Notes under the pieces: model-generated | Databases searched by the model: none | What the model was told of the DNA's origin: nothing | What the model saw: the letters and a program-made list of their open reading frames with translations, nothing else | Shown: positions 1 through 64,000 of the stretch, in pieces | How the letters are laid out: each line of letters opens with the position of its first letter | How positions within the stretch are numbered: the first letter of the stretch is position 1 | Source of the DNA: Actinoplanes subtropicus | Lineage (GTDB): Bacteria; Actinomycetota; Actinomycetes; Mycobacteriales; Micromonosporaceae | Direction: 5' to 3' | DNA: 64,000 nucleotides | Assembly (NCBI RefSeq): GCF_000721705.1 | Contig: NZ_JOJL01000012.1 | Location: 68,750 to 132,749 of the forward strand | Position numbers and translations under genes: made by a program

Positions 1-890
1 AGCACCTCCCGCAGCGCGGCCAGGCCGGCACTCGCCGTCCGAGCGCCGAAGGCCTGGGCGATGCGGGCCTCCGCCTCGGGGGCGTTCGGGGCGTTGAAGG
101 CCAGCACATAGGGCAGCACCACGGCGTGGGTCTGGGCGTGCGGGAGGTTGAACATGCCGCCGAGGACGTGGCAGATCTTGTGATGCATGCCGGATCCTGC
201 CGAGGCGAACGCGACCGCGGCGAGGTAGGCGCCGTACAGCGTCTGCTCGATGCCCTCGACGCCGGCCGGATCCTTTGCCACCGCGGGCAGGCCGGCCGCC
301 AGCCCGCGGATCGCCTCCTGCGCCAGCGCCCGGTCGATCGGGTCCGTGCGCGGACCCCACATCGCGTCGACGCCGTGCGCCAGCGCGTTGAGGCCGCTGG
401 CCACGGTCATCTCGGCGGGCAGCGTGGTCAGCAGGGCGGCGTCGTAGACGACCGACGCGGGCAGCACCTTGCGGTCCGCGCCGGTCGTCTTGGTCCGGCC
501 CCGGGTCAGGCCCCAGACATTGGTGGCCTCGGAGCCGGCGTACGTGGTGGGCACGGCGACGATCGGCAGCCCGGTGATCATCGCGACCGCCTTGGCGAGC
601 CCGGTGGTGGAGCCGCCGCCGACGCTGACCAGGATGTCCGCGCCCGCGCCGGCCGCCGCGTGCCGGGCGCGTAGCGCGACCTCGACCGGTACGTGCATCA
701 CGACCTCCTCGTGCCGCAGCACGACCGGGAGCTGCTCGGCGATCGGGTCGGCCAGGTCCTTCTCGCGGTCCGAGGCGATCAGCATGACCTTGGCGCCGCC
801 GAGCGCTTCGACCTCGGCCGCCACGGCGGCGGGCGACTCGCCGGCCGCGAACACCACTCGCTGGCCGAGGGTCTCGTGGGTGAACCGCAT
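1..890 (-). CDS. Maleylacetate reductase (iron-type alcohol dehydrogenase fold), 3' end outside window
   Basis: Reduces maleylacetate to 3-oxoadipate, the last step that feeds hydroxyquinol, resorcinol or chlorocatechol ring-cleavage products into the beta-ketoadipate route. About 296 residues are visible from ATG at 890; the C-terminus lies beyond position 1. The N-terminal half has the nucleotide-binding GGGSTTGLAKA segment. The C-terminal half has the metal-site pattern SGMHHKICHVLGG followed by LPHAQTHA, whose His residues match the iron-type ADH family. The start abuts the stop of the upstream NTF2-fold gene (TGA at 891-893), so it is translationally coupled as the last visible gene of the Rieske operon. 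Family identity is strong; the actual aromatic substrate is unknown. Confidence 0.88.
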   Translation of the reverse strand, partial: MRFTHETLGQRVVFAAGESPAAVAAEVEALGGAKVMLIASDREKDLADPIAEQLPVVLRHEEVVMHVPVEVALRARHAAAGAGADILVSVGGGSTTGLAKAVAMITGLPIVAVPTTYAGSEATNVWGLTRGRTKTTGADRKVLPASVVYDAALLTTLPAEMTVASGLNALAHGVDAMWGPRTDPIDRALAQEAIRGLAAGLPAVAKDPAGVEGIEQTLYGAYLAAVAFASAGSGMHHKICHVLGGMFNLPHAQTHAVVLPYVLAFNAPNAPEAEARIAQAFGARTASAGLAALREV

Positions 891-1478
891 TCAGCCCTCC
901 GCCAGCCATCGTGCGCCCTCGGCGTAGAGCCGCTCGACGGCCGCACCGGTCAGGCCGGGCAGTCCGTCCCGTACGGTGAAACCGGTCTTTGTCTGTAGAT
1001 AGGCCAGGTGCCGGTAGCCGATCGGGAACCGGTTCAGCAGCCCGGGGTCCAGCGTCAGCGAGGCGGCCGGGTCGACGACGTCGAGCCGGTCCTTCTCGTA
1101 GATCGGCTGCCGCCGAACGATCGTCCAGCGGGCCTCGTGGCGGGCGAGGAGGTCGTAGAAGCGGCCGGTGCAGACGACATCGGCCTCGACGCCGTCGATC
1201 GTCGCGCGCTGGTTGATGGTCATTTTGGTCTGGGCGATGGCCCGGTCGCCGGCGACGTCTGCCGTGTGGCCGCCGAGGAAGTGCAGGATGCTGACGCCGT
1301 TCTCGAAGCCCTCCCGGCTGGCCTTGATGAAGTCGGCGGCGCTGCCGTGGAACCAGGTGGCGCTCATCCGGCCGTCGCGCGGGTGCCAGACGGTGGCGAA
1401 CCGGTCCCAGTTCCCGGCGTCGCGCCACAGCGCCCAGTTCTCGACGAGCTGCCGGATCTCGGCGCGGTCGTCGGTCAT
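891..1478 (-). CDS. SnoaL/NTF2-fold protein of aromatic operon
   Basis: A 195-residue protein whose N-terminal ~140 residues fit the SnoaL-like/NTF2 cone fold: an opening helix with EIRQLVENWALWRDAG, a WHPRDGRMSATWF strand, and VVCTGRFYDLLARHEARWTIVRRQP near the end of the domain. Members of this fold act as isomerases, dehydratases or small hydroxylase subunits; no catalytic assignment can be made here. Its start overlaps the stop of the aldehyde dehydrogenase gene by one base (TGATG), and its own stop abuts the maleylacetate reductase start, so it belongs to the catabolic operon. The roughly 50-residue C-terminal tail is longer than in the minimal fold. Confidence 0.8.
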   Translation of the reverse strand: MTDDRAEIRQLVENWALWRDAGNWDRFATVWHPRDGRMSATWFHGSAADFIKASREGFENGVSILHFLGGHTADVAGDRAIAQTKMTINQRATIDGVEADVVCTGRFYDLLARHEARWTIVRRQPIYEKDRLDVVDPAASLTLDPGLLNRFPIGYRHLAYLQTKTGFTVRDGLPGLTGAAVERLYAEGARWLAEG

Positions 1479-2950
1479 CAGATGGGGTAGTGCCGGGAGC
1501 CGGACTGGATGGTGATCCAGCGCAATTCGGTGAACTCCTCCAGCGCGGCGCGGGAGCCGAACCGGCCCCAGCCGCTGGCGCCGACGCCGCCGAAGGGCAT
1601 CTGCGGCTCGTCGTGCACGGTGGCGCCGTTGATGTGGCAGATGCCGGACTTGATCCGGCGGGCGACGTCGAGCGCCGCGGCGGCGTCCCGGCCGAAGACC
1701 GCGGCGGAGAGCCCGTACTCGGTGTCGTTGGCGACCGCGACGGCCTCGTCGACCGAGTCCACCTCGACGATCGAGACCACCGGGCCGAAGGACTCCTCAC
1801 GGTAGATGCGCATCTCCGGCGTGACCCCGCGCAGTACGGTCGGCCGCACGAACAGGCCGTCGTTCGTGCCACCGGTGAGGATCTCCGCACCCTTGGCCCG
1901 GGCGTCCTCGATCAGCGCGATCACGTGGTCGCGGGCGCCGGCGTGCACCAGCGGCCCGATCTGCGAGGCGGGGTCGCTCGGCGGGCCGACGATGAGTTTG
2001 GCGGCCCGCTCGGCCAGGCGGGTGGACAGCTCGTCGGCGATGTCCCGGCCGACGATGACGCGCTCGGTGGACATGCAGATCTCGCCCTGGTTCATGAAGG
2101 CGCCGAAGCTGGCCGCCGCGGCGGCCTCGTCCAGATCCGCGTCGGGGAGCACCACGAGCGGCGCCTTGCCGCCGAGCTCGAGGACCACCCGGGTCAGGTG
2201 GCGGCCGCCGAGCTCGCCGATGATCCGGCCGACGCGGCTGGATCCGGTGAAGTTCACCCGGGTCACGGCGGGGTGCGCGATCAGGGCCTCGACGACCGCG
2301 GGGCCGTCCTCGGGCGCGTTGCTGATCAGGTTCACCGCCCCGGCCGGCACGCCGGCGTCGTGCAAAACCTGGACGATCGCGGCCTGGGTGAGCGGCGTCT
2401 GCTCGGAGGACTTCAGCACCACCGTGTTGCCCCAGACCAAAGGCCACACCACCGCGCGTACGCCGAGGATCAGCGGAGCGTTCCACGGTGCGATGCCGAC
2501 CACCACGCCGACCGGCTGCCGCACGGCGAGGGCGGTGAGGCCGGGCACGTCGGACGGGATGACCTCGCCGACGGCCGCGTAGGCCTGGGCCGCCGCCTCG
2601 GTGAGCATGCCCTTCGCGACGTGCACGTTGAAGCCGCACCAGGGCAGCGTGGCGCCCATCTCGCGGCTCATCGTCGCGACGATCTCGCCGGCGCGCTCAC
2701 CCAGCAGGGCGGCCGCCCGCTCGAGCGCGGACCGGCGGGCGGCCGGCGGCAGGCCCGACCACTCGGCGAGGGCGGCCGACGCCGCGGCCACCGCGCGATT
2801 GACGTCCTCGACGGTGGCCGCGGCGACCCGCGCGATCGGTTCGCCGCTCAGCGCTTCGGTCGTGGTGTAGTAGCGGCCGTCACCGGCCGGGACGTGCTTG
2901 CCGGCGATGAGTAGATCGCTGGTCCGGACCTCTGTTTCTGTGGCTGACAT
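1478..2950 (-). CDS. NAD(P)-dependent aldehyde dehydrogenase (vanillin/salicylaldehyde type)
   Basis: Oxidises an aldehyde, probably aromatic, to the acid. At 490 residues it is the usual ALDH length. The catalytic glutamate motif is seen in VVLELGGKAPLVV and the catalytic cysteine in FMNQGEICMSTER. The latter resembles the benzaldehyde/salicylaldehyde/vanillin dehydrogenase branch. ATG at 2950 was chosen because AAGGTAGGG lies about 5 bases upstream; an ATG at 2965 in frame has no better site. The gene is fourth in the minus-strand operon, 107 bp after the NTF2 gene, with a perfect inverted repeat in that gap. Substrate is inferred from context only. Confidence 0.88.
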   Translation of the reverse strand: MSATETEVRTSDLLIAGKHVPAGDGRYYTTTEALSGEPIARVAAATVEDVNRAVAAASAALAEWSGLPPAARRSALERAAALLGERAGEIVATMSREMGATLPWCGFNVHVAKGMLTEAAAQAYAAVGEVIPSDVPGLTALAVRQPVGVVVGIAPWNAPLILGVRAVVWPLVWGNTVVLKSSEQTPLTQAAIVQVLHDAGVPAGAVNLISNAPEDGPAVVEALIAHPAVTRVNFTGSSRVGRIIGELGGRHLTRVVLELGGKAPLVVLPDADLDEAAAAASFGAFMNQGEICMSTERVIVGRDIADELSTRLAERAAKLIVGPPSDPASQIGPLVHAGARDHVIALIEDARAKGAEILTGGTNDGLFVRPTVLRGVTPEMRIYREESFGPVVSIVEVDSVDEAVAVANDTEYGLSAAVFGRDAAAALDVARRIKSGICHINGATVHDEPQMPFGGVGASGWGRFGSRAALEEFTELRWITIQSGSRHYPI

Positions 2951-3033
2951 TCGCCCTACCTTCATGACAGCGGCGATCGCCGCACGAACCGGTCGCGTGG
3001 AACTTTCCGTGACTCCGGACCTGCCCTGAACCC

Positions 3034-3056
3034 CGGTGTTCGTTGATCGAACACCG
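3034..3056. promoter_or_regulatory. Perfect inverted repeat between operon genes
   Basis: Nine-base arms CGGTGTTCG (3034-3042) and CGAACACCG (3048-3056) flank TTGAT. The site lies 1 bp beyond the stop of the NTF2 gene and 84 bp before the aldehyde dehydrogenase start. It can form a stem-loop, so it may be an internal attenuator or terminator that lowers expression of the distal three genes, or a protein operator. There is no T-tract. Confidence 0.5.
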
Positions 3057-3057
3057 C

Positions 3058-3453
3058 TCAGACCGGGGGGAACCGCCTGGCCATGTGCATGTGCGCCACG
3101 CGCCAGCCGGCCGGGGTCTGCGCCCAGACCCGGGTGACCGTCTCCTGCATCGGGAACGGCGTGCCGCTCTCGTCGAGCACGGTGTACATCTCCTGGAAGC
3201 AGGTGGCGATCGCGATGCTGCCCCGCACCGTGATGCTCAGCCGCGTGGCCCGCCCGGAGACGGAACGGCGGCGCTGCAGGTGGAAGCGGGCCCAGGTCTC
3301 CCGGTCGTCGACCTTCCCGGCCGGGCCGTGGACGACGGTGCTGTCCGGGAGCATGAGGGCGATCAGCGCTTCCTCGCCCTCGACGAGAGCCTCGATCCAG
3401 GCGGCCTCGGCGTGCTCGATCGCCTGGACCGCGGCGGTGGAGATGGTGGTCAT
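3058..3453 (-). CDS. Small NTF2-fold protein downstream of the Rieske reductase
   Basis: A 131-residue protein with a DUF4440/SnoaL-like NTF2 fold: an N-terminal helix pair around IEHAEAAWIEALVEGEEALIA, then TVVHGPAGKVDDRETWARFH, and a closing strand with TPAGWRVAHMHMARRF. This size and position match the small subunit-like proteins that accompany Rieske oxygenases, but a beta-subunit role is an inference; phthalate-type oxygenases usually work as alpha-only trimers. The start ATG at 3453 overlaps the reductase stop (ATGA), so translation is coupled. Longer in-frame extensions run into the reductase gene and are rejected. Confidence 0.8.
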   Translation of the reverse strand: MTTISTAAVQAIEHAEAAWIEALVEGEEALIALMLPDSTVVHGPAGKVDDRETWARFHLQRRRSVSGRATRLSITVRGSIAIATCFQEMYTVLDESGTPFPMQETVTRVWAQTPAGWRVAHMHMARRFPPV

Positions 3454-4409
3454 AGATCGAGCTCCAGAATCGGGGAGAGTGCTCGGGAGGAGCACGTGGT
3501 GAACAGGCCGTCGGCGCGCTCGCGGTCGGTGAGGACGTCGTCGCGGTGGTCCGGCTCCCCGGCGAGCACGCGCACCACGCACTCGCCGCAGATGCCCTGC
3601 TGACACGAGTACGGGGCGTCGACGTCATGGGCGAGCAGGACGTCCAGGACGCTCTCGCCCCCGGCCACCTCGTACTCGGCGCCGGTGCTGGCGAGGCGCA
3701 CCGTGAACGCCCCGCCGACGGTGTGCGCGGCGACGTCGTCCACGGGGGCGAAGCGCTCCTTGTGGATCGCTTCGGCCGGCCATCCCGCCGTACGCGCGGA
3801 GGAGATCACGAAATCCATGAAGCCCGCCGGACCGCAGACGTAGATCGCCGTGCCGGGGTCGGGCCGGCCGATCGCGGCCGGGTCGAAGCGCTGCTCCGCC
3901 GGACCGTCGTCGACGTGAAGCCGGACCCGCGGATGGTGCTCCAGTTCGTCGAGGAACGCGGCCTCCGCCCGGCTCCGCGCGCAGTAGTGGAACTCGTACT
4001 CGGCGCTCCCGGCGTCCAGCGCGTGCGCCATGGCCAGCAGGGGAGTGACGCCGATGCCGCCGGCCAGCAGCAGATGTCGGCGCGCCTCGGCGGCGACCCC
4101 GAACCGGTTGCGCGGCGGGGAGATCCGCAGCCGGTCGCCCTTGCGGAGCCGGTGCATCGCCAGCGAGCCACCCCGCGACGCCGTTTCCGCCAGCACGGCG
4201 AGCCGGTAGCGGCTGCGGTCGTGCGGCGGCCCGCACAGGGAGTACTGGCGTACCAGCCCCGCGGCGCCGTCCACCAGGACGTCGACGTGGGCGCCGGCGG
4301 CGAACTCGGGCAGTTCGGCGTCGCCGGGGCTGACCAGGTCGAGCACCACGATCCGGCCGGTCGCGTCGCGCCGGTCGTCGACGACGGTGTCGAGCCACTC
4401 GGTGCTCAT
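3450..4409 (-). CDS. Phthalate-dioxygenase-reductase-type FMN/2Fe-2S oxidoreductase
   Basis: Electron-transfer partner of the adjacent Rieske oxygenase: moves electrons from NAD(P)H through flavin to a plant-type 2Fe-2S centre. At 319 residues it equals the usual VanB/phthalate dioxygenase reductase length. Domains in order: flavin-binding barrel with RQYSLCGPP (about residue 55), NAD-binding domain with LAGGIGVTPLLA (about residue 112), and a C-terminal ferredoxin with YSCQQGICGECVV plus a final FTTCSS cysteine, giving the four cluster ligands. The start at 4409 lies 8 bp beyond the oxygenase stop. It is clearly in one operon with the oxygenase and the small NTF2 gene. Confidence 0.9.
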   Translation of the reverse strand: MSTEWLDTVVDDRRDATGRIVVLDLVSPGDAELPEFAAGAHVDVLVDGAAGLVRQYSLCGPPHDRSRYRLAVLAETASRGGSLAMHRLRKGDRLRISPPRNRFGVAAEARRHLLLAGGIGVTPLLAMAHALDAGSAEYEFHYCARSRAEAAFLDELEHHPRVRLHVDDGPAEQRFDPAAIGRPDPGTAIYVCGPAGFMDFVISSARTAGWPAEAIHKERFAPVDDVAAHTVGGAFTVRLASTGAEYEVAGGESVLDVLLAHDVDAPYSCQQGICGECVVRVLAGEPDHRDDVLTDRERADGLFTTCSSRALSPILELDL

Positions 4410-4417
4410 GGTGCGGC

Positions 4418-5698
4418 TCAGACCCCGGCGGAGGCCGAGGCGCCGGCGCGGTCGCCCGCCGGGCGCTCGCCGAGGGTGAACAGGCCGGTCTCGACGTGGT
4501 GCACCTCGGCCGGGTCGCGGATGATGTTGATCGGATCGCGGCCGGCCTCGACGTCGGCGGCCATCGTGAGCAGCATGCGACGCAGCATGACGACGCCGCG
4601 GTCCCCGGTCGCCAGGGTCTCCTCGGAGTCCAAGGTGATCGCCCCCTGCGAGCCCTGCGCCTCCGCGTCGCCGGGGAACCGGTGCCGCTCCTCCTCGGTC
4701 AGCTCGAAGTTCTGCTTGCCGTTCTGGGTGATGCCGATGACGAAGCGGACCATGCGCTCGGGATCGTTGGTGCGGATCGAGAAGAACAGCCGGTGGCTGG
4801 TGTCGTCCGAGGGCACGACCCACAGCAGCTGGTCGGGCCGCGCGTCGGGGGTCACTTTCACGTAGTCCGGAAGCCCGAAGACGTTGGGCAGGTGCTGGTC
4901 GACCGCGAAGCCGTACTCGGCGCCGTCGACCTCGAACCGCTGGGTGTACTTGAGGCCGTGGTCGGTGCGCTCGTACGTCAGGCGCTCGGCGATGGTGGCC
5001 GGATCGAAGAAGTTCTCGGGGTAGCCGAACGTGCCGACGCCCAACATCTGGTAGCCGCTGTGAGTGGAGTGCAGCCAGGTGACGTGCGTCGGGTCGGCCG
5101 AGTTCTCATAGATGTTGAGCCAGCTGAAGTCGGCAGGCATGCCGAGGACCGCAGCGTGCGGCACCGGCCAGCTGGCGAAATACCGCTCGTCCCCGGCGGG
5201 GTCCTCCAGCGCGTCGTAGCGGGGCAGCTCGGGCTTGAGCTCGGGCGGTCCCATGTAGACGAACACCAGGCCGTAGCGCTCCGCGACGGGGTACCACGGC
5301 TGGCGAGCGGCGTCCCGCTTGCGGCCCAGGCCCGGCTCGCATGCCTGCTCGATGCAGTGGCCCTGGGTGTCGAACTTCCAGCCGTGGTAGCAGCAGCGGA
5401 TGCCGTCGTCCTCGACGCGGCCGTAGTAGAGGCTCGCGCCGCGGTGGGCGCAGCGCTCGAACACGACACCGGGCGTGCCCTGCCCGTCCCGGAACACGAC
5501 CAGGTCCTCGCCCAGCACACGGGTCTTCTGCGGGAGGGCCCCGGCGACGAGCGCCTCGGAGCTGGCGATCGGGTGCCAGTAGCGGCGCAGCGCCTCGCCC
5601 ATCGGCGTGCCGGGACCGACCTCGCGCAGCCGGGCGTTGTAGGAGGGCTTCGGCCGGCCGTAACCCGTGCCGGTGTCGATCTCTGAGGTGGTGGTCAT
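4418..5698 (-). CDS. Rieske aromatic-ring hydroxylating oxygenase, phthalate 4,5-dioxygenase/VanA family
   Basis: A 426-residue terminal oxygenase. The Rieske ligands are C83 and H85 in ERCAHRGAS, and C102 and H105 in RCCYHGWKF. The mononuclear iron site is visible in ENSADPTHVTWLHSTHSGY, with two His and the bridging Asp; the third iron ligand was not assigned. The C-terminal segment MLRRMLLTMAADVEAGRDP is typical of the phthalate-oxygenase branch. It is the first gene of the catabolic operon, start 23 bp from a candidate TetR operator. Such enzymes hydroxylate or O-demethylate aromatic carboxylates. With an aldehyde dehydrogenase and maleylacetate reductase downstream, a pathway through a trihydroxybenzene is possible, but the substrate cannot be read from sequence. 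Confidence 0.9.
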   Translation of the reverse strand: MTTTSEIDTGTGYGRPKPSYNARLREVGPGTPMGEALRRYWHPIASSEALVAGALPQKTRVLGEDLVVFRDGQGTPGVVFERCAHRGASLYYGRVEDDGIRCCYHGWKFDTQGHCIEQACEPGLGRKRDAARQPWYPVAERYGLVFVYMGPPELKPELPRYDALEDPAGDERYFASWPVPHAAVLGMPADFSWLNIYENSADPTHVTWLHSTHSGYQMLGVGTFGYPENFFDPATIAERLTYERTDHGLKYTQRFEVDGAEYGFAVDQHLPNVFGLPDYVKVTPDARPDQLLWVVPSDDTSHRLFFSIRTNDPERMVRFVIGITQNGKQNFELTEEERHRFPGDAEAQGSQGAITLDSEETLATGDRGVVMLRRMLLTMAADVEAGRDPINIIRDPAEVHHVETGLFTLGERPAGDRAGASASAGV

Positions 5699-5720
5699 GG
5701 TTCTGTCTCCCGGGCGTCAC

Positions 5721-5744
5721 GAATGAGATCCGAAATTCACATTC
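5721..5744. promoter_or_regulatory. Candidate TetR operator at divergent promoter
   Basis: GAATGAGA (5721-5728) and TCACATTC (5737-5744) form an imperfect inverted repeat, 7 of 8 paired, around an 8-base spacer. It lies 23 bp upstream of the Rieske oxygenase start and 57 bp upstream of the tetR start, where a local repressor would control both. The same geometry recurs at 6454-6477. Confidence 0.65.
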
Positions 5745-5800
5745 GCATTATCGCGCCGGTGTGTCAACCGTCACCGGCCGCAAACCCGTACGCTGGGTCG

Positions 5801-6442
5801 ATGAGTACCGAGTCGTCGCTCGATCTGCCGCCGCCGCAGCAGGCGCGCAGTTGGCGTACCCAGCAGCGGATCCTTGAGGCCGGGACGGCCCTCCTGGAGG
5901 AGGGTGGCACCGAGGCGCTCACCATCGCGGCCGTCGCGGCCCGGGCCGGGGCCTCGGTGGGCGGCGTCTACCGGCGCTTCGGCGACAAGGACCGGCTGAT
6001 CGCCGCCCTGCAGCGCGAGATGATCGAGCACTTTCGCGCCGACATCATCCGCCGCTTCACCCCGCGGCGCTCCGATCCCGCCGCGCTGGTGGCCTCGGCG
6101 GTCACCGGGCTCACCGACACCTACCAGGCGCACGAGCGCCTGATGCGCGTCTTCTTGGTCGCCGGCGCCACCGACACCGCCGTGGCCAAGCTCGGGTCCG
6201 AGGCCAGCATCGACGCCGCCCGCGTCTTCCGGAAGTTCCTCGATCCCATCCTTCCGGCGATCGACTCGCCAGAGCCCGAGTTGCGGATAGATGTCGTCTA
6301 TCGCCTGGTGTACGGGGCTTGCCACAACCGCATCCTGAACGGCGAACGATTCGAGTCCGACCGGCCGCTGACCTGGCGCCAGCTCACCGACGAACTTGTC
6401 ACCGTCGCCTGCCTCTACCTCCTCGGCGCGCCGGCGAGCTAA
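5801..6442 (+). CDS. TetR-family transcriptional regulator
   Basis: A 213-residue regulator with an N-terminal helix-turn-helix (about residues 17-65: ILEAGTALLEEGGTEALTIAA then AARAGASVGGVYRRFGDKD) and a helical ligand domain. ATG at 5801 was chosen because the HTH then begins at the usual distance from the N-terminus; longer in-frame starts would place the promoter region inside the gene. It is divergent from the Rieske operon and precedes the HbpS-type gene. Local repression of both, released by a pathway metabolite, is inferred from the paired operator-like repeats. Confidence 0.88.
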   Translation: MSTESSLDLPPPQQARSWRTQQRILEAGTALLEEGGTEALTIAAVAARAGASVGGVYRRFGDKDRLIAALQREMIEHFRADIIRRFTPRRSDPAALVASAVTGLTDTYQAHERLMRVFLVAGATDTAVAKLGSEASIDAARVFRKFLDPILPAIDSPEPELRIDVVYRLVYGACHNRILNGERFESDRPLTWRQLTDELVTVACLYLLGAPAS

Positions 6443-6453
6443 AGCCGTCGTGC

Positions 6454-6477
6454 GAATGCGACTGCTACTTCACATTA
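6454..6477. promoter_or_regulatory. Second candidate TetR operator
   Basis: GAATGCGA (6454-6461) and TCACATTA (6470-6477), 6 of 8 paired across an 8-base spacer. This is the same arm length and spacing as the site at 5721-5744. It sits just after the tetR stop and 64 bp before the HbpS-type gene, suggesting that gene belongs to the same regulon. Confidence 0.6.
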
Positions 6478-6541
6478 TCTCGGGGAGGCGACATACTGGG
6501 CGCTTGACCGGCGTGGCCGGGATCGACGGAGGGACTGCTCC

Positions 6542-6964
6542 ATGCGAGAGCCGCTCAGCTACGACATCGCCTACGGCGCCGCGCTTGCCGCCCTGCAGGC
6601 GGCAAGAGCCGACGGGCACCGGGTGTGCGCCGTCGTGGTCAACCGCAGTGGCGTCACGAAGGTTCTTCTGAGCGACGACGGCGTCGGCCCGCTCGGCGTC
6701 GAGACCGCACGACGCAAGGCGTACACCTCGGCCGTGAGCGGTGTCCCGACGGCCAAGTTCGCGGCCTTCGCCGCGTCCCCGCGGATGCAGGTGGCACCGC
6801 CCCATCTGGTCGATGCCAACCTGCTGCCGGTCGCCGGCGGCATACCGCTCGTGACTGCCGATGGAGAGGTCATCGGCGCGATCGGCGTGGGCGGGGCGGA
6901 CGACGTCACCGACGACCGCATCGCGGGTCTGGCGCGCGATGCGGTCGCCGAGCTCGTCGCGTAG
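6542..6964 (+). CDS. HbpS/GlcG-type protein (DUF336)
   Basis: A 140-residue single-domain protein of the GlcG/HbpS (haem-degrading family, DUF336) fold. Hallmarks are HRVCAVVVNRSGVTKVLLSDD near the start, ARRKAYTSA in the middle, and LPVAGGIPLVTADGEVIGAIGVGG near the end. Proteins of this family occur as accessory genes in aromatic and glycolate catabolism operons, with haem, cobalamin or small-molecule binding reported for some. It lies behind an operator-like repeat shared with the Rieske operon, so an accessory role in the same pathway is likely. No enzymatic role is claimed. Confidence 0.85.
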   Translation: MREPLSYDIAYGAALAALQAARADGHRVCAVVVNRSGVTKVLLSDDGVGPLGVETARRKAYTSAVSGVPTAKFAAFAASPRMQVAPPHLVDANLLPVAGGIPLVTADGEVIGAIGVGGADDVTDDRIAGLARDAVAELVA

Positions 6965-6980
6965 GCCGGTGTTCCTGAAT

Positions 6981-7415
6981 TCAGCGTAGGGGCAGGAGCC
7001 ACCGATAGACGGTGACGGCTATGGACGCGAGTGCCAGGTGCATGAGCATGAGAGCCGAGACGGCGTCCCAGCTGACTCCCGGGCTGCTGCCGGCGGCGCC
7101 GTCGGCGATGTCGGGGACGAGGGAGAGGGCGACCGCGGCGGGAACGAGCCACCGGAGGACAGCCGCCGGCCGGGCCGCCCGCCGGCGGATGATCTGCCAG
7201 CCGATCGCGCCGGCGAGGACACCCAGCACGGTCACCGGAAGGTAGCTGCTTGGCCACAACGGCCGAAAATCGTGCGACGCTCCCGCGGCCCGGGCGATCA
7301 GGGCGATCGCGGTTTTCGTCAGGCCGGCGGCCGCAGCGCCGACGACGGTGGAAAGGGCCACAGCGGTAACCGTGCGGCCCACCGAGACGCGGGCTGAGTT
7401 GGAGGTGACGGTCAT
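6981..7415 (-). CDS. Four-helix membrane protein, DUF6069-like
   Basis: A 144-residue protein with four hydrophobic segments: VTAVALSTVVGAAAAGL, LPVTVLGVLAGAIGWQII, VLRWLVPAAVALSLVPDIA and a last one around LMLMHLALASIAVTVYRW. This layout resembles the actinobacterial DUF6069 family of unknown function. ATG at 7415 is preceded by AGGAG 8 bases upstream. The start overlaps the stop of a frameshifted signal-peptide remnant, suggesting it was once the second gene of a pair. Confidence 0.75.
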   Translation of the reverse strand: MTVTSNSARVSVGRTVTAVALSTVVGAAAAGLTKTAIALIARAAGASHDFRPLWPSSYLPVTVLGVLAGAIGWQIIRRRAARPAAVLRWLVPAAVALSLVPDIADGAAGSSPGVSWDAVSALMLMHLALASIAVTVYRWLLPLR

Positions 7416-7583
7416 TGCGGTCTCCTGTGCTGGTCGGTGCGGACGGTCGGGTTCATCGGCCGGGATGCAGGCCGAGCACGCCAGGGCTGGGCCGCGGGGA
7501 TCGCGGCGCCGAATGCGGCCGCGCCGAGCACCGTGCCTGCGGCGCCGCGCGCCTGGCGCCTGGCGCCTGCTGAGCGTGGTCAT
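7412..7583 (-). pseudogene. Frameshifted remnant of a twin-arginine-like signal peptide
   Basis: ATG at 7583 begins MTTLSRRQ and then runs into an Arg-rich nonsense frame. Removing one copy of a 7-base tandem repeat (7548-7568) restores a plausible export signal, SRRQARGAAGTVLGAAAFGA, ending at a TGA that overlaps the DUF6069 start. The mature part of the protein is absent. I read it as the broken 5' stub of a secreted-protein gene; the original family is not recognisable. Confidence 0.5.
7548..7568. repeat. Tandem heptamer tract
   Basis: CGCGCCT followed by two exact copies of GGCGCCT, three heptamers in a row. A 7-base expansion here shifts the reading frame of the signal-peptide remnant on the minus strand, consistent with replication slippage. 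Confidence 0.75.
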
Positions 7584-7653
7584 GGAGATCGTGTCCTCTC
7601 CGTCAGGGAATTTGGTTGTCCCTGCAAGCAGATGCCACGCCAGGGCCATATCG

Positions 7654-7665
7654 TTGAACAGTCAA
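7654..7665. promoter_or_regulatory. Palindrome upstream of MarR-XRE gene
   Basis: TTGA-ACAG-TCAA lies in an AT-richer patch 42 bp before the regulator start. MarR proteins often bind short palindromes at their own promoter, so autoregulation is possible. It is a single short site and therefore weak. Confidence 0.3.
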
Positions 7666-7707
7666 TATTTGCGCGCGCCACACCGGCGGTCGCGTATCGT
7701 CACTCCG

Positions 7708-8469
7708 ATGGAGCAGGTGCGGTGGTTGACCGAGCGCGAGGAGCGGGTGTGGCGGCTCTTCGCGGTGGTGCTGAGTTTCGTGCTCGACGAGGTGGAGGGG
7801 CAGCTGCAGCGCGACGCCGAGCTCACCCACTTCGGGTATGTGGTCTTGTCCGCGCTGTCGGAGATGCCGGATCGTTCGATGCGAATGAGCGAGCTGGCCG
7901 AGATGGCGAACGGTTCGCGGTCGCGGCTGTCCCACCTGGTGGCCGCCCTGGAGCGGCGCGGTCTCATCCGCCGGGAGCGGTTCCCGCACGACGGGCGGGG
8001 CAGCGTCGCCGTGCTGACCGAGCAGGGGTACGCCAAGGTGGTGGCCGCCGCGCCGGGCCATGTGACGGCGGTGCGGTCCGCGGTCTTCGACGCGCTCAGC
8101 CCGCAGGGCCTCGGCCAGCTGGAGGTGGCCTGCACGGAACTTCTGGGCACGGTCGGCTCGAGGCGCGCACTCCCGCCCTGGCTCGCCTCCCGGCTGGCCG
8201 AGGGATGGGCGGATGCGCAATATAGTGCATCATACGGCGATGACGCCACGGCCCTAGTGCCGGCGATCGGGGACCGGGTCAGGCGCGGCCGGCAGGCGCG
8301 AGGGTGGACGCTGGATCGGCTGGCCGAGGTCGCCGGGGTGAGCCGCCGGATGCTGATCAACGTGGAGAAGGGCGTCGCGAACCCCACTGTGGGCACCTTG
8401 CAGAAGCTTGGCAGCGCGCTCGGCGTCGGCCTCCCCGCGCTTGTCGAGCCGCCCTCACGTACGGGATGA
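7708..8469 (+). CDS. MarR-type regulator fused to an XRE helix-turn-helix
   Basis: A 253-residue protein. Residues 1-150 form a winged-helix MarR domain: LTHFGYVVLSALSEMPDRSMR, then LAEMANGSRSRLSHLVAALE recognition region, and the wing with HDGRGSVAVLTEQGY. Residues about 185-250 form a second DNA-binding domain of the XRE/Cro type: GDRVRRGRQARGWTLDRLAE with VSRRMLINVEKGVANPTVGT. XRE domains of this type usually head a cupin domain, which is missing here. The linker has an AT-rich patch near 8219-8234, and an in-frame GTG at 8257 could start the XRE part alone. The fusion may be recent, by loss of an intergenic region. The neighbouring dehalogenase gene is convergent. Confidence 0.8.
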   Translation: MEQVRWLTEREERVWRLFAVVLSFVLDEVEGQLQRDAELTHFGYVVLSALSEMPDRSMRMSELAEMANGSRSRLSHLVAALERRGLIRRERFPHDGRGSVAVLTEQGYAKVVAAAPGHVTAVRSAVFDALSPQGLGQLEVACTELLGTVGSRRALPPWLASRLAEGWADAQYSASYGDDATALVPAIGDRVRRGRQARGWTLDRLAEVAGVSRRMLINVEKGVANPTVGTLQKLGSALGVGLPALVEPPSRTG

Positions 8470-8509
8470 AGTCTGTGCGTGAACCTGTCATCTGAAGATT
8501 CCGCCGGTC

Positions 8510-9262
8510 CTAATGGGGCGATGAGTCGGCGGCGCCGAGCCGTTCTGCTAGGTCGACGAAGTCGGTCGCGATGACGTCCCAGTCCGATTCGGCTTGTAGG
8601 TCGCCGGACTGCGAGGGTCCGAACTCGGTCGAGCGGAGCACGAATGCGGTTGCGAATCCGGCTTGGCGGGCAGCCGCCAGGTCGTGGTTGTGTGCGGCGG
8701 CGAGCATCACTTGCTCGGGCTCCAACTCCAGCAGGGTAGCGGCGTGCAGGTAGGCCTCGGGTTGTGGTTTGTACCGGCGGGTGACGTCGGCGCCGATGAT
8801 GACGTCCCATGGCAGGCCGGTGTGTTTCGCCATCCGGGTGAGCAGGGCGACGTTGCCGTTGGAGAGCGGGCCGACGATGTAGCGCCGGCGCAACATGGTC
8901 AGTCCTGCGACGCTGTCGGGCCAGGGCGGCAGCTGCTCCCAGGCGTGGGTGAGGCGTTCGATCTCGGGGTCCGGCAGATTCACGCCGAAGTCTGCCAGGG
9001 TCGCGGTGAGGTTTTCCCGATGCAGTCGCGTCAGGGTGGTGAACTGCCGGAGCCCCTTTCGAACACGATCCATGGACGGCTCGTACTTCGCCCGCCAGGC
9101 ATCCGCGAAGGCCTCGGCGTCGCGGGGGACGCCGTGCACCGCGGCCGTGCGCCGCACCGCCGCGGTGATTCCGGAGCGCCAGTCCACGACGGTGCCGAAG
9201 GTGTCGAACAGCACCGCCCACACCGCGCTGACGGCGTCGCGGGCAGGTCGCGTCGAAGTCAA
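8510..9262 (-). CDS. Haloacid dehalogenase type II (L-2-haloacid dehalogenase family)
   Basis: A 250-residue HAD-superfamily hydrolase. Motif I carries the nucleophile Asp in WAVLFDTFGTVVDW, motif II the Ser in VGPLSNGNV, motif III the Lys in RRYKPQPEAY, and motif IV an acidic residue in AAAHNHDLAAARQAG. This order and length match (S)-2-haloacid dehalogenases, which hydrolyse 2-haloalkanoates to hydroxy acids, though many homologues have unknown substrates. It lies 18 bp beyond the stop of the upstream broken epimerase on the same strand. Confidence 0.85.
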   Translation of the reverse strand: MTSTRPARDAVSAVWAVLFDTFGTVVDWRSGITAAVRRTAAVHGVPRDAEAFADAWRAKYEPSMDRVRKGLRQFTTLTRLHRENLTATLADFGVNLPDPEIERLTHAWEQLPPWPDSVAGLTMLRRRYIVGPLSNGNVALLTRMAKHTGLPWDVIIGADVTRRYKPQPEAYLHAATLLELEPEQVMLAAAHNHDLAAARQAGFATAFVLRSTEFGPSQSGDLQAESDWDVIATDFVDLAERLGAADSSPH

Positions 9263-9280
9263 CGGTCGTCCTTTCGCCAG

Positions 9281-9985
9281 TTATGCGGAGACGTGGTTTC
9301 GCCAGGAATGCTTGGGCTCCCAGCCGAGCAGACGCTTGGCCTTCTCGACCGAGATCAGCGAAGCGGTTCCCTCGATCGGCTTGCGGAACACGGTGCCGGG
9401 GAAGAATTCTTTCATGAGCTCGGCGGAGGGCCGGCTCATCACGCTGTCCGCGTTGGCGATGATGAAGTTGTCGAAGGCCGGACCGTTTGTAGGCCAGAGC
9501 GAGCACCACCGCCTGGGCGCCTCGCGGACGTCGATGTAGGTCCATAGATTCCACTTGCGGGATACCGGATCGGCCTCGAAGGAGGGGAACTCCGCGTAGG
9601 CGGAGGTCTCCATGACGTTGGAGAAGCGCAGGCCGATCATCTTCTGCTGTGGGTCCCAGCGGCAGAACTGCCGGGCCATCTCCTCCTCGAGGTCCTTGGC
9701 GAGTGCGTAGACGACCTCGGGCGTCATCGGGATGTCTTCGTCGAGGGGCACGTAGGCGGGTGGGTTGTCGAAAGGGTAGCCGAGCACGGTCTCGCCGGAT
9801 GCCCACACCAGGTTGTGGATTTTGAAGAGCTGGGCGGCTTGGAAGACGTGGAAGGTGGAGATGAGGTCGTTGTCGAAGGTCGCCGCGCCGGGGGCGAAGG
9901 TGGCGCCGGGGATCGCGGCGAGGTGGACGACGGCCTCGACGCCGCGGTGCACCTCCTCGATGCCGGAGAAGGCCGGCGCCGACCT
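9281..9985 (-). pseudogene. NAD-dependent epimerase/dehydratase, N-terminus missing, two compensating frameshifts
   Basis: The visible part starts at IEEVHRGVEAVVHLAAIPG and runs to KRLLGWEPKHSWRNHVSA. It includes the family YALAKDLEEEMARQF (YxxxK catalytic pair) but lacks the N-terminal GxxGxxG nucleotide-binding strand. Near WTYIDVREA the frame shifts by one base (about 9516-9521) and returns at about 9475-9478. The intervening 13 codons read AQAVVLALAYKRSG in the other frame, which fits the family far better than PRRWCSLWPTNG. The 5' side is fused directly to an aldo-keto reductase fragment. I call it a pseudogene; the frameshift pair could also be sequencing error. Confidence 0.7.
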
Positions 9986-10500
9986 CGTCGGTCTGGCTGC
10001 GGCAGGTCGCCTCGTCCCAGTCGCGGGTGAGCCGGCCGCGGGCGAGCGGGCTCCACGGGATGACGCCGGCGCCGAGGTCGGCGCCGAGCGGCAGCATCTC
10101 CCGTTCCTCCTCCCGCTTGAGCAGGTTGTAGTGGTTCTGCATCGACACGAACGGGCTGATGCCTGCCCTTTCCGCCAGGTAGTGCGCCTTGGAGAACTGC
10201 CAGGCCGCCATGGACGACGCGCCGACGTAGCGGGCTTTGCCGGAGCGCACCACGTCGTCGAGGGTGGCCAGCGTCTCCTCGATCGGGGTGTGCGGATCCC
10301 ACCGGTGTATCTGGTACAGGTCGATGTAGTCGTTGCCCAGCCGGGCGAGGCTGGCGTCGACCTGGCTGAGGATCGCTTTGCGGGACAGGCCGGCGCCGGT
10401 CGGGCCGGCCTGCATCCGGCCCTGGACCTTGGTGGCAGTGACCAGCTCGTCACGGCGGCCGACGTCCTTGATCAGCCCGCATTCGTGCGTAGCGCGACGC
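9986..10500 (-). pseudogene. Aldo-keto reductase fragment truncated at both ends
   Basis: Clear aldo-keto reductase sequence is seen in one minus frame: ELVTATKVQGRM, LARLGNDYIDLYQIHRWDP, VRSGKARYVGASSMAAWQ, and SPLARGRLTRDWDEATC. The first ~65 residues, which hold the catalytic Asp and Tyr, and the last ~100 residues are absent. Its end is joined at about 9986 to the epimerase fragment in a different frame. Upstream (10500-10680) a further coding-like stretch containing RLTWTQGIVLTKYGS is unrelated to this family. The stretch is debris from at least two recombination or deletion events. Confidence 0.7.
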
Positions 10501-10680
10501 GCTGCGCGGCAGATCGGGCTCGCCGAGCAGTGGTGAGGCGGGAGGGAGACCAACGGAACCGTACTTGGTGAGCACGATGCCCTGCGTCCAGGTGAGCCGC
10601 CCGGGTCGCGGCTTGATCAGCCAGGTCGAGTAGCCGGCATGGGTGACTGGGAGATGCCGAGGATCTGTCCGGTGAGCGGG

Positions 10681-11145
10681 CTATGGCCGGAGCAGGTGGG
10701 CGTTGATGTCGCGGACTCGGTTTCCGAGAGAGGGGATCTCGATCACCTCGACGCCGTGCCGCATGAGGGTTTCGACGCCGTGGCAGTCCGCGAACAGCAG
10801 CGGCTCGCGCAGGGCGAGGACCACCCGGGTGATGCCGGCGGCGAGGATCAGTTCGGTGCAGGGTGTCGGGCGGGACTTGCGGACCGTGCACGGCTCCAGC
10901 GAGGTGTAGAGGGCGACCGAATGGTCGGTGGGGCCGAGCTTGGCGAGGGCGGCCTCTTCGGCGTGCACCTGGGGGTCGGTTTCGCCGGTGTATCCGGTGG
11001 CGAGCACCGCGCCGGTGTAGTCAGCCAGGAGGGCGCCGACGGCGTAGTGGGTGGGTGCGGGCGGCGACAGCCGGGACAGGTCGATCGCGGCGGTGAGCAG
11101 GAGGCGGTCGGTGTGCGTGGGGCGTTGGGTGGTGGGGAGGCTCAT
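10681..11145 (-). CDS. Stand-alone RibD-type pyrimidine deaminase
   Basis: A 154-residue cytidine-deaminase-fold enzyme. The zinc site is HAEEAAL (His plus proton-shuttling Glu) and EPCTVRKSRPTPC (two Cys). The stretch TELILAAGITRVVLALREP and the surrounding layout resemble the deaminase half of RibD, which deaminates 2,5-diamino-6-ribosylamino-pyrimidinone phosphate, but no reductase domain follows. The gene is downstream of ribA on the same strand. The two would carry GTP to a deaminated pyrimidine intermediate, as ToxB and ToxE do in toxoflavin biosynthesis; that role is an inference. Confidence 0.8.
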   Translation of the reverse strand: MSLPTTQRPTHTDRLLLTAAIDLSRLSPPAPTHYAVGALLADYTGAVLATGYTGETDPQVHAEEAALAKLGPTDHSVALYTSLEPCTVRKSRPTPCTELILAAGITRVVLALREPLLFADCHGVETLMRHGVEVIEIPSLGNRVRDINAHLLRP

Positions 11146-11367
11146 GCGGGCTCCAGGGTGTGCGTGGCCGGCCCGGTGGTCAGGGGATGCTGACGGTTTT
11201 GTTATGGGTGCGGCCGGTGTGGGCCTGGTAACGGCGGCCGGCGCCTGTTCGGTCGGGGTGTCGGCGGCGTTGCGGGCGCCGAGCGCGGTGGTGGTGGCGG
11301 TGCGGCCGGCGAGGGTGCCGAGGTCGGTCGGGACGGGTTCGGGGGGCGGCTTTCCTGGCGGTCTCGG
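11146..11367 (-). other. Gap between ribA and deaminase without a supported gene
   Basis: The 222-base gap is GC-rich. On the minus strand one open frame (LGTLAGRTATTTALGARNAA) leads without a stop into the deaminase start and has coding-like third positions, but no start codon or family match supports it. It might be an N-terminal extension or the remains of a small gene. No RNA element was recognised. Confidence 0.4.
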
Positions 11368-11976
11368 TCAGCCGGCCAGGGCCATGGTGTGGTGGGTGTG
11401 TTCGATCTTGGTCTGCAGGTAGCGCAGGTTGCTTGCGGTGGCGTGCACGCCGGTGGGCACGGTCGCGGCGACGGTGATGCCGAGGTCGCGCAGCTGTCGT
11501 ACCTTGTCGGGGTTGTTGGTCAGCAGGTTGAGCTCATTGATGCCGAGGGCGGTCAGCATTTGGGCGGCGGCGGTGTAGTCGCGGGCGTCTTCGGGCAGGC
11601 CGAGGGCCAGGTTGGCTTGGTAGGTGTCGAAGCCGGCGTCCTGCAGGGCGTAGGCGTCGAGCTTGGCGTAGAGGCCGATGCCGCGGCCTTCCTGGCGCAG
11701 GTAGAGCAGCACTCCGCCGGTGTTGTCGATGCGCTGGACCGCCTCGCGTAGTTGCGGGCCGCAGTCGCAGCGGGCCGAGCCGAAGACGTCGCCGGTGAGG
11801 CATTCGGAGTGCATGCGGACCAGCGGGGTGCCGACACCCGGGTCGCCGAGGACGATCGCGAGGTGCTCGGCGCCGTCGGCCAGGCCGTGGAAGGTGACCA
11901 CGTCAGCGGTGACGGTGTAGCCGTCGGCGAAGCGCAGCGGGACGGTGACCCTGGTACGCACGGTAGCGGTCGGCAC
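11368..11976 (-). CDS. ribA: GTP cyclohydrolase II
   Basis: Converts GTP to 2,5-diamino-6-ribosylamino-4(3H)-pyrimidinone 5'-phosphate, formate and pyrophosphate, the first step of riboflavin and of some pyrimidine-derived antibiotics. At 202 residues it is the short monofunctional form, without the RibB domain. The zinc cysteines are in HSECLTGDVFGSARCDCG, and the GTP-handling segment is LRQEGRGIGLYAKLDAYAL. The C-terminal LLTNNPDKVRQLRDLGI is diagnostic. No other riboflavin genes are nearby except the RibD-type deaminase, so a specialised rather than housekeeping role is plausible. Confidence 0.93.
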   Translation of the reverse strand: MPTATVRTRVTVPLRFADGYTVTADVVTFHGLADGAEHLAIVLGDPGVGTPLVRMHSECLTGDVFGSARCDCGPQLREAVQRIDNTGGVLLYLRQEGRGIGLYAKLDAYALQDAGFDTYQANLALGLPEDARDYTAAAQMLTALGINELNLLTNNPDKVRQLRDLGITVAATVPTGVHATASNLRYLQTKIEHTHHTMALAG

Positions 11977-12051
11977 GGGGAACTCCTATTGGTCGCGAAG
12001 ATCGGCAGGAAGACGTCGTACAGGTCACCACCGCCACGTCGCCGTGGGGCC

Positions 12052-12083
12052 AGCCATCCCACCGTGACGGGGTAGGGATGGCT
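12052..12083. terminator. Stem-loop between ribA and the upstream gene
   Basis: AGCCATCCC (12052-12060) and GGGATGGCT (12075-12083) pair perfectly across 14 bases. It lies 52 bases past the stop of the truncated beta-propeller gene and about 76 bases before ribA, on the strand that would terminate the former. It does not match the FMN riboswitch, whose conserved internal segments are absent. Confidence 0.5.
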
Positions 12084-12134
12084 GCGACCCGAGTGTTGCT
12101 TGGAGTGCTGCGCTGGGTTCTAGCGGCTTGCGGT

Positions 12135-12515
12135 TCAGTAGGTTTGGGTGAGACGTGGCGCGGCGAAGTCGAGCGTTCCGTGCAGCACCTTCGGGGTGTG
12201 TGGCTGGGCGAAGCCGGCGTTGGTGATGTAGATCTGGTTTCCGCGTACCGCGACGGATGTCGGTGAGGCGAGGCCGTCGGAGGCGTCCAGGACGGTCTGG
12301 GCGGTTCCGTCGGGGTAGACGAGCGCGAGCTGGTCGAGGCTGCTCTGCGCGGCGAACACGACGTCGGAGCGGTCGCTGAGGAAGGTGAAGTCGTCGACGC
12401 CCGGGAGGCCGCTGGTCACGACCTTGATAGGGCCTGGTGCGCCGGTCGCTGTGGCGACCGCCGCCGCGAGCAGGGCGAAGCGTGTTCTCGCGGGAAGTGC
12501 TGCAGAGACTCTCAT
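12135..12515 (-). CDS. Truncated secreted SMP-30/NHL-type beta-propeller protein
   Basis: A 126-residue product with a hydrophobic signal-like N-terminus (ARTRFALLAAAVATATGAPG), then GVDDFTFLSDRSDVVFAAQ and SPTSVAVRGNQIYITNAGFA. The latter two resemble blades of SMP-30/gluconolactonase-like or NHL propellers, which normally span about 300 residues. The signal runs straight into what looks like the final two blades, so an internal deletion of some 150-180 codons is likely. It may be non-functional. The start is divergent from the MarR gene across a region with three palindromes. Confidence 0.5.
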   Translation of the reverse strand: MRVSAALPARTRFALLAAAVATATGAPGPIKVVTSGLPGVDDFTFLSDRSDVVFAAQSSLDQLALVYPDGTAQTVLDASDGLASPTSVAVRGNQIYITNAGFAQPHTPKVLHGTLDFAAPRLTQTY

Positions 12516-12591
12516 GTGGCCATTCCGGTTTCAACGGGCGCAGATCGACTGTGCGGATGGGGGATGTCGGGCCTGACCGAACCCGTGTTCG

Positions 12592-12672
12592 GACTTAAAT
12601 GTTCAAGTCAAACTAGCGACCTTGACTTCAAGATTCAAGTCAGATGTGACCTGGTTTACTTCAAGCGTGAAG
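12592..12672. promoter_or_regulatory. Three tandem palindromes, candidate MarR operator array
   Basis: GACTT-N8-AAGTC (12592-12609), TGACTT-N8-AAGTCA (12623-12642) and CTTCA-N4-TGAAG (12659-12672) are centred at 12600.5, 12632.5 and 12665.5, that is 32-33 bases or about three helical turns apart. The first two share GACTTNAANNTTCAAGTC. The array fills the divergent region between the marR gene and the truncated propeller gene and ends 20 bp before the marR start, so autoregulation is likely. Confidence 0.65.
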
Positions 12673-12691
12673 CGTGAGTAGATTGGGGGGC

Positions 12692-13186
12692 ATGACGAGT
12701 ACGCCCGCCGGTGAGGCGCCCCGCTGGCTGGATGAGGAGGAACGTCGTGCCTGGCTGGCCCTGCTCGGCCTGATGCGGCGCCTGGAGCCCTCGCTCGACG
12801 CGCAACTGCGTGCCGAAGGTCTGACACTCTTCGAGTACGGGGTGATGGCGGCGCTGTCCGAGTCGCCACGGCACGAAATGCGGATGAGCGAGCTCGCCGC
12901 CTTTGCCGAGGGGTCGCTGTCCCGTCTTTCGCAGGTCGCGGCCCGGCTCGAGAGCAAGAAGTACATCAACCGTCGCCCCGACCCGGCCAACGGCCGTTAC
13001 ACCCTCGCCATACTGACCGAGGAGGGGTACGACAAGCTCGTCCGCGCGGCTCCGGGCCACGTCGCCGAGGTACGCCACCTCGTGTTCGACCAGCTGACCA
13101 GGGCGCAGGTCGGGCAGTTGGCCCGCATCGGCCAGCGCGTACTGCGCGCCATCACCTCGGGCAACGGCGGGAGCGATCGAGGGTGA
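12692..13186 (+). CDS. MarR-family transcriptional regulator
   Basis: A 164-residue winged-helix regulator. The N-terminal helix contains LDEEERRAWLALLGLMRRLE, the recognition region RMSELAAFAEGSLSRLSQVA, and the wing DPANGRYTLAILTEEGYDKL. It is close in layout to the MarR half of the fusion regulator at 7708, so the two probably share ancestry. ATG at 12692 is preceded by a G-run; GTG at 12674 would add six residues but has no ribosome site and overlaps the last palindrome. Operator-like palindromes lie directly upstream. Confidence 0.88.
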   Translation: MTSTPAGEAPRWLDEEERRAWLALLGLMRRLEPSLDAQLRAEGLTLFEYGVMAALSESPRHEMRMSELAAFAEGSLSRLSQVAARLESKKYINRRPDPANGRYTLAILTEEGYDKLVRAAPGHVAEVRHLVFDQLTRAQVGQLARIGQRVLRAITSGNGGSDRG

Positions 13187-13548
13187 GCAGTCCGTCCCTC
13201 CGCCAACTCCTGCTGTTCCACGACCGCCCCGGGCCACCCGAAAGGGCCGCCGAGAACAAGCTCAACCGTCCGGCGTGATCGTCAAGCGGGTCTTGGATCG
13301 CACAGGGATACCACCGTCCGCGCGCCATCACGCTCGGTGGTTGTTGAACGCCCGATCGCCTTCCGGGCGAACAGCCGGGAGCGGATGTGGGCAGCTTGTC
13401 CGTCGTGCCGTCGCGAGGGCGTCACAGGGGTGGTCGACGACGGCGGTGGTCGATGACGGAGGTGCGAGTTTCGCCAGGGCGGCGCCCCCTCGACCACCCG
13501 TTCCGACCCCTGCGCCGGGCTCATACCGCGGTGGGACAAATTCCGCGC
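13187..13548. other. Gene-free stretch after marR
   Basis: About 360 bases without a convincing gene. One small stem-loop, CGCCCG (13349-13354) with CGGGCG (13364-13369), could end marR transcription. Open frames in it have poor codon bias and no recognisable family. No tRNA or riboswitch was seen. Confidence 0.5.
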
Positions 13549-14157
13549 ATGAAGATAATTGTCTATGGAGCGACCGGCCGGATCGGCAGTCGGGTGGCAG
13601 CCGAGGCGGTCACGCGCGGTCATGACGTGACCGGCGTGAGCCGCTCGGGTGGCGACCTGCCGCCCGGCGCGGTTGCCGTTCGCGGCGACGCTTGCGACCC
13701 CGTCTTCGCCAAGGGCATGGCATCGACCGCGGAGGTCATCGTGGCGGCCATCGCGCCGGACCGGTCCGGCGGGAATTGGCAGGGTTACCTGGACGGGCTG
13801 AGCAACCTGGCCGCGACGGCCGGTGATGCCCGGCTGATCATCGTAGGGGGCGGCGCCTCTCTGACCCTGGCCGGCCATCGCATGATCGACCTGCCCGGCT
13901 TCCCGGCGCCCCACCGGAAGGAGGCGATGGCGGGAATAGAGGGCTACGAGCTGATCCGTACGCATCACGACGACATCGACTGGACGTTCATCTCACCTGC
14001 CCCGCTGGTCGGGCCCGGCGAGCGGACCGGCAGCTACCGCGTTGGCGTCGACCATCCGGCCGGCGAGGGCATCTCCTTCGAGGACGTCGCGGTCGCCCTG
14101 ATCGACGAGATCGAGAAGCCGGCCCACCGGCGCGGCCTGTTCAGCGTTGCCCATTGA
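13549..14157 (+). CDS. NAD(P)-binding protein of the atypical SDR (NmrA/YwnB-like) type
   Basis: A 202-residue single Rossmann domain starting MKIIVYGATGRIGSRVAAEA, with the GxxGxxG nucleotide motif of atypical short-chain dehydrogenases. It continues with HDVTGVSRSGGDLP, RLIIVGGGASL and WTFISPAPLVGPGERTG. The active-site Tyr-Lys pair of classical SDRs is absent, typical of the YwnB/NmrA-like group, which may be redox sensors or flavin/NADPH reductases. ATG at 13549 begins directly at the first beta-strand; a longer frame upstream has Arg-rich non-coding composition and is rejected. Confidence 0.85.
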   Translation: MKIIVYGATGRIGSRVAAEAVTRGHDVTGVSRSGGDLPPGAVAVRGDACDPVFAKGMASTAEVIVAAIAPDRSGGNWQGYLDGLSNLAATAGDARLIIVGGGASLTLAGHRMIDLPGFPAPHRKEAMAGIEGYELIRTHHDDIDWTFISPAPLVGPGERTGSYRVGVDHPAGEGISFEDVAVALIDEIEKPAHRRGLFSVAH

Positions 14158-14484
14158 CCGGTCGGCCCCGAGTTCCGCGGTGATCCGTCAAGGCCCCCCA
14201 ACTCCCCGGCCGGCGCCGACCAGAGCTCGGTCGCGGTAGGCGTCCACCCGCCGCGCGCTGAACTGTTGAGCGACGCTACTCGTGACGATCGCGGTGTTTC
14301 CGGGCGACACTGATGGGTGACACCGCTCACCAGCGGCGAAAGGTAGAAGAACAGCTTGGCTGTACGGCAGCGGGTCGGGAGGTGACTGGTCCGAAGCGTC
14401 GGCCATCGGGAGGGGTCGGCCACGCCGGAGGTCGGAGTCGCCCGCGTGGCCTGCGAGGCGGGTGATGGCCGGTCGGACCCGGTC
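14158..14484. other. Leader region of the kinase/diguanylate cyclase gene
   Basis: About 330 bases with no gene I can support. It holds short hairpins, GGTGA-CACCGC-TCACC (14316-14331) and one around ACAGC-TTG-GCTGT, but no convincing c-di-GMP (GEMM) riboswitch core. A promoter for the downstream gene is presumably here but could not be pinned down. Confidence 0.4.
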
Positions 14485-17400
14485 ATGCTGCACGAGGACG
14501 CGGTTCGGAGGCGTAAAGCTCAGCGGAGGCGGGGTGCGGTCGATGAGAGGCAGGTGAGCTCTGCGTCGCCCCACTCCGAGATTCTTTACGACAGTGAGCG
14601 GACCCGGGTGGTGCGGGTCCACCCGGACGGCGCTGGGGTTGCGGTGGTCCGTAAGCAGCCACTGGGTCCCCATGCCGCCGAGCGGTTGCGTAACGAAATC
14701 GCCGTGTTGCATCGGCTTGCGGGCCTCGCGGGTACGCCACGGCTGGCGCGGGACACCGCCGACGGCACGCTGGATTTCGTCGACACCCCCATCCGTACGC
14801 TGTCCGCGTTGGCGGCCCCCTGGGATCTCGCTCCGCTGCTTGATTTGGCGGTCGGTCTTGCCAACACGATCGCCGGTATCCACCGTCGTGGTGTTGTGCA
14901 CCGGGACGTCAGCCCGGCGAACGTCCTGGTTCCCCTTGTCGACGGTGTGCCGGCGCCGGGGCTGCAGCCCATTCTGATCGATTATGAGCTCGCCACTACG
15001 GTCGCCGCCGAGGATCCGGACGCCGGTCTGCCGGAGAACGGCTTGGTCGGCACGCTGCCGTATCTGGCGCCGGAGCAGACCGGACGGACCGGTCGGCCGG
15101 TGGATCACCGGGCCGACCTGTACGCTCTCGGCGCCACCCTGTACGAGTTGGAGACCGGTGAGCCGCCGTTCGGCCGGGGCGGCGATCCGCTGCGCCTGGT
15201 GCACGACCATCTGGCCCGGGTGCTGGCTCCGCCCGCTGAGGTCAACCCACGAGTCCCGGCGTTGCTGTCGGACATCACTCTGCGGTTGTTGAGCAAGGAG
15301 CCGGAGCAGCGCTACCAGAGTGGCGAGGGGCTCGCCTACGACCTGGACCGGCTGCGCGCCGCGATCGCTCACGGCACCGGCTCGTTTCCCCTGGCGGAGC
15401 GGGATTTCCCGATGCGGCTGGCTGCGCCGGCCGGGCTGATCGGGCGGGACGTGCCCCTGGCGACGCTGCGTGGTCTGTTCGCTGAGGCCGTCGCCGGCAA
15501 CCGTGGGGTCGCCCTGGTCACCGGACCGCCAGGGGTCGGCAAGACGGCGCTGATCGACCGGCTGCGGCCGGCCGTGGCCGCCGCCGGCGGCTGGTTCGTG
15601 ACGGGCAAATTCGACCAGTACCGGCGGGACCTCGGCGCGGACGCCGTGGGGCAGGCGTTCAGCGCGCTCGGCGGCCAATTGCTCGCCGGATCCGACGAAG
15701 AAATCGCGGGCTTGCGCGAACGTCTCCTCGCCGCGCTCGGGTCCAACGCTCCGCCCGCCGCGGCCATCCTGCCGCCGTTCGCCGTGCTGCTCGGCGTACC
15801 CCCGGAAGCGCCGGACAACGACTCGCGCCTCCTCGCCGCGCGGATTCGTCAGGTCTATCTCGATCTGCTCAAAGCCGTGGCGAGTTGCGCGCATCCGGTG
15901 GTGTTGTTCGTCGATGACCTGCAGTGGGCCGGGGCCGCCGCGTTCGGGTTCCTCGACGCCGTCTTGGCCGAGCCGGACCTGCCCGGTGCGCTGATCCTCG
16001 GCGCGTTCCGCGAGTCCGAGGTGGATCAGGCGCATCCGCTGACCGCTGTCCTGGCCCGATTGCGCCAGGACGGCGAGGGCCAGGGTGAGCTGCGGCTGGC
16101 CAATCTGCTATCGGGTGACCTGTGCACGTTGCTGGCCGAGATGCTGCGCCTGCCCGCATCGGTGGCGGCGCCCCTGGCGGACGCGCTTGCCGCCCGCACC
16201 GGTGGCAATCCGTTCGACACCGTGGAGTTGGTCAATGCGCTGCGGCGCGAGGGCCTGCTGATGCCCGAGGGCGGCGGCTGGCGGTGGGATCCCACCTCGC
16301 TTCGCCAGTTCGTCGGCGTCGGCGACGTGGTGGATCTGCTCGGTGCGCGCATCGAGGCGTTGCCCGCCGCTGCCCGGGAACTGCTCGAGGTGATGGCCGG
16401 CATCGGTGGTGAGGTCGACCTGGAACTGTTGCGGGTCGCGTCCGGCCGGACCGCCGACGATGTTGCCACCGCGCTGCGGCCGGCGGCGGAGGACGGCCTG
16501 GTGGTGGTGCATCGGGAGGGTCCTTCGCGGGCGGTGTTCCGGCACGACCGGGTTCAGCAGGCGGCGTACGGCCTTCTGGATCCCGGCGCCCGGCGGCTGC
16601 TCGCGCTGGCAGTGGCCCGTCGGCTGGCTGGCGAACCGGCGTATGCCGCGGTAGCGGCGCAGCAGTACCTGACCGTGTGGGAAGAGCTGTCCGACGTGGA
16701 CGAGCGCCTGGTGGCGGCTTCCCTGATGCGGCAGGCGGCGTCCGCGGCCTGGCTGGTGACCAACTATGTGGCGGCCGAGGCGTTGCTGGCGGCGGCGTTG
16801 CGACTGCTGCCGGCCACGGATCCCGTCCGTTCGCATGTGCGGGCGGAGTGGCACGCCGTGCTGTGCGGACTGGGCCGCTTCGCCGAGGCCGACGAGGTGT
16901 TCCGGGCCTTGGCCGAGCAGGTCCCTGATCCGGTGGTCCACGCGCCGGTCGTGTGCGAGCAGATCGTCGCGCTGACCAACCGCGGCATGCTGGCCGAGGC
17001 GCTGACGCTCGGGCTGGACCTGCTGCGCCGGCTGGGCACCGACGTGCCCGGGCCCGAGCGGGTGGGGCCGAGTGTGGGCGCCGGCCTGGAGAACCTGTAC
17101 GCGTGGCTGGCGAAGGGGGATGCCGCGGACGACCTGAGCCGGCCCGAGGTGACCGATCCACGATTGATCGCGACCGCCCGGGTGATCAATCGGCTGATGG
17201 CTCCCGCTTTCTTCCACGACCAGGTCACCATGGCCTGGCTGGTGCTGGAGGCGGCCGCGCACTGGGCCGCCGGGGGACCGGCGGCCGCGCTGGTCGGACC
17301 GCTGGCCCATGCAGGTTTCGTCGTCATTGCGGTGCGCGGAGACTACCGGGCCGGCTACCGGGCGACGCGACGTGTCCTCGAGGTCAGCGAGGCGCGCGGC

Positions 17401-19431
17401 TACGAGCCGGACACGTCCCAGGCCCGGTTCCTGTACGCGATCGCGGCCGTCTTCTGGTTCGAACCGTTCGGGCAAGCCGTGCAGATCGCGCGGGAGGCTC
17501 GCGTCGGCCTGTTGCGCGGCGGCGACCTGCAGAACGCGGCCGCCTCCTACTTCGCCTCGGCGCCTGCCCTGCTCGACTGTGGTGCCAGCCTGGACGAGTA
17601 TGCCGCCGAGGTGGACGCCGGGCTCGCGTTGTGCGACCGGATCGGTCATCGCCAGGCCGCCGCCGGTCTGCGGCTCTTTCGACAGCTGGTGGGGGTGCTC
17701 CGCGGCGACGCCGACTTCGACGAGCAGGCACCGGCCGCGAGCCCGGCCATTGTCGCGAACCTTCACCTCGTCCGTTCCCTGGCCGCGGCGGTCTTCGGCG
17801 ACCGCGACTCGCTGATCCGGCACAGCGCTGCTGCGGTAGCGCACGCCCCGGCCGTGGCGGGCACCTACAGCATCGTGTCGGTGCATCTGCTCGGGGCGCT
17901 CGGCGCGGCCGAGCGAGCCCGTGACGGCGAGGGCGTGCTACGCGACGAGGCCCTGGCCGAGCTCGACCGCAGCGCCGAGTTCCTGGCTGCGCGCGCCGCC
18001 GACCAGCCCGGCAACTTCGGTCACCTGTACCTGCTGACCCAGGCCGAACAGGCCTGGGTCGTCGGCGATTTCCCGGCGGCGGCGGCGTCCTTCGACAACG
18101 CGATGACCAAGGCCGCCGAGGTCGCGCACCCCTGGCAGGCCGCGCTCATCACCGAGCGGGCCGCTCTCTTCGTACGCGCGCAAGGGATGGAACGCGTCGC
18201 CCGGCACTTGCTGGCGGAAGCCCACCGCGGGTACGCCGCGTGGCGTGCGCCCGCCAAGGTGAGCCAGATGGAGCGAGACCACCCGTTCCTCGTATCCCTG
18301 CCGTCGCCGCCACGCGCCGGCGACGGCACGAGGCGACACGTGCCGCCCAGCGTGAACCTCTCCACCGAAGTGATCGACCTGCTCGCGGTGCTGGAGGCCG
18401 CCCGGGCACTGAGTTCCGAGACCGACCTCGACAGCCTGCGCCATCGGGTGGAGCGGATACTCAGTGCCATGACCGGGGCGACCGCGGTCCGCATGCTGCT
18501 ACGCGATGACCAGACCGGCGGCTGGATCCTGCCGGCCGACGGGGGACGCCCGGCCCTCACGGCCGCTCAGGCCGGCGAACGCGGGCTGCTGCCGATCACC
18601 GCGGTCCGGTACGCCGAGCGAACCCAGGAACCCATGCTGGTCGACGACGCGTCCCGCGACGACCGGGTGTCCCGCGATCCCTACCTCTCGGGGATCAGCC
18701 GGTGCTCGCTTCTGGTGGTGCCAGTGCTCAGTCACGGCGCGCCCCGAGCGATGCTGGTGCTGGAGAACCGGCTGACGCGCCACGCCTTCTCGGCCGCCCG
18801 GCTCGACTCGGTTCTGCTGATCGCCGGGCAGCTCACCGTGTCGCTGGACAATGCCCTGGTCTACGCGTCGTTGGAGCGTAAGGTCGCCGAGCGCACCGCG
18901 GAACTCGCCGAGGCGAACCGTCGGTTGGGGCACCTGGCGCTTACCCACCCCCTGACCGGGCTGGCCAACCGGCGCGGACTCGCCGTAATGCTGGATGCCG
19001 AATGGTTGAGGCTACAGCGCTCCGGAGAGCCGGTCGGCCTCGCCATGATCGACATCGACCACTTCAAGAAGTACAACGACCATTACGGCCACCAGGGCGG
19101 CGACGAATGCCTCCGGCGCGTGGCAGCCACGCTGGCCGCCAGTGTCCGCACCACCGACCTGGTCGCCCGATACGGCGGCGAGGAGTTCTGCGTCGTCATG
19201 CCCGGCGCGGACGCGGCTAGCGCCATCGCAGTCGCCGAACGGGCCCGCCGCGCGGTCGCCGCCCTGCGCGAGCCGCACCTGCTCGCCGACAACGGTATCG
19301 TCACCATCAGTGTGGGCGTGACGACCGCCGTGCCCGCCGCCGGACTCCCGCCGGACGAGCTGATCCGGGCCGCTGACGAGGTCCTCTACGAGGCAAAGCG
19401 CGACGGCCGGAATCGAGTGGCCGCCGGCTGA
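14485..19431 (+). CDS. Ser/Thr kinase - AAA ATPase - helical repeat - GAF - GGDEF signalling protein
   Basis: About 1,648 residues. Residues ~35-310 form a protein-kinase-like domain with catalytic loop VVHRDVSPANVLV. The usual DFG is replaced by DYE (LIDYELATT), and the ATP Lys may be the one in VVRKQPLG. Residues ~318-650 form an AAA ATPase with Walker A GPPGVGKTALI (K353) and Walker B VVLFVDDLQWAG. A long alpha-helical repeat region follows to ~1270, then a GAF domain (~1292-1440), a short coiled coil LERKVAERTAELAEANRRL, and a C-terminal GGDEF domain. The latter has an intact GGEEF active site and an RTTD inhibitory site five residues before it, so active, product-inhibited c-di-GMP synthesis is predicted. 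The start is uncertain: GTG at 14446, ATG at 14485 and GTG at 14554 (after GAGAGG) are in frame. Confidence 0.88.
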   Translation: MLHEDAVRRRKAQRRRGAVDERQVSSASPHSEILYDSERTRVVRVHPDGAGVAVVRKQPLGPHAAERLRNEIAVLHRLAGLAGTPRLARDTADGTLDFVDTPIRTLSALAAPWDLAPLLDLAVGLANTIAGIHRRGVVHRDVSPANVLVPLVDGVPAPGLQPILIDYELATTVAAEDPDAGLPENGLVGTLPYLAPEQTGRTGRPVDHRADLYALGATLYELETGEPPFGRGGDPLRLVHDHLARVLAPPAEVNPRVPALLSDITLRLLSKEPEQRYQSGEGLAYDLDRLRAAIAHGTGSFPLAERDFPMRLAAPAGLIGRDVPLATLRGLFAEAVAGNRGVALVTGPPGVGKTALIDRLRPAVAAAGGWFVTGKFDQYRRDLGADAVGQAFSALGGQLLAGSDEEIAGLRERLLAALGSNAPPAAAILPPFAVLLGVPPEAPDNDSRLLAARIRQVYLDLLKAVASCAHPVVLFVDDLQWAGAAAFGFLDAVLAEPDLPGALILGAFRESEVDQAHPLTAVLARLRQDGEGQGELRLANLLSGDLCTLLAEMLRLPASVAAPLADALAARTGGNPFDTVELVNALRREGLLMPEGGGWRWDPTSLRQFVGVGDVVDLLGARIEALPAAARELLEVMAGIGGEVDLELLRVASGRTADDVATALRPAAEDGLVVVHREGPSRAVFRHDRVQQAAYGLLDPGARRLLALAVARRLAGEPAYAAVAAQQYLTVWEELSDVDERLVAASLMRQAASAAWLVTNYVAAEALLAAALRLLPATDPVRSHVRAEWHAVLCGLGRFAEADEVFRALAEQVPDPVVHAPVVCEQIVALTNRGMLAEALTLGLDLLRRLGTDVPGPERVGPSVGAGLENLYAWLAKGDAADDLSRPEVTDPRLIATARVINRLMAPAFFHDQVTMAWLVLEAAAHWAAGGPAAALVGPLAHAGFVVIAVRGDYRAGYRATRRVLEVSEARGYEPDTSQARFLYAIAAVFWFEPFGQAVQIAREARVGLLRGGDLQNAAASYFASAPALLDCGASLDEYAAEVDAGLALCDRIGHRQAAAGLRLFRQLVGVLRGDADFDEQAPAASPAIVANLHLVRSLAAAVFGDRDSLIRHSAAAVAHAPAVAGTYSIVSVHLLGALGAAERARDGEGVLRDEALAELDRSAEFLAARAADQPGNFGHLYLLTQAEQAWVVGDFPAAAASFDNAMTKAAEVAHPWQAALITERAALFVRAQGMERVARHLLAEAHRGYAAWRAPAKVSQMERDHPFLVSLPSPPRAGDGTRRHVPPSVNLSTEVIDLLAVLEAARALSSETDLDSLRHRVERILSAMTGATAVRMLLRDDQTGGWILPADGGRPALTAAQAGERGLLPITAVRYAERTQEPMLVDDASRDDRVSRDPYLSGISRCSLLVVPVLSHGAPRAMLVLENRLTRHAFSAARLDSVLLIAGQLTVSLDNALVYASLERKVAERTAELAEANRRLGHLALTHPLTGLANRRGLAVMLDAEWLRLQRSGEPVGLAMIDIDHFKKYNDHYGHQGGDECLRRVAATLAASVRTTDLVARYGGEEFCVVMPGADAASAIAVAERARRAVAALREPHLLADNGIVTISVGVTTAVPAAGLPPDELIRAADEVLYEAKRDGRNRVAAG

Positions 19432-20129
19432 GCGGGGGGCGCCGATCACCGAGCCTGGGGCCAGGGCCGAGGAGACCATCGAGGCGGTCCCCCGGCGCCG
19501 TGCGACGGCATGGCACCAGGGCTGGACGTCTCGGTCAGCATCGGAGGCGGGCGGCCACCGACCAGCTGCTGAATGCGACGGGGCGGCCGGGGGCCGGCCC
19601 CGCCGCATGGTCGCTTCGACCTCTACGGAGGGGCCGCCTACTCAATTACCATCGGCACAGTCCGACGGTGCCTGCAAGTTACGCCGGCAGTGCCGGCGGC
19701 GGTCGGGTGGCGGTCAGCTTGTCGTACAAGGAGCCCGTCGCCAGCGCCACGGGCTGTCTACATCCGGGATCTGCCCCTCACACCCGAGCGAGTCTGGCGC
19801 CATCTGCGCCACGACGGGTGAGGCCGGCCGCGACAGCTCGGCTGCCCTGGCGGCGCCGCGGGTGCCGGAAGCCTCATCCATTCCCGCCACGGCCGCGAAG
19901 CCGACGGCGTCGTGACGCCAGAACAGCGCCGTCGCGGTCTCGCGCATGACGAACGTACCTCTGCGTCGAGCACGAGGTCCAGCAGCGCTCTGCCAGCGAC
20001 GCTCACCCGGGATGGTGACCCGCTGACCGGAAAATGAACGGGCTGTCGTCGTGTGCTGGTGCGATGTCGGTCACGGCGGGCGCGGCGGCGGCCACGTTGA
20101 GGCGGCGGGTGGCTGCGTCGTCGATCGGG
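19432..20129. other. Gene-poor stretch between the GGDEF gene and integrase
   Basis: Nearly 700 bases without an intact gene. Codon bias is poor on both strands except for a short minus-strand segment at about 19870-20006, annotated separately. No insertion sequence ends, tRNA or strong terminator were recognised. Lying beside an integrase, it may be eroded element DNA. Confidence 0.45.
19870..20006 (-). pseudogene. Frameshifted fragment of a small helical protein
   Basis: One minus frame opens with VSVAGRALLDLVLDAEV and a second continues as VMRETATALFWRHDAVGFAAV. Joining them needs a one-base correction near the RSS/FVM junction. The result resembles the C-terminal helices of actinobacterial HEAT-like hypothetical proteins. 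The start and rest are missing. Confidence 0.3.
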
Positions 20130-21014
20130 CTACCCGCCTGGTGGTATTTGGTCGGACGTGACGAGCGGGTGGGTGCCTCCGAAGACTTGGGTGAATGCCC
20201 AGGCGACCTCGGCCACGCTGTAGGGGGCGATGTAGGTCGCGGTGGCGCCGAATTTGCTGAGTCGGTGTCCGGCGAAGGTGGCGGCCAGGACGGGTGATCT
20301 GGTGACGCGTTCGACGTTGGTGATGGTGGTGTGTCGGAACCAGTGGGTGCTCAGGCTGATTTCGTCGGCCCAGGGCAATTCACGGCGTATGCGCAGCCAG
20401 AGGCTGTCGAGCCGGCGGCGGGTCCACTGGTAGATGGGGCAGGTGGGCTGCTGCAGGTATTCCATCATGAGCTGCGAGACGGGTTGTTCGCGGATCCGGC
20501 TGCCTTTCTCGTCGAGCAGGACGGTTTGCCTGGCCGGGTGCAGCTTGTCTGGTGTGAGGCCGAGCAGGCCTTCTCGCCTGCATGCGGTCTCGAGCAGGAA
20601 TCTGAGCAGTCCGGTCTCCTCGTCGCGGACCGCGCGGAAGACGTCGGCGACCTGGTCGTCGGTGAGTGCGGTGCGTCGGCTGTCGGCTCGTGGGGGTTTG
20701 CGGACGGCTTTGGCAGGGTTGTGCTGTAGGTAGCCGTCGGCGATCGCGGTGTCGAACAGCCTCCGGCAGGCGGCGATGGCGTGTTCTCGGGCGCTGGTGC
20801 CGTTGGCCGTGCTGCGGCGTCGGGCTGCCATCGTCTGCGCCCAGACCCCGAGCTCGGTGATGTCCGAAACGACCAGCTGGTCGATCTTCCGGTTGCCGTG
20901 TCGTTGGGCCAGCAACCGCAGGTAGTAGGCGTAGAGATCACGGCTGTTCGGTGCGAGGCCGACCAGCGCGCGGGGAATGGCTTCCTCGACCGTCGGTGTC
21001 CGTCTACGCATCAT
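20130..21014 (-). CDS. Tyrosine-family site-specific integrase
   Basis: A 294-residue recombinase. The N-terminal core-binding (SAM-like) domain holds SRDLYAYYLRLLAQRHGNRK. The catalytic domain has Arg in ETACRREGLLGLTP, Lys in VLLDEKGSRIREQP, His-x-x-Arg in STHWFRHTTITN, a second His in FAGHRLSKFG, and the nucleophile Tyr in ATATYIAPYS, so all active-site residues are present. It is transcribed away from tRNA-Leu, 392 bp from the tRNA 3' end, the usual place for an integrase that uses a tRNA 3' end as attB. No excisionase or replication genes are recognised, so the element is probably a remnant. Confidence 0.88.
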   Translation of the reverse strand: MMRRRTPTVEEAIPRALVGLAPNSRDLYAYYLRLLAQRHGNRKIDQLVVSDITELGVWAQTMAARRRSTANGTSAREHAIAACRRLFDTAIADGYLQHNPAKAVRKPPRADSRRTALTDDQVADVFRAVRDEETGLLRFLLETACRREGLLGLTPDKLHPARQTVLLDEKGSRIREQPVSQLMMEYLQQPTCPIYQWTRRRLDSLWLRIRRELPWADEISLSTHWFRHTTITNVERVTRSPVLAATFAGHRLSKFGATATYIAPYSVAEVAWAFTQVFGGTHPLVTSDQIPPGG

Positions 21015-21219
21015 GGGCTCCGGCGATGGTGATCTCGACCGGGGTGCCCGAGGCCCAGGGCAATGGCCGATCGAGGTGGCCGTCCTCGCCGATCACGCGG
21101 CGTACGGACATGCCGCTGATGCTGGGTAAGGGTTGCGGCCGGTGCTGGACGACGGAGTACGGGTGCGCGTCGTCGTCAACGGGTTGTTGTGGAATCTGTG
21201 GTGGTTCGAAACGAGTCAT
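21004..21219 (-). CDS. Small hypothetical protein coupled to the integrase
   Basis: A 71-residue frame starting MTRFEPPQIPQQPVDDDAHP, whose end overlaps the integrase start by 11 bases, so coupled translation is likely. It has no helix-turn-helix or membrane segment that I can see, but the composition is protein-like (GMSVRRVIGEDGHLDRPLPW). The position would suit an excisionase or integrase accessory factor, but the sequence does not show this. Confidence 0.5.
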   Translation of the reverse strand: MTRFEPPQIPQQPVDDDAHPYSVVQHRPQPLPSISGMSVRRVIGEDGHLDRPLPWASGTPVEITIAGAHDA

Positions 21220-21268
21220 ACCGACCCTGTCGGCCACCTGGCACCGGGCTTCAGCTCGGTTGCGGTTC

Positions 21269-21291
21269 GGTTGCTGTGCGCCGCAGCAACC
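21269..21291. repeat. Perfect inverted repeat in presumed attachment region
   Basis: GGTTGCTG (21269-21276) pairs with CAGCAACC (21284-21291) over a 7-base loop. It lies between the integrase coupled gene and tRNA-Leu, upstream of the small gene on the minus strand. It could be a protein site or a hairpin in the integrase leader. Confidence 0.5.
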
Positions 21292-21298
21292 CGCCTGA

Positions 21299-21364
21299 AC
21301 ACGAAAACTGGGCATCCGTGCGTCACGGAAGTGGCGCAAGCAGTGCTTTGACACGAAAATCGGG
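21299..21364. repeat. Direct repeat pair, candidate integrase arm sites
   Basis: ACACGAAAACTGGG (21299-21312) and ACACGAAAATCGGG (21351-21364) match at 12 of 14 positions and are 52 bases apart in the same orientation, between the integrase and the tRNA-Leu 3' end. Arm-type binding sites of tyrosine integrases have this layout; the assignment is inferred from position. Confidence 0.5.
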
Positions 21365-21405
21365 TCTAAGCTGCGGCTCAAACCCGACATTCTAGGACAA
21401 ATCTG

Positions 21406-21490
21406 TGTCCGGAGGGGGACTTGAACCCCCACGCCCGATAAAGGGCACTAGCACCTCAAGCTAGCGCGTCTGCCATTCCGCCACCCGGAC
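21406..21490 (-). tRNA. tRNA-Leu (anticodon GAG)
   Basis: An 85-nucleotide class II tRNA. The acceptor stem is GTCCGGG with TCCGGAC (one G-T pair), and the discriminator base is A. The anticodon stem CTAGC/GCTAG encloses TTGAGGT, giving anticodon GAG. A long variable arm (CCC-TTTAT-GGG type) and the T-arm GGGGG-TTCAAGT-CCCCC complete it. CCA is not encoded. The integrase next to its 3' end suggests it served as an attachment site. Confidence 0.95.
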
Positions 21491-21670
21491 CTGCACTGTC
21501 AGCCTACCGGTGCCGTACCCGTGTTACCCACCGGGTATCGGCGGCCCGGCGGGCCGCACAGGAGAGAACTTTACACGGCCTCGGGCTGGGGCTGCAGGGA
21601 GGGTGGGGCCGGGAACAATCCCGGCCATACGGCCGCCTTCGCCTGGCGTTATGCGGGTGTTCCGGGCAGC

Positions 21671-22954
21671 ATGGCGGGCGTGTCGCAGCCATCCCCACTT
21701 ACTCCGGCCCGGCAGCGGGCTCAGGTGCTCGCGGATTCGGGTGATCTGACGGGTGCCATTGCTCTGCTGGAGCGGGCCGTTGAGCTGGGGAAGATCAACC
21801 TCGCCGAGGATGATCCGGATGTTTTGCGCACTTCGTACCTGCTTGGGCAGATGCTGCGGCGGGACGACGACCCCAGCGGGGCGCGGCGGGTGCTCGAGGA
21901 TGCCTACGCGGCGGGGATGTGGCGGCTGGGTGAGTCCGATGCGCTGATGTTGGAGATCTCGCACGACATCGGGGTGGTCGCCGAGGAGCTGGGGAACCGG
22001 CACGAGGCGCGTAAGGCGTTCGGGCGGGTTGCGGAGTTGGGGCCCGCGACGTTGGGTGCGGGGCATTGGGCCGTTGCGCGGGCGCGGGCTTATCTCGGGC
22101 AGGATCAAGAGGCTGCCGTACGGGCGGGAGACCCGTCCCCGGCCGTTCCCGCAAGTGGGCCGCCCGCGGACGAGGCGACCACGACACTGCCGATCCAGCC
22201 GGTCGTGCCCGACGAGGAGGCGACCGGGCCGATCCCGGCTCTGCCCACGCCCGGCAGCCAGGTGCAGCCGCCCACCCCGGCCAACCAGCAGCACTGGCCG
22301 GCCCCGGCGGGCCCGCAACCGCCGCGGGCCTGGCACGAACAGCCCCCGATCTGGGAGGCAACGCCGGCTCAAGCGCCCGCGCAAGAAGCCCAGCAGCCGC
22401 CGTGGCCCGCTCCGGCCCACCCGCAAGCGGCTCAACTGCCGCCATGGCCGGGGCCTCCCCAGCCGTACGGGCAAGAAAGGCAACCGCCGCAATGGGCCGG
22501 GACTCCCCACCCGTACGGGCAAGACACACCGCAACCACCCCCGAAGCGCACCCTCGGCATCTTCGCGGCGATCGCCGCGGTCCTCGCGGCTGTGATCGCC
22601 GTCTCCGCTCTCGTCTTCGTGCTCGCCAATCGGTCGGGTGACAAACCCGACTCGGATGTGCCAACTCTGGGCGGCAATCCGCCGACCGATGTCGCCCTGC
22701 GCGACGAGGGCTCGCGCATCCGGGTGACCTGGGCCGACCCCGCCAACGGCAAGGTCTCCTTCCTCGTCGCGATGGCCCAGCCGGGGCAGCAGCTGAGGCC
22801 GGTGAGCACGCTCGGACCAGGCACGACGTCCTTCGAGATCACGGGGCTGAACGCGAATCTGAACTACTGCTTCGCGGTGGTCGCCGTCTACCGGAACGAC
22901 AAGTTCGCGACCTCGCAGCAGGCCTGCACGAACCGGTCCACCTCGACCAAATAG
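21671..22954 (+). CDS. TPR - proline-rich - transmembrane - FN3 protein
   Basis: A 427-residue membrane protein. Residues ~10-150 are tetratricopeptide-like helices (LADSGDLTGAIALLERAVEL, ISHDIGVVAEELGNRHEARK). A Pro/Gln/Ala-rich linker to ~295 contains repeated PPWP and PYGQ elements, one membrane segment follows (FAAIAAVLAAVIAVSALVFV), and a C-terminal domain of ~90 residues looks like fibronectin type III (IRVTWADPANGKVSFLV). The topology puts the TPR part in the cytoplasm and the FN3 part outside. ATG at 21671 is preferred over upstream in-frame starts that run into Arg/Gly-rich sequence near the tRNA. It lies directly before the FN3-MoxR operon and may share its function. Confidence 0.75.
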   Translation: MAGVSQPSPLTPARQRAQVLADSGDLTGAIALLERAVELGKINLAEDDPDVLRTSYLLGQMLRRDDDPSGARRVLEDAYAAGMWRLGESDALMLEISHDIGVVAEELGNRHEARKAFGRVAELGPATLGAGHWAVARARAYLGQDQEAAVRAGDPSPAVPASGPPADEATTTLPIQPVVPDEEATGPIPALPTPGSQVQPPTPANQQHWPAPAGPQPPRAWHEQPPIWEATPAQAPAQEAQQPPWPAPAHPQAAQLPPWPGPPQPYGQERQPPQWAGTPHPYGQDTPQPPPKRTLGIFAAIAAVLAAVIAVSALVFVLANRSGDKPDSDVPTLGGNPPTDVALRDEGSRIRVTWADPANGKVSFLVAMAQPGQQLRPVSTLGPGTTSFEITGLNANLNYCFAVVAVYRNDKFATSQQACTNRSTSTK

Positions 22955-22977
22955 TGGATCACGCTCGGCGACGATAC

Positions 22978-22986
22978 TTATCCACA
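22978..22986 (+). other. Single DnaA-box-like sequence
   Basis: TTATCCACA, a perfect match to the DnaA box consensus, occurs between the TPR gene and the FN3 operon. One isolated box is not an origin; it may be chance or a minor regulatory site. Confidence 0.3.
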
Positions 22987-23002
22987 GGCGTGACTTCCGG
23001 GT

Positions 23003-23031
23003 ATCGACCGCCACCGCGATCCCCCTATGAT
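23003..23031 (+). promoter_or_regulatory. Candidate promoter of the FN3-MoxR operon
   Basis: TATGAT (23026-23031) is a good -10 hexamer, with a weak -35 around ATCGAC (23003-23008) 17 bases upstream. It precedes the FN3 gene start at 23082 by about 50 bases, and no other strong hexamer is seen in the 127-base gap. Confidence 0.45.
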
Positions 23032-23081
23032 GGCCAGCGTCCTTGCGGAGGGGGTCCGTCAAAGGGAGAGGGTTTGCGGTT

Positions 23082-25703
23082 GTGACCAGCGCAGACAGCG
23101 GCGCGCCACGTCCGAAGTGGCGCAGTCGCGGCTACCTCGTCACGATGGGGACCGTCCTCGTGCTCGCGGGTGGGCTCGGGCTCACCGCGTTCGGGCTCGG
23201 CTCGGCCGATCAGGCGGTGGCCAGTTTCGACTCGGCGTCGTGGGTGTTCAGCCGGTCCAAGTCGGAGGTCGCCCGGATCAACGGGGTGACCGCCAAGGTG
23301 GACACCCGGGTGACCGTGCCCGACGCGCGCGGGCACCAGCTCGAGGTCAGCCAGACCGACCGGTTCGTGATCCTGCGGGACGTGACCACCGGGCGGATCG
23401 GGTCGATGGATCTCACCACGCTCAAGCAGTTCTGGAGCGACTCCACCGCGAGCCCGGGGCTGGGCGTCCAGGTCGCCCTCGATGACGATGCCGCCTTCGT
23501 CGTCGACTCGGTACAGGGCAAGGTGCAGCAGATCGACCCGCGCACGCTCGGGCCGCTCGGGCCGGAGCTGCGGTTCCCGCCGGGCATCACCGGCGGGGTC
23601 TTCGACGGCAAGGGGCGGCTGTGGGTCGCGGCGCCGAGCGAGGGCACGGTCACCGCGATCGCACCGGCGCCGCTGGCGTCCGAAAATTCCCAAGATCAAA
23701 AAGGCCCATCGGTCGTACGTACCGAGGCCGTCGCCGCCGGCAGCCACGACCTCGTGCTCTCCACGCTGGACGACGGCGTCGCGGTGCTGGACAAGACGAC
23801 GGACGTGCTCGCCACGATCCACGGCGACGCCAAGGCGACCAGCGTGACGCTGCCGCTGGCCGGGCCGGGCACGATGCCGGCGCACACCGACGGGCGCTCG
23901 GTGCCGGTCACCGTCACCGACTCGCGGCACGTCTACGTGGTCGGCGACCAGGGCATGCGGGCCGACTTCACGGTCCCCGGCAGCGGCCCCGACCTGCAGG
24001 CGGCCGTGGCCTGGCAGGGCTTCTTCTACGTGGCCGACGCGGCCGGCCAGGCGGTCCACGTCTTCGACTCGGCCGGCAAGGCGCAGCCGGACATCCCGTT
24101 CAAGAAACCGGGCGGCCCGCTGGAGCTCGAGGTCCGCGAGGGTTACCTGTTCATCAACGCGCCCGGCGCGCCGACCGCCCGGGTGGTCGACGACGCGCAC
24201 CACGTGCGCACGGTCGACAAGTACGCCGACGACGTGCTCGGCGGCGACCCGCCGAAGACGCCGCTGGAGCAGCCCCCGCCCCCGCCGAAACCGCCGAAGC
24301 CGGTCGTGGCCAAGCCGGGCGCGCCGCGGAACGTGCGGGCGGCGGCCGGCAACGCCGAGGCCCGGGTGACCTGGCAGGCGGCGGCCGACAACGGTGCGGC
24401 CATCACGCGCTACGTGGTGCAGGGCGCGGGCAGGACCTTCCAGGTGGGCGCCGATCAGCGGTCGCTGACCGTGCCCAGCCTGGTCAACGGACAGACCTAT
24501 CAATTCACGGTGTACGCCGTGAACAAGAAGGGCGACGGCCCGCCCCGTACGAGCAACAGTGTGAAGCCGACGGCCGAGGTGCCGGACGCGCCGACCGCGG
24601 TCACCGCGGAGGCGAAACCGGACGGCACGGTCGTGGTGAGCTGGCCGCCGGCCAACGGGCAGGGGCTGGCGATCACGCGGTACACGGTGACGGCGATCTC
24701 CGAGGGCGGCAGCGCGCCGGTCGGCGACTCGGCCGCGCCCGCGCTGACCATTCCGGCCGGCCAGCTCGCGTACGGCAAGCAGTACGCGTTCACCGTGGTC
24801 GCGGTCAACGAGCGGGGCGCCGGGTCGAAGGCGTCGCCGGTCAGCGCGAGCGTGGTGCCGTACACGACGCCGGGCGCGCCGGCGAACGTCTCGGCGGCCA
24901 CCGCCGGCGACCAGGCCGGCGCGATTCAGGTCAGCTGGCAGGCCCCGGCCGACAACGGGCGGGCGATCACCAAGTACGTGGTGACCGCAGGCGGCAAGTC
25001 GACCGACGTCACCGACGGCACGGCGGCGACGCTGACCGGCTTCGAGAACGGCGCGACCGTCGCGGTCGAGGTGCGCGCGGTCAACGACGCCGGCCCGGGC
25101 AACCCGGGCACGGCGACGGCCAGGACACTCTCGGCGCCGCGGGTGACGATCACCGGGGTCAATCCGGCCACCACCTCCGCGACCGTGTCGTTCACGGTGG
25201 ACGCGGGCGGCGGCACGGCGAGTTGCTCGCTGGCCGCGTCGGGCGCCGGGTCGGCCTCGGGCAGCTGCGGGTCGCTTACCGTGAGCAAGCTGACCGCCGG
25301 TACCGAGTACACCTTCACCGTGACGGCCAAGAACGCGGCCGGCACCGCCACCGCCACCAGCAAGAAGACGACCGACCACCTGTCCGGCACGGCGACCTGC
25401 AACGACGGCCAGAACGGCGACACCGCGACCTATTGCGACTCCGATGTCGCCGGCCGGAACGGCAACGAGATCTTCAGCATCACCAAGCAGGAGGACAGCA
25501 AGCAGGTCGGCTGGGCCAAGCCGGGCACCCGGCTGGAGGCGTACTGCAAGAAGGCCGGCGACGAGGTGTTCGCGTACATCTACAACAACGGCAAGCGCAG
25601 CACCTGGTGGGTCCAGGTCAACTACAGCGGCAAGAACTACATCCCGTGGGCGTGGCTGAACCTCGACAGCGGCGACGACATCAACGACCTTCCGACCTGC
25701 TGA
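23082..25703 (+). CDS. Membrane-anchored beta-propeller and fibronectin type III protein
   Basis: An 873-residue surface protein. One N-terminal membrane segment (YLVTMGTVLVLAGGLGLTAF) anchors an extracellular portion with propeller-like repeats to about residue 385. A PPPPPKPPKP linker and four FN3 domains follow, starting near residues 410, 500, 596 and 684. A Cys-containing C-terminal domain of ~100 residues has four Cys in its body and ends in DLPTC. GTG at 23082 is chosen for its position after GGGAGAGG and directly before the membrane segment. It heads the operon with MoxR, DUF58 and the transglutaminase-like gene, an arrangement common in actinobacteria and probably concerned with assembling envelope protein complexes. 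Confidence 0.85.
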   Translation: MTSADSGAPRPKWRSRGYLVTMGTVLVLAGGLGLTAFGLGSADQAVASFDSASWVFSRSKSEVARINGVTAKVDTRVTVPDARGHQLEVSQTDRFVILRDVTTGRIGSMDLTTLKQFWSDSTASPGLGVQVALDDDAAFVVDSVQGKVQQIDPRTLGPLGPELRFPPGITGGVFDGKGRLWVAAPSEGTVTAIAPAPLASENSQDQKGPSVVRTEAVAAGSHDLVLSTLDDGVAVLDKTTDVLATIHGDAKATSVTLPLAGPGTMPAHTDGRSVPVTVTDSRHVYVVGDQGMRADFTVPGSGPDLQAAVAWQGFFYVADAAGQAVHVFDSAGKAQPDIPFKKPGGPLELEVREGYLFINAPGAPTARVVDDAHHVRTVDKYADDVLGGDPPKTPLEQPPPPPKPPKPVVAKPGAPRNVRAAAGNAEARVTWQAAADNGAAITRYVVQGAGRTFQVGADQRSLTVPSLVNGQTYQFTVYAVNKKGDGPPRTSNSVKPTAEVPDAPTAVTAEAKPDGTVVVSWPPANGQGLAITRYTVTAISEGGSAPVGDSAAPALTIPAGQLAYGKQYAFTVVAVNERGAGSKASPVSASVVPYTTPGAPANVSAATAGDQAGAIQVSWQAPADNGRAITKYVVTAGGKSTDVTDGTAATLTGFENGATVAVEVRAVNDAGPGNPGTATARTLSAPRVTITGVNPATTSATVSFTVDAGGGTASCSLAASGAGSASGSCGSLTVSKLTAGTEYTFTVTAKNAAGTATATSKKTTDHLSGTATCNDGQNGDTATYCDSDVAGRNGNEIFSITKQEDSKQVGWAKPGTRLEAYCKKAGDEVFAYIYNNGKRSTWWVQVNYSGKNYIPWAWLNLDSGDDINDLPTC

Positions 25704-25715
25704 GGACCGGCTCCC

Positions 25716-26708
25716 GTGCACACCGAACCCCTCCCGCCGCAGCACATCCAGGGCTTCGCCCAGGTCGCGGCGCAGCTCGCCGACCGGATCGGCTCGGTCG
25801 TGCTGGGCAAGCCGGAGGTGGTGCGGCTCGCGCTCACCGCGCTGTTCGCGCAGGGGCACGTCCTGCTCGAGGACGTGCCCGGCGTGGGCAAGACGACGCT
25901 GGCCCGGGCGCTCGCCGCGTCCGTCCAGGGCCAGTGGCGGCGCATCCAGTTCACGCCCGACCTGCTGCCCTCGGACGTGTCCGGGGTGACCATCTTCAAC
26001 CAGGCGAGCCGCGGCTTCGAGTTCCACCCGGGCCCGGTCTTCGCCAACATCGTGATCGCCGACGAGATCAACCGGGCCTCGCCGAAGACCCAGTCGGCGC
26101 TGCTGGAGGTGATGGAGGAGCGGCGGGTCACGGTGGACGGCGTGCCGCACCCGGTGCCGCAGCCGTTCCTGGTGGTGGCGACTCAGAACCCGGTCGAGAT
26201 GGACGGCACCTACCGGCTGCCCGAGGCGCAGCTCGACCGGTTCCTGGTGAAGCTGTCGGTCGGCTACCCGAGCGAGGAGGTGGAGATCGAGGTCCTGCGC
26301 GGCGCCGCGATGCGCTCGCCGGACGCGCTCGAGCCGGTCACCGACACGGCGACGGTCGGCGAGATGGTGCGGATGGCGATGCACGTGCACATCGCCGACC
26401 CCCTCTACGGGTACGCCGTGCGCCTGGCCGCGGCGACCAGAAACCATCCGCAGGTACGGGTGGGGGTCAGCCCCCGCGGGGTGATCGCGCTGACCCGGGC
26501 GGCGTGCGCGTTCGCGCTGATCCATGGGCGCGGGTATGTGCTGCCGGAAGACTTGAAGGCGCTGATCGGGCCGGTCTTCGCGCATCGGGTGCTGCTGTCG
26601 GCGGACGCGCAGCTGCGCGGGGTCACGGCGGCCGAGGTGCTCGACGACGCGGTCCGGTCGGTGCCGGTGCCCCTGCCGGACGGCCAACACGTCCCGGCCG
26701 GGGCGTGA
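25716..26708 (+). CDS. MoxR-type AAA+ ATPase
   Basis: A 330-residue chaperone-like ATPase. Walker A is EDVPGVGKTTLARALA, Walker B and sensor region are ANIVIADEINRASPKTQSALL, and sensor 1 lies in LVVATQNPVEMDGTYRLPEAQ. The C-terminal lid contains VGVSPRGVIALTRAACAFA with the sensor-2 Arg. MoxR proteins act with DUF58 (VWA-like) partners to activate or insert metal centres in client complexes. GTG at 25716 follows the FN3 gene by 12 bp, and the stop overlaps the DUF58 start (GTGA), so the set is one operon. Confidence 0.92.
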   Translation: MHTEPLPPQHIQGFAQVAAQLADRIGSVVLGKPEVVRLALTALFAQGHVLLEDVPGVGKTTLARALAASVQGQWRRIQFTPDLLPSDVSGVTIFNQASRGFEFHPGPVFANIVIADEINRASPKTQSALLEVMEERRVTVDGVPHPVPQPFLVVATQNPVEMDGTYRLPEAQLDRFLVKLSVGYPSEEVEIEVLRGAAMRSPDALEPVTDTATVGEMVRMAMHVHIADPLYGYAVRLAAATRNHPQVRVGVSPRGVIALTRAACAFALIHGRGYVLPEDLKALIGPVFAHRVLLSADAQLRGVTAAEVLDDAVRSVPVPLPDGQHVPAGA

Positions 26709-27967
26709 CCTCGCTCGAAGGCGACCCGTCCGGGGCCGCCGCTCCACCTCCCGGCACTCGGCCGGGAGTATCCGCCGAACCGCCGCGGCCGGTTGGCAGC
26801 GCTCCGCCGCCCGGCCGCGGCCCGGCGCGAAGGGGTGGCATCACCGCCCGCGGGGCGGGCCTGCTGGTCGGCGCGGTATGGCTGCTCTTCATCGGGTTCC
26901 GGTTCGGGTATCCGGATCTGGCGTTGCTGGGGGCGGTCGCGGTGGTCGCGTTCGGGTGCGGGGTGGTCTTCGCGCTGTGGCGGCCCCGATTGGGCGTCGA
27001 CCGGGTGGCCGATCCCGATCGGGTCGCGCGCGGGGAACCCGCCCGGATGACGCTCACCGTTCGTAATACCAGCAGGCTGCGGGCGGCCAACCTGATCGCG
27101 ACCGATCGCTGCGGCGGGCGGAGCGTGCCGGTTCCGCTGCTGCGGCTGCGGCCGGGCCGGGACACCACCGTGGACTATCCGGTGCCGACCAGCCGCCGCG
27201 GCGTGGTGCCGATCGGGCCGTTGCGGGTCACCCGCGGCGATCCGCTTGCGCTGATCACGCTTTCCCGGACGTACGGTGGGACCGCGGCGGTCTGGGTGCA
27301 CCCGCGCATCCATCTGCTGCGCGCGGTGCCGGCCGGCATCTCCCGCAGCCTGGACGGGCGTATCGACAAGGTGCCGCACGGGACGATCACGTTCGACTCG
27401 CTGCGGGAGTACGTGGTCGGCGACGAGCTGCGCCGGGTCCACTGGCGCAGCTCGGCCAAGGTCGGCGAGCTGATGGTGCGCGAACAGCTGGACACCTCGG
27501 AGCCGACGATCGTGGTGCTGCTCGACGACCGGGCGGTCGCCCACCCGGAGGTGCGGGACGGGGTGGCCGACTCGTTCGAGGCGGCGTGCGAGGCGGCGGC
27601 GTCGATCGTGGCGGCGGCGGTGCGCGAGGACCTGCCGGTCGGCCTGCACCTGGTGACCACGGTGGCGACCGGCCCCTATCTGGACGTGCTGACCGAGGCG
27701 ACGCTGCGCGAGGGCGACCTGGCGGCGACGCTGCGGCGGCTGCGGGCGCAGCGGCTCGGCGACACGCTCGTGTTCCTGACCGGCCCGGGCGGGCGCGCCG
27801 ATCTCGGGGCGGTGAGCGGGTTGCGGGGGCCGTACCCGGTGGTGCTGGCGGGGCTGTTCGGCGACCGGGACGCGGCTCCGGTCTCCTCCGGCGACGGCCT
27901 GATCGTGATCGAGACGGAGACCGGCGAGGAGTTCGCGGCGGCCTGGGACGGGGTCCGCGGATGGTGA
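26705..27967 (+). CDS. DUF58 membrane protein, MoxR partner
   Basis: A 420-residue protein. After a Pro-rich N-terminus come two adjacent membrane segments (LLVGAVWLLFIGFRFGYPDL and LLGAVAVVAFGCGVVFALW), a beta-rich middle region (MTLTVRNTSRLRAANLIATD), and the DUF58 signature FDSLREYVVGDELRRVHWRS. A VWA-like C-terminal domain contains IVVLLDDRAVA. GTG at 26705 overlaps the MoxR stop by four bases. It probably relays MoxR activity to the membrane-bound client. The 3' end lies inside a perfect 20-base tandem duplication shared with the next start. Confidence 0.9.
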   Translation: MTSLEGDPSGAAAPPPGTRPGVSAEPPRPVGSAPPPGRGPARRGGITARGAGLLVGAVWLLFIGFRFGYPDLALLGAVAVVAFGCGVVFALWRPRLGVDRVADPDRVARGEPARMTLTVRNTSRLRAANLIATDRCGGRSVPVPLLRLRPGRDTTVDYPVPTSRRGVVPIGPLRVTRGDPLALITLSRTYGGTAAVWVHPRIHLLRAVPAGISRSLDGRIDKVPHGTITFDSLREYVVGDELRRVHWRSSAKVGELMVREQLDTSEPTIVVLLDDRAVAHPEVRDGVADSFEAACEAAASIVAAAVREDLPVGLHLVTTVATGPYLDVLTEATLREGDLAATLRRLRAQRLGDTLVFLTGPGGRADLGAVSGLRGPYPVVLAGLFGDRDAAPVSSGDGLIVIETETGEEFAAAWDGVRGW

Positions 27968-27990
27968 CCGGGGTCCGCGGATGGTGACCG
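27951..27990. repeat. Perfect 20-bp tandem duplication over a gene junction
   Basis: The unit GGGTCCGCGGATGGTGACCG occurs at 27951-27970 and again, without a gap, at 27971-27990. It contains the DUF58 stop (TGA 27965-27967) and an ATG in each copy. The first ATG (27961) opens only an 8-codon frame that ends at 27985-27987 on top of the second ATG (27981), the true start of the next gene. Before duplication, stop and start overlapped. Confidence 0.9.
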
Positions 27991-30329
27991 TGGCGCCCGA
28001 AGCTTCCCACCAGACCGCGACGACCGGTGGACCGGGGAGGGGCGCGCGGCGGGCGGGCTGGGTGCGGGCTGTCGTCGTGGGGGCTGCGCTGGCGGGGATG
28101 ATCTCCCTGACCGGGGTCGTGCTCGGGAGCATCTACGCGGACTCGCTGCTCGTCCGCCTGGTCGCCGGCGCCGCGGTCGGGTCCGTCGGGCTGGGGGTGG
28201 CGGCGCGGCGGCTGCCCAACTGGACGGTGGCGCCGCTGTCGGCGGGGCTGCTCGCGGCGTACACCCTCTTCTGTTTGTGGTTGACGGCCGGGCGCGCGGA
28301 CGTGGCCGGGCCCCTCACGCAGATCGCGCGGGATTCGCTGGTGAACGGGATTCCGCGGCTGCTGACCGCGATGATCCCGGTGGAGCCGGCGCCGGACACG
28401 GTGGTGGTGCCGGTGATCGCGGCCTGGGTGGCGGGGCTGGCCGGGGCCGAGGTGGCGGTGCGCGCGCGGCGGGTGCTGCTGGGGCTGGTGCCGGCGGTGG
28501 CGCTCTACGCGGGGGCGCTGTATGTGGTCGGTCCCAATGCGAAAGCGGCCGGGTGGACGACGCTCGCCTTCGCCGGGCTGGCGATCGCGGCGCTGGCGAC
28601 GAGCGCGCGTCCGGCGAACGCCGGAGGGCCAGGGAGCGCGGGAGACCTGCCGCGGCCGGAATTGCCGGCCAGGGTGCGGGCGAGGGCAATCGCCGGTGCG
28701 GCGGCCGGGCTGGTCGCGGTGCTCGCGCTGGGAGCGGCGGTCGGGCCGTGGGTCGGCGGTCGGGTGTCCAGCACGCCGGTCGATCCGCGACGATACGTGC
28801 AGCCGCCACAGGTGGACAGCCTCGACGAGAGCCCGCTCAACCGGATCTCGGGATGGGCGCTCAGCCCGCAGCAGCGACTGCTCGAGGTGTCCCCAGCGGC
28901 CGGGCTCGCACCGGGCGAAAGCAGAGCCAAGACCGTGCGGCTCAGGCTGGCGGTGCTGCCCGACTACGACGGGATCACGTGGCGGGTCGGGGCGACCTAC
29001 CGCAACGCCGGACGGGTGCTCCCGGAGCCGGCGAAACTCGCCGACGCGACGACCGCCGAGGTCCGCCAGCGGATCACCATCGACGGGCTGACCGGGCGGC
29101 TGCTGCCGGTCCTGCCGACGCCCACCGAGATCACCGGGGCGCGGGTGGCCTTCGACGCGGCGACCGGGACGCTGATCCGGCCCGAACAGCTGTCCACTGG
29201 CCTGCGCTACGACGTGGTGTCCCAGGTGCAGACGCCCGATCTCAACCTGCTGCCCACCGCCGACGTGCCGGCCGGCGACGCGGTGGCCCGGTTCCTCGCC
29301 GTCGGGCCGGAGGGGCCCGAGCAGCTCCAGATCAAGCGGCTCGCCGACCAGCTCGCCGAGGGGAACGGCGCGGCGTTCGACCGGGCGACGGCGATCCAGG
29401 ACTTCCTCGCCGAGCACTATCGGAAGGTCGCCGACGCGCCGAGCGGCCACGCGTACCCCAATCTGGCCTTTTTCCTCTTCGGACGCCGGGACCAGGGCGG
29501 GCAGCGGGGGACGTCGGAGCAGTTCGCGGCGTCGTTCGCGGTGCTGGCGCGGCTGACCGGGCTGCCGAGCCGGGTGGTGGTCGGCTTCGACGCGCCGGCG
29601 AGCGGTGGCGCGGTCACCGCGGGGGACGCGATCGCCTGGCCGGAGGTGCTGTTCGACGGGCTGGGGTGGGTGCCGTTCGACCCGATGCCGAAGAGCAAGA
29701 ATCCGCGCCCGGTCGAGGAGGACTTCACCCCGAAGCCGACCAAGCCGCCGACCCCGCCGTCCGAGCCGCCCACCTCGGCCGACCTGTCGTCCTCGTCGCC
29801 GCCGCCGGCCGCCCTGGCCACCGCCCCCGGCGGTGGGCCCGGCCCGGTGATCGTCGCGAGCGGCGCCTCGGGCTCGGTGGTGCTCCTGCTGGTGGTGACC
29901 GCGTGCACGCTGGTCACGATGCGCCGCTCGCTGCGCCGCCGGCGGCTGACCGCGGGCACGCCGGACGATCGGATCGCCGGTGCCTGGGCCGAGCTGAGCG
30001 ATGCCTTGCGCTTGGCGGGCCGCCCGATGCCGTCGCACCTTGCGGCTACTGAGGCGGCCGCGTACGCGAAGGAACCCGGCCCGCCCCTCCGCCGGGCGAC
30101 GCCCCCGGACGGCGGCCCGGCGGGTGCCGAGCTGCCGCCCCTCGACGACCTGGTCGAGGGGATCAACGCGGTCGGGTTCGCGCCGGGCGCCGCCGACGAG
30201 TCACAGGCGGATCGGGCGGGGCGTCAGGTCGTCGCCTACGCCACCGCGCTGCGCGCCCGCCGGTCGTGGTGGCGCCGGATGTGGTGGAGCCTGCGGCCGG
30301 GTCCGCTCCGCTGGCGCCGTGGCACATAG
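27981..30329 (+). CDS. Transglutaminase-like (TgpA-type) membrane protein lacking catalytic Cys and His
   Basis: A 782-residue protein of the TgpA layout. Several N-terminal membrane helices span residues 28 to ~270 (VVVGAALAGMISLTGVVLG, VVVPVIAAWVAGLAGAEVAV), then a periplasmic DUF3488-like region and a transglutaminase core at about 440-575. A Pro-rich linker leads to a last helix (VVLLLVVTACTLVTM) and a cytoplasmic DUF4129-like tail. In active members the core reads GTCEQFA and DAHAWPEV; here it reads GTSEQFA (Ser512) and DAIAWPEV (Ile551), while the Asp in VPFDPMP (567) remains. Both nucleophile and base are therefore lost, so it is probably a structural or regulatory pseudoenzyme. It is fourth in the MoxR operon. 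Confidence 0.88.
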   Translation: MVTVAPEASHQTATTGGPGRGARRAGWVRAVVVGAALAGMISLTGVVLGSIYADSLLVRLVAGAAVGSVGLGVAARRLPNWTVAPLSAGLLAAYTLFCLWLTAGRADVAGPLTQIARDSLVNGIPRLLTAMIPVEPAPDTVVVPVIAAWVAGLAGAEVAVRARRVLLGLVPAVALYAGALYVVGPNAKAAGWTTLAFAGLAIAALATSARPANAGGPGSAGDLPRPELPARVRARAIAGAAAGLVAVLALGAAVGPWVGGRVSSTPVDPRRYVQPPQVDSLDESPLNRISGWALSPQQRLLEVSPAAGLAPGESRAKTVRLRLAVLPDYDGITWRVGATYRNAGRVLPEPAKLADATTAEVRQRITIDGLTGRLLPVLPTPTEITGARVAFDAATGTLIRPEQLSTGLRYDVVSQVQTPDLNLLPTADVPAGDAVARFLAVGPEGPEQLQIKRLADQLAEGNGAAFDRATAIQDFLAEHYRKVADAPSGHAYPNLAFFLFGRRDQGGQRGTSEQFAASFAVLARLTGLPSRVVVGFDAPASGGAVTAGDAIAWPEVLFDGLGWVPFDPMPKSKNPRPVEEDFTPKPTKPPTPPSEPPTSADLSSSSPPPAALATAPGGGPGPVIVASGASGSVVLLLVVTACTLVTMRRSLRRRRLTAGTPDDRIAGAWAELSDALRLAGRPMPSHLAATEAAAYAKEPGPPLRRATPPDGGPAGAELPPLDDLVEGINAVGFAPGAADESQADRAGRQVVAYATALRARRSWWRRMWWSLRPGPLRWRRGT

Positions 30330-30336
30330 GAGCACG

Positions 30337-31428
30337 GTGTCGGATCCTTGGCAGCCCGACTTGCCCCGGCCCGACATCATCGTTGGTGACCGGCGACGAA
30401 CGGTGGAGGACGTGAGCCGACACGAACGACCGGGGCCCGAGCGCGACCTCGACGACCGATCCGCAACCCGCGTCCCGGCTCCCGCGCGGCCGGTCGCGGC
30501 CGGCCGCAACGCCGACATCCTGAGCCTGCAGAGCAGCGCCGGCAACCGTGCCGTGGCGCGTATGCTCGCCACCGACCACGACGCGGCCGACGGCGGCACC
30601 GGCGGCACCACCCGCCGGGCGGCGGTCCCGAGCGCGCCGATCCGCCTGTCGGCCACCATCCGCCGAGCCGACCACGATGCCGAACCCGGCGCCGACCAGA
30701 CCGGGGTGCTCGACCCGAACGCGGTGACCGCCACGCTGCTCGGCGTCGCCGCGCCCGCCCCCGAGGCGGCCGAGGGCCAGACGGTGCGGCTGCCCGACAT
30801 CGTGGTGCCGCAGGGCACCGTGGTCGACACCGACGCGGTCGGCGGCGCGGTCGCCTACAACGGCACCGTCACGCAGTCCGGCGCGGTCGACCCGTTCGGC
30901 GCCACCTCCTGGGCCACCTTCACCCTCACCGGCATCACCGTCACCCCCAACCCCGGCGTGTTCACGGTGGCCGCCACCCTCGACAACCCGATCACGTTCA
31001 ACGTCGCCTCCGGCGGCCGCGCCGACATCCCCTCCGAGACCGCCGGGGCACTCACCAACGCCAACTGGGCGACCGCCGCGAGCGACCTCACCCCGGACAT
31101 GACCGACCTCGGCGGCCGGCCGCCCCGCACCCAGTTCTGGGCGCAGGACCTGACGATCCGGCACGAGCGCTTCCACGCCGTCGAGCGGCAGGGCCACGGC
31201 CGGTCCGGCACCGCGGCCGCGCAGGCGTGGCTCACGGCGCAGAACGCGGGCAGCGTCGCTGACATACAGGCACTGCTCGCCCAGGTTCCCGGCAAGGTGA
31301 TCGCGTTCTCCCAGGCGGCCATGCCGTACCCGGCCAAGGAGGAGCGGGCGTACGGTGACGGTGCACCCGCGTACCGGGCCAGGGCGGACGCGATCCGGGC
31401 GAAGGGCGCCCACGGCGACTACCCGTAG
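30337..31428 (+). CDS. Putative contractile-injection-system-type cargo with HExxH metalloprotease motif
   Basis: A 363-residue protein. GTG at 30337 follows AGGAG. Residues ~62-77 read LSLQSSAGNRAVARML, the LQ-x-x-AGN-x-AVAR tag found near the N-terminus of proteins associated with extracellular contractile injection systems and of DUF4157 toxins. The middle is beta-rich (ATFTLTGITVTPNPGVFTV). An HExxH zinc-protease motif, RHERFHAVE (H276, E277, H280), is followed by acidic KEERAYGDGAP that might hold a third ligand. There is no signal peptide. It lies 8 bp after the transglutaminase-like gene and 27 bp before a HEAT-repeat gene. The effector role is an inference from the tag; no sheath, tube or baseplate genes are in the window. 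Confidence 0.6.
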   Translation: MSDPWQPDLPRPDIIVGDRRRTVEDVSRHERPGPERDLDDRSATRVPAPARPVAAGRNADILSLQSSAGNRAVARMLATDHDAADGGTGGTTRRAAVPSAPIRLSATIRRADHDAEPGADQTGVLDPNAVTATLLGVAAPAPEAAEGQTVRLPDIVVPQGTVVDTDAVGGAVAYNGTVTQSGAVDPFGATSWATFTLTGITVTPNPGVFTVAATLDNPITFNVASGGRADIPSETAGALTNANWATAASDLTPDMTDLGGRPPRTQFWAQDLTIRHERFHAVERQGHGRSGTAAAQAWLTAQNAGSVADIQALLAQVPGKVIAFSQAAMPYPAKEERAYGDGAPAYRARADAIRAKGAHGDYP

Positions 31429-31454
31429 CGCGCACCCGGTCTGGAGGACCTGAC

Positions 31455-32138
31455 GTGGAACCGCAACGGCTGCCCGACATCCACTTCGAAGCCCCCGTCC
31501 TGGACGTGCCCGATCCGCCGCCCGGCACCCCGTACGCCGAGATCGACGACTTCCACGATGCCGAGCTGCTGCGCGTCAACGGCATCACACCCGACCGCGA
31601 GGGCGTCCTCGACGCGCTGCGCACCCGCGACGGCCTGCTGCGCGCGGCGGCCGCGCACACCGCGGGTCACCTGGGGCTCACCGAGGCCGTCCCGCTGCTC
31701 GAACCGATGCTCGCGAGCGGCGACGAGACCGCGGTGGAGGCGGCGTACGCGCTCACCCGGCTCGGCGACGACCAGGCCGGCCGGCCCGCCCTCGAACGCC
31801 TGGTCCGCGACGGCGGCCCGGTCGACCTGAGCCGGCCGCGGGCCGCCGGCTACCTGGCCCGGCTGGGCGACCGGAGTGGACGTCCCGCGATCGAGGACGG
31901 GCTACGCAGCGACCACGTCCCCATCCGGATGACCGCCGCCCGGCAACTGCACGCGTTCGCCGCGCCCGACCTGTTCCGCGACGCCCTCGCCGACCCCTCC
32001 ACCGACGTCCAGTGGCAGGCCCTGGTGCAACTGCGCCACCTCGAGCTCACCCCGGAAATGCGCGACGTCCTGCGCGATTACGCGCGGACCGCCGCCGACG
32101 ACAACCTCCGGCGGATCGCCCGGGAGCTCGTGGGCTGA
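31455..32138 (+). CDS. HEAT-repeat protein, possible partner or immunity protein
   Basis: A 227-residue all-helical protein with about five HEAT/PBS-like repeats: LLRAAAAHTAGHLGLTEAVP, ETAVEAAYALTRLGDDQAGR, SRPRAAGYLARLGDRSGRP, IRMTAARQLHAFAAPDLF and DVQWQALVQLRHLELTPEM. GTG at 31455 is preceded by GGAGGA. It is the last gene of the operon, directly after the HExxH protein, so a cognate chaperone or immunity role is possible. HEAT proteins of this size also serve as general scaffolds, and the sequence alone does not decide. Confidence 0.8.
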   Translation: MEPQRLPDIHFEAPVLDVPDPPPGTPYAEIDDFHDAELLRVNGITPDREGVLDALRTRDGLLRAAAAHTAGHLGLTEAVPLLEPMLASGDETAVEAAYALTRLGDDQAGRPALERLVRDGGPVDLSRPRAAGYLARLGDRSGRPAIEDGLRSDHVPIRMTAARQLHAFAAPDLFRDALADPSTDVQWQALVQLRHLELTPEMRDVLRDYARTAADDNLRRIARELVG

Positions 32139-32146
32139 CCGGGCCG

Positions 32147-33109
32147 TCACGCGTCCACCTTCGGGCGAGCCGGCGGGGCCGGCCGACGGGAGCGGCGGAG
32201 GCTGGCAACGGTGGTCACGGCCAGGACGGCGACGATGACCGCCATCGACAGCGGCAGCGGGATGGCGGGCACGGCCGGCCAGACGCCGTGCAGGTAGTGC
32301 AGCACGAGTTTGACGCCGATGAAGCCGAGCAGGACCGCCAGCCCGTAGTGCAGGTAGACGAGCCGGTCGAGCAGCCCGATCAGGAGGAAGTACAGCGCCC
32401 GCAGGCCGAGCAGGGCGAAGGCGTTGGTGGTGAACACCAGGTAGGCGTTGTCCGTGATGCCGAAGATCGCGGGGATCGAGTCGAGCGCGAAGACGATGTC
32501 GACCGCGAGGATCGCGACCGTGGCCAGCAGCACCGGAGTCGCCCGCAGCCGGCCGCCGGCGCGGACCAGCAGCCGGCCCGAACTGCCGTCATCGGTCATC
32601 GGCACGAACCGCCGCAGCAGCCGGATCGGGCGGCTGTTCCGGATGTCCGGCTGCTCGCCGTGCGAGCGGAACAGCCGCACGCCGGTGAAGATCAGGAACG
32701 CGCCGAAGAACAAGAACGTGATGGCGTACGTCTGAATGGCGGCGGCGCCGACCGCGATGAACACGCCGCGCAGCACCAGGGCGCCGAGCACACCGATCAT
32801 CAGCACCCGCGCCTGGTGCCGGGCGGCCACCCCGAACTGGGCGAGCACGACCGCGAAGACGAAGAGGTTGTCGATCGACAGACTCTTCTCGACCAGGTAG
32901 CCGCTGAAGAACTGGACCCCGGCCGGTCCGCCCGAGGTCAGCAGGACGCCGGCGCCGAAGAGCAGGGCGGCCGCGACGTAGACGGCCGACCACACGGCGG
33001 CCTCGCGGAAGCCGATCTCATGCGGCCGGCGGGACTGCCACAGGTCCACCGAGATCAGGACGACGATGCCGGCCACGGTGGCCAGCCACATCCAGAGAGG
33101 CACTGTCAT
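32147..33109 (-). CDS. TerC/Alx-family integral membrane protein
   Basis: A 320-residue polytopic protein with about nine membrane helices. The family acidic signatures are present: VEKSLSIDNLFVFAVVLAQF in the N-terminal half and VDIVFALDSIPAIFGITDN in the C-terminal half. TerC/Alx proteins export manganese and may help metalate exported proteins. ATG at 33109 begins MTVPLWMWLATVAGIV. The 3' end converges on the HEAT-repeat gene with only 8 bases between. No yybP-ykoY riboswitch fits in the 97-base divergent region. Confidence 0.9.
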   Translation of the reverse strand: MTVPLWMWLATVAGIVVLISVDLWQSRRPHEIGFREAAVWSAVYVAAALLFGAGVLLTSGGPAGVQFFSGYLVEKSLSIDNLFVFAVVLAQFGVAARHQARVLMIGVLGALVLRGVFIAVGAAAIQTYAITFLFFGAFLIFTGVRLFRSHGEQPDIRNSRPIRLLRRFVPMTDDGSSGRLLVRAGGRLRATPVLLATVAILAVDIVFALDSIPAIFGITDNAYLVFTTNAFALLGLRALYFLLIGLLDRLVYLHYGLAVLLGFIGVKLVLHYLHGVWPAVPAIPLPLSMAVIVAVLAVTTVASLRRSRRPAPPARPKVDA

Positions 33110-33206
33110 GCATCGAGCGTGCCGGCCCGGACCCCGCCCAGCACGGGCGGAACCGGCCGTCTTCGACCCGTCAGGTTGCCGGACCTCGGCAAGGTACGCT
33201 CGTCGG

Positions 33207-34325
33207 ATGCCGGACTGGGAAGAGGCCGCCGCGGCGGCCGCCGACGACGCCCGACGCGCGGCGGCCACCGCCGGCGGCCCGTCGGCCGAACTGCTCGGCG
33301 CCTTCCTACCGGAACTGGCCCGCGCCTGCGACACCGGTCGACGGCTCGACGCCGCCGCGCTGGCCGGCTTCCGGGCGCTGGGCGCGCGAGCCGCCGACGA
33401 GGCGGTGCCGCTCCGCGCCCTGATCGACCTCTACCTGTCGGCCGCCTGGCGGGCCTGGCGGCAGCTGCCCGCGGTGGGGCAGGACGACCCGGAAGCCATC
33501 CGCGCGGCCGGCGAGGTCGTGCTGCACGCCATCGACGATGCGGTCGCCGCGATCGCCGACGGCCACGAGACGGCCCGGCGTACCGCGCTGCTGCTGGAGG
33601 AGTCGAACCGGCGGGAATTCGTCGACGACCTGCTCGAGGGAACCGGCGACCCGGCCGCCCTGCTGTCGCGCGCCGAACGCTACGGGCTGGATCTCACCGG
33701 CACCCATGCCGTGGCCGTGATCCGCGGCGCCGCGCCGGTGTCCGACACCAGCCCGCTGCTGTCGCAGACCGCGTCGGCGCTGACCGCGATGGCCGCGACC
33801 GACTTCCTGATCACCACCCGGCACCGCCGGATGATCGCCATCCTCCCCACGCCCGGCCTCGTCACAGCGCTGCCCCGCGGCGCCGGGGACCGGGTCGGCG
33901 TCGGGCGCTCGCATCGCGGCGTCGCCAGCGTCGCGCTGTCGTACCGGGACGCCCTCGACGCCCTCGACCTGGCCGAGCGCCTCGGCCTGACCGATCCGGT
34001 GGTGCACGCCGAACACCTGCTGGTCTACCGGGTCCTCACCCGCGACCGCGAGGCGATGAGGGACCTGATCGACGCCGTGCTCACCCCGCTCGAAACGGCC
34101 CGCGGCGGCGCCGGACCCCTTCTGGACACGCTCGACGCCTACTTCGCGACCGGCGGCAACACCACCGCCACCGCCGCGCGACTGCACCTTTCCGTACGCG
34201 CGATCACCTACCGCCTGCACCGCATCCGCGACCTCACCGGCCACGACCCGGCGGCGCCCGCCGACCGGTTCGTCCTGCAGACCGCCCTGCTCGGCGCCCG
34301 CGCCCTCGGCCCGGGCCCGTCGTAG
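33207..34325 (+). CDS. PucR-type transcriptional regulator
   Basis: A 372-residue regulator. A helical N-terminal domain (residues 1-170) resembles the RsbRD/PucR-associated sensory region, followed by a GGDEF-like CdaR middle domain. The C-terminal PucR helix-turn-helix is LDAYFATGGNTTATAARLHL then SVRAITYRLHRIRDLTGHD. Such proteins respond to small metabolites or stress. It is divergent from terC across 97 bases, so it may control terC, itself, or the small basic-protein gene downstream. Confidence 0.88.
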   Translation: MPDWEEAAAAAADDARRAAATAGGPSAELLGAFLPELARACDTGRRLDAAALAGFRALGARAADEAVPLRALIDLYLSAAWRAWRQLPAVGQDDPEAIRAAGEVVLHAIDDAVAAIADGHETARRTALLLEESNRREFVDDLLEGTGDPAALLSRAERYGLDLTGTHAVAVIRGAAPVSDTSPLLSQTASALTAMAATDFLITTRHRRMIAILPTPGLVTALPRGAGDRVGVGRSHRGVASVALSYRDALDALDLAERLGLTDPVVHAEHLLVYRVLTRDREAMRDLIDAVLTPLETARGGAGPLLDTLDAYFATGGNTTATAARLHLSVRAITYRLHRIRDLTGHDPAAPADRFVLQTALLGARALGPGPS

Positions 34326-34413
34326 AACTTTGCCGGAACCCGGCAACGACCGGCCGCCGACATTGTCCGGCTACGAGCCGGGCGACGCCCTCGCCCGCTG
34401 CCATCCTCGAAGC

Positions 34414-34569
34414 ATGACAACCATCACCGAACGCCTTCTCCGATTCTTCCGCAGCCCGCAGGGCCGCCGCCTCGCCCAGCAGGCCCAGGAGCTCGCCGCC
34501 CGCCCCGAGAACCGCCGCCGCCTCGACCGGCTACGCCGCCGCCTCGACCGCCGCTCCCGCTACCGCTGA
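34414..34569 (+). CDS. Small highly basic helical protein
   Basis: A 51-residue protein, MTTITERLLRFFRSPQGRRL at its start, then a helical run ending RRLDRLRRRLDRRSRYR. More than a quarter of the residues are Arg. Similar short basic proteins with an FFRSPQGRR-like start occur in many actinobacteria without known function. ATG at 34414 is preferred over an upstream frame with no ribosome site. The charge suggests nucleic-acid or membrane-surface binding. Confidence 0.6.
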   Translation: MTTITERLLRFFRSPQGRRLAQQAQELAARPENRRRLDRLRRRLDRRSRYR

Positions 34570-34607
34570 TCCGGTCGGCGGCCGCTCGGGCGGCGGGACC
34601 GTCGGGA

Positions 34608-35309
34608 TCAGGTTCCGTCTCGGTGGCGGCGAGCTTCGATGTCTCGCAGCACGTCGGGGTCCCATTGGCCGGCGTTCCAGTCGTCGCTGGTCGGCGTCGG
34701 GGACAGCGGCCACGCCGGGTCCCCGCCGGCGACCGGCGAGCGGTGTCCGGCGCCGTCGCGGTTGGCCTGGGCGATCAGCCGGAGGATCCGCGCCCGGCTG
34801 TGCAGCACGCCCCCGACCAGGGCGGCGGCTCCCAGGGTGCGCAGGGCCGCCTGGGTGAACAGGACAGCCCGGGCGGTTCGGTCGGTGGCCGGCCAGGTCA
34901 GGGCGACGCTGAGAACGAGGCAGAAGGAGTAGACGCGGGTGCCCCAGTGCCGGCTGTACGAGCGGCCCGAGGAGCCGTGCGCCTCAGCGAGCTGGCGGGT
35001 GCCGCGGGCCCAGATCAGTCCGCTGATCACCAGGCCGACGACGGCGGCGAGCAGCATCAAGCTGGCGAGCAGGAAGCCGATCGCGGTGCCGGTGCCGGCC
35101 GCGGGCAGCGGCGCGGCCTGGTCGTTCAACGCACTACCGAGGAGGGCCACGGCGATCGCGGCCAGGGCGAAGAGGACGCCGAACCCGACCATGAACCAGG
35201 TGGCGACGGTCCAACCCGCCGTCCTGAGCGCGGGCGGAGGTGTCGTGGATCGGCACGTGTGGCCCTGGCCCGGGTGTTCCAGTTCGGTCCCGCATTTCGT
35301 GCAGCGCAA
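34608..35309 (-). CDS. Zinc-ribbon DUF4328 membrane protein
   Basis: A 233-residue protein that starts with a two-Cys-pair zinc ribbon (RCTKCGTELEHPGQGHTC). Four membrane helices follow in the DUF4328 pattern (FMVGFGVLFALAAIAVALLG, LASLMLLAAVVGLVISGLIW), then a cytoplasmic tail with WDPDVLRDIEARRH. TTG at 35309 is chosen as start because GGGAG lies about 8 bases upstream and the ribbon then begins at residue 2; an ATG at 35387 would add an unrelated 26-residue extension. Function unknown. Confidence 0.75.
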   Translation of the reverse strand: MRCTKCGTELEHPGQGHTCRSTTPPPALRTAGWTVATWFMVGFGVLFALAAIAVALLGSALNDQAAPLPAAGTGTAIGFLLASLMLLAAVVGLVISGLIWARGTRQLAEAHGSSGRSYSRHWGTRVYSFCLVLSVALTWPATDRTARAVLFTQAALRTLGAAALVGGVLHSRARILRLIAQANRDGAGHRSPVAGGDPAWPLSPTPTSDDWNAGQWDPDVLRDIEARRHRDGT

Positions 35310-35820
35310 AGTGTTCTCCCGGAGCAGCGCGGCGGAGACCCTCGTCGCGCGAGGACAGGATCCGGTGGGATCGGCGGGCAGAATCATGCTCCGGTCGCCG
35401 CCGATCCCGCGACCCCACGTTGCGCGAAGCGCCTCAAATGTGGCAGGAAGCGTGGCCCGCTCAGCGTTTGGTCATGCTGGCGCGGGCCGCGTACTCGCCG
35501 CTGGCAGGTTTGCAGTCGAGCAGGCCCCCGGCGCCCGTCCCGCGCAGCGACGCTCACGGTGCCAGGCCGGAGAAGTCCAAGACGTCGCCGAGGGCGGGCT
35601 CGGGTGCTGGCCCGGCTCGGTAGCGCGGGCGCATATCGCCGCGGTGACCTGGTACCGGGCCACCCGTGGTTCAAGTCCCCTCCGGACATTCAGTTGGATG
35701 GGCGGTCCCTGCTCTCGGAAAGCGCGGGTTCAGCAAGATCGCACGAACAGAGGCACGGCACCACCACCCTGCTCGCTGCCCTGGAGGTCGCGGTGCAGAA
35801 GGGCAGGGCGACGGTCAGGC
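35310..35820. other. Gene-free stretch with a tRNA-like 3' end
   Basis: About 510 bases between the DUF4328 start and the lysyl-oxidase-like stop. No supported gene was found. It contains the tRNA-Leu-like segment listed separately and a weak stem (CTGCCCT with AGGGCAG near 35777-35806) that could end lysyl-oxidase transcription. The rest shows nothing I recognise. Confidence 0.5.
35668..35688 (+). repeat. Copy of the tRNA-Leu T-arm and acceptor end
   Basis: GGTTCAAGTCCCC then TCCGGACA reproduces the 3' end of the tRNA-Leu at 21406-21490 with one C missing. A D-arm-like piece (GGCTCGGTAGCGC) lies upstream, but the acceptor and T stems do not pair, so no tRNA is encoded. It may be an old attachment-site copy or a tRNA ruin. 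It is inverted relative to the intact tRNA gene. Confidence 0.5.
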
Positions 35821-37323
35821 TCAGAACGGCAGATGGAGCGCGGCCCAGGCGGCTTCCGTGTCGACACCGTCGACCGGTGGGGCGGTGACGGTCCGTGCTC
35901 CCGGCACACCCCCGATGACTACCGTCCGGTACGACACGTTGTTGTCCCGGGTGGTCTCCAGCAGCTTGTGCTCCGGGTCGGCGGTGATCTGGATCCGGTA
36001 GGTGCCGTTGGGCACGGAGCTGATGTCGAGCTCCTGGCCCGGCTTGACCTGGTCGTACTCGTCGCCCCAGCCCACGTCGAGGCTCTCCTGCACCGATCGG
36101 GACGGTAGGGAGCCGCAGTCGCCGAAGCCCACGAAGTCGGGGGTGGCGAAGCCGGGCAGGCTCGCGTCGATCTGGTGCACGTCGGCCATGCAGAAGCCGA
36201 TCTTGCCACTGCTCGCCACCGCCGCACCCTCGGCGTCGACGAGCCGGTAGTCAGCGAGGTGGTCGAAATGCCAGTGGAGATGCTCCGGGTCGTAGACGAG
36301 GGTGCCGGCCGAGCGCCGGGAAACCTCGGCTCCACCATGGAACAGCAGCTGATAGGCGGCCATCTGAGGGCTGGTCAGGTCGGAGCGGAAGCCCGCCAAC
36401 CGCAGCGGTCCGCGGCCGAGATTGGCCACAGTGGAGTTGAAGCGCAGGAAATCGCCGTTCTCCTGATGCCGGGCGGCGATGTTCTCGCTCGGCAGCGGCA
36501 CGAGATCGGGCAGGTCGGCCTGGCCGCCGGCCCCCGTCACGGCTGCCGACGCCCTCGCGCCGACCGGGCTCGGAGTCGCCGTGCCGGCGCGACCGGCGGC
36601 GACCTGCCCGGCCCGCAAGCCCGCGGTCAAGTCGAGGACCTCGACCGGCATCCGGATATGGTCGTCGGCGCGGGTCGACTCGCGGATCGCGCCGCCCGGA
36701 TTGACCGTCGCCTCCAGCACGTACGACCCGGGCGGCGTGGCGTCGGGCACCTGGATGTGCATTTGCACCCCCCAGCCGCTCGGGAAGCCCCAGCGCGCTC
36801 GAGTGGTCAGCGGGTCGCCGCACTCCTGCGGGTACGGGAAGACAGCCGGCGTGCGGGGGTTGGCCGGGTCGAGGTTGACCGGCCCGAGGAAGCCCCACGC
36901 GGTCAGGCTGAACACGGTGCCCGGCATCGGGCAGGCGTCAACCGCGGCAGAGGCTGCGACGCTGCCGTCGGCCCGGACCAGCTTCCACTCGAAATACCGA
37001 GGGAAACCCTGAACGACCGACTTCGGGTGCACCGGCAGGATCACGCCGTCCTGCCGCACCGACACGACCCCGCCGGAACGGCTCACATCGAGTTCCAGCG
37101 GACCGCCGGTGACCGCGAACACCGGGCTGGCCGACAGCGCCCGCTGGCCGTCACGCGGCGGGAAGTCCGCATCGGCGCCCATCAGCAACTGGAGGTTCGT
37201 GGCCGCCGGACGCGACGCCGGCCCAGCACCGGCCGCCGGCCGCGATGCCGGCCCGCCGGCACTCACCGCCACCACGCCCATGGCCGCCAGGACCGTGATC
37301 CATCGTCGCGGTGACCCGCCCAT
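35821..37323 (-). CDS. Secreted lysyl-oxidase-like copper protein
   Basis: A 500-residue exported protein. The N-terminus has a signal peptide (WITVLAAMGVVAVSAGG). The C-terminal ~200 residues match the lysyl oxidase fold: copper ligands in DPEHLHWHFDHLADY, the candidate cofactor Lys in SSGKIGFCMAD, and the partner Tyr in DNNVSYRTVVI. Lysyl oxidases oxidise amine side chains to aldehydes; bacterial members may modify peptides, polyamines or cell-surface proteins. ATG at 37323 follows GGGGGAGGCGGG. The N-terminal half (residues ~50-250) has no clear family but is beta-rich. Confidence 0.85.
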   Translation of the reverse strand: MGGSPRRWITVLAAMGVVAVSAGGPASRPAAGAGPASRPAATNLQLLMGADADFPPRDGQRALSASPVFAVTGGPLELDVSRSGGVVSVRQDGVILPVHPKSVVQGFPRYFEWKLVRADGSVAASAAVDACPMPGTVFSLTAWGFLGPVNLDPANPRTPAVFPYPQECGDPLTTRARWGFPSGWGVQMHIQVPDATPPGSYVLEATVNPGGAIRESTRADDHIRMPVEVLDLTAGLRAGQVAAGRAGTATPSPVGARASAAVTGAGGQADLPDLVPLPSENIAARHQENGDFLRFNSTVANLGRGPLRLAGFRSDLTSPQMAAYQLLFHGGAEVSRRSAGTLVYDPEHLHWHFDHLADYRLVDAEGAAVASSGKIGFCMADVHQIDASLPGFATPDFVGFGDCGSLPSRSVQESLDVGWGDEYDQVKPGQELDISSVPNGTYRIQITADPEHKLLETTRDNNVSYRTVVIGGVPGARTVTAPPVDGVDTEAAWAALHLPF

Positions 37324-37635
37324 GTATCCCGCCTCCCCCGAACAGCAGAGCAATCTGGCGCGTCCGAACCTAACCGGATCGAGCAGCCCGTCCTAACGGG
37401 TATCCGACAGACAACCGAACCCGGCGGTGCCCGGCAGCTCCTGAGTTGCTCACGATGGGCAGCCGCACGCCAGTTCTCCAGCAGGTCCCGCGCCCGCAGA
37501 GTGCCGTCGCTGAGTGCCCGGAGCGGGGGCTGCGCTTCTGCGGCGCCGGCCCCAGCGTGCGGAGCCGCAGTGGCTGCTGCTCCGATCGCGGCAGTCTCCG
37601 CGGAAACTTGGGATCGAGCGGGTGGCGGCTGGGTA

Positions 37636-39381
37636 ATGATGGGTGGCGTGGCCCCCGCATCCGCGCGCCGGGCGGCAGGTGACGTCGCCGCGGTACTGAG
37701 CTATCTGCTGCTGGCCGTCTGGATCATGCGGGCCCTGTGGGCCGCGCCCGCGGGGCAGGTGCTCCTGCACGGCGACGACCACGAGTTCTTCCTGGCCATG
37801 ATGGCGCACGGCGAGCGGGTGGTCTACCACGGCGAGACGCCGTTCTACTTCACCCGGCTCAACGTCCCGACCGGCGTGAACATGATGGCCAACACCTCGG
37901 TGCTGGCGATCAGCATCCCGCTCGCTCCGTTCACCCACGCCTTGGGGCCGGCCGTCGCCGTGGCGCTGATGGCCACCGGTGCCCTGGCCGGCACGGCGAC
38001 CGCCTGGTGGTGGGTGCTGCGGCGGCACCTGCTCGGCAGCGGGCCGGCCGCCTGGATCGGCGGGCTCTGGACCGGCTTCGCCCCCGGCTTCCTCGCCCAC
38101 GCCAACGGCCAGCCGAACCTGGCCTGCGGGTTCGTGGTCCCGTTCATCGTCTGGCAGGTGATCCGGCTGCGCGAGCCGGGGCGGCTGCTGCGTGGCGGGT
38201 CGGCCCTCGGCGTGCTGATCGCGCTGCAGGCCTTCGTCGGCGAGGAGTTCCTGCTGCTGCTGGCGATCACCATGGCGCTGGTCGGCGTCGCGTACGCGGC
38301 CACGCGCTGGCGGGAGGCGCTCGAGGCGGGCCCCCGGTTCGTGGCCGGCCTGGCGGTCGCGGCGCTGGTCGCCGGCCTTCTGCTGGCCTACCCGCTCTAC
38401 CAGCAGTTCCGCGGGCCGGGCCACTACACCGGGCTGCCCTTCCCGGTCGGCACGTCCCCCACCACGCTGCGCTCGGTCGCCGCGTTCCCGCGCAGCGCCA
38501 TCGCCGGCAGCGTCGCCCGGGCGAGGGAGGCGAACGGCGGCAGCGTCACCGAGGAGAGCGTCTTCTGGGGCCCCGGCGCCTGCCTCATGATCCTGGTGTC
38601 GATCGCGATCCTGTGGCGGTCGGCCGCCGCCCGCGCCGCCGCCCTGGCCGGCCTCGTCATGCTGGTCCTGTCGTTCGGCACCCAGTTCCGCCTCGACCGG
38701 ACCACAACCACCGGCCCCGGCTCGCCATTCGCCTTCGTCACCCGCGTCCCGCTGCTCGACTTGGTGACCACGCCCCGATACGCGCTGGCGAGCACCACGA
38801 TCGCCGGCGTGCTGATGGCGCTGGCAGCCGACCGGGTGCACAGTTACCGGTGGTTCGCCCGGCTGCCGTACTGGACCGGGATCGCGCTGGCGTTCGTGCC
38901 GCTGTTCCCGAAGCCGCTGCCGACCTCGCCGGCCCCGCCGATGCCGGCGTTCTTCGCCGACGGCACCTGGCGGTCGTACGTGCACGGCGACCAGACCGTA
39001 GTGATCGTGCCCCTGCCGAGCATGCGCACCGGCGGGACGGCCATGCGGATCGCGGCGCTGAACACCTTCGCGTTCCCGGTACCGCGCGGATACTTCATGG
39101 GCCCGCGGAACCCGCCCGCGGACGACCAGGGCTCGTGGTCGCCGCCGCCGCGCTTCACGGTCACCGTCCTCGACCAACTGCGCCGCACCGGGACGCTCCC
39201 GCCGGCCAGCGTCGACCTTCGCCGGACGATGCTGGCCGATCTGCGCTACTGGCACGCCGGCGTGGTCGTCCTGCTGCCGCACACGTCGCATCAGGCTGCC
39301 GTACGCCGAGTGCTGGCCTATGTCCTCGGCACCCCCGAGGATTACGGCGACGTAGCCGTGTGGCGGATGCCCCCGCCCTGA
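37636..39381 (+). CDS. Polytopic membrane protein, GT-C glycosyltransferase-like
   Basis: A 581-residue protein with about ten membrane helices and a soluble C-terminal part. The first extracytoplasmic loop has HGDDHEFFLAMMAHGERVV with paired acidic residues, as in GT-C glycosyltransferases that use lipid-linked sugars. Later segments include AAWIGGLWTGFAPGFLAHA and FVGEEFLLLLAITMALVGV. The best guess is a mannosyl/arabinosyl-transferase-like or related envelope enzyme. Two adjacent ATGs (37636, 37639) can start it. It is divergent from the lysyl-oxidase-like gene and 84 bp before the amidase. Confidence 0.65.
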   Translation: MMGGVAPASARRAAGDVAAVLSYLLLAVWIMRALWAAPAGQVLLHGDDHEFFLAMMAHGERVVYHGETPFYFTRLNVPTGVNMMANTSVLAISIPLAPFTHALGPAVAVALMATGALAGTATAWWWVLRRHLLGSGPAAWIGGLWTGFAPGFLAHANGQPNLACGFVVPFIVWQVIRLREPGRLLRGGSALGVLIALQAFVGEEFLLLLAITMALVGVAYAATRWREALEAGPRFVAGLAVAALVAGLLLAYPLYQQFRGPGHYTGLPFPVGTSPTTLRSVAAFPRSAIAGSVARAREANGGSVTEESVFWGPGACLMILVSIAILWRSAAARAAALAGLVMLVLSFGTQFRLDRTTTTGPGSPFAFVTRVPLLDLVTTPRYALASTTIAGVLMALAADRVHSYRWFARLPYWTGIALAFVPLFPKPLPTSPAPPMPAFFADGTWRSYVHGDQTVVIVPLPSMRTGGTAMRIAALNTFAFPVPRGYFMGPRNPPADDQGSWSPPPRFTVTVLDQLRRTGTLPPASVDLRRTMLADLRYWHAGVVVLLPHTSHQAAVRRVLAYVLGTPEDYGDVAVWRMPPP

Positions 39382-39465
39382 TCACGTGCAGGAGACAAAT
39401 GCCGGCCGTCGCCGCCCGGGCTCGCGCGGGCCGGCGAGTCGACGCGATGGGGCAGTCTGTGGGGC

Positions 39466-40938
39466 ATGACCGACTACGCGTACTCAACCGCGGCCGAACT
39501 GGCCACGGCGATGGAGAACGGCGAGGTATCGGCGGTCGAGCTCACCACGGCTGCGATCGCCCGGATCGAACGGCTCGACGGCGACATCAACGCGATCTGC
39601 GTGCCCGACTTCGACCGGGCCCTCGCGGCGGCGGGCGCGGCCGACGCGGCGCGAGCCCGGGGCCAGGCCGGGCCCGTGCTGGGCGTCCCGATGACCATCA
39701 AGGACTCGATCGACATCGCCGGGCTGCCCACGACCTGGGGATTTCCGCCGTTCAAGGACCATCTGGCGGCAGCCGACGCGGTGGTGGTCGCCCGGCTCGA
39801 GGCGGCCGGGGCGGTGCTCCTCGGCAAGACGAACGTGCCGCTCGCGCTCGGCGACTTCCAGTCTTACAACGCGATCTACGGCACCACCAACAACCCCTGG
39901 GACCTCGGGCGTACGCCCGGTGGCTCGTCCGGCGGCTCGGCCGCCGCCCTCGCCGCCGGCTTCGGCGCCCTGTCGATGGGTTCGGACATCGGCGGCTCGC
40001 TGCGCATGCCCGCGCATTTCTCCGGGGTGTACGCGCACAAGCCCTCGTTCGGCCTGTTCCCGTTGCGCGGGCACACGTTTCCGGGCACCCGGCCGCTACC
40101 CGTGCTCGGCGGCGACCTGGGTGTCGTCGGGCCGATGGCCCGCGGCGCGGCCGACCTCGCGATGCTGGTCCGCCTGCTTTCCGATCCCGACGAGGCCGGC
40201 CTCGGCCTCGCCTACCGGACCGCATTGCGGCCGGCCCGGCACGACGACCTGGGCACGTACCGGGTCCTGGTCCTTGATGCGCACCCGCTCGTCCCGGTCT
40301 CCTCCGAGGTACGCGCCGCGATCGACGACCTGGCCACGCGGCTGGAGGCAGCCGGGGTGACGGTCCGGCGGCACAGCCCGAATCTGCCCGATCTGGCCGA
40401 GGGCGCCCGCGTCTACATGCGCCTGCTCCAGTCGAGCATGGCGGCCAACTTCCCGCCCAAGGTCTACGCGTCGGCTCTCACGGCCGCGGCCGCCCTCGAC
40501 CCGTCCGACACGTCGCTGTCCGCCGAGCGCGCCCGGGGTATGGTCCTGAGCCACCGCGAGTGGGTCGCGGCCGACACCGTCCGCGCCGTCCAGCGGGCCC
40601 GGTGGGCCGAAGTGTTCACCGACGTCGACATCGTGATCGCGCCGGTGTCCTCGACCCCGGCCTTCCCGCACGACCACAGCGAGCCGATGTGGATGCGTAC
40701 GATCCCGATCGACGGCGAGAAGCACGACTACCTTGACCAGCTGGCGTGGGCCGGCATCGCGACGGCGCCCGGCCTTCCGTCGACCGCCGTGCCGGTCACC
40801 CGGTCGGCGCAGGGGCTGCCCATCGGCGTCCAGCTGATCGGCCCGCTCTTCGAGGACCACACACCGATCCGCTTCGCCGAGCTGCTCGACCGCGAGTTCG
40901 GCGGCTTCACCCCACCCCCGATCGGCGCGCCCGCTTAG
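39466..40938 (+). CDS. Amidase-signature enzyme
   Basis: A 490-residue hydrolase of the amidase signature family. The Ser-cisSer-Lys triad is visible: Lys in GVPMTIKDSIDIAG, cis-Ser in RTPGGSSGGSAAALAAGFGA, and the nucleophile Ser in MGSDIGGSLRMPA. The length equals the family norm. Substrates range from aliphatic and aromatic amides to carbamates; none can be assigned. ATG at 39466 follows a 84-bp gap from the membrane protein gene, and a strong hairpin ends the transcript. Confidence 0.93.
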   Translation: MTDYAYSTAAELATAMENGEVSAVELTTAAIARIERLDGDINAICVPDFDRALAAAGAADAARARGQAGPVLGVPMTIKDSIDIAGLPTTWGFPPFKDHLAAADAVVVARLEAAGAVLLGKTNVPLALGDFQSYNAIYGTTNNPWDLGRTPGGSSGGSAAALAAGFGALSMGSDIGGSLRMPAHFSGVYAHKPSFGLFPLRGHTFPGTRPLPVLGGDLGVVGPMARGAADLAMLVRLLSDPDEAGLGLAYRTALRPARHDDLGTYRVLVLDAHPLVPVSSEVRAAIDDLATRLEAAGVTVRRHSPNLPDLAEGARVYMRLLQSSMAANFPPKVYASALTAAAALDPSDTSLSAERARGMVLSHREWVAADTVRAVQRARWAEVFTDVDIVIAPVSSTPAFPHDHSEPMWMRTIPIDGEKHDYLDQLAWAGIATAPGLPSTAVPVTRSAQGLPIGVQLIGPLFEDHTPIRFAELLDREFGGFTPPPIGAPA

Positions 40939-40946
40939 AGCGAAGC

Positions 40947-40984
40947 GAACCGGCGGGGTGGTCGGTCGACCACTCCGCCGGTTC
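40947..40984 (+). terminator. Strong terminator hairpin after the amidase
   Basis: GAACCGGCGG (40947-40956) pairs with CCGCCGGTTC (40975-40984), and inside it GTGGTC pairs with GACCAC around a GGTC loop, with one G-T wobble. The 17-bp stem starts 8 bases after the stop. There is no T-run, as is common in high-GC actinobacteria. Confidence 0.8.
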
Positions 40985-41111
40985 TCGATCGGGCTCAGAA
41001 GGCCACCCGCCGTCCCGTCTTCGCCCCGATGACCTTGTTGGGACCTCGAAGTCGGTCGGCGCCGGAGCGTTGCCCGTACAGCTCAGCGTGCTGGCTTGCG
41101 CCGGGCGGTTA

Positions 41112-41141
41112 TGCCCGTATGACGGGCAGAGAGCGCTTTCT
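41112..41141. promoter_or_regulatory. Two abutting palindromes before the orphan operon
   Basis: TGCCCGT-ATG-ACGGGCA (41112-41128) is a perfect 7+7 palindrome; a further TGCCCGTA half-site lies at 41071-41078. It abuts AGAGAGCGCTTTCT (41128-41141), a 14-base palindrome with one mismatch that resembles LacI-family operators. Both are about 235-260 bp upstream of the acyltransferase start, so a long leader or a promoter in between is implied. Confidence 0.5.
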
Positions 41142-41374
41142 ATTTCTCCGGGTGCACTGATAGGTCACCGGACACGCCACCGTTTCCATATCCGGCGGTG
41201 GATCGAGGCTGAGTGCCCTCGGTAATCTGTCGGCCTGCCGACTGTATCGAGTCGATGCACCTGCCTTTCAGCGCCGTATCAGCCCCACTTCAGTCCTCGC
41301 TGCGATGGTTCTGACAACAGGCGGCGACCCGGTCGGAAACGGCCGCCCCGCAGCGGAAGGCAGGACATGAATCA

Positions 41375-43480
41375 ATGGATGGTTTACTGATGTGTGCGCC
41401 GGCGGGATCAGCCGGCCCGCACTCTCCGCCGAATCGATCGTCGGTTCATTCGTACAGAAGCGCAAATGAGTATCTGTCGGCCGGAGAGCGAGCACGTGGG
41501 CACAACTTTCTCCTCGAGCCCGGGCCGGGCCGGATCGCCGGATTCTTTCCCGGCCTCGGCAGCCGAACTGCCTACCGAAGTCTCGGCACCTCGCTGCTGG
41601 ACAGCAACGTCCCCGAGGTCGTCGCCGTCTACCGCGCGGGAGCACTGGCGTCGGGCTTCGCGGACCGGCCGGAGACACTCGCGATCACGCCGGAGAACCT
41701 GCCCGCCGGGAAGATGGCCCGGCAGGGATTCATCGGGGCCGCGATGACGGTGCACAACCTCGCGCTCGAGGCATACCTGCGCGCCGAGGCCAAGCGGCAT
41801 GGCGTGCCTCTCACCCCGGTCGCGTACACCGGGGAGAGCCTTGGCATGGTCGCGGCGGCCGTCGCCGCCGGCTCGTTGTCGGTGGTGGACGGCGTCAAGA
41901 TCGCGCGGGCTTTCACGCCGCTGTCTCTCACGGCCGCCGAAGGTCTCGTCTCCGGCGAGCCGATCGTTCAGGAGGCCATCGCCTACCTGCCCGACTCTGC
42001 CCGCGGGCAAAGCCTGGTGGACGAGCCCTTTCACGTCTTGGCTCTGCGGGGCAGTCCCGAAGACCTCAGCGACATCCTCGGCCGTATCGCGAAAAGCTAC
42101 TCGAAGTCGGACGTGGAAGTGCACAAGCTCTACTCGATCCGGCAGACGAACGTCTACGTCCGTGCCGCGGTCCGAGTCGGGTTCGATGAATTGATGTCCG
42201 GCGTCCCGGCGATCGAAATCCGGGAGCTGAAGCCCCCCACCACGTTTCTCGCCCATTCGGCGCGGATGGGTGTGGTCCGGAAGGCCCTTGCCCGGTTCAT
42301 CGCCGAGAACGGGATCGTCTTCGGCGAGCCGCGAGTCCCGGTGGTCGCGAACAACGCCGCCGGCGTGCTCACCACGGCCACCGAGATACGTGACGCCATC
42401 CTGGCCATGACCAACGAGATCATGGCGTCCCGGGCGACTGCGGAGACGCTGGACGCTCTGCGGCCCGACCTGATTGTCGAGCTGGGACCGGGTGGCAAGT
42501 CCGTTCAGCTGTTGCTCGACAACGACGTCGAGTCCCCGGTGATGGCGTACACGGGCGACCGGGTGGAAACGAATGCGATTCTTCGCCCGATAGAGCTGGT
42601 CAATACTCTGAAGGCGGAGCTGGCGCACCTGCACGCCGGCGGGCAGCTGACGTCCCGCCACCACGACCTGCTCCGCGACGTCTTCCGGGAGGCCGCCGCC
42701 AACCCTTTCGGTGTGCAGTACCTGCTCCGCACGATGACCGGCGTGATCGCGGGCGAGATGCTCCATCCGGAACGGCATGAGGTTCCCGGGTTCTCGCGAC
42801 TTCTCGAAATCTTCCAGCACACCTATGCCCACCGCGACCGGATCGACATCATCGGCGGCGAGCTGGTCGCCCAGGCCCGGCTCAAGAAGCAGATCGTGGG
42901 GCCACCCGACCGCCTGGGCCGGGCGTATACCGAGCTGATGGTGCTCGATGCCGACGGCGTCGCGTCGGGCCGGAGCCTGATCACGGCCGACACGGCCGAG
43001 GCCGTGGTCTTTCATTTCAGCCGGCCGTCCGACCTCGAGGCCGTCGACCTGGTTCGCGGCCTGCGGTCGGTGGGGGAGACGGAGCCGTCCGTCTGCCGGA
43101 TCTACAACGAGATCATGCGGCTCGATCCCGATCGGCCGGGCACGGCGGCCGAGCACTGGGAGATCGCCCATCTGGTGTACCAGCACACGCTGTTCCAGAT
43201 CTTCCGCCAGCATCGCCCGGCCCTGTTCGCGCAGAACGACTGCTATCTCGAAGGCAGCGACCCGATGGGGTGGCTCGTCGCTCTCGCCGCCTCCGGAGCG
43301 GCTCCCCTCACGAGCGTCGCGCGGTTGTACCGGGCGTACCTCGGCGCCGATGCCACCAGCGTGCTGAATCAAGCACTTTCCTCGCTCACGGATGCCGCCA
43401 TCCCGGTCATCTCGCCCGACGGCGTCCCCGTACAGCTCAAGAAGGATCTGGAGACCGCTACCCGTGTCATCTTCGGTTGA
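41375..43480 (+). CDS. Acyltransferase (FabD/PKS AT type) with long C-terminal extension
   Basis: A 701-residue protein. Residues ~48-400 form an acyl-carrier-protein acyltransferase domain: GFFPGLGSRTAYRSLG at the start, nucleophile elbow YTGESLGMVAAAVAAG (Ser155), catalytic His in FLAHSARMG (His294), and VELGPGGKSV near the end. The C-terminal 300 residues have no firm family; LVYQHTLFQIFRQHRPALFA then EGSDPMGWLVALAASGAAPL echoes the elbow of a second, degenerate AT domain. No ketosynthase or carrier protein is nearby, so it would act in trans. ATG at 41375 starts a ~45-residue unconserved leader; the gene has a more relaxed codon use than its neighbours. It overlaps the next gene by 17 bases. 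Confidence 0.75.
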   Translation: MDGLLMCAPAGSAGPHSPPNRSSVHSYRSANEYLSAGERARGHNFLLEPGPGRIAGFFPGLGSRTAYRSLGTSLLDSNVPEVVAVYRAGALASGFADRPETLAITPENLPAGKMARQGFIGAAMTVHNLALEAYLRAEAKRHGVPLTPVAYTGESLGMVAAAVAAGSLSVVDGVKIARAFTPLSLTAAEGLVSGEPIVQEAIAYLPDSARGQSLVDEPFHVLALRGSPEDLSDILGRIAKSYSKSDVEVHKLYSIRQTNVYVRAAVRVGFDELMSGVPAIEIRELKPPTTFLAHSARMGVVRKALARFIAENGIVFGEPRVPVVANNAAGVLTTATEIRDAILAMTNEIMASRATAETLDALRPDLIVELGPGGKSVQLLLDNDVESPVMAYTGDRVETNAILRPIELVNTLKAELAHLHAGGQLTSRHHDLLRDVFREAAANPFGVQYLLRTMTGVIAGEMLHPERHEVPGFSRLLEIFQHTYAHRDRIDIIGGELVAQARLKKQIVGPPDRLGRAYTELMVLDADGVASGRSLITADTAEAVVFHFSRPSDLEAVDLVRGLRSVGETEPSVCRIYNEIMRLDPDRPGTAAEHWEIAHLVYQHTLFQIFRQHRPALFAQNDCYLEGSDPMGWLVALAASGAAPLTSVARLYRAYLGADATSVLNQALSSLTDAAIPVISPDGVPVQLKKDLETATRVIFG

Positions 43481-45152
43481 TGTCGTTCTCGATTCCAACG
43501 CCCGCAGCATTCACCTCAACGGAGACTGTCAGATCTTCTCACTCGGCTCCGTTCTCGACCCGGCGCGGATCAATCTGGGAGACCATCGGCCGCGGGTCGT
43601 ATCCGTCCTGTCGCCGGCGGACATTCGGAGAAGGCGTCTCAACCCCGCGCTCGATGCCTTCGAGGAACGGTCGGTACTGCGGCTCACCGTCGAGAACGAA
43701 CGCGTCCATCGCCACGCCCGGGCCCGTCGCCTGCTGAGCACCACCGTCTTCGCCTACATCCACTGCGGGGAAACGGTGGTCGGCTTCGGCGAAGGCGGCA
43801 GCGAGTCCATGACGATCTTCGTCCGGAAGGACGGCGAGGCCGGGATCACGGTCCGCAAGATTCTCAGCGAGGCCCTGACAACGGCCCGCTGGGACCCGGA
43901 CGGCGTGGGCGTCATGCTGCCGCCGTTCGCGAAAGCACACCGGCAGGCCCAGTATCTCCACGCGTTGCCGCCGTCCGTCCGGGAGTTCTTCCCCGCCGTA
44001 CACGACGTCATCGAGCGGGACATTCCGATCCCACCGCGAGGGAGAACCACTGTCTGGGCGTCCCACCGCGAGGTCATCTACGAGATGAGCTACGTGCCGG
44101 GGGAGGAAGTCAGTCGCTACGTCGCGAGATGCTCGCCGCCGCCCGCGGTGATCGCGCGGCTGTACGAGCAGATCCACCGGCTGCTTCACGAGAAGGTGCA
44201 CAGCTTCGGCCGCACTCCCGCTCCGGGACCGACGGTCGATGTCTCGTACCTGCGGAAAATCGAGGATCGGCTCGGCCTCTGCCGGGCCACCGCACCGATG
44301 ACGTTCGGCCCGGACCTGCTGGACAGCGAACGCATCGTGATCAACGGCGTGTCCTACCTCAACTCGTCGACGCTGCTCGCGCGGTTTCGGTCCCGGCCGG
44401 ACTTCCTCCGCGTGCTGGAGCCGCGGTTTCACTCGCTCGTCATGGGCGACACGAATACCGAGAACATCAAGCTGACCGACACCACCCCGCTGGAAAACGC
44501 CCGCCGGCTCATCGAGGCGGGCGCTTCCCGCGACGCGATCGACCGGGCGCTCGCGGCCATCACGTACGAGTCGACGGGTATCACCTTCCTGGACCCGCGG
44601 GCGATCGGCTTCCAGGGCGAAGGCGGCGAGACCCGGGACGACCCGATGTACGACAACAAGCCGTGGCACAACTCGATCGGTCACTACGACGAGATCCACG
44701 CCGAACATTTCTCGATGCGGGTACGCGGCGGACCCACGCCCCAGGTGGACATCGAGTTCGTCCCCGGAAATCCGTACCAGGCTGCCTACCGGGTCCGGGA
44801 CGTCACGGTGCACGGGGAAGCCGTCGACGAGTCGGCACCGCGGGGCATGGAGGACTACTTCAAGCGCGTCATGACCGACGTGTACGACCTCGGCAACCCG
44901 GAATCGCCCTGTCTGCGTGACGATCCGTACTGGCTGATCCGTTTCGTCTTCATCATGGGCGCGCACTTCACCGCGATGCCGCCATTCCACTTCCACGCCG
45001 AAATGAATGGCACCCTGCGCGACACATACCACGCCCAACGCCGGCCCGTTGCGATCTACTGCGAAGGTGTCAAATGGCTGAACTGGGCCCTCGAAATGCT
45101 GGAGGGAACGAGGACGGAATTCCTGGGGATCCGTGTTCCGTCGTTGCCCTGA
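43464..45152 (+). CDS. APH/capsule-type phosphotransferase-like protein
   Basis: A 562-residue protein of uncertain substrate. The C-terminal half has kinase-like motifs of the aminoglycoside-phosphotransferase fold: SLVMGDTNTENIKLTD (Asp329, Asn334, catalytic-loop type) and TFLDPRAIGFQ (Asp377, metal-binding type), followed by DPMYDNKPWHNSIGHYDEIH. The same order occurs in phosphotransferases of capsule and sugar-phosphate loci. The N-terminal ~190 residues look like a separate beta-rich domain. GTG at 43464 lies inside the acyltransferase 3' end, so translation is coupled. A sugar or alcohol kinase role is inferred, not shown. Confidence 0.6.
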   Translation: MSSSVDVVLDSNARSIHLNGDCQIFSLGSVLDPARINLGDHRPRVVSVLSPADIRRRRLNPALDAFEERSVLRLTVENERVHRHARARRLLSTTVFAYIHCGETVVGFGEGGSESMTIFVRKDGEAGITVRKILSEALTTARWDPDGVGVMLPPFAKAHRQAQYLHALPPSVREFFPAVHDVIERDIPIPPRGRTTVWASHREVIYEMSYVPGEEVSRYVARCSPPPAVIARLYEQIHRLLHEKVHSFGRTPAPGPTVDVSYLRKIEDRLGLCRATAPMTFGPDLLDSERIVINGVSYLNSSTLLARFRSRPDFLRVLEPRFHSLVMGDTNTENIKLTDTTPLENARRLIEAGASRDAIDRALAAITYESTGITFLDPRAIGFQGEGGETRDDPMYDNKPWHNSIGHYDEIHAEHFSMRVRGGPTPQVDIEFVPGNPYQAAYRVRDVTVHGEAVDESAPRGMEDYFKRVMTDVYDLGNPESPCLRDDPYWLIRFVFIMGAHFTAMPPFHFHAEMNGTLRDTYHAQRRPVAIYCEGVKWLNWALEMLEGTRTEFLGIRVPSLP

Positions 45153-45183
45153 AGACCGAGTCGGGAAAGAGGAAGGCAAGTCC

Positions 45184-46662
45184 ATGAAGATTTCGCCGCT
45201 CACGCCGCGGGTGCACGGACTGAATGAGCTGTCGACCGAATCACGGATCATTTCGACGCCCTGGAGCCGGATGGTGCGGGGCATCGGACTCGGGCAATAC
45301 CCCATCGACTACGACCCGGCGATCGCCGGGCACCTCCGGGACACCTTCGATCAATTGATCGGCAAGGTGCCGCCGTCCGACTTCTACACGCTGTTCTGCC
45401 GGGCCCTGACCGACTTCGTCCTGAGGGTGACGGACCCTGCCATGGTGTTCGGCCCGGCGCAGATCGAGCAGGCGGTCGGTCCCCTGGTGGAAGCCGCCCG
45501 GGCCGAGAAGAACCCGTACTACCGGCTGCTGGCCGGCTGCCTCGTCATCGACGCCTGGGCCAAGCTCGACCTCGATGCCTCGCTGCTGGTCAACGCCGAA
45601 CTGGACTTCCCAGCGGAGATCTTGGACCTGGCCGCCGGCATCGCGCCGGACCAGATCAACGATGACAACCGAGGCCGGCACGGTGACTACGAACGCATCT
45701 CCGCCTACACCGCGGTCTTCCTGGCCCTCGGCCAGATCGGGCTGAAGGACCGGCTGGTCACCGACGAGCGAAACTACATCGTCGAGGCACTCGACCTGTT
45801 GCAGAACGTCCCGGCACCGTTCTACCGGGGCCGGGGTGGTTCGATGCTGCTCTCGGTGGTCGCGCTGCTCGGTTACGACAAGTACATCTTCGACGGCGAC
45901 CGCGACTACATGAAGGAGACCCTGGACTATCTTGCCCGGGCGGACGAACTTCAGATCTTTCCGTCCCTCCCGCAAGAGATCGCGGTTGCCTGGGCGAAGG
46001 TCTATCCGCTGCTGACCATGCTCAACGCCATAGCCACCGGCGGCCGGGCCGAGTATCTCCACGACCCGATCGACTGGTTGGCCGAGGCGAAGTCGCTGCT
46101 GGCCGACATTCCATCGGCGGAGCGCAGCCACATGAGTCAGTACTACATCGTCGCCCTCCACAACCTGGGCCGCCTGCGGGACGAGTTGCCCGACCTGGAT
46201 GCCTACGTGGCGGAGGTCGTGGCCGAACTGGACGTGGTGGACCCGGGGGCCGACTTCTTCACCAGCGGCATCGCCTATCCGTACATCATCGAGGCGGCGA
46301 TGCTCGCCGGTCGGCTCGACCTGATCCCGCAGGAGGCACTCGACCGCATGGTCGATTCCTTCGCGGACTTGGAGCGAACCGCCGTCGACCGGGCCAACCG
46401 GGCCTTTCCCGTCAGTTATGCGCTGAACATTTTGGGCGAGATCGGCGCCGCCGACATGGTCTTCACTCCTCGATCCCGGTACGGCGGCATCTCGGCGATG
46501 AACTGGGTGATCGATCGCATTTCCGACGGTGCGCAAGAAGAAGGCACCAAGCTTTACCTGCTCAACCATGCCCTGGTCAGCTACGCGCTGCGGCTGCGTG
46601 GCACCGGCGCCAGGGAAACGGAGCTGTTCCGGGACTTCGATTTCCGGTTGGCGCCCCAGTGA
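45184..46662 (+). CDS. All-alpha protein of unknown function in the orphan operon
   Basis: A 492-residue, almost wholly helical protein. ATG at 45184 is preceded by GAGGAAGG. I do not recognise the family. Visible features are a Trp/Tyr-rich N-terminus (STPWSRMVRGIGLGQYPIDY), an acidic stretch APDQINDDNRGRHGDYERIS, helical pairs around FLALGQIGLKDRLVTDERNY and GGSMLLSVVALLGYDKYIFD, and ISAMNWVIDRISDGAQEEGT near the end. The repeating helix pairs are compatible with an alpha/alpha toroid as in prenyltransferase-like or glycosidase folds, but no catalytic signature is present. It has no signal peptide. Confidence 0.6.
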   Translation: MKISPLTPRVHGLNELSTESRIISTPWSRMVRGIGLGQYPIDYDPAIAGHLRDTFDQLIGKVPPSDFYTLFCRALTDFVLRVTDPAMVFGPAQIEQAVGPLVEAARAEKNPYYRLLAGCLVIDAWAKLDLDASLLVNAELDFPAEILDLAAGIAPDQINDDNRGRHGDYERISAYTAVFLALGQIGLKDRLVTDERNYIVEALDLLQNVPAPFYRGRGGSMLLSVVALLGYDKYIFDGDRDYMKETLDYLARADELQIFPSLPQEIAVAWAKVYPLLTMLNAIATGGRAEYLHDPIDWLAEAKSLLADIPSAERSHMSQYYIVALHNLGRLRDELPDLDAYVAEVVAELDVVDPGADFFTSGIAYPYIIEAAMLAGRLDLIPQEALDRMVDSFADLERTAVDRANRAFPVSYALNILGEIGAADMVFTPRSRYGGISAMNWVIDRISDGAQEEGTKLYLLNHALVSYALRLRGTGARETELFRDFDFRLAPQ

Positions 46663-46694
46663 TTCACGAATCCCATTTCCCGAAAGGAATCTCA

Positions 46695-47804
46695 ATGACC
46701 GTGCCATCCGCCGGGCGATCGGAACCGCTGGGTGTGGGAATCGTCGGGTTGGGCAGCGAACGCGGGTGGGCGGCCGGCGCGCACCTTCCCGCTCTGCGGG
46801 CCGTGGAAGGTTTCGAAGTGCGGGGCCTGGTCGCCTCGACACCGGAAACGGCACGGCGATCGGCCGCGAAGCACGGCGTGCCGCTGATCTTCGACGACGT
46901 CTCGGCCCTCGCCGCCCACCCCGACATCGACCTGGTGGTCGTCGCGGTGAAGGTACCCCACCACCGGGAGCTGATCGTTCCGGCGCTGGAAGCGGGCACC
47001 ATGGTGCTGAGCGAGTGGCCGCTGGCCCGCACTCTGACCGAAGCGGAGGATCTGGCGGAATTGGCCGCGAAGCGCGAAACCCGTACGGCGGTGGGTCTTC
47101 AGTCGCGTTCCGCTCCAGCCATCCGCTACCTGCGCGACCTGATCGCCGAGGGGTACGTCGGTGAGGTGCTGTCGACCAGCATGATCGGTTCGGGCGACGC
47201 CTGGGGACCTACCACATCGGGGCGAAACGTCTACGCCCTCGATCGCGACAACGGCGCCACGATGCTGACGATTCCCCTGGGGCACGCCCTCGACGCGCTG
47301 GTCACCTGCCTGTCAGGGTTCGCGTCGCTGACCGCGACCACGGCCACGCGCCGCACCGGCGTAGTGGTCGGGGACACCGGCGAGACGGCACCGCAGACCG
47401 CTGAGGACCAGATCGCGATCACCGGCGTCCTGCAGACCGGCGCCGTCGCCTCGGTGCACTACCGCGGTGGCACCAGCCGAGCCACCAACCTCCTCTGGGA
47501 GATCAACGGCACCGACGGCGACCTGGTGGTCTCCGGCGACTCCGGACACGTCCAGTTCGGCCGCATCACCTTGCGCGGTGGGCGGGGCAACGACACCACC
47601 CTGTCCGAGCTTCCGGTGCCGCCCCGGTACACCGACGGACTTTCGGTGAGCGGGCCCGGCTCGGCGGTGGAACACGCGTACCGGCAGCTCCGGGCGGACA
47701 TTGACGCCAGTACGGTTACCGTGCCCGACTTCGCCGCCGCCGTCAGCCATCATCGCCTGCTGGACCGCGTCACTCGGGCGGCCTCCACGGGCACCCGCCA
47801 ATAG
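46695..47804 (+). CDS. Gfo/Idh/MocA-family oxidoreductase
   Basis: A 369-residue NAD(P)-dependent oxidoreductase. The N-terminal Rossmann domain opens GVGIVGLGSERGWAAGAHLP and contains IDLVVVAVKVPHHRELIVPA and LSEWPLARTLTEAEDLAELA (in place of the classic EKP motif it has EWP). The C-terminal domain has TIPLGHALDALVTCLSGF, where the His fits the catalytic position. EWPL and the overall layout resemble the Gal80/galactose-dehydrogenase-like branch. ATG at 46695 follows AAAGGA. It is the fourth gene of the orphan operon, suggesting that a sugar or cyclitol is oxidised. Confidence 0.85.
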   Translation: MTVPSAGRSEPLGVGIVGLGSERGWAAGAHLPALRAVEGFEVRGLVASTPETARRSAAKHGVPLIFDDVSALAAHPDIDLVVVAVKVPHHRELIVPALEAGTMVLSEWPLARTLTEAEDLAELAAKRETRTAVGLQSRSAPAIRYLRDLIAEGYVGEVLSTSMIGSGDAWGPTTSGRNVYALDRDNGATMLTIPLGHALDALVTCLSGFASLTATTATRRTGVVVGDTGETAPQTAEDQIAITGVLQTGAVASVHYRGGTSRATNLLWEINGTDGDLVVSGDSGHVQFGRITLRGGRGNDTTLSELPVPPRYTDGLSVSGPGSAVEHAYRQLRADIDASTVTVPDFAAAVSHHRLLDRVTRAASTGTRQ

Positions 47805-47987
47805 GCAGCCCCGCCATCGCGATCGGCGCGCGGGCGACGGGTTTCTTCAGGAAGGCCGGGAGGGCGGGCCCCGTTGCGGCTGGGCGCGCACTCGCCGACG
47901 ATCTCAGTGCGGAGTACTGGAGAGGTCCGTCCTTTCCGGACGACGCGCTCGTAGGGGCACCGATCCAATCAGGCGGAGGGATGTTTC

Positions 47988-48362
47988 GTGGCGGACGTGG
48001 TGATAGCGCGGCTCTACGCCGATGAGGCAGGCGAATCGCACTTCGGCACCTGGGAATGGCCCGCGACGGAGACCGCGTTCGCGCCACCGGCGCCACCCGT
48101 GGAGGTCGCCGAGCCGGTCCCGGCCGAACGAGTGCTCATGCTCCGGACGCCGGCCGGATGGCACGGCGACCTGCACCCGGCGCCGCGACGGCAGTTGATG
48201 GTGGTGGTCGCGGGCTCGATGGAGGCGACTGCCAGTGACGGCGAGACGCGCTTGTTCACCCCGGGCAGCGCGATCCTGCTCGAGGACACAACGGGCCGGG
48301 GCCACAGCTCACGTACGGTCGGCGGCGAGGTCCTGATCGCGGTGACCCAGCTCAGCGACTGA
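47988..48362 (+). CDS. Small cupin-fold protein
   Basis: A 124-residue protein with a single cupin barrel in its second half: DLHPAPRRQLMVVVAGSMEA and TPGSAILLEDTTGRGHSSRT, the latter with the C-terminal His of the metal motif. The N-terminal 45 residues are Pro/Ala-rich. GTG at 47988 is chosen for AGGCGGAGGG 7 bases upstream. It is 183 bp after the Gfo/Idh gene and may be a late member of the operon or separate. Isomerase or dioxygenase activity is possible in the fold; none is assigned. Confidence 0.7.
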   Translation: MADVVIARLYADEAGESHFGTWEWPATETAFAPPAPPVEVAEPVPAERVLMLRTPAGWHGDLHPAPRRQLMVVVAGSMEATASDGETRLFTPGSAILLEDTTGRGHSSRTVGGEVLIAVTQLSD

Positions 48363-48393
48363 GATCGGCTGTCGCCACGTTTCGGGGCGTACG

Positions 48394-49299
48394 TCAGCAG
48401 TAGCCGGGGCCGCCGTAGAAGAACGTTCGGTTGGAGGGGGCCATGTACATCGAGTAGTAGTCGGGGCTCGCGGTCGCCGGCTGGACCAGGGAGGTGAGGC
48501 TGGTCGCGGACGCGCCGTTGATCAGCGTGGCCGAGCCGAAGTAGGCGGCCGGCAGCGCGGCCTTGCTGCCCGGGGTGCCCGTACCCATGTCGGTGCACGG
48601 CTTTTCGGTCGCGGAGGCGACCTCGCCGAAGACCTGGACCTGGTCGGTGCTGGTGAAATCGGTGACTGCCGGGCTCGCGCCGGTCCACAGGGTGGCCGGG
48701 AACCAGCCGATCAGGGCGCCGTCGTAGTAGACGCCCCAGTTCGGGCCGTTGGCGTCGTCGGCGTTGTAGTGGATTTCGAACTTCTTCGCGGTGAGGGCTG
48801 GCAGGACGTCGCCCACCTTCACCGTGGCCGAGTCGGCGGCGACCCAGCCGCAGCCGTTGTAGCAGGTCGCCACGCCGTTGACCCAGTGGTAGACGAACAG
48901 GTGCGGCAGGCCGTCGCCCCACACGAAGTTGTCGACGGTCCAGCCGACCTCGATCATCTGCCGTAGGTCGTTGCTCTTCTTGATCACGGCGATCTCGCCC
49001 AGCGAGTGGGCGTCCTGCGCGTCGACCGTGGGCTGCGCGATGTAGACGTTCGCCCAGACGCCGGTGCCGACGACGTCCTGCAGGCCGTCGTTGTAGGAGT
49101 AGTAGTTGCCGCTCGCGGTCAGGGCGGCGGCCACCTTCGCGGTCGACTTCCCGGCGGTCGTCGGTGGGGCGCCCTTGGGGGCGTACGTCCCGGTGGTCGG
49201 GGTGCCATTGTCGGCCCGGGCCGGCGCGGGAAAGGCGAGCAGCGCGAGGATGACGCCGGAGGCGGCGACCAGCCGCCGAGGACCGCGGAAAGAGGACAC
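48394..49299 (-). CDS. Secreted neprosin-domain protein
   Basis: A 301-residue exported protein with a signal peptide (LVAASGVILALLAFPAPARA). The rest matches the neprosin/DUF239 domain first known as a plant prolyl endopeptidase: TGVWANVYIAQPTVDAQDAH, SLGEIAVIKKSNDLRQMIEV, GWTVDNFVWGDGLPHLFVYH and WVNGVATCYNGCGWV. Plant neprosin is a glutamic peptidase; whether the two catalytic Glu are kept here could not be settled by eye. GTG at 49299 starts the signal. It converges on the cupin gene. Confidence 0.8.
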   Translation of the reverse strand: MSSFRGPRRLVAASGVILALLAFPAPARADNGTPTTGTYAPKGAPPTTAGKSTAKVAAALTASGNYYSYNDGLQDVVGTGVWANVYIAQPTVDAQDAHSLGEIAVIKKSNDLRQMIEVGWTVDNFVWGDGLPHLFVYHWVNGVATCYNGCGWVAADSATVKVGDVLPALTAKKFEIHYNADDANGPNWGVYYDGALIGWFPATLWTGASPAVTDFTSTDQVQVFGEVASATEKPCTDMGTGTPGSKAALPAAYFGSATLINGASATSLTSLVQPATASPDYYSMYMAPSNRTFFYGGPGYC

Positions 49300-49340
49300 G
49301 CGCGGACCGTACTCGCCCGCATTGACCTGTGCAAATGGTG

Positions 49341-49373
49341 GTGGCGGCCCGCCGGGGGGAAGCGGGCCGCCAC
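49341..49373 (-). terminator. Terminator hairpin after the GH54 gene
   Basis: GTGGCGGCCCGC (49341-49352) pairs perfectly with GCGGGCCGCCAC (49362-49373) over a 9-base loop, 25 bases past the stop of the arabinofuranosidase gene on the minus strand and just before the neprosin gene start. Confidence 0.75.
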
Positions 49374-49398
49374 GCTCATCCGGAACGCGCCGGCCGGA

Positions 49399-50949
49399 TC
49401 AGGACCAGCCGGTGGTGACCACCCAGCTGACGTCGTCCGACCAGAGGTTGGCCGCGTCGAAGGTGTGTACGCCGCCGTTGCTCGCCACGTACGCGATGTT
49501 GTTGTAGTGCCGGATGTCCCGGGTCGGGTAGTTGTACGACTGGAAGGTGTTGCCCTGCCCGTTCTTGCCGGCCTGCGGGCAGAACGTGGCGTCCTGCGCG
49601 AACAGCGAGCTGCCGTCGTTGGCGTTCAGCCACAGCTGGAACCCGGAGTGCCGCAGGTAGCTGCCGGACGTGTCCTTCGACTCGAACGAGACGCAGGAGC
49701 TGTTCGCCAGCCCGGCCCGGACCACGAAGGTGGCCTGGCCCTTGAGCGTGGCGGTGCTGGACGAGCTGACCACCTGGGTGTTCACCGTGCTGCCGGAGTG
49801 CGCGATGTACCGGGTGGTGCAGCAGGCCGTGGTGGCCCGCAGCGAGACCGACGAGCCGACGGTGACCGCCGGGCCGCTGGTCAGCGAGGTGGTGGCGTAC
49901 GCGGCCGCGGTGATGTTGGCCTGGACCGCGTTCTCGGTGGCGTCGCTGGGGTAGCCGGAGGTCATCACGCCCTCGTAGAACGTGCCGGCCGAGCCGTTGC
50001 TGTTGTCCCCGCCGATGCCCAGGATGATCGCACCTTCCTTGTGCATCGGGTTGTAGCCGGAGGTCGTGGACCGGGCGCCGCTGTAGTAGGTGGACAGCGA
50101 GCCGGACTGGGCGTTGCCGCCGCGGATGGCCCACAGGTTCGCGGTGCCCTTGACGACGGCCGTGGTGAACCGGCTGGTGATGCTGGGGTCGGCGGAGTTG
50201 AGGCCGAGGTTCTGGCCGGAGAACAGGCCGTTCTCCAGATCAGCCATGATCCACGGGCCGTTGCCGGCGCCGTAGCCCCAGCCCTTGCTGGTGCCGAAGT
50301 AGATGGCCTCCATGTGGCCGTTGCCGGTGTCCGTGCTGCTGGTCTCGGCGTTGCCGTAGTCGAAGCAGCAGTCGCCGTTGTAGTGGCTGCCGTCGAGCAC
50401 GGCGTACTCGCCCTCGGCGGCGTCCCCGGTGGCGATCCCGTTGGTGGAGTTGTTGCGGTAGCCGGTGCCGGGGGAGACGAAGACGCCGTACGCCTTCTGC
50501 CCGCCCACGGTGACCGGCGCGGCCGCCGCCCCGGCGAGGTTGTCGTAGTTGTTGACGTCGGGGCCGTTGAAGCCGCCGGGCGGGGCCTGGGTCAGGTTGT
50601 TCCCGTGCCCCGACTGGTCGTAGATGATCGTGATGAGGCACGTGGTGCCGGCGCAGAAGGTGTCCTGCGCGGCCGCGTTGGCGACCCCGCCCGCGCTCAG
50701 CGGGGCGATGTTGAGGGTGGCGCTGTCCGAGGCGCGTTTCACCTGGTACAGCGAGCCGGTGTAGGCGGCGTAGAGGGCGCGGGTGGTGCTGTGCGCGGCC
50801 ACGCAGGGCGTGCCGCCGGAGGCGTAGATGTCACAGGGCTGGGCGGTGGCGGCCTGCGAGACGCCGGCGTTGACCAGGACGGTGGCGACGATGGTCGCCG
50901 AGGTGGCGGCGCCGAGGGCGAGGCCACGGACGAGCCGTGATGGTGCCAT
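49399..50949 (-). CDS. Secreted GH54 alpha-L-arabinofuranosidase with CBM42 (AbfB type)
   Basis: A 516-residue exported glycosidase. After a signal peptide (ALGAATSATIVATVLVNAG) the GH54 catalytic domain opens CDIYASGGTPCVAAHSTTRA. It carries the nucleophile Glu in GPWIMADLENGLFSGQ and the acid/base Asp in IGGDNSNGSAGTFYEG, in the positions known for fungal AbfB. The last ~135 residues form a CBM42 arabinose-binding trefoil (SCVSFESKDTSGSYLRHSGF, TFCPQAGKNGQGNTFQSYN). It removes arabinose side chains from arabinoxylan or arabinan. ATG at 50949 is chosen; a longer frame starts inside the operator region. A LacI-type operator lies 75 bp upstream. Confidence 0.93.
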   Translation of the reverse strand: MAPSRLVRGLALGAATSATIVATVLVNAGVSQAATAQPCDIYASGGTPCVAAHSTTRALYAAYTGSLYQVKRASDSATLNIAPLSAGGVANAAAQDTFCAGTTCLITIIYDQSGHGNNLTQAPPGGFNGPDVNNYDNLAGAAAAPVTVGGQKAYGVFVSPGTGYRNNSTNGIATGDAAEGEYAVLDGSHYNGDCCFDYGNAETSSTDTGNGHMEAIYFGTSKGWGYGAGNGPWIMADLENGLFSGQNLGLNSADPSITSRFTTAVVKGTANLWAIRGGNAQSGSLSTYYSGARSTTSGYNPMHKEGAIILGIGGDNSNGSAGTFYEGVMTSGYPSDATENAVQANITAAAYATTSLTSGPAVTVGSSVSLRATTACCTTRYIAHSGSTVNTQVVSSSSTATLKGQATFVVRAGLANSSCVSFESKDTSGSYLRHSGFQLWLNANDGSSLFAQDATFCPQAGKNGQGNTFQSYNYPTRDIRHYNNIAYVASNGGVHTFDAANLWSDDVSWVVTTGWS

Positions 50950-51023
50950 GGGGTGACCTCTTCCGATGCGGGGAATGCGGCGAGGGGGGAGCCTGCAGCG
51001 GAAACTGTTGATCAAAACCCGGG

Positions 51024-51037
51024 TGTGAACGTTAACA
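51024..51037. promoter_or_regulatory. LacI-type operator upstream of GH54
   Basis: TGTGAACGTTAACA has the symmetry TGT-N-AACGTT-N-ACA around a central CG, typical of LacI-family sites controlling sugar genes in actinobacteria. It differs from the operators of the local LacI gene at 54172-54258, so another regulator is implied. Confidence 0.55.
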
Positions 51038-51104
51038 TAACCGATACGCCGACGTGACGCAACGGCAATTTTCTATGTACGAGCTGTGCATGGGAGCGCT
51101 CACA

Positions 51105-51989
51105 TCAGGCATCCGGGATGACCATTTCGAACACCTCGCGCGCGATGTCCGGGTCGGGGCCGTTGCGGACGCCGGTGTCGAGCGCGTCGATCCGGGACAT
51201 CTCTTCGGCGGTCAGCTCGAAGTCGAACACCGAGAAGTTCTCGAGGATCCGGCCCGGGTTGGTGGACTTCGGAATCGCCGACCGGCCGTGCTGCACCTGC
51301 CAGCGCAGCATCACCTGGGCCGGCGACCGGCCGTGCCCGGCCGCGATCGCGCCGATCGCCGGGTCTTCCAGGACGCTGCGCCGCTCCTCGCCCCAGCCGG
51401 GGTAGAACGTGATGCCGCCGATCGGCGACCACGCCTGGGTGAGGATGCCGTGCTCGGCGTCGGCCCGCTGCACGTCCGGCTGGCTGAAGTACGGGTGCAG
51501 CTCGATCTGGTTCACCGCCGGGACGACCGTGGTGGCCGCCAGCAGCTCGTCGAGGTGCGGCCGCCTGAAGTTGCTGACGCCGATCGCGCGTACCCGGCCG
51601 TCGGCGAGCAGCTTCTCGAGGGCCCGGTAGGCGGCGATCGTCCGGTCGAACCGGTCTGGCGCCGGCTGGTGCAGGATCAGCAGGTCGAGCCGGTCCACGC
51701 CGAGCTTGCGGGTGGCCTTCTCGAAGGCGTGCAGCGTCTGGTCGTAGCCGTAGTCGCTGACCCACACCTTCGTCTCCAGGAAGACCTCCGCAGGGTCCAG
51801 GCCGGCGCGCCGGATCCCCTCGCCGACCTGCCTTTCATTCCCGTACGCGGCGGCCGTGTCCACGTGCCGGTAACCAACCTTCAGCGCCGTCTCGACGGCG
51901 GCCGCGGTCTCCTCCGGCGGACTCTGGAACACACCGAAGCCGAGAGCGGGCATCGAGACGCCATTGTTGAGCATGAGTTCAGGGGTCAT
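51105..51989 (-). CDS. Aldo-keto reductase
   Basis: A 294-residue (alpha/beta)8 NADPH-dependent reductase. The catalytic tetrad is intact: Asp and Tyr in HVDTAAAYGNERQVG, Lys in VFLETKVWVSDYG, His in LLILHQPAPDRFD. The coenzyme loop is GRSAIPKSTNPGRILENF. The family is the AKR5-like prokaryotic group that reduces diketo acids, glyoxals or sugars. ATG at 51989 is followed by the usual ELMLNNGVSMPALGFG start. It is divergent from the DUF190 gene, 67 bp apart. Confidence 0.92.
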   Translation of the reverse strand: MTPELMLNNGVSMPALGFGVFQSPPEETAAAVETALKVGYRHVDTAAAYGNERQVGEGIRRAGLDPAEVFLETKVWVSDYGYDQTLHAFEKATRKLGVDRLDLLILHQPAPDRFDRTIAAYRALEKLLADGRVRAIGVSNFRRPHLDELLAATTVVPAVNQIELHPYFSQPDVQRADAEHGILTQAWSPIGGITFYPGWGEERRSVLEDPAIGAIAAGHGRSPAQVMLRWQVQHGRSAIPKSTNPGRILENFSVFDFELTAEEMSRIDALDTGVRNGPDPDIAREVFEMVIPDA

Positions 51990-52056
51990 GCTTCGACCGT
52001 AGGCATGCCGCGGCCCCGGTGCGGGGTACCAGCGTTACCTCCCGGAGGAGTGCCTC

Positions 52057-52395
52057 ATGAAGATCGAAGGACCGGCCGTACGGCTGACCATCTTCCTCGG
52101 CGAGGACGACACCTGGCACCACAAGCCGCTCTACCACGAGATCGTCAGCCGGGCGCACCACGCCGGGCTGGCCGGGGCCTCGGTGCTGCGCGGCATCGAG
52201 GGGTACGGCGCCAGCTCGCGGATCCACACCAGCCGGCTGCTGTCGCTCTCCGAGGACCTGCCGCTGGCGGTGATCATCGTGGACCAGGAGGACCGGATCC
52301 GCGCGTTCCTGCCACAGCTCGACGAGCTGGTCACCGAGGGGCTGGTCATCCTGGACCCGGTCGAGGTGATCCGCTACGTCGGCCGCCCGCGCTGA
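52057..52395 (+). CDS. DUF190 (PII-like) protein
   Basis: A 112-residue protein of the DUF190 family, which adopts a PII-like ferredoxin fold. Marker segments are [40 protein letters not shown] and [21 protein letters not shown] good ribosome site GGAGGAG precedes ATG at 52057. DUF190 genes often accompany CrcB/Fluc fluoride channels, but none is here. Confidence 0.88.
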
Positions 52396-52405
52396 GCGGG
52401 CGGCC
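52381..52405. terminator. Bidirectional terminator hairpin
   Basis: GGCCGCCCGC (52381-52390), loop GCTGA, GCGGGCGGCC (52396-52405): a perfect 10-bp stem over the DUF190 stop. It lies between convergent genes and can serve both the DUF190 gene and the glycosidase gene. Confidence 0.7.
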
Positions 52406-52450
52406 TGGCCGCAGTCTCGATCACCCTTGACGAGAAGGCACTGGATCGGC

Positions 52451-54160
52451 TCAGGAAGTGACCGGCACCAGCGACCACTGCTGCTCGGGCAGGTTCTGGT
52501 CGGGCCACTGGATCACCTGCGCGCCGTCCGCGGCCGAGCCCTGCGCCACGGTCAGCAACTTGCCCGCGTGCCGGTCGACCAGCTTGTAGTACGCGCCGTC
52601 GGGAACCAGCTGCCAGGCCTGGTCGCCGCCGCCGTTCTCCACCCACTGCACGGCGTTCGCGCCGTCCGCCGTCGAGGTGCCCCAGATCGACAGCGCCCGG
52701 CCGCTGTTGCGGTTGAGCAGCGAACGGTAGCCGCCGCCGATGTCGGTGACGTGCCACTGCTGGTTGGCGCCGCCGTTGGCCGCCCACTGGACCACGGCGG
52801 CGCCGTCGACCAGGTTCTGCTGGTAGACGTCGAGCGCCTTGCCGCTCCTGCGGTTGATCAGCTGGTAGTACGGGCCGGCCGAGTAGCCGAAGTCGACGTC
52901 GGCGTACCGGACGGTGTCGACGCCGCCGATGACCGCGACGCGACCGGTCTTCGGCAGGTAGACGAGGTCGCGGCTGTAGGAGGCGGGCGAGTTGGTGTTG
53001 ACCTGCGCCCACGCACCGGTGCTCGAGCCGGACTGGTTCTCCCAGACGGCGCCGCTGCCGGCCGCGTTGTAGAGGATGCGGCCGTCCGGCAGGCGGGTCA
53101 GGACCGGACTGCCGCCCTGGGCGAGCGGGCCGGAGCCGGCCGTCACCGGCAGCGACCCGACGCCGGTGCCGGCCGCCCCGCCGACCGCGTAGAACCGCAG
53201 CGGATCGGTGGCGACCTTGTAGCGGACGTTGTCGCCGCCACCCCAGTACTCGTACGTCATCAGCCATTTGCCGTCGCTGGTGGGGACGACGGTGGCCATG
53301 CCCGGCCGGCCGTCACCGACCGTGGCGGAGCCGGCGACGTCGAGAACCGGCGCGCTCCACGCCGCGCTGGTGCCGTTCCAGGTGCGGTGGGCGAGGATCT
53401 GCCCGTGCGAGTCGGCGCCGGTGGCGTTGTCGGCCGCCATGGTCAGCGCGCCGGTGGCGGCGTCGTAGCCGGAGTAGTCGTTCTCGTCCGAGTAGTACGC
53501 GACCAGCTGGTTGTCGTAGACCATCAGGTACGGCTCCCAGACCGGGTCGACCTGCCGGTACCTGTTGGCCGCCGCGACGTTCGTGCCGATCGCCCCGGCG
53601 CTGCCGCCCTGCCAGCCGCCGGTGGTGATGATGTTGACGAACTTCCAGCTCGTGCCGGAGTCGCTGCTGGCGTAGAGCGCGATCGCCAGGTCCCGCCGGT
53701 CGCCGTCGTTGCTCGGCGTCCAGGTCGGGTCGGCCGCCTTGTGCTCGGTGTAGTACGCGTCGTCGCCGGCGACGACACTGGCCATGAGCAGGGTGCCGGC
53801 CGCCAGTTTGCCGACCGCCTGCGGCAGCACGTAGAGGTACGGGTTGGTCCAGTTGCTGGAGTACCTGGCGTACGCGCAATTGCCGGAGAGGTACTTCGGC
53901 GCCTTGACGTCGCTGCGGTGCTGCCAGGTCGCACCGCCGTCGTCGCTGGTGTAGATCGGGATCGGCTGGCCGGTCGCCGAGCCGGAGGCCGGGACGGTCG
54001 ACTTCTCGAACGCGACCACCAGCCGGCCGCTGGGCAGCACCGCGGCCTTCGGATACACCACGCAGTTGCCGTGGCCCTTGAGGCACGCGGCGGAGTCGGG
54101 CAGCGCGTAGACGACCGTGGGAGAGACGGCCAGCGCCAGGCTGAGAATGGTAGAGATCAA
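52451..54160 (-). CDS. Secreted sialidase-fold glycosidase with ricin-B lectin domain
   Basis: A 569-residue exported protein. A short signal (ILSLALAVSPTVVYALP) leads to a six-blade sialidase-like propeller of ~400 residues with BNR/Asp-box elements (YTSDDGGATWQHRS, YASSDSGTSWKFVN) and PKAAVLPSGRLVVAFEKST. The last ~130 residues are a ricin-type beta-trefoil with repeated Q-x-W motifs (ANQQWHVTD, GDQAWQLVP, PEQQWSLVP). The fold is shared by sialidases and GH93 exo-arabinanases. With GH54 and GH42 in the locus, exo-arabinanase is my preferred reading, but it is inference. The start is TTG at 54160 after GGGGGA; three LacI operators lie upstream. Confidence 0.8.
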   Translation of the reverse strand: MISTILSLALAVSPTVVYALPDSAACLKGHGNCVVYPKAAVLPSGRLVVAFEKSTVPASGSATGQPIPIYTSDDGGATWQHRSDVKAPKYLSGNCAYARYSSNWTNPYLYVLPQAVGKLAAGTLLMASVVAGDDAYYTEHKAADPTWTPSNDGDRRDLAIALYASSDSGTSWKFVNIITTGGWQGGSAGAIGTNVAAANRYRQVDPVWEPYLMVYDNQLVAYYSDENDYSGYDAATGALTMAADNATGADSHGQILAHRTWNGTSAAWSAPVLDVAGSATVGDGRPGMATVVPTSDGKWLMTYEYWGGGDNVRYKVATDPLRFYAVGGAAGTGVGSLPVTAGSGPLAQGGSPVLTRLPDGRILYNAAGSGAVWENQSGSSTGAWAQVNTNSPASYSRDLVYLPKTGRVAVIGGVDTVRYADVDFGYSAGPYYQLINRRSGKALDVYQQNLVDGAAVVQWAANGGANQQWHVTDIGGGYRSLLNRNSGRALSIWGTSTADGANAVQWVENGGGDQAWQLVPDGAYYKLVDRHAGKLLTVAQGSAADGAQVIQWPDQNLPEQQWSLVPVTS

Positions 54161-54171
54161 CTTTCCCCCAA

Positions 54172-54258
54172 ATGGCTACGTAGTCATGGGGAGAATGTCT
54201 ACGTAGTCATTTCGTGCTTGTCAAGGTCTTGACGGCGCCGCAATGACTACGTAGACAT
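54172..54258. promoter_or_regulatory. Three LacI operators in divergent promoter region
   Basis: ATGGCTACGTAGTCAT (54172-54187), ATGTCTACGTAGTCAT (54195-54210) and ATGACTACGTAGACAT (54243-54258). The third is the exact reverse complement of the second; all share the palindrome CTACGTAG. They flank the starts of the lectin glycosidase gene (12 bp away) and of the lacI gene (30 bp away), so the LacI protein should repress both. Confidence 0.85.
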
Positions 54259-54287
54259 ATGCCGACCGCACAGCGAGGGAGGGCACG

Positions 54288-55313
54288 ATGACGGGGGATC
54301 GCAAGCGGCCGGCGGGCAGCGTGGACGTGGCCCGGCTGGCCGGCGTCTCGCAGAAGACCGTCTCGCGGGTCTTCAACAACGAGCCGCGGGTGTCGGGGGA
54401 GACCCGCGAGCGCGTGCTCGCCGCGGCGCGGGAGCTGGGCTACCGCCCGAACAGCGCCGCCCGGGCCCTGCTCACCGGCCGGCACTACCGGATCGGGGTG
54501 GTGTCGCTCGGCACCGCGCACTTCGGCCCGTCCTCCCTGCTGGTGGCGCTCGAGCGGGCGGCCCGGCGGATCAGCTACTCGCTGAGCGTCGCCAACTCGT
54601 TCGAGGAGGACGCCACCGGCCTCAAGGCGGCCGTCGACAACCTGCTCGTCCAGGGCGTCGACGCGATCATCCTGTCCGAGCCGGTCGACGACGAGGGCGG
54701 CGAGCCGCTGGTCATCGACGTGCCGGTGCTGGCCCTGGGCGCCGCGCCGGTCGTGCAGGCTCCGACGGTGCTCTCCGTGCGGGCGGCCGAGGGCGGCGAC
54801 GCCGCGGCCGAGGTGACCCGGTACCTGCTCGGCCTCGGGCACCGGACCGTGCACCACATCGCCGGGCCGCCGCGGTGGTGGGCCGCCCGCGAGCGCCGGC
54901 ACAACTGGCACGACACGCTGGTCGCGGCCGGCGCCGAGGTGCCGGAGAGCCGGAGCGGCGACTGGACCGCGCGCAGCGGCTACGAACTCGGCCGCGACCT
55001 GGCCCGCGACCCGGACGTCACGGCGATCTTCGCGGCCAACGACGAGATGGCGATCGGCGTCATCCACGCGCTGCACGAGGCGGGCCGCGACGTGCCCGGC
55101 GAGGTCAGCGTCGCGGGCTTCGACGACATCCCGGTGGCGGCGCACGTCTGGCCGTCACTGACCACGGTCGGCTCGGACAACGCCGAGCTGGCCGAGGTCG
55201 GCCTGACCTACCTGACCGATTTCCTCAACGACCCCGAGCACGTGCCGCCGGCGCCGCCCCAGCACGTGCACCAGATGGTGATCCGCAATTCGACGGCCCG
55301 GCCGTCCGCATAA
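54288..55313 (+). CDS. LacI-family transcriptional regulator
   Basis: A 341-residue repressor. The N-terminal helix-turn-helix and hinge read VDVARLAGVSQKTVSRVFNN and LGYRPNSAARALLTGR; residues 65-340 form the periplasmic-binding-protein-like sugar domain (VTAIFAANDEMAIGVIHALH, VAGFDDIPVAAHVWPSLTTV). ATG at 54288 follows GAGGGAGGG. It is divergent from the glycosidase and 80 bp before the ABC genes, so it is the local regulator of the locus. Confidence 0.95.
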   Translation: MTGDRKRPAGSVDVARLAGVSQKTVSRVFNNEPRVSGETRERVLAAARELGYRPNSAARALLTGRHYRIGVVSLGTAHFGPSSLLVALERAARRISYSLSVANSFEEDATGLKAAVDNLLVQGVDAIILSEPVDDEGGEPLVIDVPVLALGAAPVVQAPTVLSVRAAEGGDAAAEVTRYLLGLGHRTVHHIAGPPRWWAARERRHNWHDTLVAAGAEVPESRSGDWTARSGYELGRDLARDPDVTAIFAANDEMAIGVIHALHEAGRDVPGEVSVAGFDDIPVAAHVWPSLTTVGSDNAELAEVGLTYLTDFLNDPEHVPPAPPQHVHQMVIRNSTARPSA

Positions 55314-55393
55314 CAGGAAAGGCCGCCGCCATCGGCCCTCCGGCTGCGAACCCGGGCCGGCGGCAGCGGCCATTGACACGGAGGAGCAACCCC

Positions 55394-56749
55394 ATGTCCC
55401 GCAAAGTTTCCCATTGGCGCCTGGCGGCCGCACTAGCGGCCTCGGTCCTGGCCCTGACCGCCTGCTCCGGCACCGACACCAAGACCACGAAATCGGCAGG
55501 ACCGGTGAGCCAGGCCGACATCGACAAGGCGATGACCACCCCCACCACCCTGACGTTCTGGACCTGGGTGCCGAACATCGACCAGGAGGTGGCGCTGTTC
55601 GAGAAGAAGTACCCGGCCGTCAAGGTCAATGTCGTGAACGCCGGGCAGGGGGCCGACCAGTACACGAAGCTGCGGACCGCTCTCAAGGCCGGCTCCGGCG
55701 CTCCCGACCTGGCCCAGATCGAGTACCAGTACATTCCCACCTTCTCGATCACCAAGAGCCTCGTCGACCTCCGGCCGTACGGCGCCGAGGCGGACAAGTC
55801 CAAGTTCGTGGACTGGACCTGGGGGCAGGTGACCGGCCCGAACGGCGAGATCCTGGCCTATCCGCAGGACACCGGGCCGATGGGCCTGCTCTACCGGGCG
55901 GACATCTTCCAGAAGTACGGCATCCAGGTCCCCAAGACGTGGGACGACTTCGCCGCCGCCGCCCGCAAGCTGCACGCCGCCGACCCGAAGGTCTACCTCA
56001 CCGACATGGCGGCCAACGAGGCGGCCGGCTGGCACGGGCTGATGTGGCAGGCCGGCTCCAAGCCGTACACGGTCAGCGGCACCACGATCGGGCTCGCCGT
56101 CAACGACGCCGCGTCCAAGAAGGTCGCCGACTACTGGGGTGGGCTCGCCAAGGCGGGCGTGATCTCCACCGACCCGGACTTCACCGACAACTGGTACCAG
56201 GGCTTCAACCAGGGCAAGTACGCCACCTGGATCACCGCGGCCTGGGCGCCGGCCTTCCTCGGCGGCAGCGCCAAGCCGACCGCGGGCAAGTGGCGGGCCG
56301 CGCCGATGCCGCAGTGGGACACCAAGGCGGTCGCCGGCAACTGGGGCGGCTCCACGACCGCGGTCATCCAGGGCAGCAAGAACCCGATCGCGGCGGCGAA
56401 GTTCGCCGAGTTCCTGAACACCGACGCCGACACCACCAAGATGTTCAACACCGTGCAGAACTTCTTCCCGGCCAGCAAGGCGCTGCTCGCGGACTCGTCG
56501 TTCGCCGGGCAGAGGAACGACTTCTTCGGCGGGCAGCAGGTCAACGCGGTCTTCGCCCAGATCAGCGACACCGTGGACAGCGCCTGGCAGTGGCCGCCGT
56601 TCCTGGACCAGTCGACGAAGGACTGGACGGAGACCGTGGGCACCGGGCTCGCGAACAAGGCTGACGTGGCCGCGGCGACCGACCAATGGCAGCAGCGGCT
56701 CACCTCGTACGCAAAAGACCAGGGATTCACGGTCAGCGCGGGCTCATGA
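55394..56749 (+). CDS. Sugar ABC transporter substrate-binding lipoprotein
   Basis: A 451-residue extracellular binding protein of the CUT1/MalE type. The lipoprotein signal ends LASVLALTACSG with the lipidated Cys. The mature protein starts with TTLTFWTWVPNIDQEVALFE and contains YPQDTGPMGLLYRADIFQKY and TAVIQGSKNPIAAAKFAEFL, typical of the family. Strong ribosome site GGAGGAG before ATG at 55394. It overlaps the permease start by four bases (ATGA). The ligand is presumably an arabinan- or galactan-derived oligosaccharide, from context. Confidence 0.94.
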   Translation: MSRKVSHWRLAAALAASVLALTACSGTDTKTTKSAGPVSQADIDKAMTTPTTLTFWTWVPNIDQEVALFEKKYPAVKVNVVNAGQGADQYTKLRTALKAGSGAPDLAQIEYQYIPTFSITKSLVDLRPYGAEADKSKFVDWTWGQVTGPNGEILAYPQDTGPMGLLYRADIFQKYGIQVPKTWDDFAAAARKLHAADPKVYLTDMAANEAAGWHGLMWQAGSKPYTVSGTTIGLAVNDAASKKVADYWGGLAKAGVISTDPDFTDNWYQGFNQGKYATWITAAWAPAFLGGSAKPTAGKWRAAPMPQWDTKAVAGNWGGSTTAVIQGSKNPIAAAKFAEFLNTDADTTKMFNTVQNFFPASKALLADSSFAGQRNDFFGGQQVNAVFAQISDTVDSAWQWPPFLDQSTKDWTETVGTGLANKADVAAATDQWQQRLTSYAKDQGFTVSAGS

Positions 56750-57585
56750 CCAAACGTGCCGGCTATGTCTTCGTCGCCCCCTTCATGGTGTTCTTCCTGC
56801 TCCTGTTCCTGCTGCCGCTCGGGTACGCCGGCTACCTGAGCCTGTTCAAGGACCAACTGGTCGGCGGCACGGTCTTCGCCGGGCTCGCGAACTACTCGCG
56901 AGCCCTGGCGGACGACCAACTCCTGCACGGCGTGCTGCGGGTGGGCCTGTTCTTCCTGGTCCAGGTTCCGGTGATGCTGCTGGTGTCGCTGGGCGCGGCG
57001 CTGGCCATCGACAGTGGACTGCTGCGCGCCGCGCGGCTCTTCCGGCTGGGCGTCTTCCTGCCGTACGCGGTGCCCAGCGTGGTCGCCGCCCTGATGTGGG
57101 GTTACCTCTACGGCCCGAGCTTCGGGCCGCTGGCGAAGCTCGGCTTCAACCCGATCGGCGACACGCTGATGCTGCCGTCGCTCGGCAACATCGTCACCTG
57201 GGAGTTCGCCGGCTACAACATGATCATCCTGTACGCCGCCCTACGCACCGTTCCGGCCGAGCGCTACGAGGCGGCCGCGATGGACGGGGCCGGACCGTGG
57301 CGTACGGCATGGTTCATCAAGATCCCCGCGTTGCGCCCGGCGCTGCTGCTCTGCCTGGTGTTCTCGGTGATCGGCAGCTTCCAGCTGTTCGCCGAGCCCA
57401 AGCTGATCCAGTCGCTCGCCCCGACCGTCATCACCTCGTCCTACACACCCAACCTGTACGCCTACAGCCTCGCGTTCATCTCGCAACAGGTGAACTACGC
57501 GGCCGCGGTCTCGTTCCTGCTCGGGTTCGTGATCCTGGTCGTGTCCTACGCGGTGCTGCTGACCGCCAGCCGGAGCCGCCGATGA
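56746..57585 (+). CDS. Sugar ABC transporter permease (MalF/UgpA type)
   Basis: A 279-residue inner-membrane permease with six helices. The ATPase-contact EAA loop is EAAAMDGAGPWRTAWFIKIP. ATG at 56746 overlaps the binding-protein stop and the stop overlaps the next permease start, so the three are tightly coupled. No ATP-binding subunit gene follows; actinobacterial transporters of this type usually share the MsiK ATPase encoded elsewhere. Confidence 0.94.
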   Translation: MTKRAGYVFVAPFMVFFLLLFLLPLGYAGYLSLFKDQLVGGTVFAGLANYSRALADDQLLHGVLRVGLFFLVQVPVMLLVSLGAALAIDSGLLRAARLFRLGVFLPYAVPSVVAALMWGYLYGPSFGPLAKLGFNPIGDTLMLPSLGNIVTWEFAGYNMIILYAALRTVPAERYEAAAMDGAGPWRTAWFIKIPALRPALLLCLVFSVIGSFQLFAEPKLIQSLAPTVITSSYTPNLYAYSLAFISQQVNYAAAVSFLLGFVILVVSYAVLLTASRSRR

Positions 57586-58430
57586 CCCGCCGCAGCACCA
57601 CGCTCACCCTCGGCATGGGCGCCGTGCTCATCTACTTCCTGTTCCCGCTGTTCTGGCTGGTCATCGCCGCGACGAAGACTACCGGCGACCTGTTCTCGAC
57701 GTTCGGGCTGTGGTTCGCGCACGACTTCTCGCTGTTCGCCAACATCCGGGAGACCTTCACCCACAACCATGGTGAGTACGCCCGGTGGATGGCCAACACG
57801 CTGGTCTACGCCACGGTCAGCGCGCTCGGGGCGTCGGCGCTGGCCACCTTCGCCGGCTACGGGTTCGCCCGCTACCAGTTCCGCGGCCGGTCAATGATGC
57901 TCGGAACGGTGCTCGGCACGATCATGGTGCCGACCACCGCGCTGGCCATCCCGACCTACCTGCTGTTCAGCAAGGCCGCGCTGGTCAACACGCCGTGGGC
58001 GGTGATCCTGCCGTCGCTGGTCAGCCCGTTCGGCCTGTTCCTGATGTGGGTCTACGCCCGCGACGCCGTCTCGGACACCGTGCTCGAGGCGGCCCGGATC
58101 GACGGCGCCGGGGAACTGGCCATCTTCTTCCGGGTCGTGCTGCGCAGCCTGGGCCCCGGCTTCGTCACCGTCCTGCTGTTCACCCTGGTTGCGACGTGGA
58201 ACAACTACTTCCTGCCGCTGATCATGCTGAACGACCCGTCGTACTACCCGATCACCGTGGGCCTGGCCTCCTGGTCGGCGCAGGCCGTGGGCGGCAGCGG
58301 GGCGAACGCCGACCTGCTCGCCTGCGTGGTGACCGGCTCCCTGCTCTCGATCATTCCGCTGATCGCCGCCTTCGTGCTGCTGCAGCGCTACTGGCAGTCC
58401 GGCCTCTCGGCCGGCGCTGTCAAGGAATAG
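57582..58430 (+). CDS. Sugar ABC transporter permease (MalG/UgpE type)
   Basis: A 282-residue partner permease with six helices and the EAA loop LEAARIDGAGELAIFFRVVL. Other family marks are YGFARYQFRGRSMMLGTVLG and VATWNNYFLPLIMLNDPSYY. ATG at 57582 overlaps the previous stop (ATGA). The GH42 gene starts 9 bp after its stop, so imported oligosaccharide would meet an intracellular galactosidase. Confidence 0.94.
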   Translation: MTRRSTTLTLGMGAVLIYFLFPLFWLVIAATKTTGDLFSTFGLWFAHDFSLFANIRETFTHNHGEYARWMANTLVYATVSALGASALATFAGYGFARYQFRGRSMMLGTVLGTIMVPTTALAIPTYLLFSKAALVNTPWAVILPSLVSPFGLFLMWVYARDAVSDTVLEAARIDGAGELAIFFRVVLRSLGPGFVTVLLFTLVATWNNYFLPLIMLNDPSYYPITVGLASWSAQAVGGSGANADLLACVVTGSLLSIIPLIAAFVLLQRYWQSGLSAGAVKE

Positions 58431-58438
58431 GAGTCCCC

Positions 58439-60514
58439 ATGCCCGTCCTGTTCGGCGCTGCCTATTACCACGAGTATCGCGGTTTCATGCAGTTGGCAGA
58501 CGATCTTGATCTGATGGCCGAGGCCGGGTTCACGGTGATCCGGGTCGGCGAGTCGGTCTGGTCCACCTGGGAGCCGTCGAACGGCGAGTTCGACCTGGAG
58601 TGGCTGCGGCCGGTCCTCGACGGCGCGCACGAGCGCGGGATCGCGGTCGTGCTGGGCACTCCGACGTATGCGGTGCCGCCCTGGCTAGCCCGGCAATATC
58701 CCGAAATTTCCGGACAGCGGGCGACCGGGCAACCGATCCCGTGGGGCGCTCGGCAGGAAGTCGACTTCACCCACCCCGCGTTTCGCTTTCACGCCGAGCG
58801 CGTCATTCGGGCCGTTGCCGGGCGCTACGCCACGCATCCCGCGGTGATCGGTTTCCAGGTCGACAACGAGCCCGGCCTCGAACTGCTCCACAACGAGGGC
58901 GTCTTCCAGCGCTTCGCCGACGACCTGCGCCGCCGCTACGGCACGGTCGAGCGGCTCAACGAGGAGTGGGGGCTCGTCTACTGGTCGCACCGGCTCTCCA
59001 CGTGGGCCGATCTGTGGCGACCCGACGGCAACGCCCAGCCGCAATACGAGCTCGCCTGGCGCCGCTTCCAGGCCCGCCAGACCGACGAGTTCATCGCGTG
59101 GCAGGCCGCGATCGTCCGCGAATACGCCTCCGGCGCACACTTCATAACCACCTGCATTGCGTACGATCGGCCGGCCGTCGACGACCGCGCGGTGACCGAG
59201 TCGTTGGACGTCACCGCCGGGAACGCGTACTACGTGATGCAGGACGGCCTCGCGCTGCCCGACGCCCGGACGCCCACCCAGACCTGGACCACCGACGGGG
59301 TGTGGGCGCTGTACCTGACCGGCGACCGGATGTACTCGTCGAAGCAGGCGCCGTTCCTGGTCACCGAGACCAATGCGTCGTCGATCGGCTTCTCCTGGGA
59401 CAGCCGGCCCGCGTACGACGGCCAGTGGCGGCAGGCGGCCTGGGCCCTCGTCTCCCGCGGCGCGCGGATGATCGAGTACTGGCACTGGCACACGCTGCCG
59501 TTCGGCACCGAGACGTACTGGGGCGGCATCCTCCCGCACAGCGGCCGGCCCGGGCGCACCTATCGCGAGCTGGCCCGGCTGGGCGCGGAGCTGGCCCAGG
59601 CCGGCGACCTGCTCGACGGCCTCGTCCCGGACGCCGACGTGGCGATCGTCATCGACCTGCCGAGCCGCTGGATCATGCAGAAGTACCCGGCTCTGTCCCA
59701 TCCGGACGGGTCGCCGGACGAGCGCGCCTACCAGGGCCTGGTCGAGCCGTTCTATCGCGGGGCCTTCGATGCCGGCCTGCAGACCCGGGTGCTGCACGCC
59801 GGCCAGTTGCCGGCCGTGGCCTCGGAATTCCCGGTCCTGATCGCAGCCGGGCTCTACCTCGCGGACGACGAGACGCTGGACTGGCTTCACGCGTACGCCC
59901 AAGCCGGTGGGCATTTGATTCTGGGACCGCGCACCGGTTACGCGGACGAGGAGGCCCGCGCCCGCCCGGACCGGATGCCGGCACGCCTGGCCGCGGCGGC
60001 CGGGGTCTGGTACGACGAGTTCAGCAACCTGCGCGCGCCGATCGAAGTGGTCGCCGACCCGGAACAGCTGCCGGGCGCGGGCGGCGCGACGGCGACCCGC
60101 TGGATCGACGGGCTGATCGCCGAGGGCGCCACGATCCTGGCGACGTATCAGCACCCGCACTTCGGGCGCTGGCCGGCCGTCACCACCAACCAGGTCGGCC
60201 GGGGCCGCATCACGTACGTCGGAACGGTCCCCGACCAGCGCCTGGCGGCGGCGATCCTGCGCTGGGCGAATGCGGGGCGGGTGCGCGCGTGGTCGAACCT
60301 GCCGGAGAGCGTGACGTGCACCGGCGCCACGACCGGGGACGGGCGGCGGGTGCGCTTCCTGCACAACTGGTCCTTCGCGGCCGCGCGGGTCACGGCGCCG
60401 GTCGACTGCCACGACGCGCTCACCAACAAGCCGATACCCGGCGGCAGCGAGATCGAGCTGGGCAGCTGGGACGTCCGCATCCTCGTCGAGGACCCCGGCT
60501 CGGGTATCCGATGA
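58439..60514 (+). CDS. GH42 beta-galactosidase
   Basis: A 691-residue intracellular glycosidase. The (alpha/beta)8 domain opens FGAAYYHEYRGFMQLADDLD; the acid/base Glu is in IGFQVDNEPGLELL (residue 144) and the nucleophile Glu in PFLVTETNASSIGFSW (residue 310). GH42-type trimerisation and C-terminal beta domains follow. There is no signal peptide, so the substrate must be imported, presumably by the ABC system just upstream. GH42 enzymes act on galacto-oligosaccharides from arabinogalactan and on lacto-type sugars, and some release alpha-L-arabinopyranose. Confidence 0.93.
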   Translation: MPVLFGAAYYHEYRGFMQLADDLDLMAEAGFTVIRVGESVWSTWEPSNGEFDLEWLRPVLDGAHERGIAVVLGTPTYAVPPWLARQYPEISGQRATGQPIPWGARQEVDFTHPAFRFHAERVIRAVAGRYATHPAVIGFQVDNEPGLELLHNEGVFQRFADDLRRRYGTVERLNEEWGLVYWSHRLSTWADLWRPDGNAQPQYELAWRRFQARQTDEFIAWQAAIVREYASGAHFITTCIAYDRPAVDDRAVTESLDVTAGNAYYVMQDGLALPDARTPTQTWTTDGVWALYLTGDRMYSSKQAPFLVTETNASSIGFSWDSRPAYDGQWRQAAWALVSRGARMIEYWHWHTLPFGTETYWGGILPHSGRPGRTYRELARLGAELAQAGDLLDGLVPDADVAIVIDLPSRWIMQKYPALSHPDGSPDERAYQGLVEPFYRGAFDAGLQTRVLHAGQLPAVASEFPVLIAAGLYLADDETLDWLHAYAQAGGHLILGPRTGYADEEARARPDRMPARLAAAAGVWYDEFSNLRAPIEVVADPEQLPGAGGATATRWIDGLIAEGATILATYQHPHFGRWPAVTTNQVGRGRITYVGTVPDQRLAAAILRWANAGRVRAWSNLPESVTCTGATTGDGRRVRFLHNWSFAAARVTAPVDCHDALTNKPIPGGSEIELGSWDVRILVEDPGSGIR

Positions 60515-60546
60515 TCTGATGAACGTCGGGCCGGGCCGTGCGGCGT

Positions 60547-60573
60547 GCAACCTTTCCGGGGTGCCGGAGGTGT
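60547..60573 (+). promoter_or_regulatory. ECF-type promoter before the sigma factor gene
   Basis: GCAACC (60547-60552), a 16-base spacer and GGTGT (60569-60573) match the ECF -35/-10 pattern used by many actinobacterial SigE-like factors. The predicted transcript start, about 7 bases on, coincides with GTG at 60581, so the message would be leaderless and self-regulated. Confidence 0.55.
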
Positions 60574-60580
60574 AAGGGGC

Positions 60581-61102
60581 GTGACGGACCCGACAGGGCC
60601 GCGGGCAGCGGCCGAGACATCGTTTGTGACGTTCATGGAGTTGGCCTGGTCCCGCCATCTGCGCCTGGCGATGCTGCTGACCGGCGATCGGCTGCGCGCC
60701 GAGGATCTGCTGCAGGACAGCCTCGTGCGGATGTACGAGCGCTGGAGCCGGCTCGATCGGCGCAGCGATCCGCATGCGTACCTGCGCCGGGTGGTGGTCA
60801 ACACGCACACCTCGTGGTGGCAGCGGCGACGGCGGGAGAGCCTCGTGGCGGAGGTGCCGGACCGCGCGGCCCCCGCCGGTTTCGACGCCGACGTCGAGCT
60901 CAAGCGTGCCCTGGACGGGCTCCCGCCCCGGCAGCGGGCGGTGGTCGTCCTCCGCCTCTATGAGGACCTGTCCGAGCGGCAGACCGCGGAAGTTCTCGGC
61001 TGTTCCGTGGGCAACGTCAAGAGTCAGTATGCCCGCGCGCTGGCCAAGCTGCGGGAGCTGGTGCGCGAGCCGAACTACGAGGAAATCTGGAGCAACCGAT
61101 GA
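60581..61102 (+). CDS. ECF (SigE-type) RNA polymerase sigma factor
   Basis: A 173-residue group 4 sigma factor. Region 2 holds AMLLTGDRLRAEDLLQDSLV and RRSDPHAYLRRVVVNTHTSW; region 4 holds LPPRQRAVVVLRLYEDLSER and TAEVLGCSVGNVKSQYARAL. This matches the actinobacterial SigE-family (SACE-like) ECF group. GTG at 60581 is preferred: it lies at the predicted transcription start, and an upstream GTG (60545) falls inside the promoter. The stop overlaps the next start (ATGA), so the following membrane protein is its likely regulator. Confidence 0.92.
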   Translation: MTDPTGPRAAAETSFVTFMELAWSRHLRLAMLLTGDRLRAEDLLQDSLVRMYERWSRLDRRSDPHAYLRRVVVNTHTSWWQRRRRESLVAEVPDRAAPAGFDADVELKRALDGLPPRQRAVVVLRLYEDLSERQTAEVLGCSVGNVKSQYARALAKLRELVREPNYEEIWSNR

Positions 61103-61971
61103 ACAGCTTCGAGACGCGGCTCGCCGAGCGGCTGCACGACATGGCGGACGGCGACTTCGACTCCGCGGCGCCGATCGTCGGCGTCCTGGCCCGGGGCTGG
61201 GCCGCGGGCCCGCGCCGCACCGCCGTCCGGCTGGCCGGGGCGTCCCTGGCGGTACTGGCCGCGGGCGGCGTGGTCACCACCGTGGCCGTCCATCCGTGGA
61301 GCGCGGAACGCTCCGGCGGCGTTGCCGCCGTGCCGCAGCCGCCGGAGATGGCGCTGATGGCGGCGGTGGCGGCGAGCGACGGCGTCAGCTACGAGCTGAC
61401 GCTGACCACCGTGGTCAAGTCGACCCCCGGCAGCCCCGATCAGGTGACCACGGGCGCCTTCGACCCGGTCACCAGGACCGGTTTCACGCACACGCCGTAC
61501 GACGACGGGCCGGGCTTTTCCGAGCAGCGGCTCGTCAAGGGCGTGCGCTACCTCGGCGACGCCGGCATCGACCGGAAGATCGTGTGGCGGAAGGTCGCCG
61601 GCACGTTCGACTCGCTGGACTTCGCCGGCGAGGCCGCCGGCCGCCTCGGTGCGTCGGCCGACCCGGCGCAGTTGCGGGCGATCCTGCGCGACCGCGGCGC
61701 GAAGGTCACCATGACCGGCGACCGCACGTATCACTTCACGTTCGCGGTGGCCAAGAAGGACCTGCTGCCGCAGTCGCTGTCCGACCGCTTCGCCGGCGAC
61801 GTCACCGTCGGTGCCGACAACCGCATCGCGACGGTCACGTACGAGCGGACGCTGCAGTGGGCCGGCAAGAGCCCCGGCCGTAAGCCGGGCCCGCCGGTCG
61901 TGATGGCGGTGACGATGGCGTTCTCCGACTACGGGGCGCCGGTCACCGTCGAGGCGCCCGCCGCGAAGTAG
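61099..61971 (+). CDS. Probable membrane anti-sigma/sensor protein
   Basis: A 290-residue protein with a short N-terminal cytoplasmic part (MNSFETRLAERLHDMADGDF), one membrane helix (LAGASLAVLAAGGVVTTVAV) and an extracytoplasmic domain of ~220 residues, beta-rich, with ISP-like SYELTLTTVVKSTPGSPDQV. No zinc-binding ASD motif is seen. Coupled translation with the ECF sigma gene and the topology suggest that it holds or tunes the sigma factor and senses something outside the membrane. A strong hairpin follows. Confidence 0.75.
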   Translation: MNSFETRLAERLHDMADGDFDSAAPIVGVLARGWAAGPRRTAVRLAGASLAVLAAGGVVTTVAVHPWSAERSGGVAAVPQPPEMALMAAVAASDGVSYELTLTTVVKSTPGSPDQVTTGAFDPVTRTGFTHTPYDDGPGFSEQRLVKGVRYLGDAGIDRKIVWRKVAGTFDSLDFAGEAAGRLGASADPAQLRAILRDRGAKVTMTGDRTYHFTFAVAKKDLLPQSLSDRFAGDVTVGADNRIATVTYERTLQWAGKSPGRKPGPPVVMAVTMAFSDYGAPVTVEAPAAK

Positions 61972-61991
61972 CCGCCCGCCCATCCACCGAT

Positions 61992-62032
61992 CACGAAGCT
62001 GCCCGCGGCGAAGGGCCGCGGGCAGCTTCGTG
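61992..62032 (+). terminator. Very strong terminator hairpin
   Basis: A perfect 18-bp stem, CACGAAGCTGCCCGCGGC (61992-62009) with its complement at 62015-62032, and a 5-base loop, 20 bases after the anti-sigma gene stop. Confidence 0.85.
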
Positions 62033-62070
62033 CCGGACCACAGTCCACAATAGAGGGAGGTTGGGTACGG

Positions 62071-62697
62071 ATGGCACGACGATGGTTGGCCGGCGTCACC
62101 GCGGTGGTGGCGGTGGCCGGTGCGGCGGTGGCCGGCGTGGCCATGGCGGGCTCGGCCCCGCAGGCCGGCCCGGCGGCGGCCGCGACCTGGCCGGCACCGT
62201 CGTGGCGCGGCGGAACTTCACCGACAACGAGCCGGACGCCGACACGGTCGGCCACGGCACGCACGTCGCCGCGACCATCGCGAGTTCCGGCGCCGCGGAG
62301 AACGGCCGGTACAAGAGCGTGGCGCCCCGCGCGAAGCTGCTCGACGGCAAGGTCTGCGGCGAGAACGGCTGCCTCGAGTCGTCGATCCTGGCCGGCATGA
62401 CCTGGGCCGCCGCCGACGAACACGCCAAGGTCGTGAACATGAGCCTCGGCGGCGAGGACGGTGACGGCGACCCCGCAGCCCGGCGCCGCCACCGGCACGC
62501 TGAGGAACCTGACCGTGGCGGCGTCCCTCGACGACGGCCGCGCCTGGCGGCCGGTGCCGGTGAAGAACGGCGTGGCCCTCGCTCCGCAGCCGGGTGGCAG
62601 CGGCTACGTCTCGCTGCGCGGCACCGCGACCGACAGCGAGCGCAACGCCGTGACGGTGACCGTCATCCGCGCATACGGCTACGGGCCGCCGGCATAG
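62071..62697 (+). pseudogene. Decayed secreted subtilase (S8 peptidase)
   Basis: Three frames must be joined. From ATG at 62071 a signal peptide is read (VTAVVAVAGAAVAGVAMAGS). After a shift near 62190 a second frame gives NEPDADTVGHGTHVAATIAS (catalytic His region of subtilases) and HAKVVNMSLGGEDGDGD. After a second shift near 62461 a third frame gives GTLRNLTVAASLDDGRAWRP, a C-terminal domain. The segments holding the catalytic Asp and Ser are missing, so large internal deletions as well as frameshifts occurred. Beyond the stop, 62740-62863 has coding-like sequence (GDEGAGSVIAQWAATKPAR) of another lost gene. Confidence 0.8.
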
Positions 62698-62907
62698 CGG
62701 GCACGGCCCTGCCGGGGTGGCGGCCGGTCCCTGGGCCCCGCCGCGAGCGGCCGCCGCCGTCATCGGTCGGGTCAAGCGTCTTGCCGGCGGCGGACAGAGC
62801 TGGGGCGGCGACGAGGGAGCCGGATCGGTGATCGCCCAGTGGGCCGCCACCAAGCCGGCCAGGTAATTTCGGTAGCCACCGAACAGTGGCGCTCCTACGT
62901 TCATGGC

Positions 62908-63816
62908 ATGACCGAACGACAGAGCGCCGGCGCGCTGATCGCGGCGGGCGTGACCGTGCTCTTCTGGTCGTCCGCTTTCGTCTCGATCCGCAGCGCCGGC
63001 GCCTCCTACTCGCCCGGCGCGCTCGCCTTCGGCCGGCTCGCCACCGCCGCCGTCCTGCTCGGCGCGTTCGCCCTGGTCCGCCGGGTCGGCTGGCCCGACC
63101 GGCGGGCCTGGCCGGGCATTCTCACCTCCGGCCTGCTCTGGTTCGCCGGCTACATGGTCTTCCTCAACTGGGGCGAGCGCCTGGTCGACGCCGGCACCGC
63201 CGCCCTGATCGTGAATGTCGGGCCGATCCTGATCGCCCTGCTCAGCGCGTGGGTGCTGCGCGAGGCCGCGCCCCGCTCGCTGTGGCTGGGCATCGCGGTG
63301 TCCTTCGCCGGCACCGTGGTCGTCGGGCTGTCGATGTCCGGCGGCGGGGGCTCGTCGCTGCTCGGGGTGCTGCTGTGTGTGCTCGCCGCCGTCACGTACG
63401 CCATCGGGGTGGTCTCGCAGAAGCCGGCGCTCAAGTACGGCAGCGCCCTGCAGATCACCACCTATTCGGCGCTGGTCGCCGCGATCGCCCTGCTGCCGTT
63501 CGCCGGCCTGCTGGTGCACGAGGCCGCGAAGGCGCCGCTGTCGGCCACCCTGAACGTGCTCTATCTGGGCGTCGGCCCGACCGCGATCGCGTTCACCACC
63601 TGGGCGTACGCGCTGGCCCGCAGCACCGCGAGCAAGCTCGGCGCGACGACCTACCTCGTACCGGCGCTGGTGGTGTTGATGTCCTGGTTGTTCCTGGGCG
63701 AGGTGCCGGGCTGGCTGACCCTGGCCGGCGGCGCGCTGTGCCTGGCCGGCGTGGCCGTCTCCCGCCGGAAGAGCGTCCGTGCCGACAGTCTACAAACTGT
63801 TGCCGTGGATTCTTAG
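62908..63816 (+). CDS. EamA/DMT-family transporter
   Basis: A 302-residue inner-membrane protein with ten predicted helices in two EamA repeats (GALIAAGVTVLFWSSAFVSI and LLGVLLCVLAAVTYAIGVVS). The family exports amino acids, nucleosides or other metabolites. ATG at 62908 begins MTERQSAGALIAAG. Its last codons contain a palindrome and the promoter of the next gene. Confidence 0.9.
   Translation: MTERQSAGALIAAGVTVLFWSSAFVSIRSAGASYSPGALAFGRLATAAVLLGAFALVRRVGWPDRRAWPGILTSGLLWFAGYMVFLNWGERLVDAGTAALIVNVGPILIALLSAWVLREAAPRSLWLGIAVSFAGTVVVGLSMSGGGGSSLLGVLLCVLAAVTYAIGVVSQKPALKYGSALQITTYSALVAAIALLPFAGLLVHEAAKAPLSATLNVLYLGVGPTAIAFTTWAYALARSTASKLGATTYLVPALVVLMSWLFLGEVPGWLTLAGGALCLAGVAVSRRKSVRADSLQTVAVDS
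63785..63800. promoter_or_regulatory. Palindrome overlapping the boxB promoter
   Basis: ACAGT-CTACAA-ACTGT, perfect 5-base arms, lies in the EamA 3' end and touches the -35 hexamer (TTGCCG, 63800-63805) of the boxB promoter. A repressor bound here would block the polymerase. Confidence 0.45.
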
Positions 63817-63827
63817 GGCTGTAGTAT
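63800..63827 (+). promoter_or_regulatory. Promoter of boxB, probably leaderless
   Basis: TTGCCG (63800-63805), a 16-base spacer and TAGTAT (63822-63827). The -10 ends 7 bases before the boxB ATG (63835), so transcription would start at or next to the start codon. No Shine-Dalgarno sequence is present. Confidence 0.6.
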
Positions 63828-63834
63828 TTGGCCC

Positions 63835-64000
63835 ATGAGCACGGACGCGAGCACAGGCCCGGCGCCGGCCCCGACCGGGCCGTTGAGCAGGATCGACTAC
63901 TCCGAGCGGATCCCGAACAACGTCAATCTCGCCGGGGACCGGCGGCTGCAGCGGGCGCTCGAGGGCTGGCAGCCGAAGTTCCTGGACTGGTGGAAGCAGC
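63835..64000 (+). CDS. boxB: Benzoyl-CoA 2,3-epoxidase subunit BoxB, 5' part only
   Basis: Only the first 55 residues lie in the window. After a variable leader, SRIDYSERIPNNVNLAGD then RRLQRALEGWQPKFLDWWKQ matches the conserved N-terminus of BoxB, the di-iron subunit that epoxidises the ring of benzoyl-CoA in aerobic hybrid benzoate catabolism. The gene runs off the right edge. With the Rieske cluster 58 kb away it shows that this strain degrades aromatics by more than one route. Confidence 0.8.
   Translation, partial: MSTDASTGPAPAPTGPLSRIDYSERIPNNVNLAGDRRLQRALEGWQPKFLDWWKQ

Follow-up and report, generated by a model that had tools for sequence, protein, structure and literature searches.

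Gene content of the locus

Five open reading frames follow one another on the forward strand of the window, by which we mean the whole 64,000-nucleotide stretch of the 11.26 Mb Actinoplanes subtropicus genome analysed here (Table 1). Their coordinates agree with an earlier description made from the sequence alone (the sequence-only reading), including the spacings: A and B overlap, and gaps of 31, 32 and 183 bases separate B from C, C from D and D from E. GC content is 0.670, 0.652 and 0.648 in A, B and C, 0.702 and 0.715 in D and E, and 0.736 and 0.696 in the flanks, a pattern that fits a foreign A-B-C set with local neighbours. No structured RNA reached the gathering threshold in 39000-50000. 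A promoter and terminator scan, uninformative for this organism, gave 0 promoter-like and 3 terminator-like elements, against 3.2 in shuffled sequence.

The locus fits no standard biosynthetic class, as previously claimed. Neither a ketosynthase nor a carrier protein, either of which would point to a PKS or NRPS, was found by Pfam in 15 window ORFs around the cassette, and the nearest PF00109 match on the same contig is partial and ~100 kb away. Elsewhere in the window, the reverse strand at 35821-37353 is predicted to encode a Lysyl_oxidase-domain protein (Pfam 7.9e-10). Directly past the cupin, 48394-49299, also on the reverse strand, encodes a Neprosin-domain protein (Pfam 1.7e-24).

Table 1. 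Genes and sequence features of the locus, in window coordinates (AT, acyltransferase).
Feature	Position	Strand	Remark
Gene A, 701 aa	41375..43480	+	FabD-type AT domain ~50-404, then first part of dead AT ~538-701
Ser155 codon, catalytic, in GESLG (GHSxG in ordinary ATs)	41837..41839	+	by alignment
Phe180 codon, at the position of the FabD malonyl-binding Arg117	41912..41914	+	by alignment to Arg
His294 codon, catalytic	42254..42256	+	by alignment
Degenerate second 'elbow' GSDPMGW of dead AT, residue 627	43253..43273	+	relatives have no conserved nucleophile
A/B overlap, 17 bases, +1 frame	43464..43480	+	gene break inside dead AT fold
Gene B, 562 aa, GTG start	43464..45152	+	end of dead AT (residues 1-71), then APH-like kinase
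Lys132 codon (VRK), ATP site	43857..43859	+	29 of 29 rows with any residue there (30 rows)
Asp329 codon, catalytic loop (GDTNTEN)	44448..44450	+	30 of 30 rows
Asp377 codon, metal-binding type (FLDPR)	44592..44594	+	30 of 30 rows
Gene C, 492 aa, all-helical	45184..46662	+	no Pfam or NCBIfam family
Gene D, Gfo/Idh/MocA oxidoreductase (Gal80p_C-like)	46695..47804	+	Pfam 9.4e-20; local addition
Gene E, small cupin-like protein	47988..48362	+	weak cupin match; local

Proteins of the A-B-C core

The acyltransferase with an intact Ser155 and His294 that the sequence-only reading saw in gene A is borne out. In an alignment of 22 rows selected from matches, Ser155 is Ser in all 21 rows with any residue at that place and His294 is present in all 22. 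The 'second degenerate elbow' proves to be part of a dead AT fold, according to the structure model of a homologue. The Phe180 column holds Phe in 20 rows, Tyr in one and a gap in one, with Arg in none. Family scores fall far below both curated cut-offs (16.1 bits against 32.7 for Pfam PF00698, and 22.6 against 260.9 for the fabD model TIGR00128). Malonyl transfer by A was rejected on the strength of Phe180 in the Arg117 place and these scores. The available part of a study of trans-AT systems (PMC11775670) describes malonyl transfer as requiring Arg at FabD-117, and a missing Arg there as a mark of acyl hydrolases. Fused relatives are labelled 'ACP S-malonyltransferase' in public records; because A has Phe where malonyl transferases have Arg, the label is unsupported. 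Several relatives (P0250, residues 1-335; L011, L012, L051 and L041) have a ~300-residue N-terminal domain without a Pfam family ahead of the AT. The window's A lacks this domain and, by eye, retains only its last stretch.

Gene B carries APH-type catalytic motifs, and the model of a homologue (L013) has the corresponding fold, in line with the kinase assignment made earlier. Beside the ATP-site Lys and the two Asp residues, Asn334 of the catalytic loop is present in 30 of 30 rows, again selected from matches. No curated family covers the protein: none of the 30 members matched a Pfam family at E ≤ 0.01, and NCBIfam gave none for the window's B. The C-terminal region contains an invariant HFxAMPPFH-type motif.

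Gene C had been described as a helical protein that could not be placed, and so it remains. Its predicted structure is confident and all-helical, though its fold is uncertain, and 34 members searched at E ≤ 1 gave only scattered matches (E ≥ 0.048). Residues conserved in C include W27, Y169, R217, Y367 and Y412. The structure matches LanCL weakly, and no recognisable catalytic motif was seen; the protein could be a scaffold. In Myceligenerans salitolerans, a second copy of C, ~65% identical to that of the window, adjoins the cassette on the opposite strand (L033:13777-15216).

The break between A and B

A/B-type junctions are +1 in all six examined (the window, L012, L051, L034, L036 and L037), and the ORF coordinates of L011 likewise give a +1 junction. 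We considered a programmed +1 frameshift joining A and B. On sequence grounds it is not favoured, because the junction stop codons differ (TGA, TAA, TAG), no common slippery motif was seen across the six junctions, and B of the acetic acid bacteria has its own GGAGG-ATG start. In acetic acid bacteria (L034, L036 and L037), the kinase is itself two ORFs broken within the N-lobe (junction near 10335-10345); the two overlap by 11 bases, and a GGAGG site precedes the second start. The two ORFs would either encode a kinase that reassembles from its parts or hide a recoding event. Across lineages one and the same enzyme is found either intact or divided, and the position of the cut varies; in acetic acid bacteria it falls in the N-lobe of the kinase.

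Recurrence and fusion of A, B and C

Scanning 84,980 species genomes with a B profile yielded 53 loci, which were selected via B and two peptide patterns and are not a census; two of them (L012 and L019) come from one genome. They fall in Actinomycetota (30), Proteobacteria (13), Cyanobacteria (7) and Omnitrophota (3). B and C share a strand in 50 of the 53, and in 47 the C match starts no more than 300 bases downstream of the B match. The exceptions are L023, with C upstream, L046 and L053, with C 1-3 kb off, and L027, at a contig end; C was not found near B in L040 and L042. An AT was found in 44 loci, in a single ORF with the kinase in 36 and separate in eight. Streptomyces sp. NBC_00249 is one source of an AB fusion. 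AT, kinase and C form a single ORF in the three Omnitrophota loci (3130 and 3224 residues in two, truncated by a contig end in the third), and C is fused to the AT in one further locus, from Thiotrichaceae. Fusions of this kind point to joint action of the three proteins.

The set was described as an 'orphan', a view that these data overturn: A-B-C is a widespread conserved block, and because the same set recurs across phyla the association is far beyond chance. Protein searches at E ≤ 0.001 returned at least 78 homologues of A, 191 of B and 231 of C, several of the B and C homologues probably on common contigs. Counting its own genome, B is present in 3 of the 200 relatives searched and in 4 of the 394 genomes that make up the class sample.

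No AT was detected within the fetched stretch in nine of the 53 loci, eight of which keep C, so an AT may not always be needed, or may work from elsewhere. Neighbours in these nine include an alcohol dehydrogenase (7), a polyketide_cyc2 protein (7), a [2Fe-2S] subunit (6), an amidohydrolase (6), a molybdenum hydroxylase subunit (5) and a YdcZ exporter (5). In L043-L048 and L052, from cyanobacteria and two proteobacteria, the AT-less kinase and C stand beside molybdenum hydroxylase, alcohol dehydrogenase, amidohydrolase and YdcZ exporter genes. The AT-less form is perhaps a second pathway built on the same kinase/C core.

Genes D and E are local additions

The sequence-only reading placed all five genes in one operon. 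The assignment of D as a Gfo/Idh oxidoreductase stands; that of E as a cupin stands in part, its match being weak and under curated cut-offs. As members of the set, D and E fail: the 53 loci hold one match to D (27% identity over 110 residues) and none to E at E ≤ 0.01. Among 100 relative genomes, 12 others have D relatives (42-51% identity), none adjoining B, and two others have weak matches to E. One of these 12 (G005) also has B, on a different contig. The proposed co-occurrence of the first four genes as a block was therefore upheld for A-B-C and not for D, which has no counterpart beside B. The five-gene operon as a unit was rejected, since D and E are without counterpart in related loci. 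By its spacing, D probably shares a transcript with A-B-C; a link between E and the cassette is unlikely. The only ground for suggesting a sugar or cyclitol product is D, a local addition whose GC (0.702) is like that of the host. An acylated and phosphorylated product is possible.

Exporters, regulators and plasmids

A search with the pump from one of the three plasmids described below finds a major facilitator superfamily (MFS) pump in 26 of the 53 loci and with the cassettes of all three plasmids, at 63-87% identity. Under the model for Cmx/CmrA chloramphenicol efflux, whose cut-off is 400, three of these pumps reach 331-339 bits. No such pump lies beside A-B-C in the window, and its closest relatives in that genome are on other contigs. 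ArsR-type regulators occur in 17 of the 53 loci, ScbA-type gamma-butyrolactone genes in 10 (absent from 43) and ScbR-like regulators in 11, one of these a short match.

B was found in three of 72,556 plasmid records, and C in the same three. Acinetobacter larvae pRW1 (L064; 12,170 bases) carries MFS, AB and C in the Enterobacterales order, together with replication genes and two toxin-antitoxin pairs. AB spans the record start, and as deposited the sequence has breaks in both the AB and the MFS reading frames. The host is an insect-associated Acinetobacter, and this small plasmid has little beyond the cassette, replication genes and toxin-antitoxin pairs. Ketosynthase and carrier-domain matches number zero and zero on pRW1, one and zero on an 88-kb plasmid, and 14 and 31 on a 410-kb plasmid, where those among the matches listed lie ~100 kb or more from the cassette. 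On the two Streptomyces plasmids, neither is annotated in 21.7 kb around the cassette. Phage records gave no match, and of 63 pattern matches in viral contigs none was confirmed.

A candidate biosynthetic cassette

So, what might A-B-C do? We propose, at a probability of about 0.45, that it is a compact, mobile, exporter-linked biosynthetic cassette with an exported product. The AT of A would load Ser155 with a neutral (monocarboxylic) acyl group, drawn from acyl-CoA or acyl-carrier-protein, and pass it to a small acceptor; the dead AT would lie between AT and kinase as a docking domain or a spacer. Kinase B would phosphorylate the acceptor, and the phosphate would be a last decoration or would activate a hydroxyl or carboxyl so that elimination or cyclisation can follow. 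C would hold the substrate and is possibly a third catalyst; a Cmx-type MFS pump would export the product in relatives, and in the window genome D may add an oxidation. Acyl transfer over hydrolysis, the kinase substrate, catalysis by C and a metabolite as the outcome are the parts that we infer. Against the proposal stand the nine loci without an AT, the lack of such a pump beside the window's A-B-C, the absence of ScbA-type genes from 43 of the 53 loci, the missing catalytic motif in C and the interrupted frames of pRW1.

A more specific form of this proposal is also more tentative. It sees in A-B-C the core of undescribed natural-product machinery, an AT-pseudo-AT-kinase enzyme with a helical partner that makes a small phosphorylated or phosphate-activated acyl metabolite with no ketosynthase, carrier or precursor in cis. 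The three-gene exporter-enzyme-partner cassette would be spreading across phyla, with small plasmids among the routes.

Two serious rivals, both of which we consider unlikely, read the same genes differently. The cassette could serve detoxification or self-protection, with the APH-like kinase and the AT modifying a toxic small molecule and the Cmx-like pump removing it. The proximity of the kinase fold to APH(3')-Ia, the below-cut-off Cmx/CmrA scores of the pumps, the ArsR-type regulators, plasmid carriage with toxin-antitoxin pairs, and the oxidase, dehydrogenase and amidohydrolase genes beside the AT-less form all agree with this. However, we know of no precedent among resistance enzymes for a FabD-type AT and dead AT fused to a kinase, the ScbA/ScbR-type genes near part of the loci favour biosynthesis, and PADLOC matched none of the five proteins scanned to a defence system. 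Alternatively, and just as doubtfully, A is an acyl-thioester hydrolase like those of trans-AT systems, and the cassette edits or releases acyl groups. According to the available part of PMC11775670, a missing Arg at FabD-117 is diagnostic of acyl hydrolases in trans-AT PKS, and the residue before the nucleophile is also non-His; A has Phe and GES, not Arg and GHS. That part of the source also gives Gln or His as the usual residue in acyl hydrolases, not Phe, and pRW1 has no ketosynthase or carrier domain to edit. Encoding alongside a trans-AT PKS, a further mark of such hydrolases, was found neither on pRW1 nor in the 21.7 kb around the cassette on the two Streptomyces plasmids.

Less likely still is a complex that acts in regulation or signalling and yields no metabolic product, against which stand the conserved catalytic residues of both enzymes and the exporter linkage. 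We put at similarly long odds a lanthipeptide-like peptide modification, in which the kinase and a ring-like C would act on a ribosomal precursor. The 12 largest recurrent small-ORF groups included no convincing precursor gene, although a fast-evolving precursor could be missed.

Should the biosynthetic proposal be right, a widespread enzyme assembly has been mislabelled as 'ACP S-malonyltransferase' and 'hypothetical protein', and cluster-finding programs keyed on ketosynthases, carrier proteins or precursors likely miss the cassette. For the discovery of a new product class it would offer a target of three genes, or of two where A and B are fused, and B represents a kinase family without a Pfam model.

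Comparison with known systems

The match to a known cluster that would have made the locus ordinary did not appear: we could not match the A-B-C architecture to any described system in Pfam, NCBIfam, PADLOC or the open-access papers searched. Like FabD and PKS AT domains (PF00698, TIGR00128), A has the AT fold, the Ser-His dyad and the flanking motifs. Unlike FabD, it has Phe for Arg117 and GES for GHS, and in relatives it is fused to the dead AT and kinase. With PksD-type acyl hydrolases of trans-AT PKS, as the available part of their description has them, A shares the loss of the malonyl-binding Arg and a non-His residue before the nucleophile; it differs in its Phe in place of Gln or His, its kinase fusion and the absence of a PKS in cis on pRW1.

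B resembles APH(3')-Ia and Hanks-type kinases in fold and in keeping the Lys, the catalytic-loop Asp and Asn and the second Asp. It departs from them in the 30 members without a Pfam match at E ≤ 0.01 and in its C-terminal region with the HFxAMPPFH-type motif. LanL/LanKC lanthipeptide synthetases join a kinase to a helical, perhaps ring-shaped partner and a lyase. In A-B-C, the AT and dead AT take the lyase's place and the structural match of C to LanCL is weak, yet the pairing of a kinase with a helical, perhaps ring-shaped partner is common to both.
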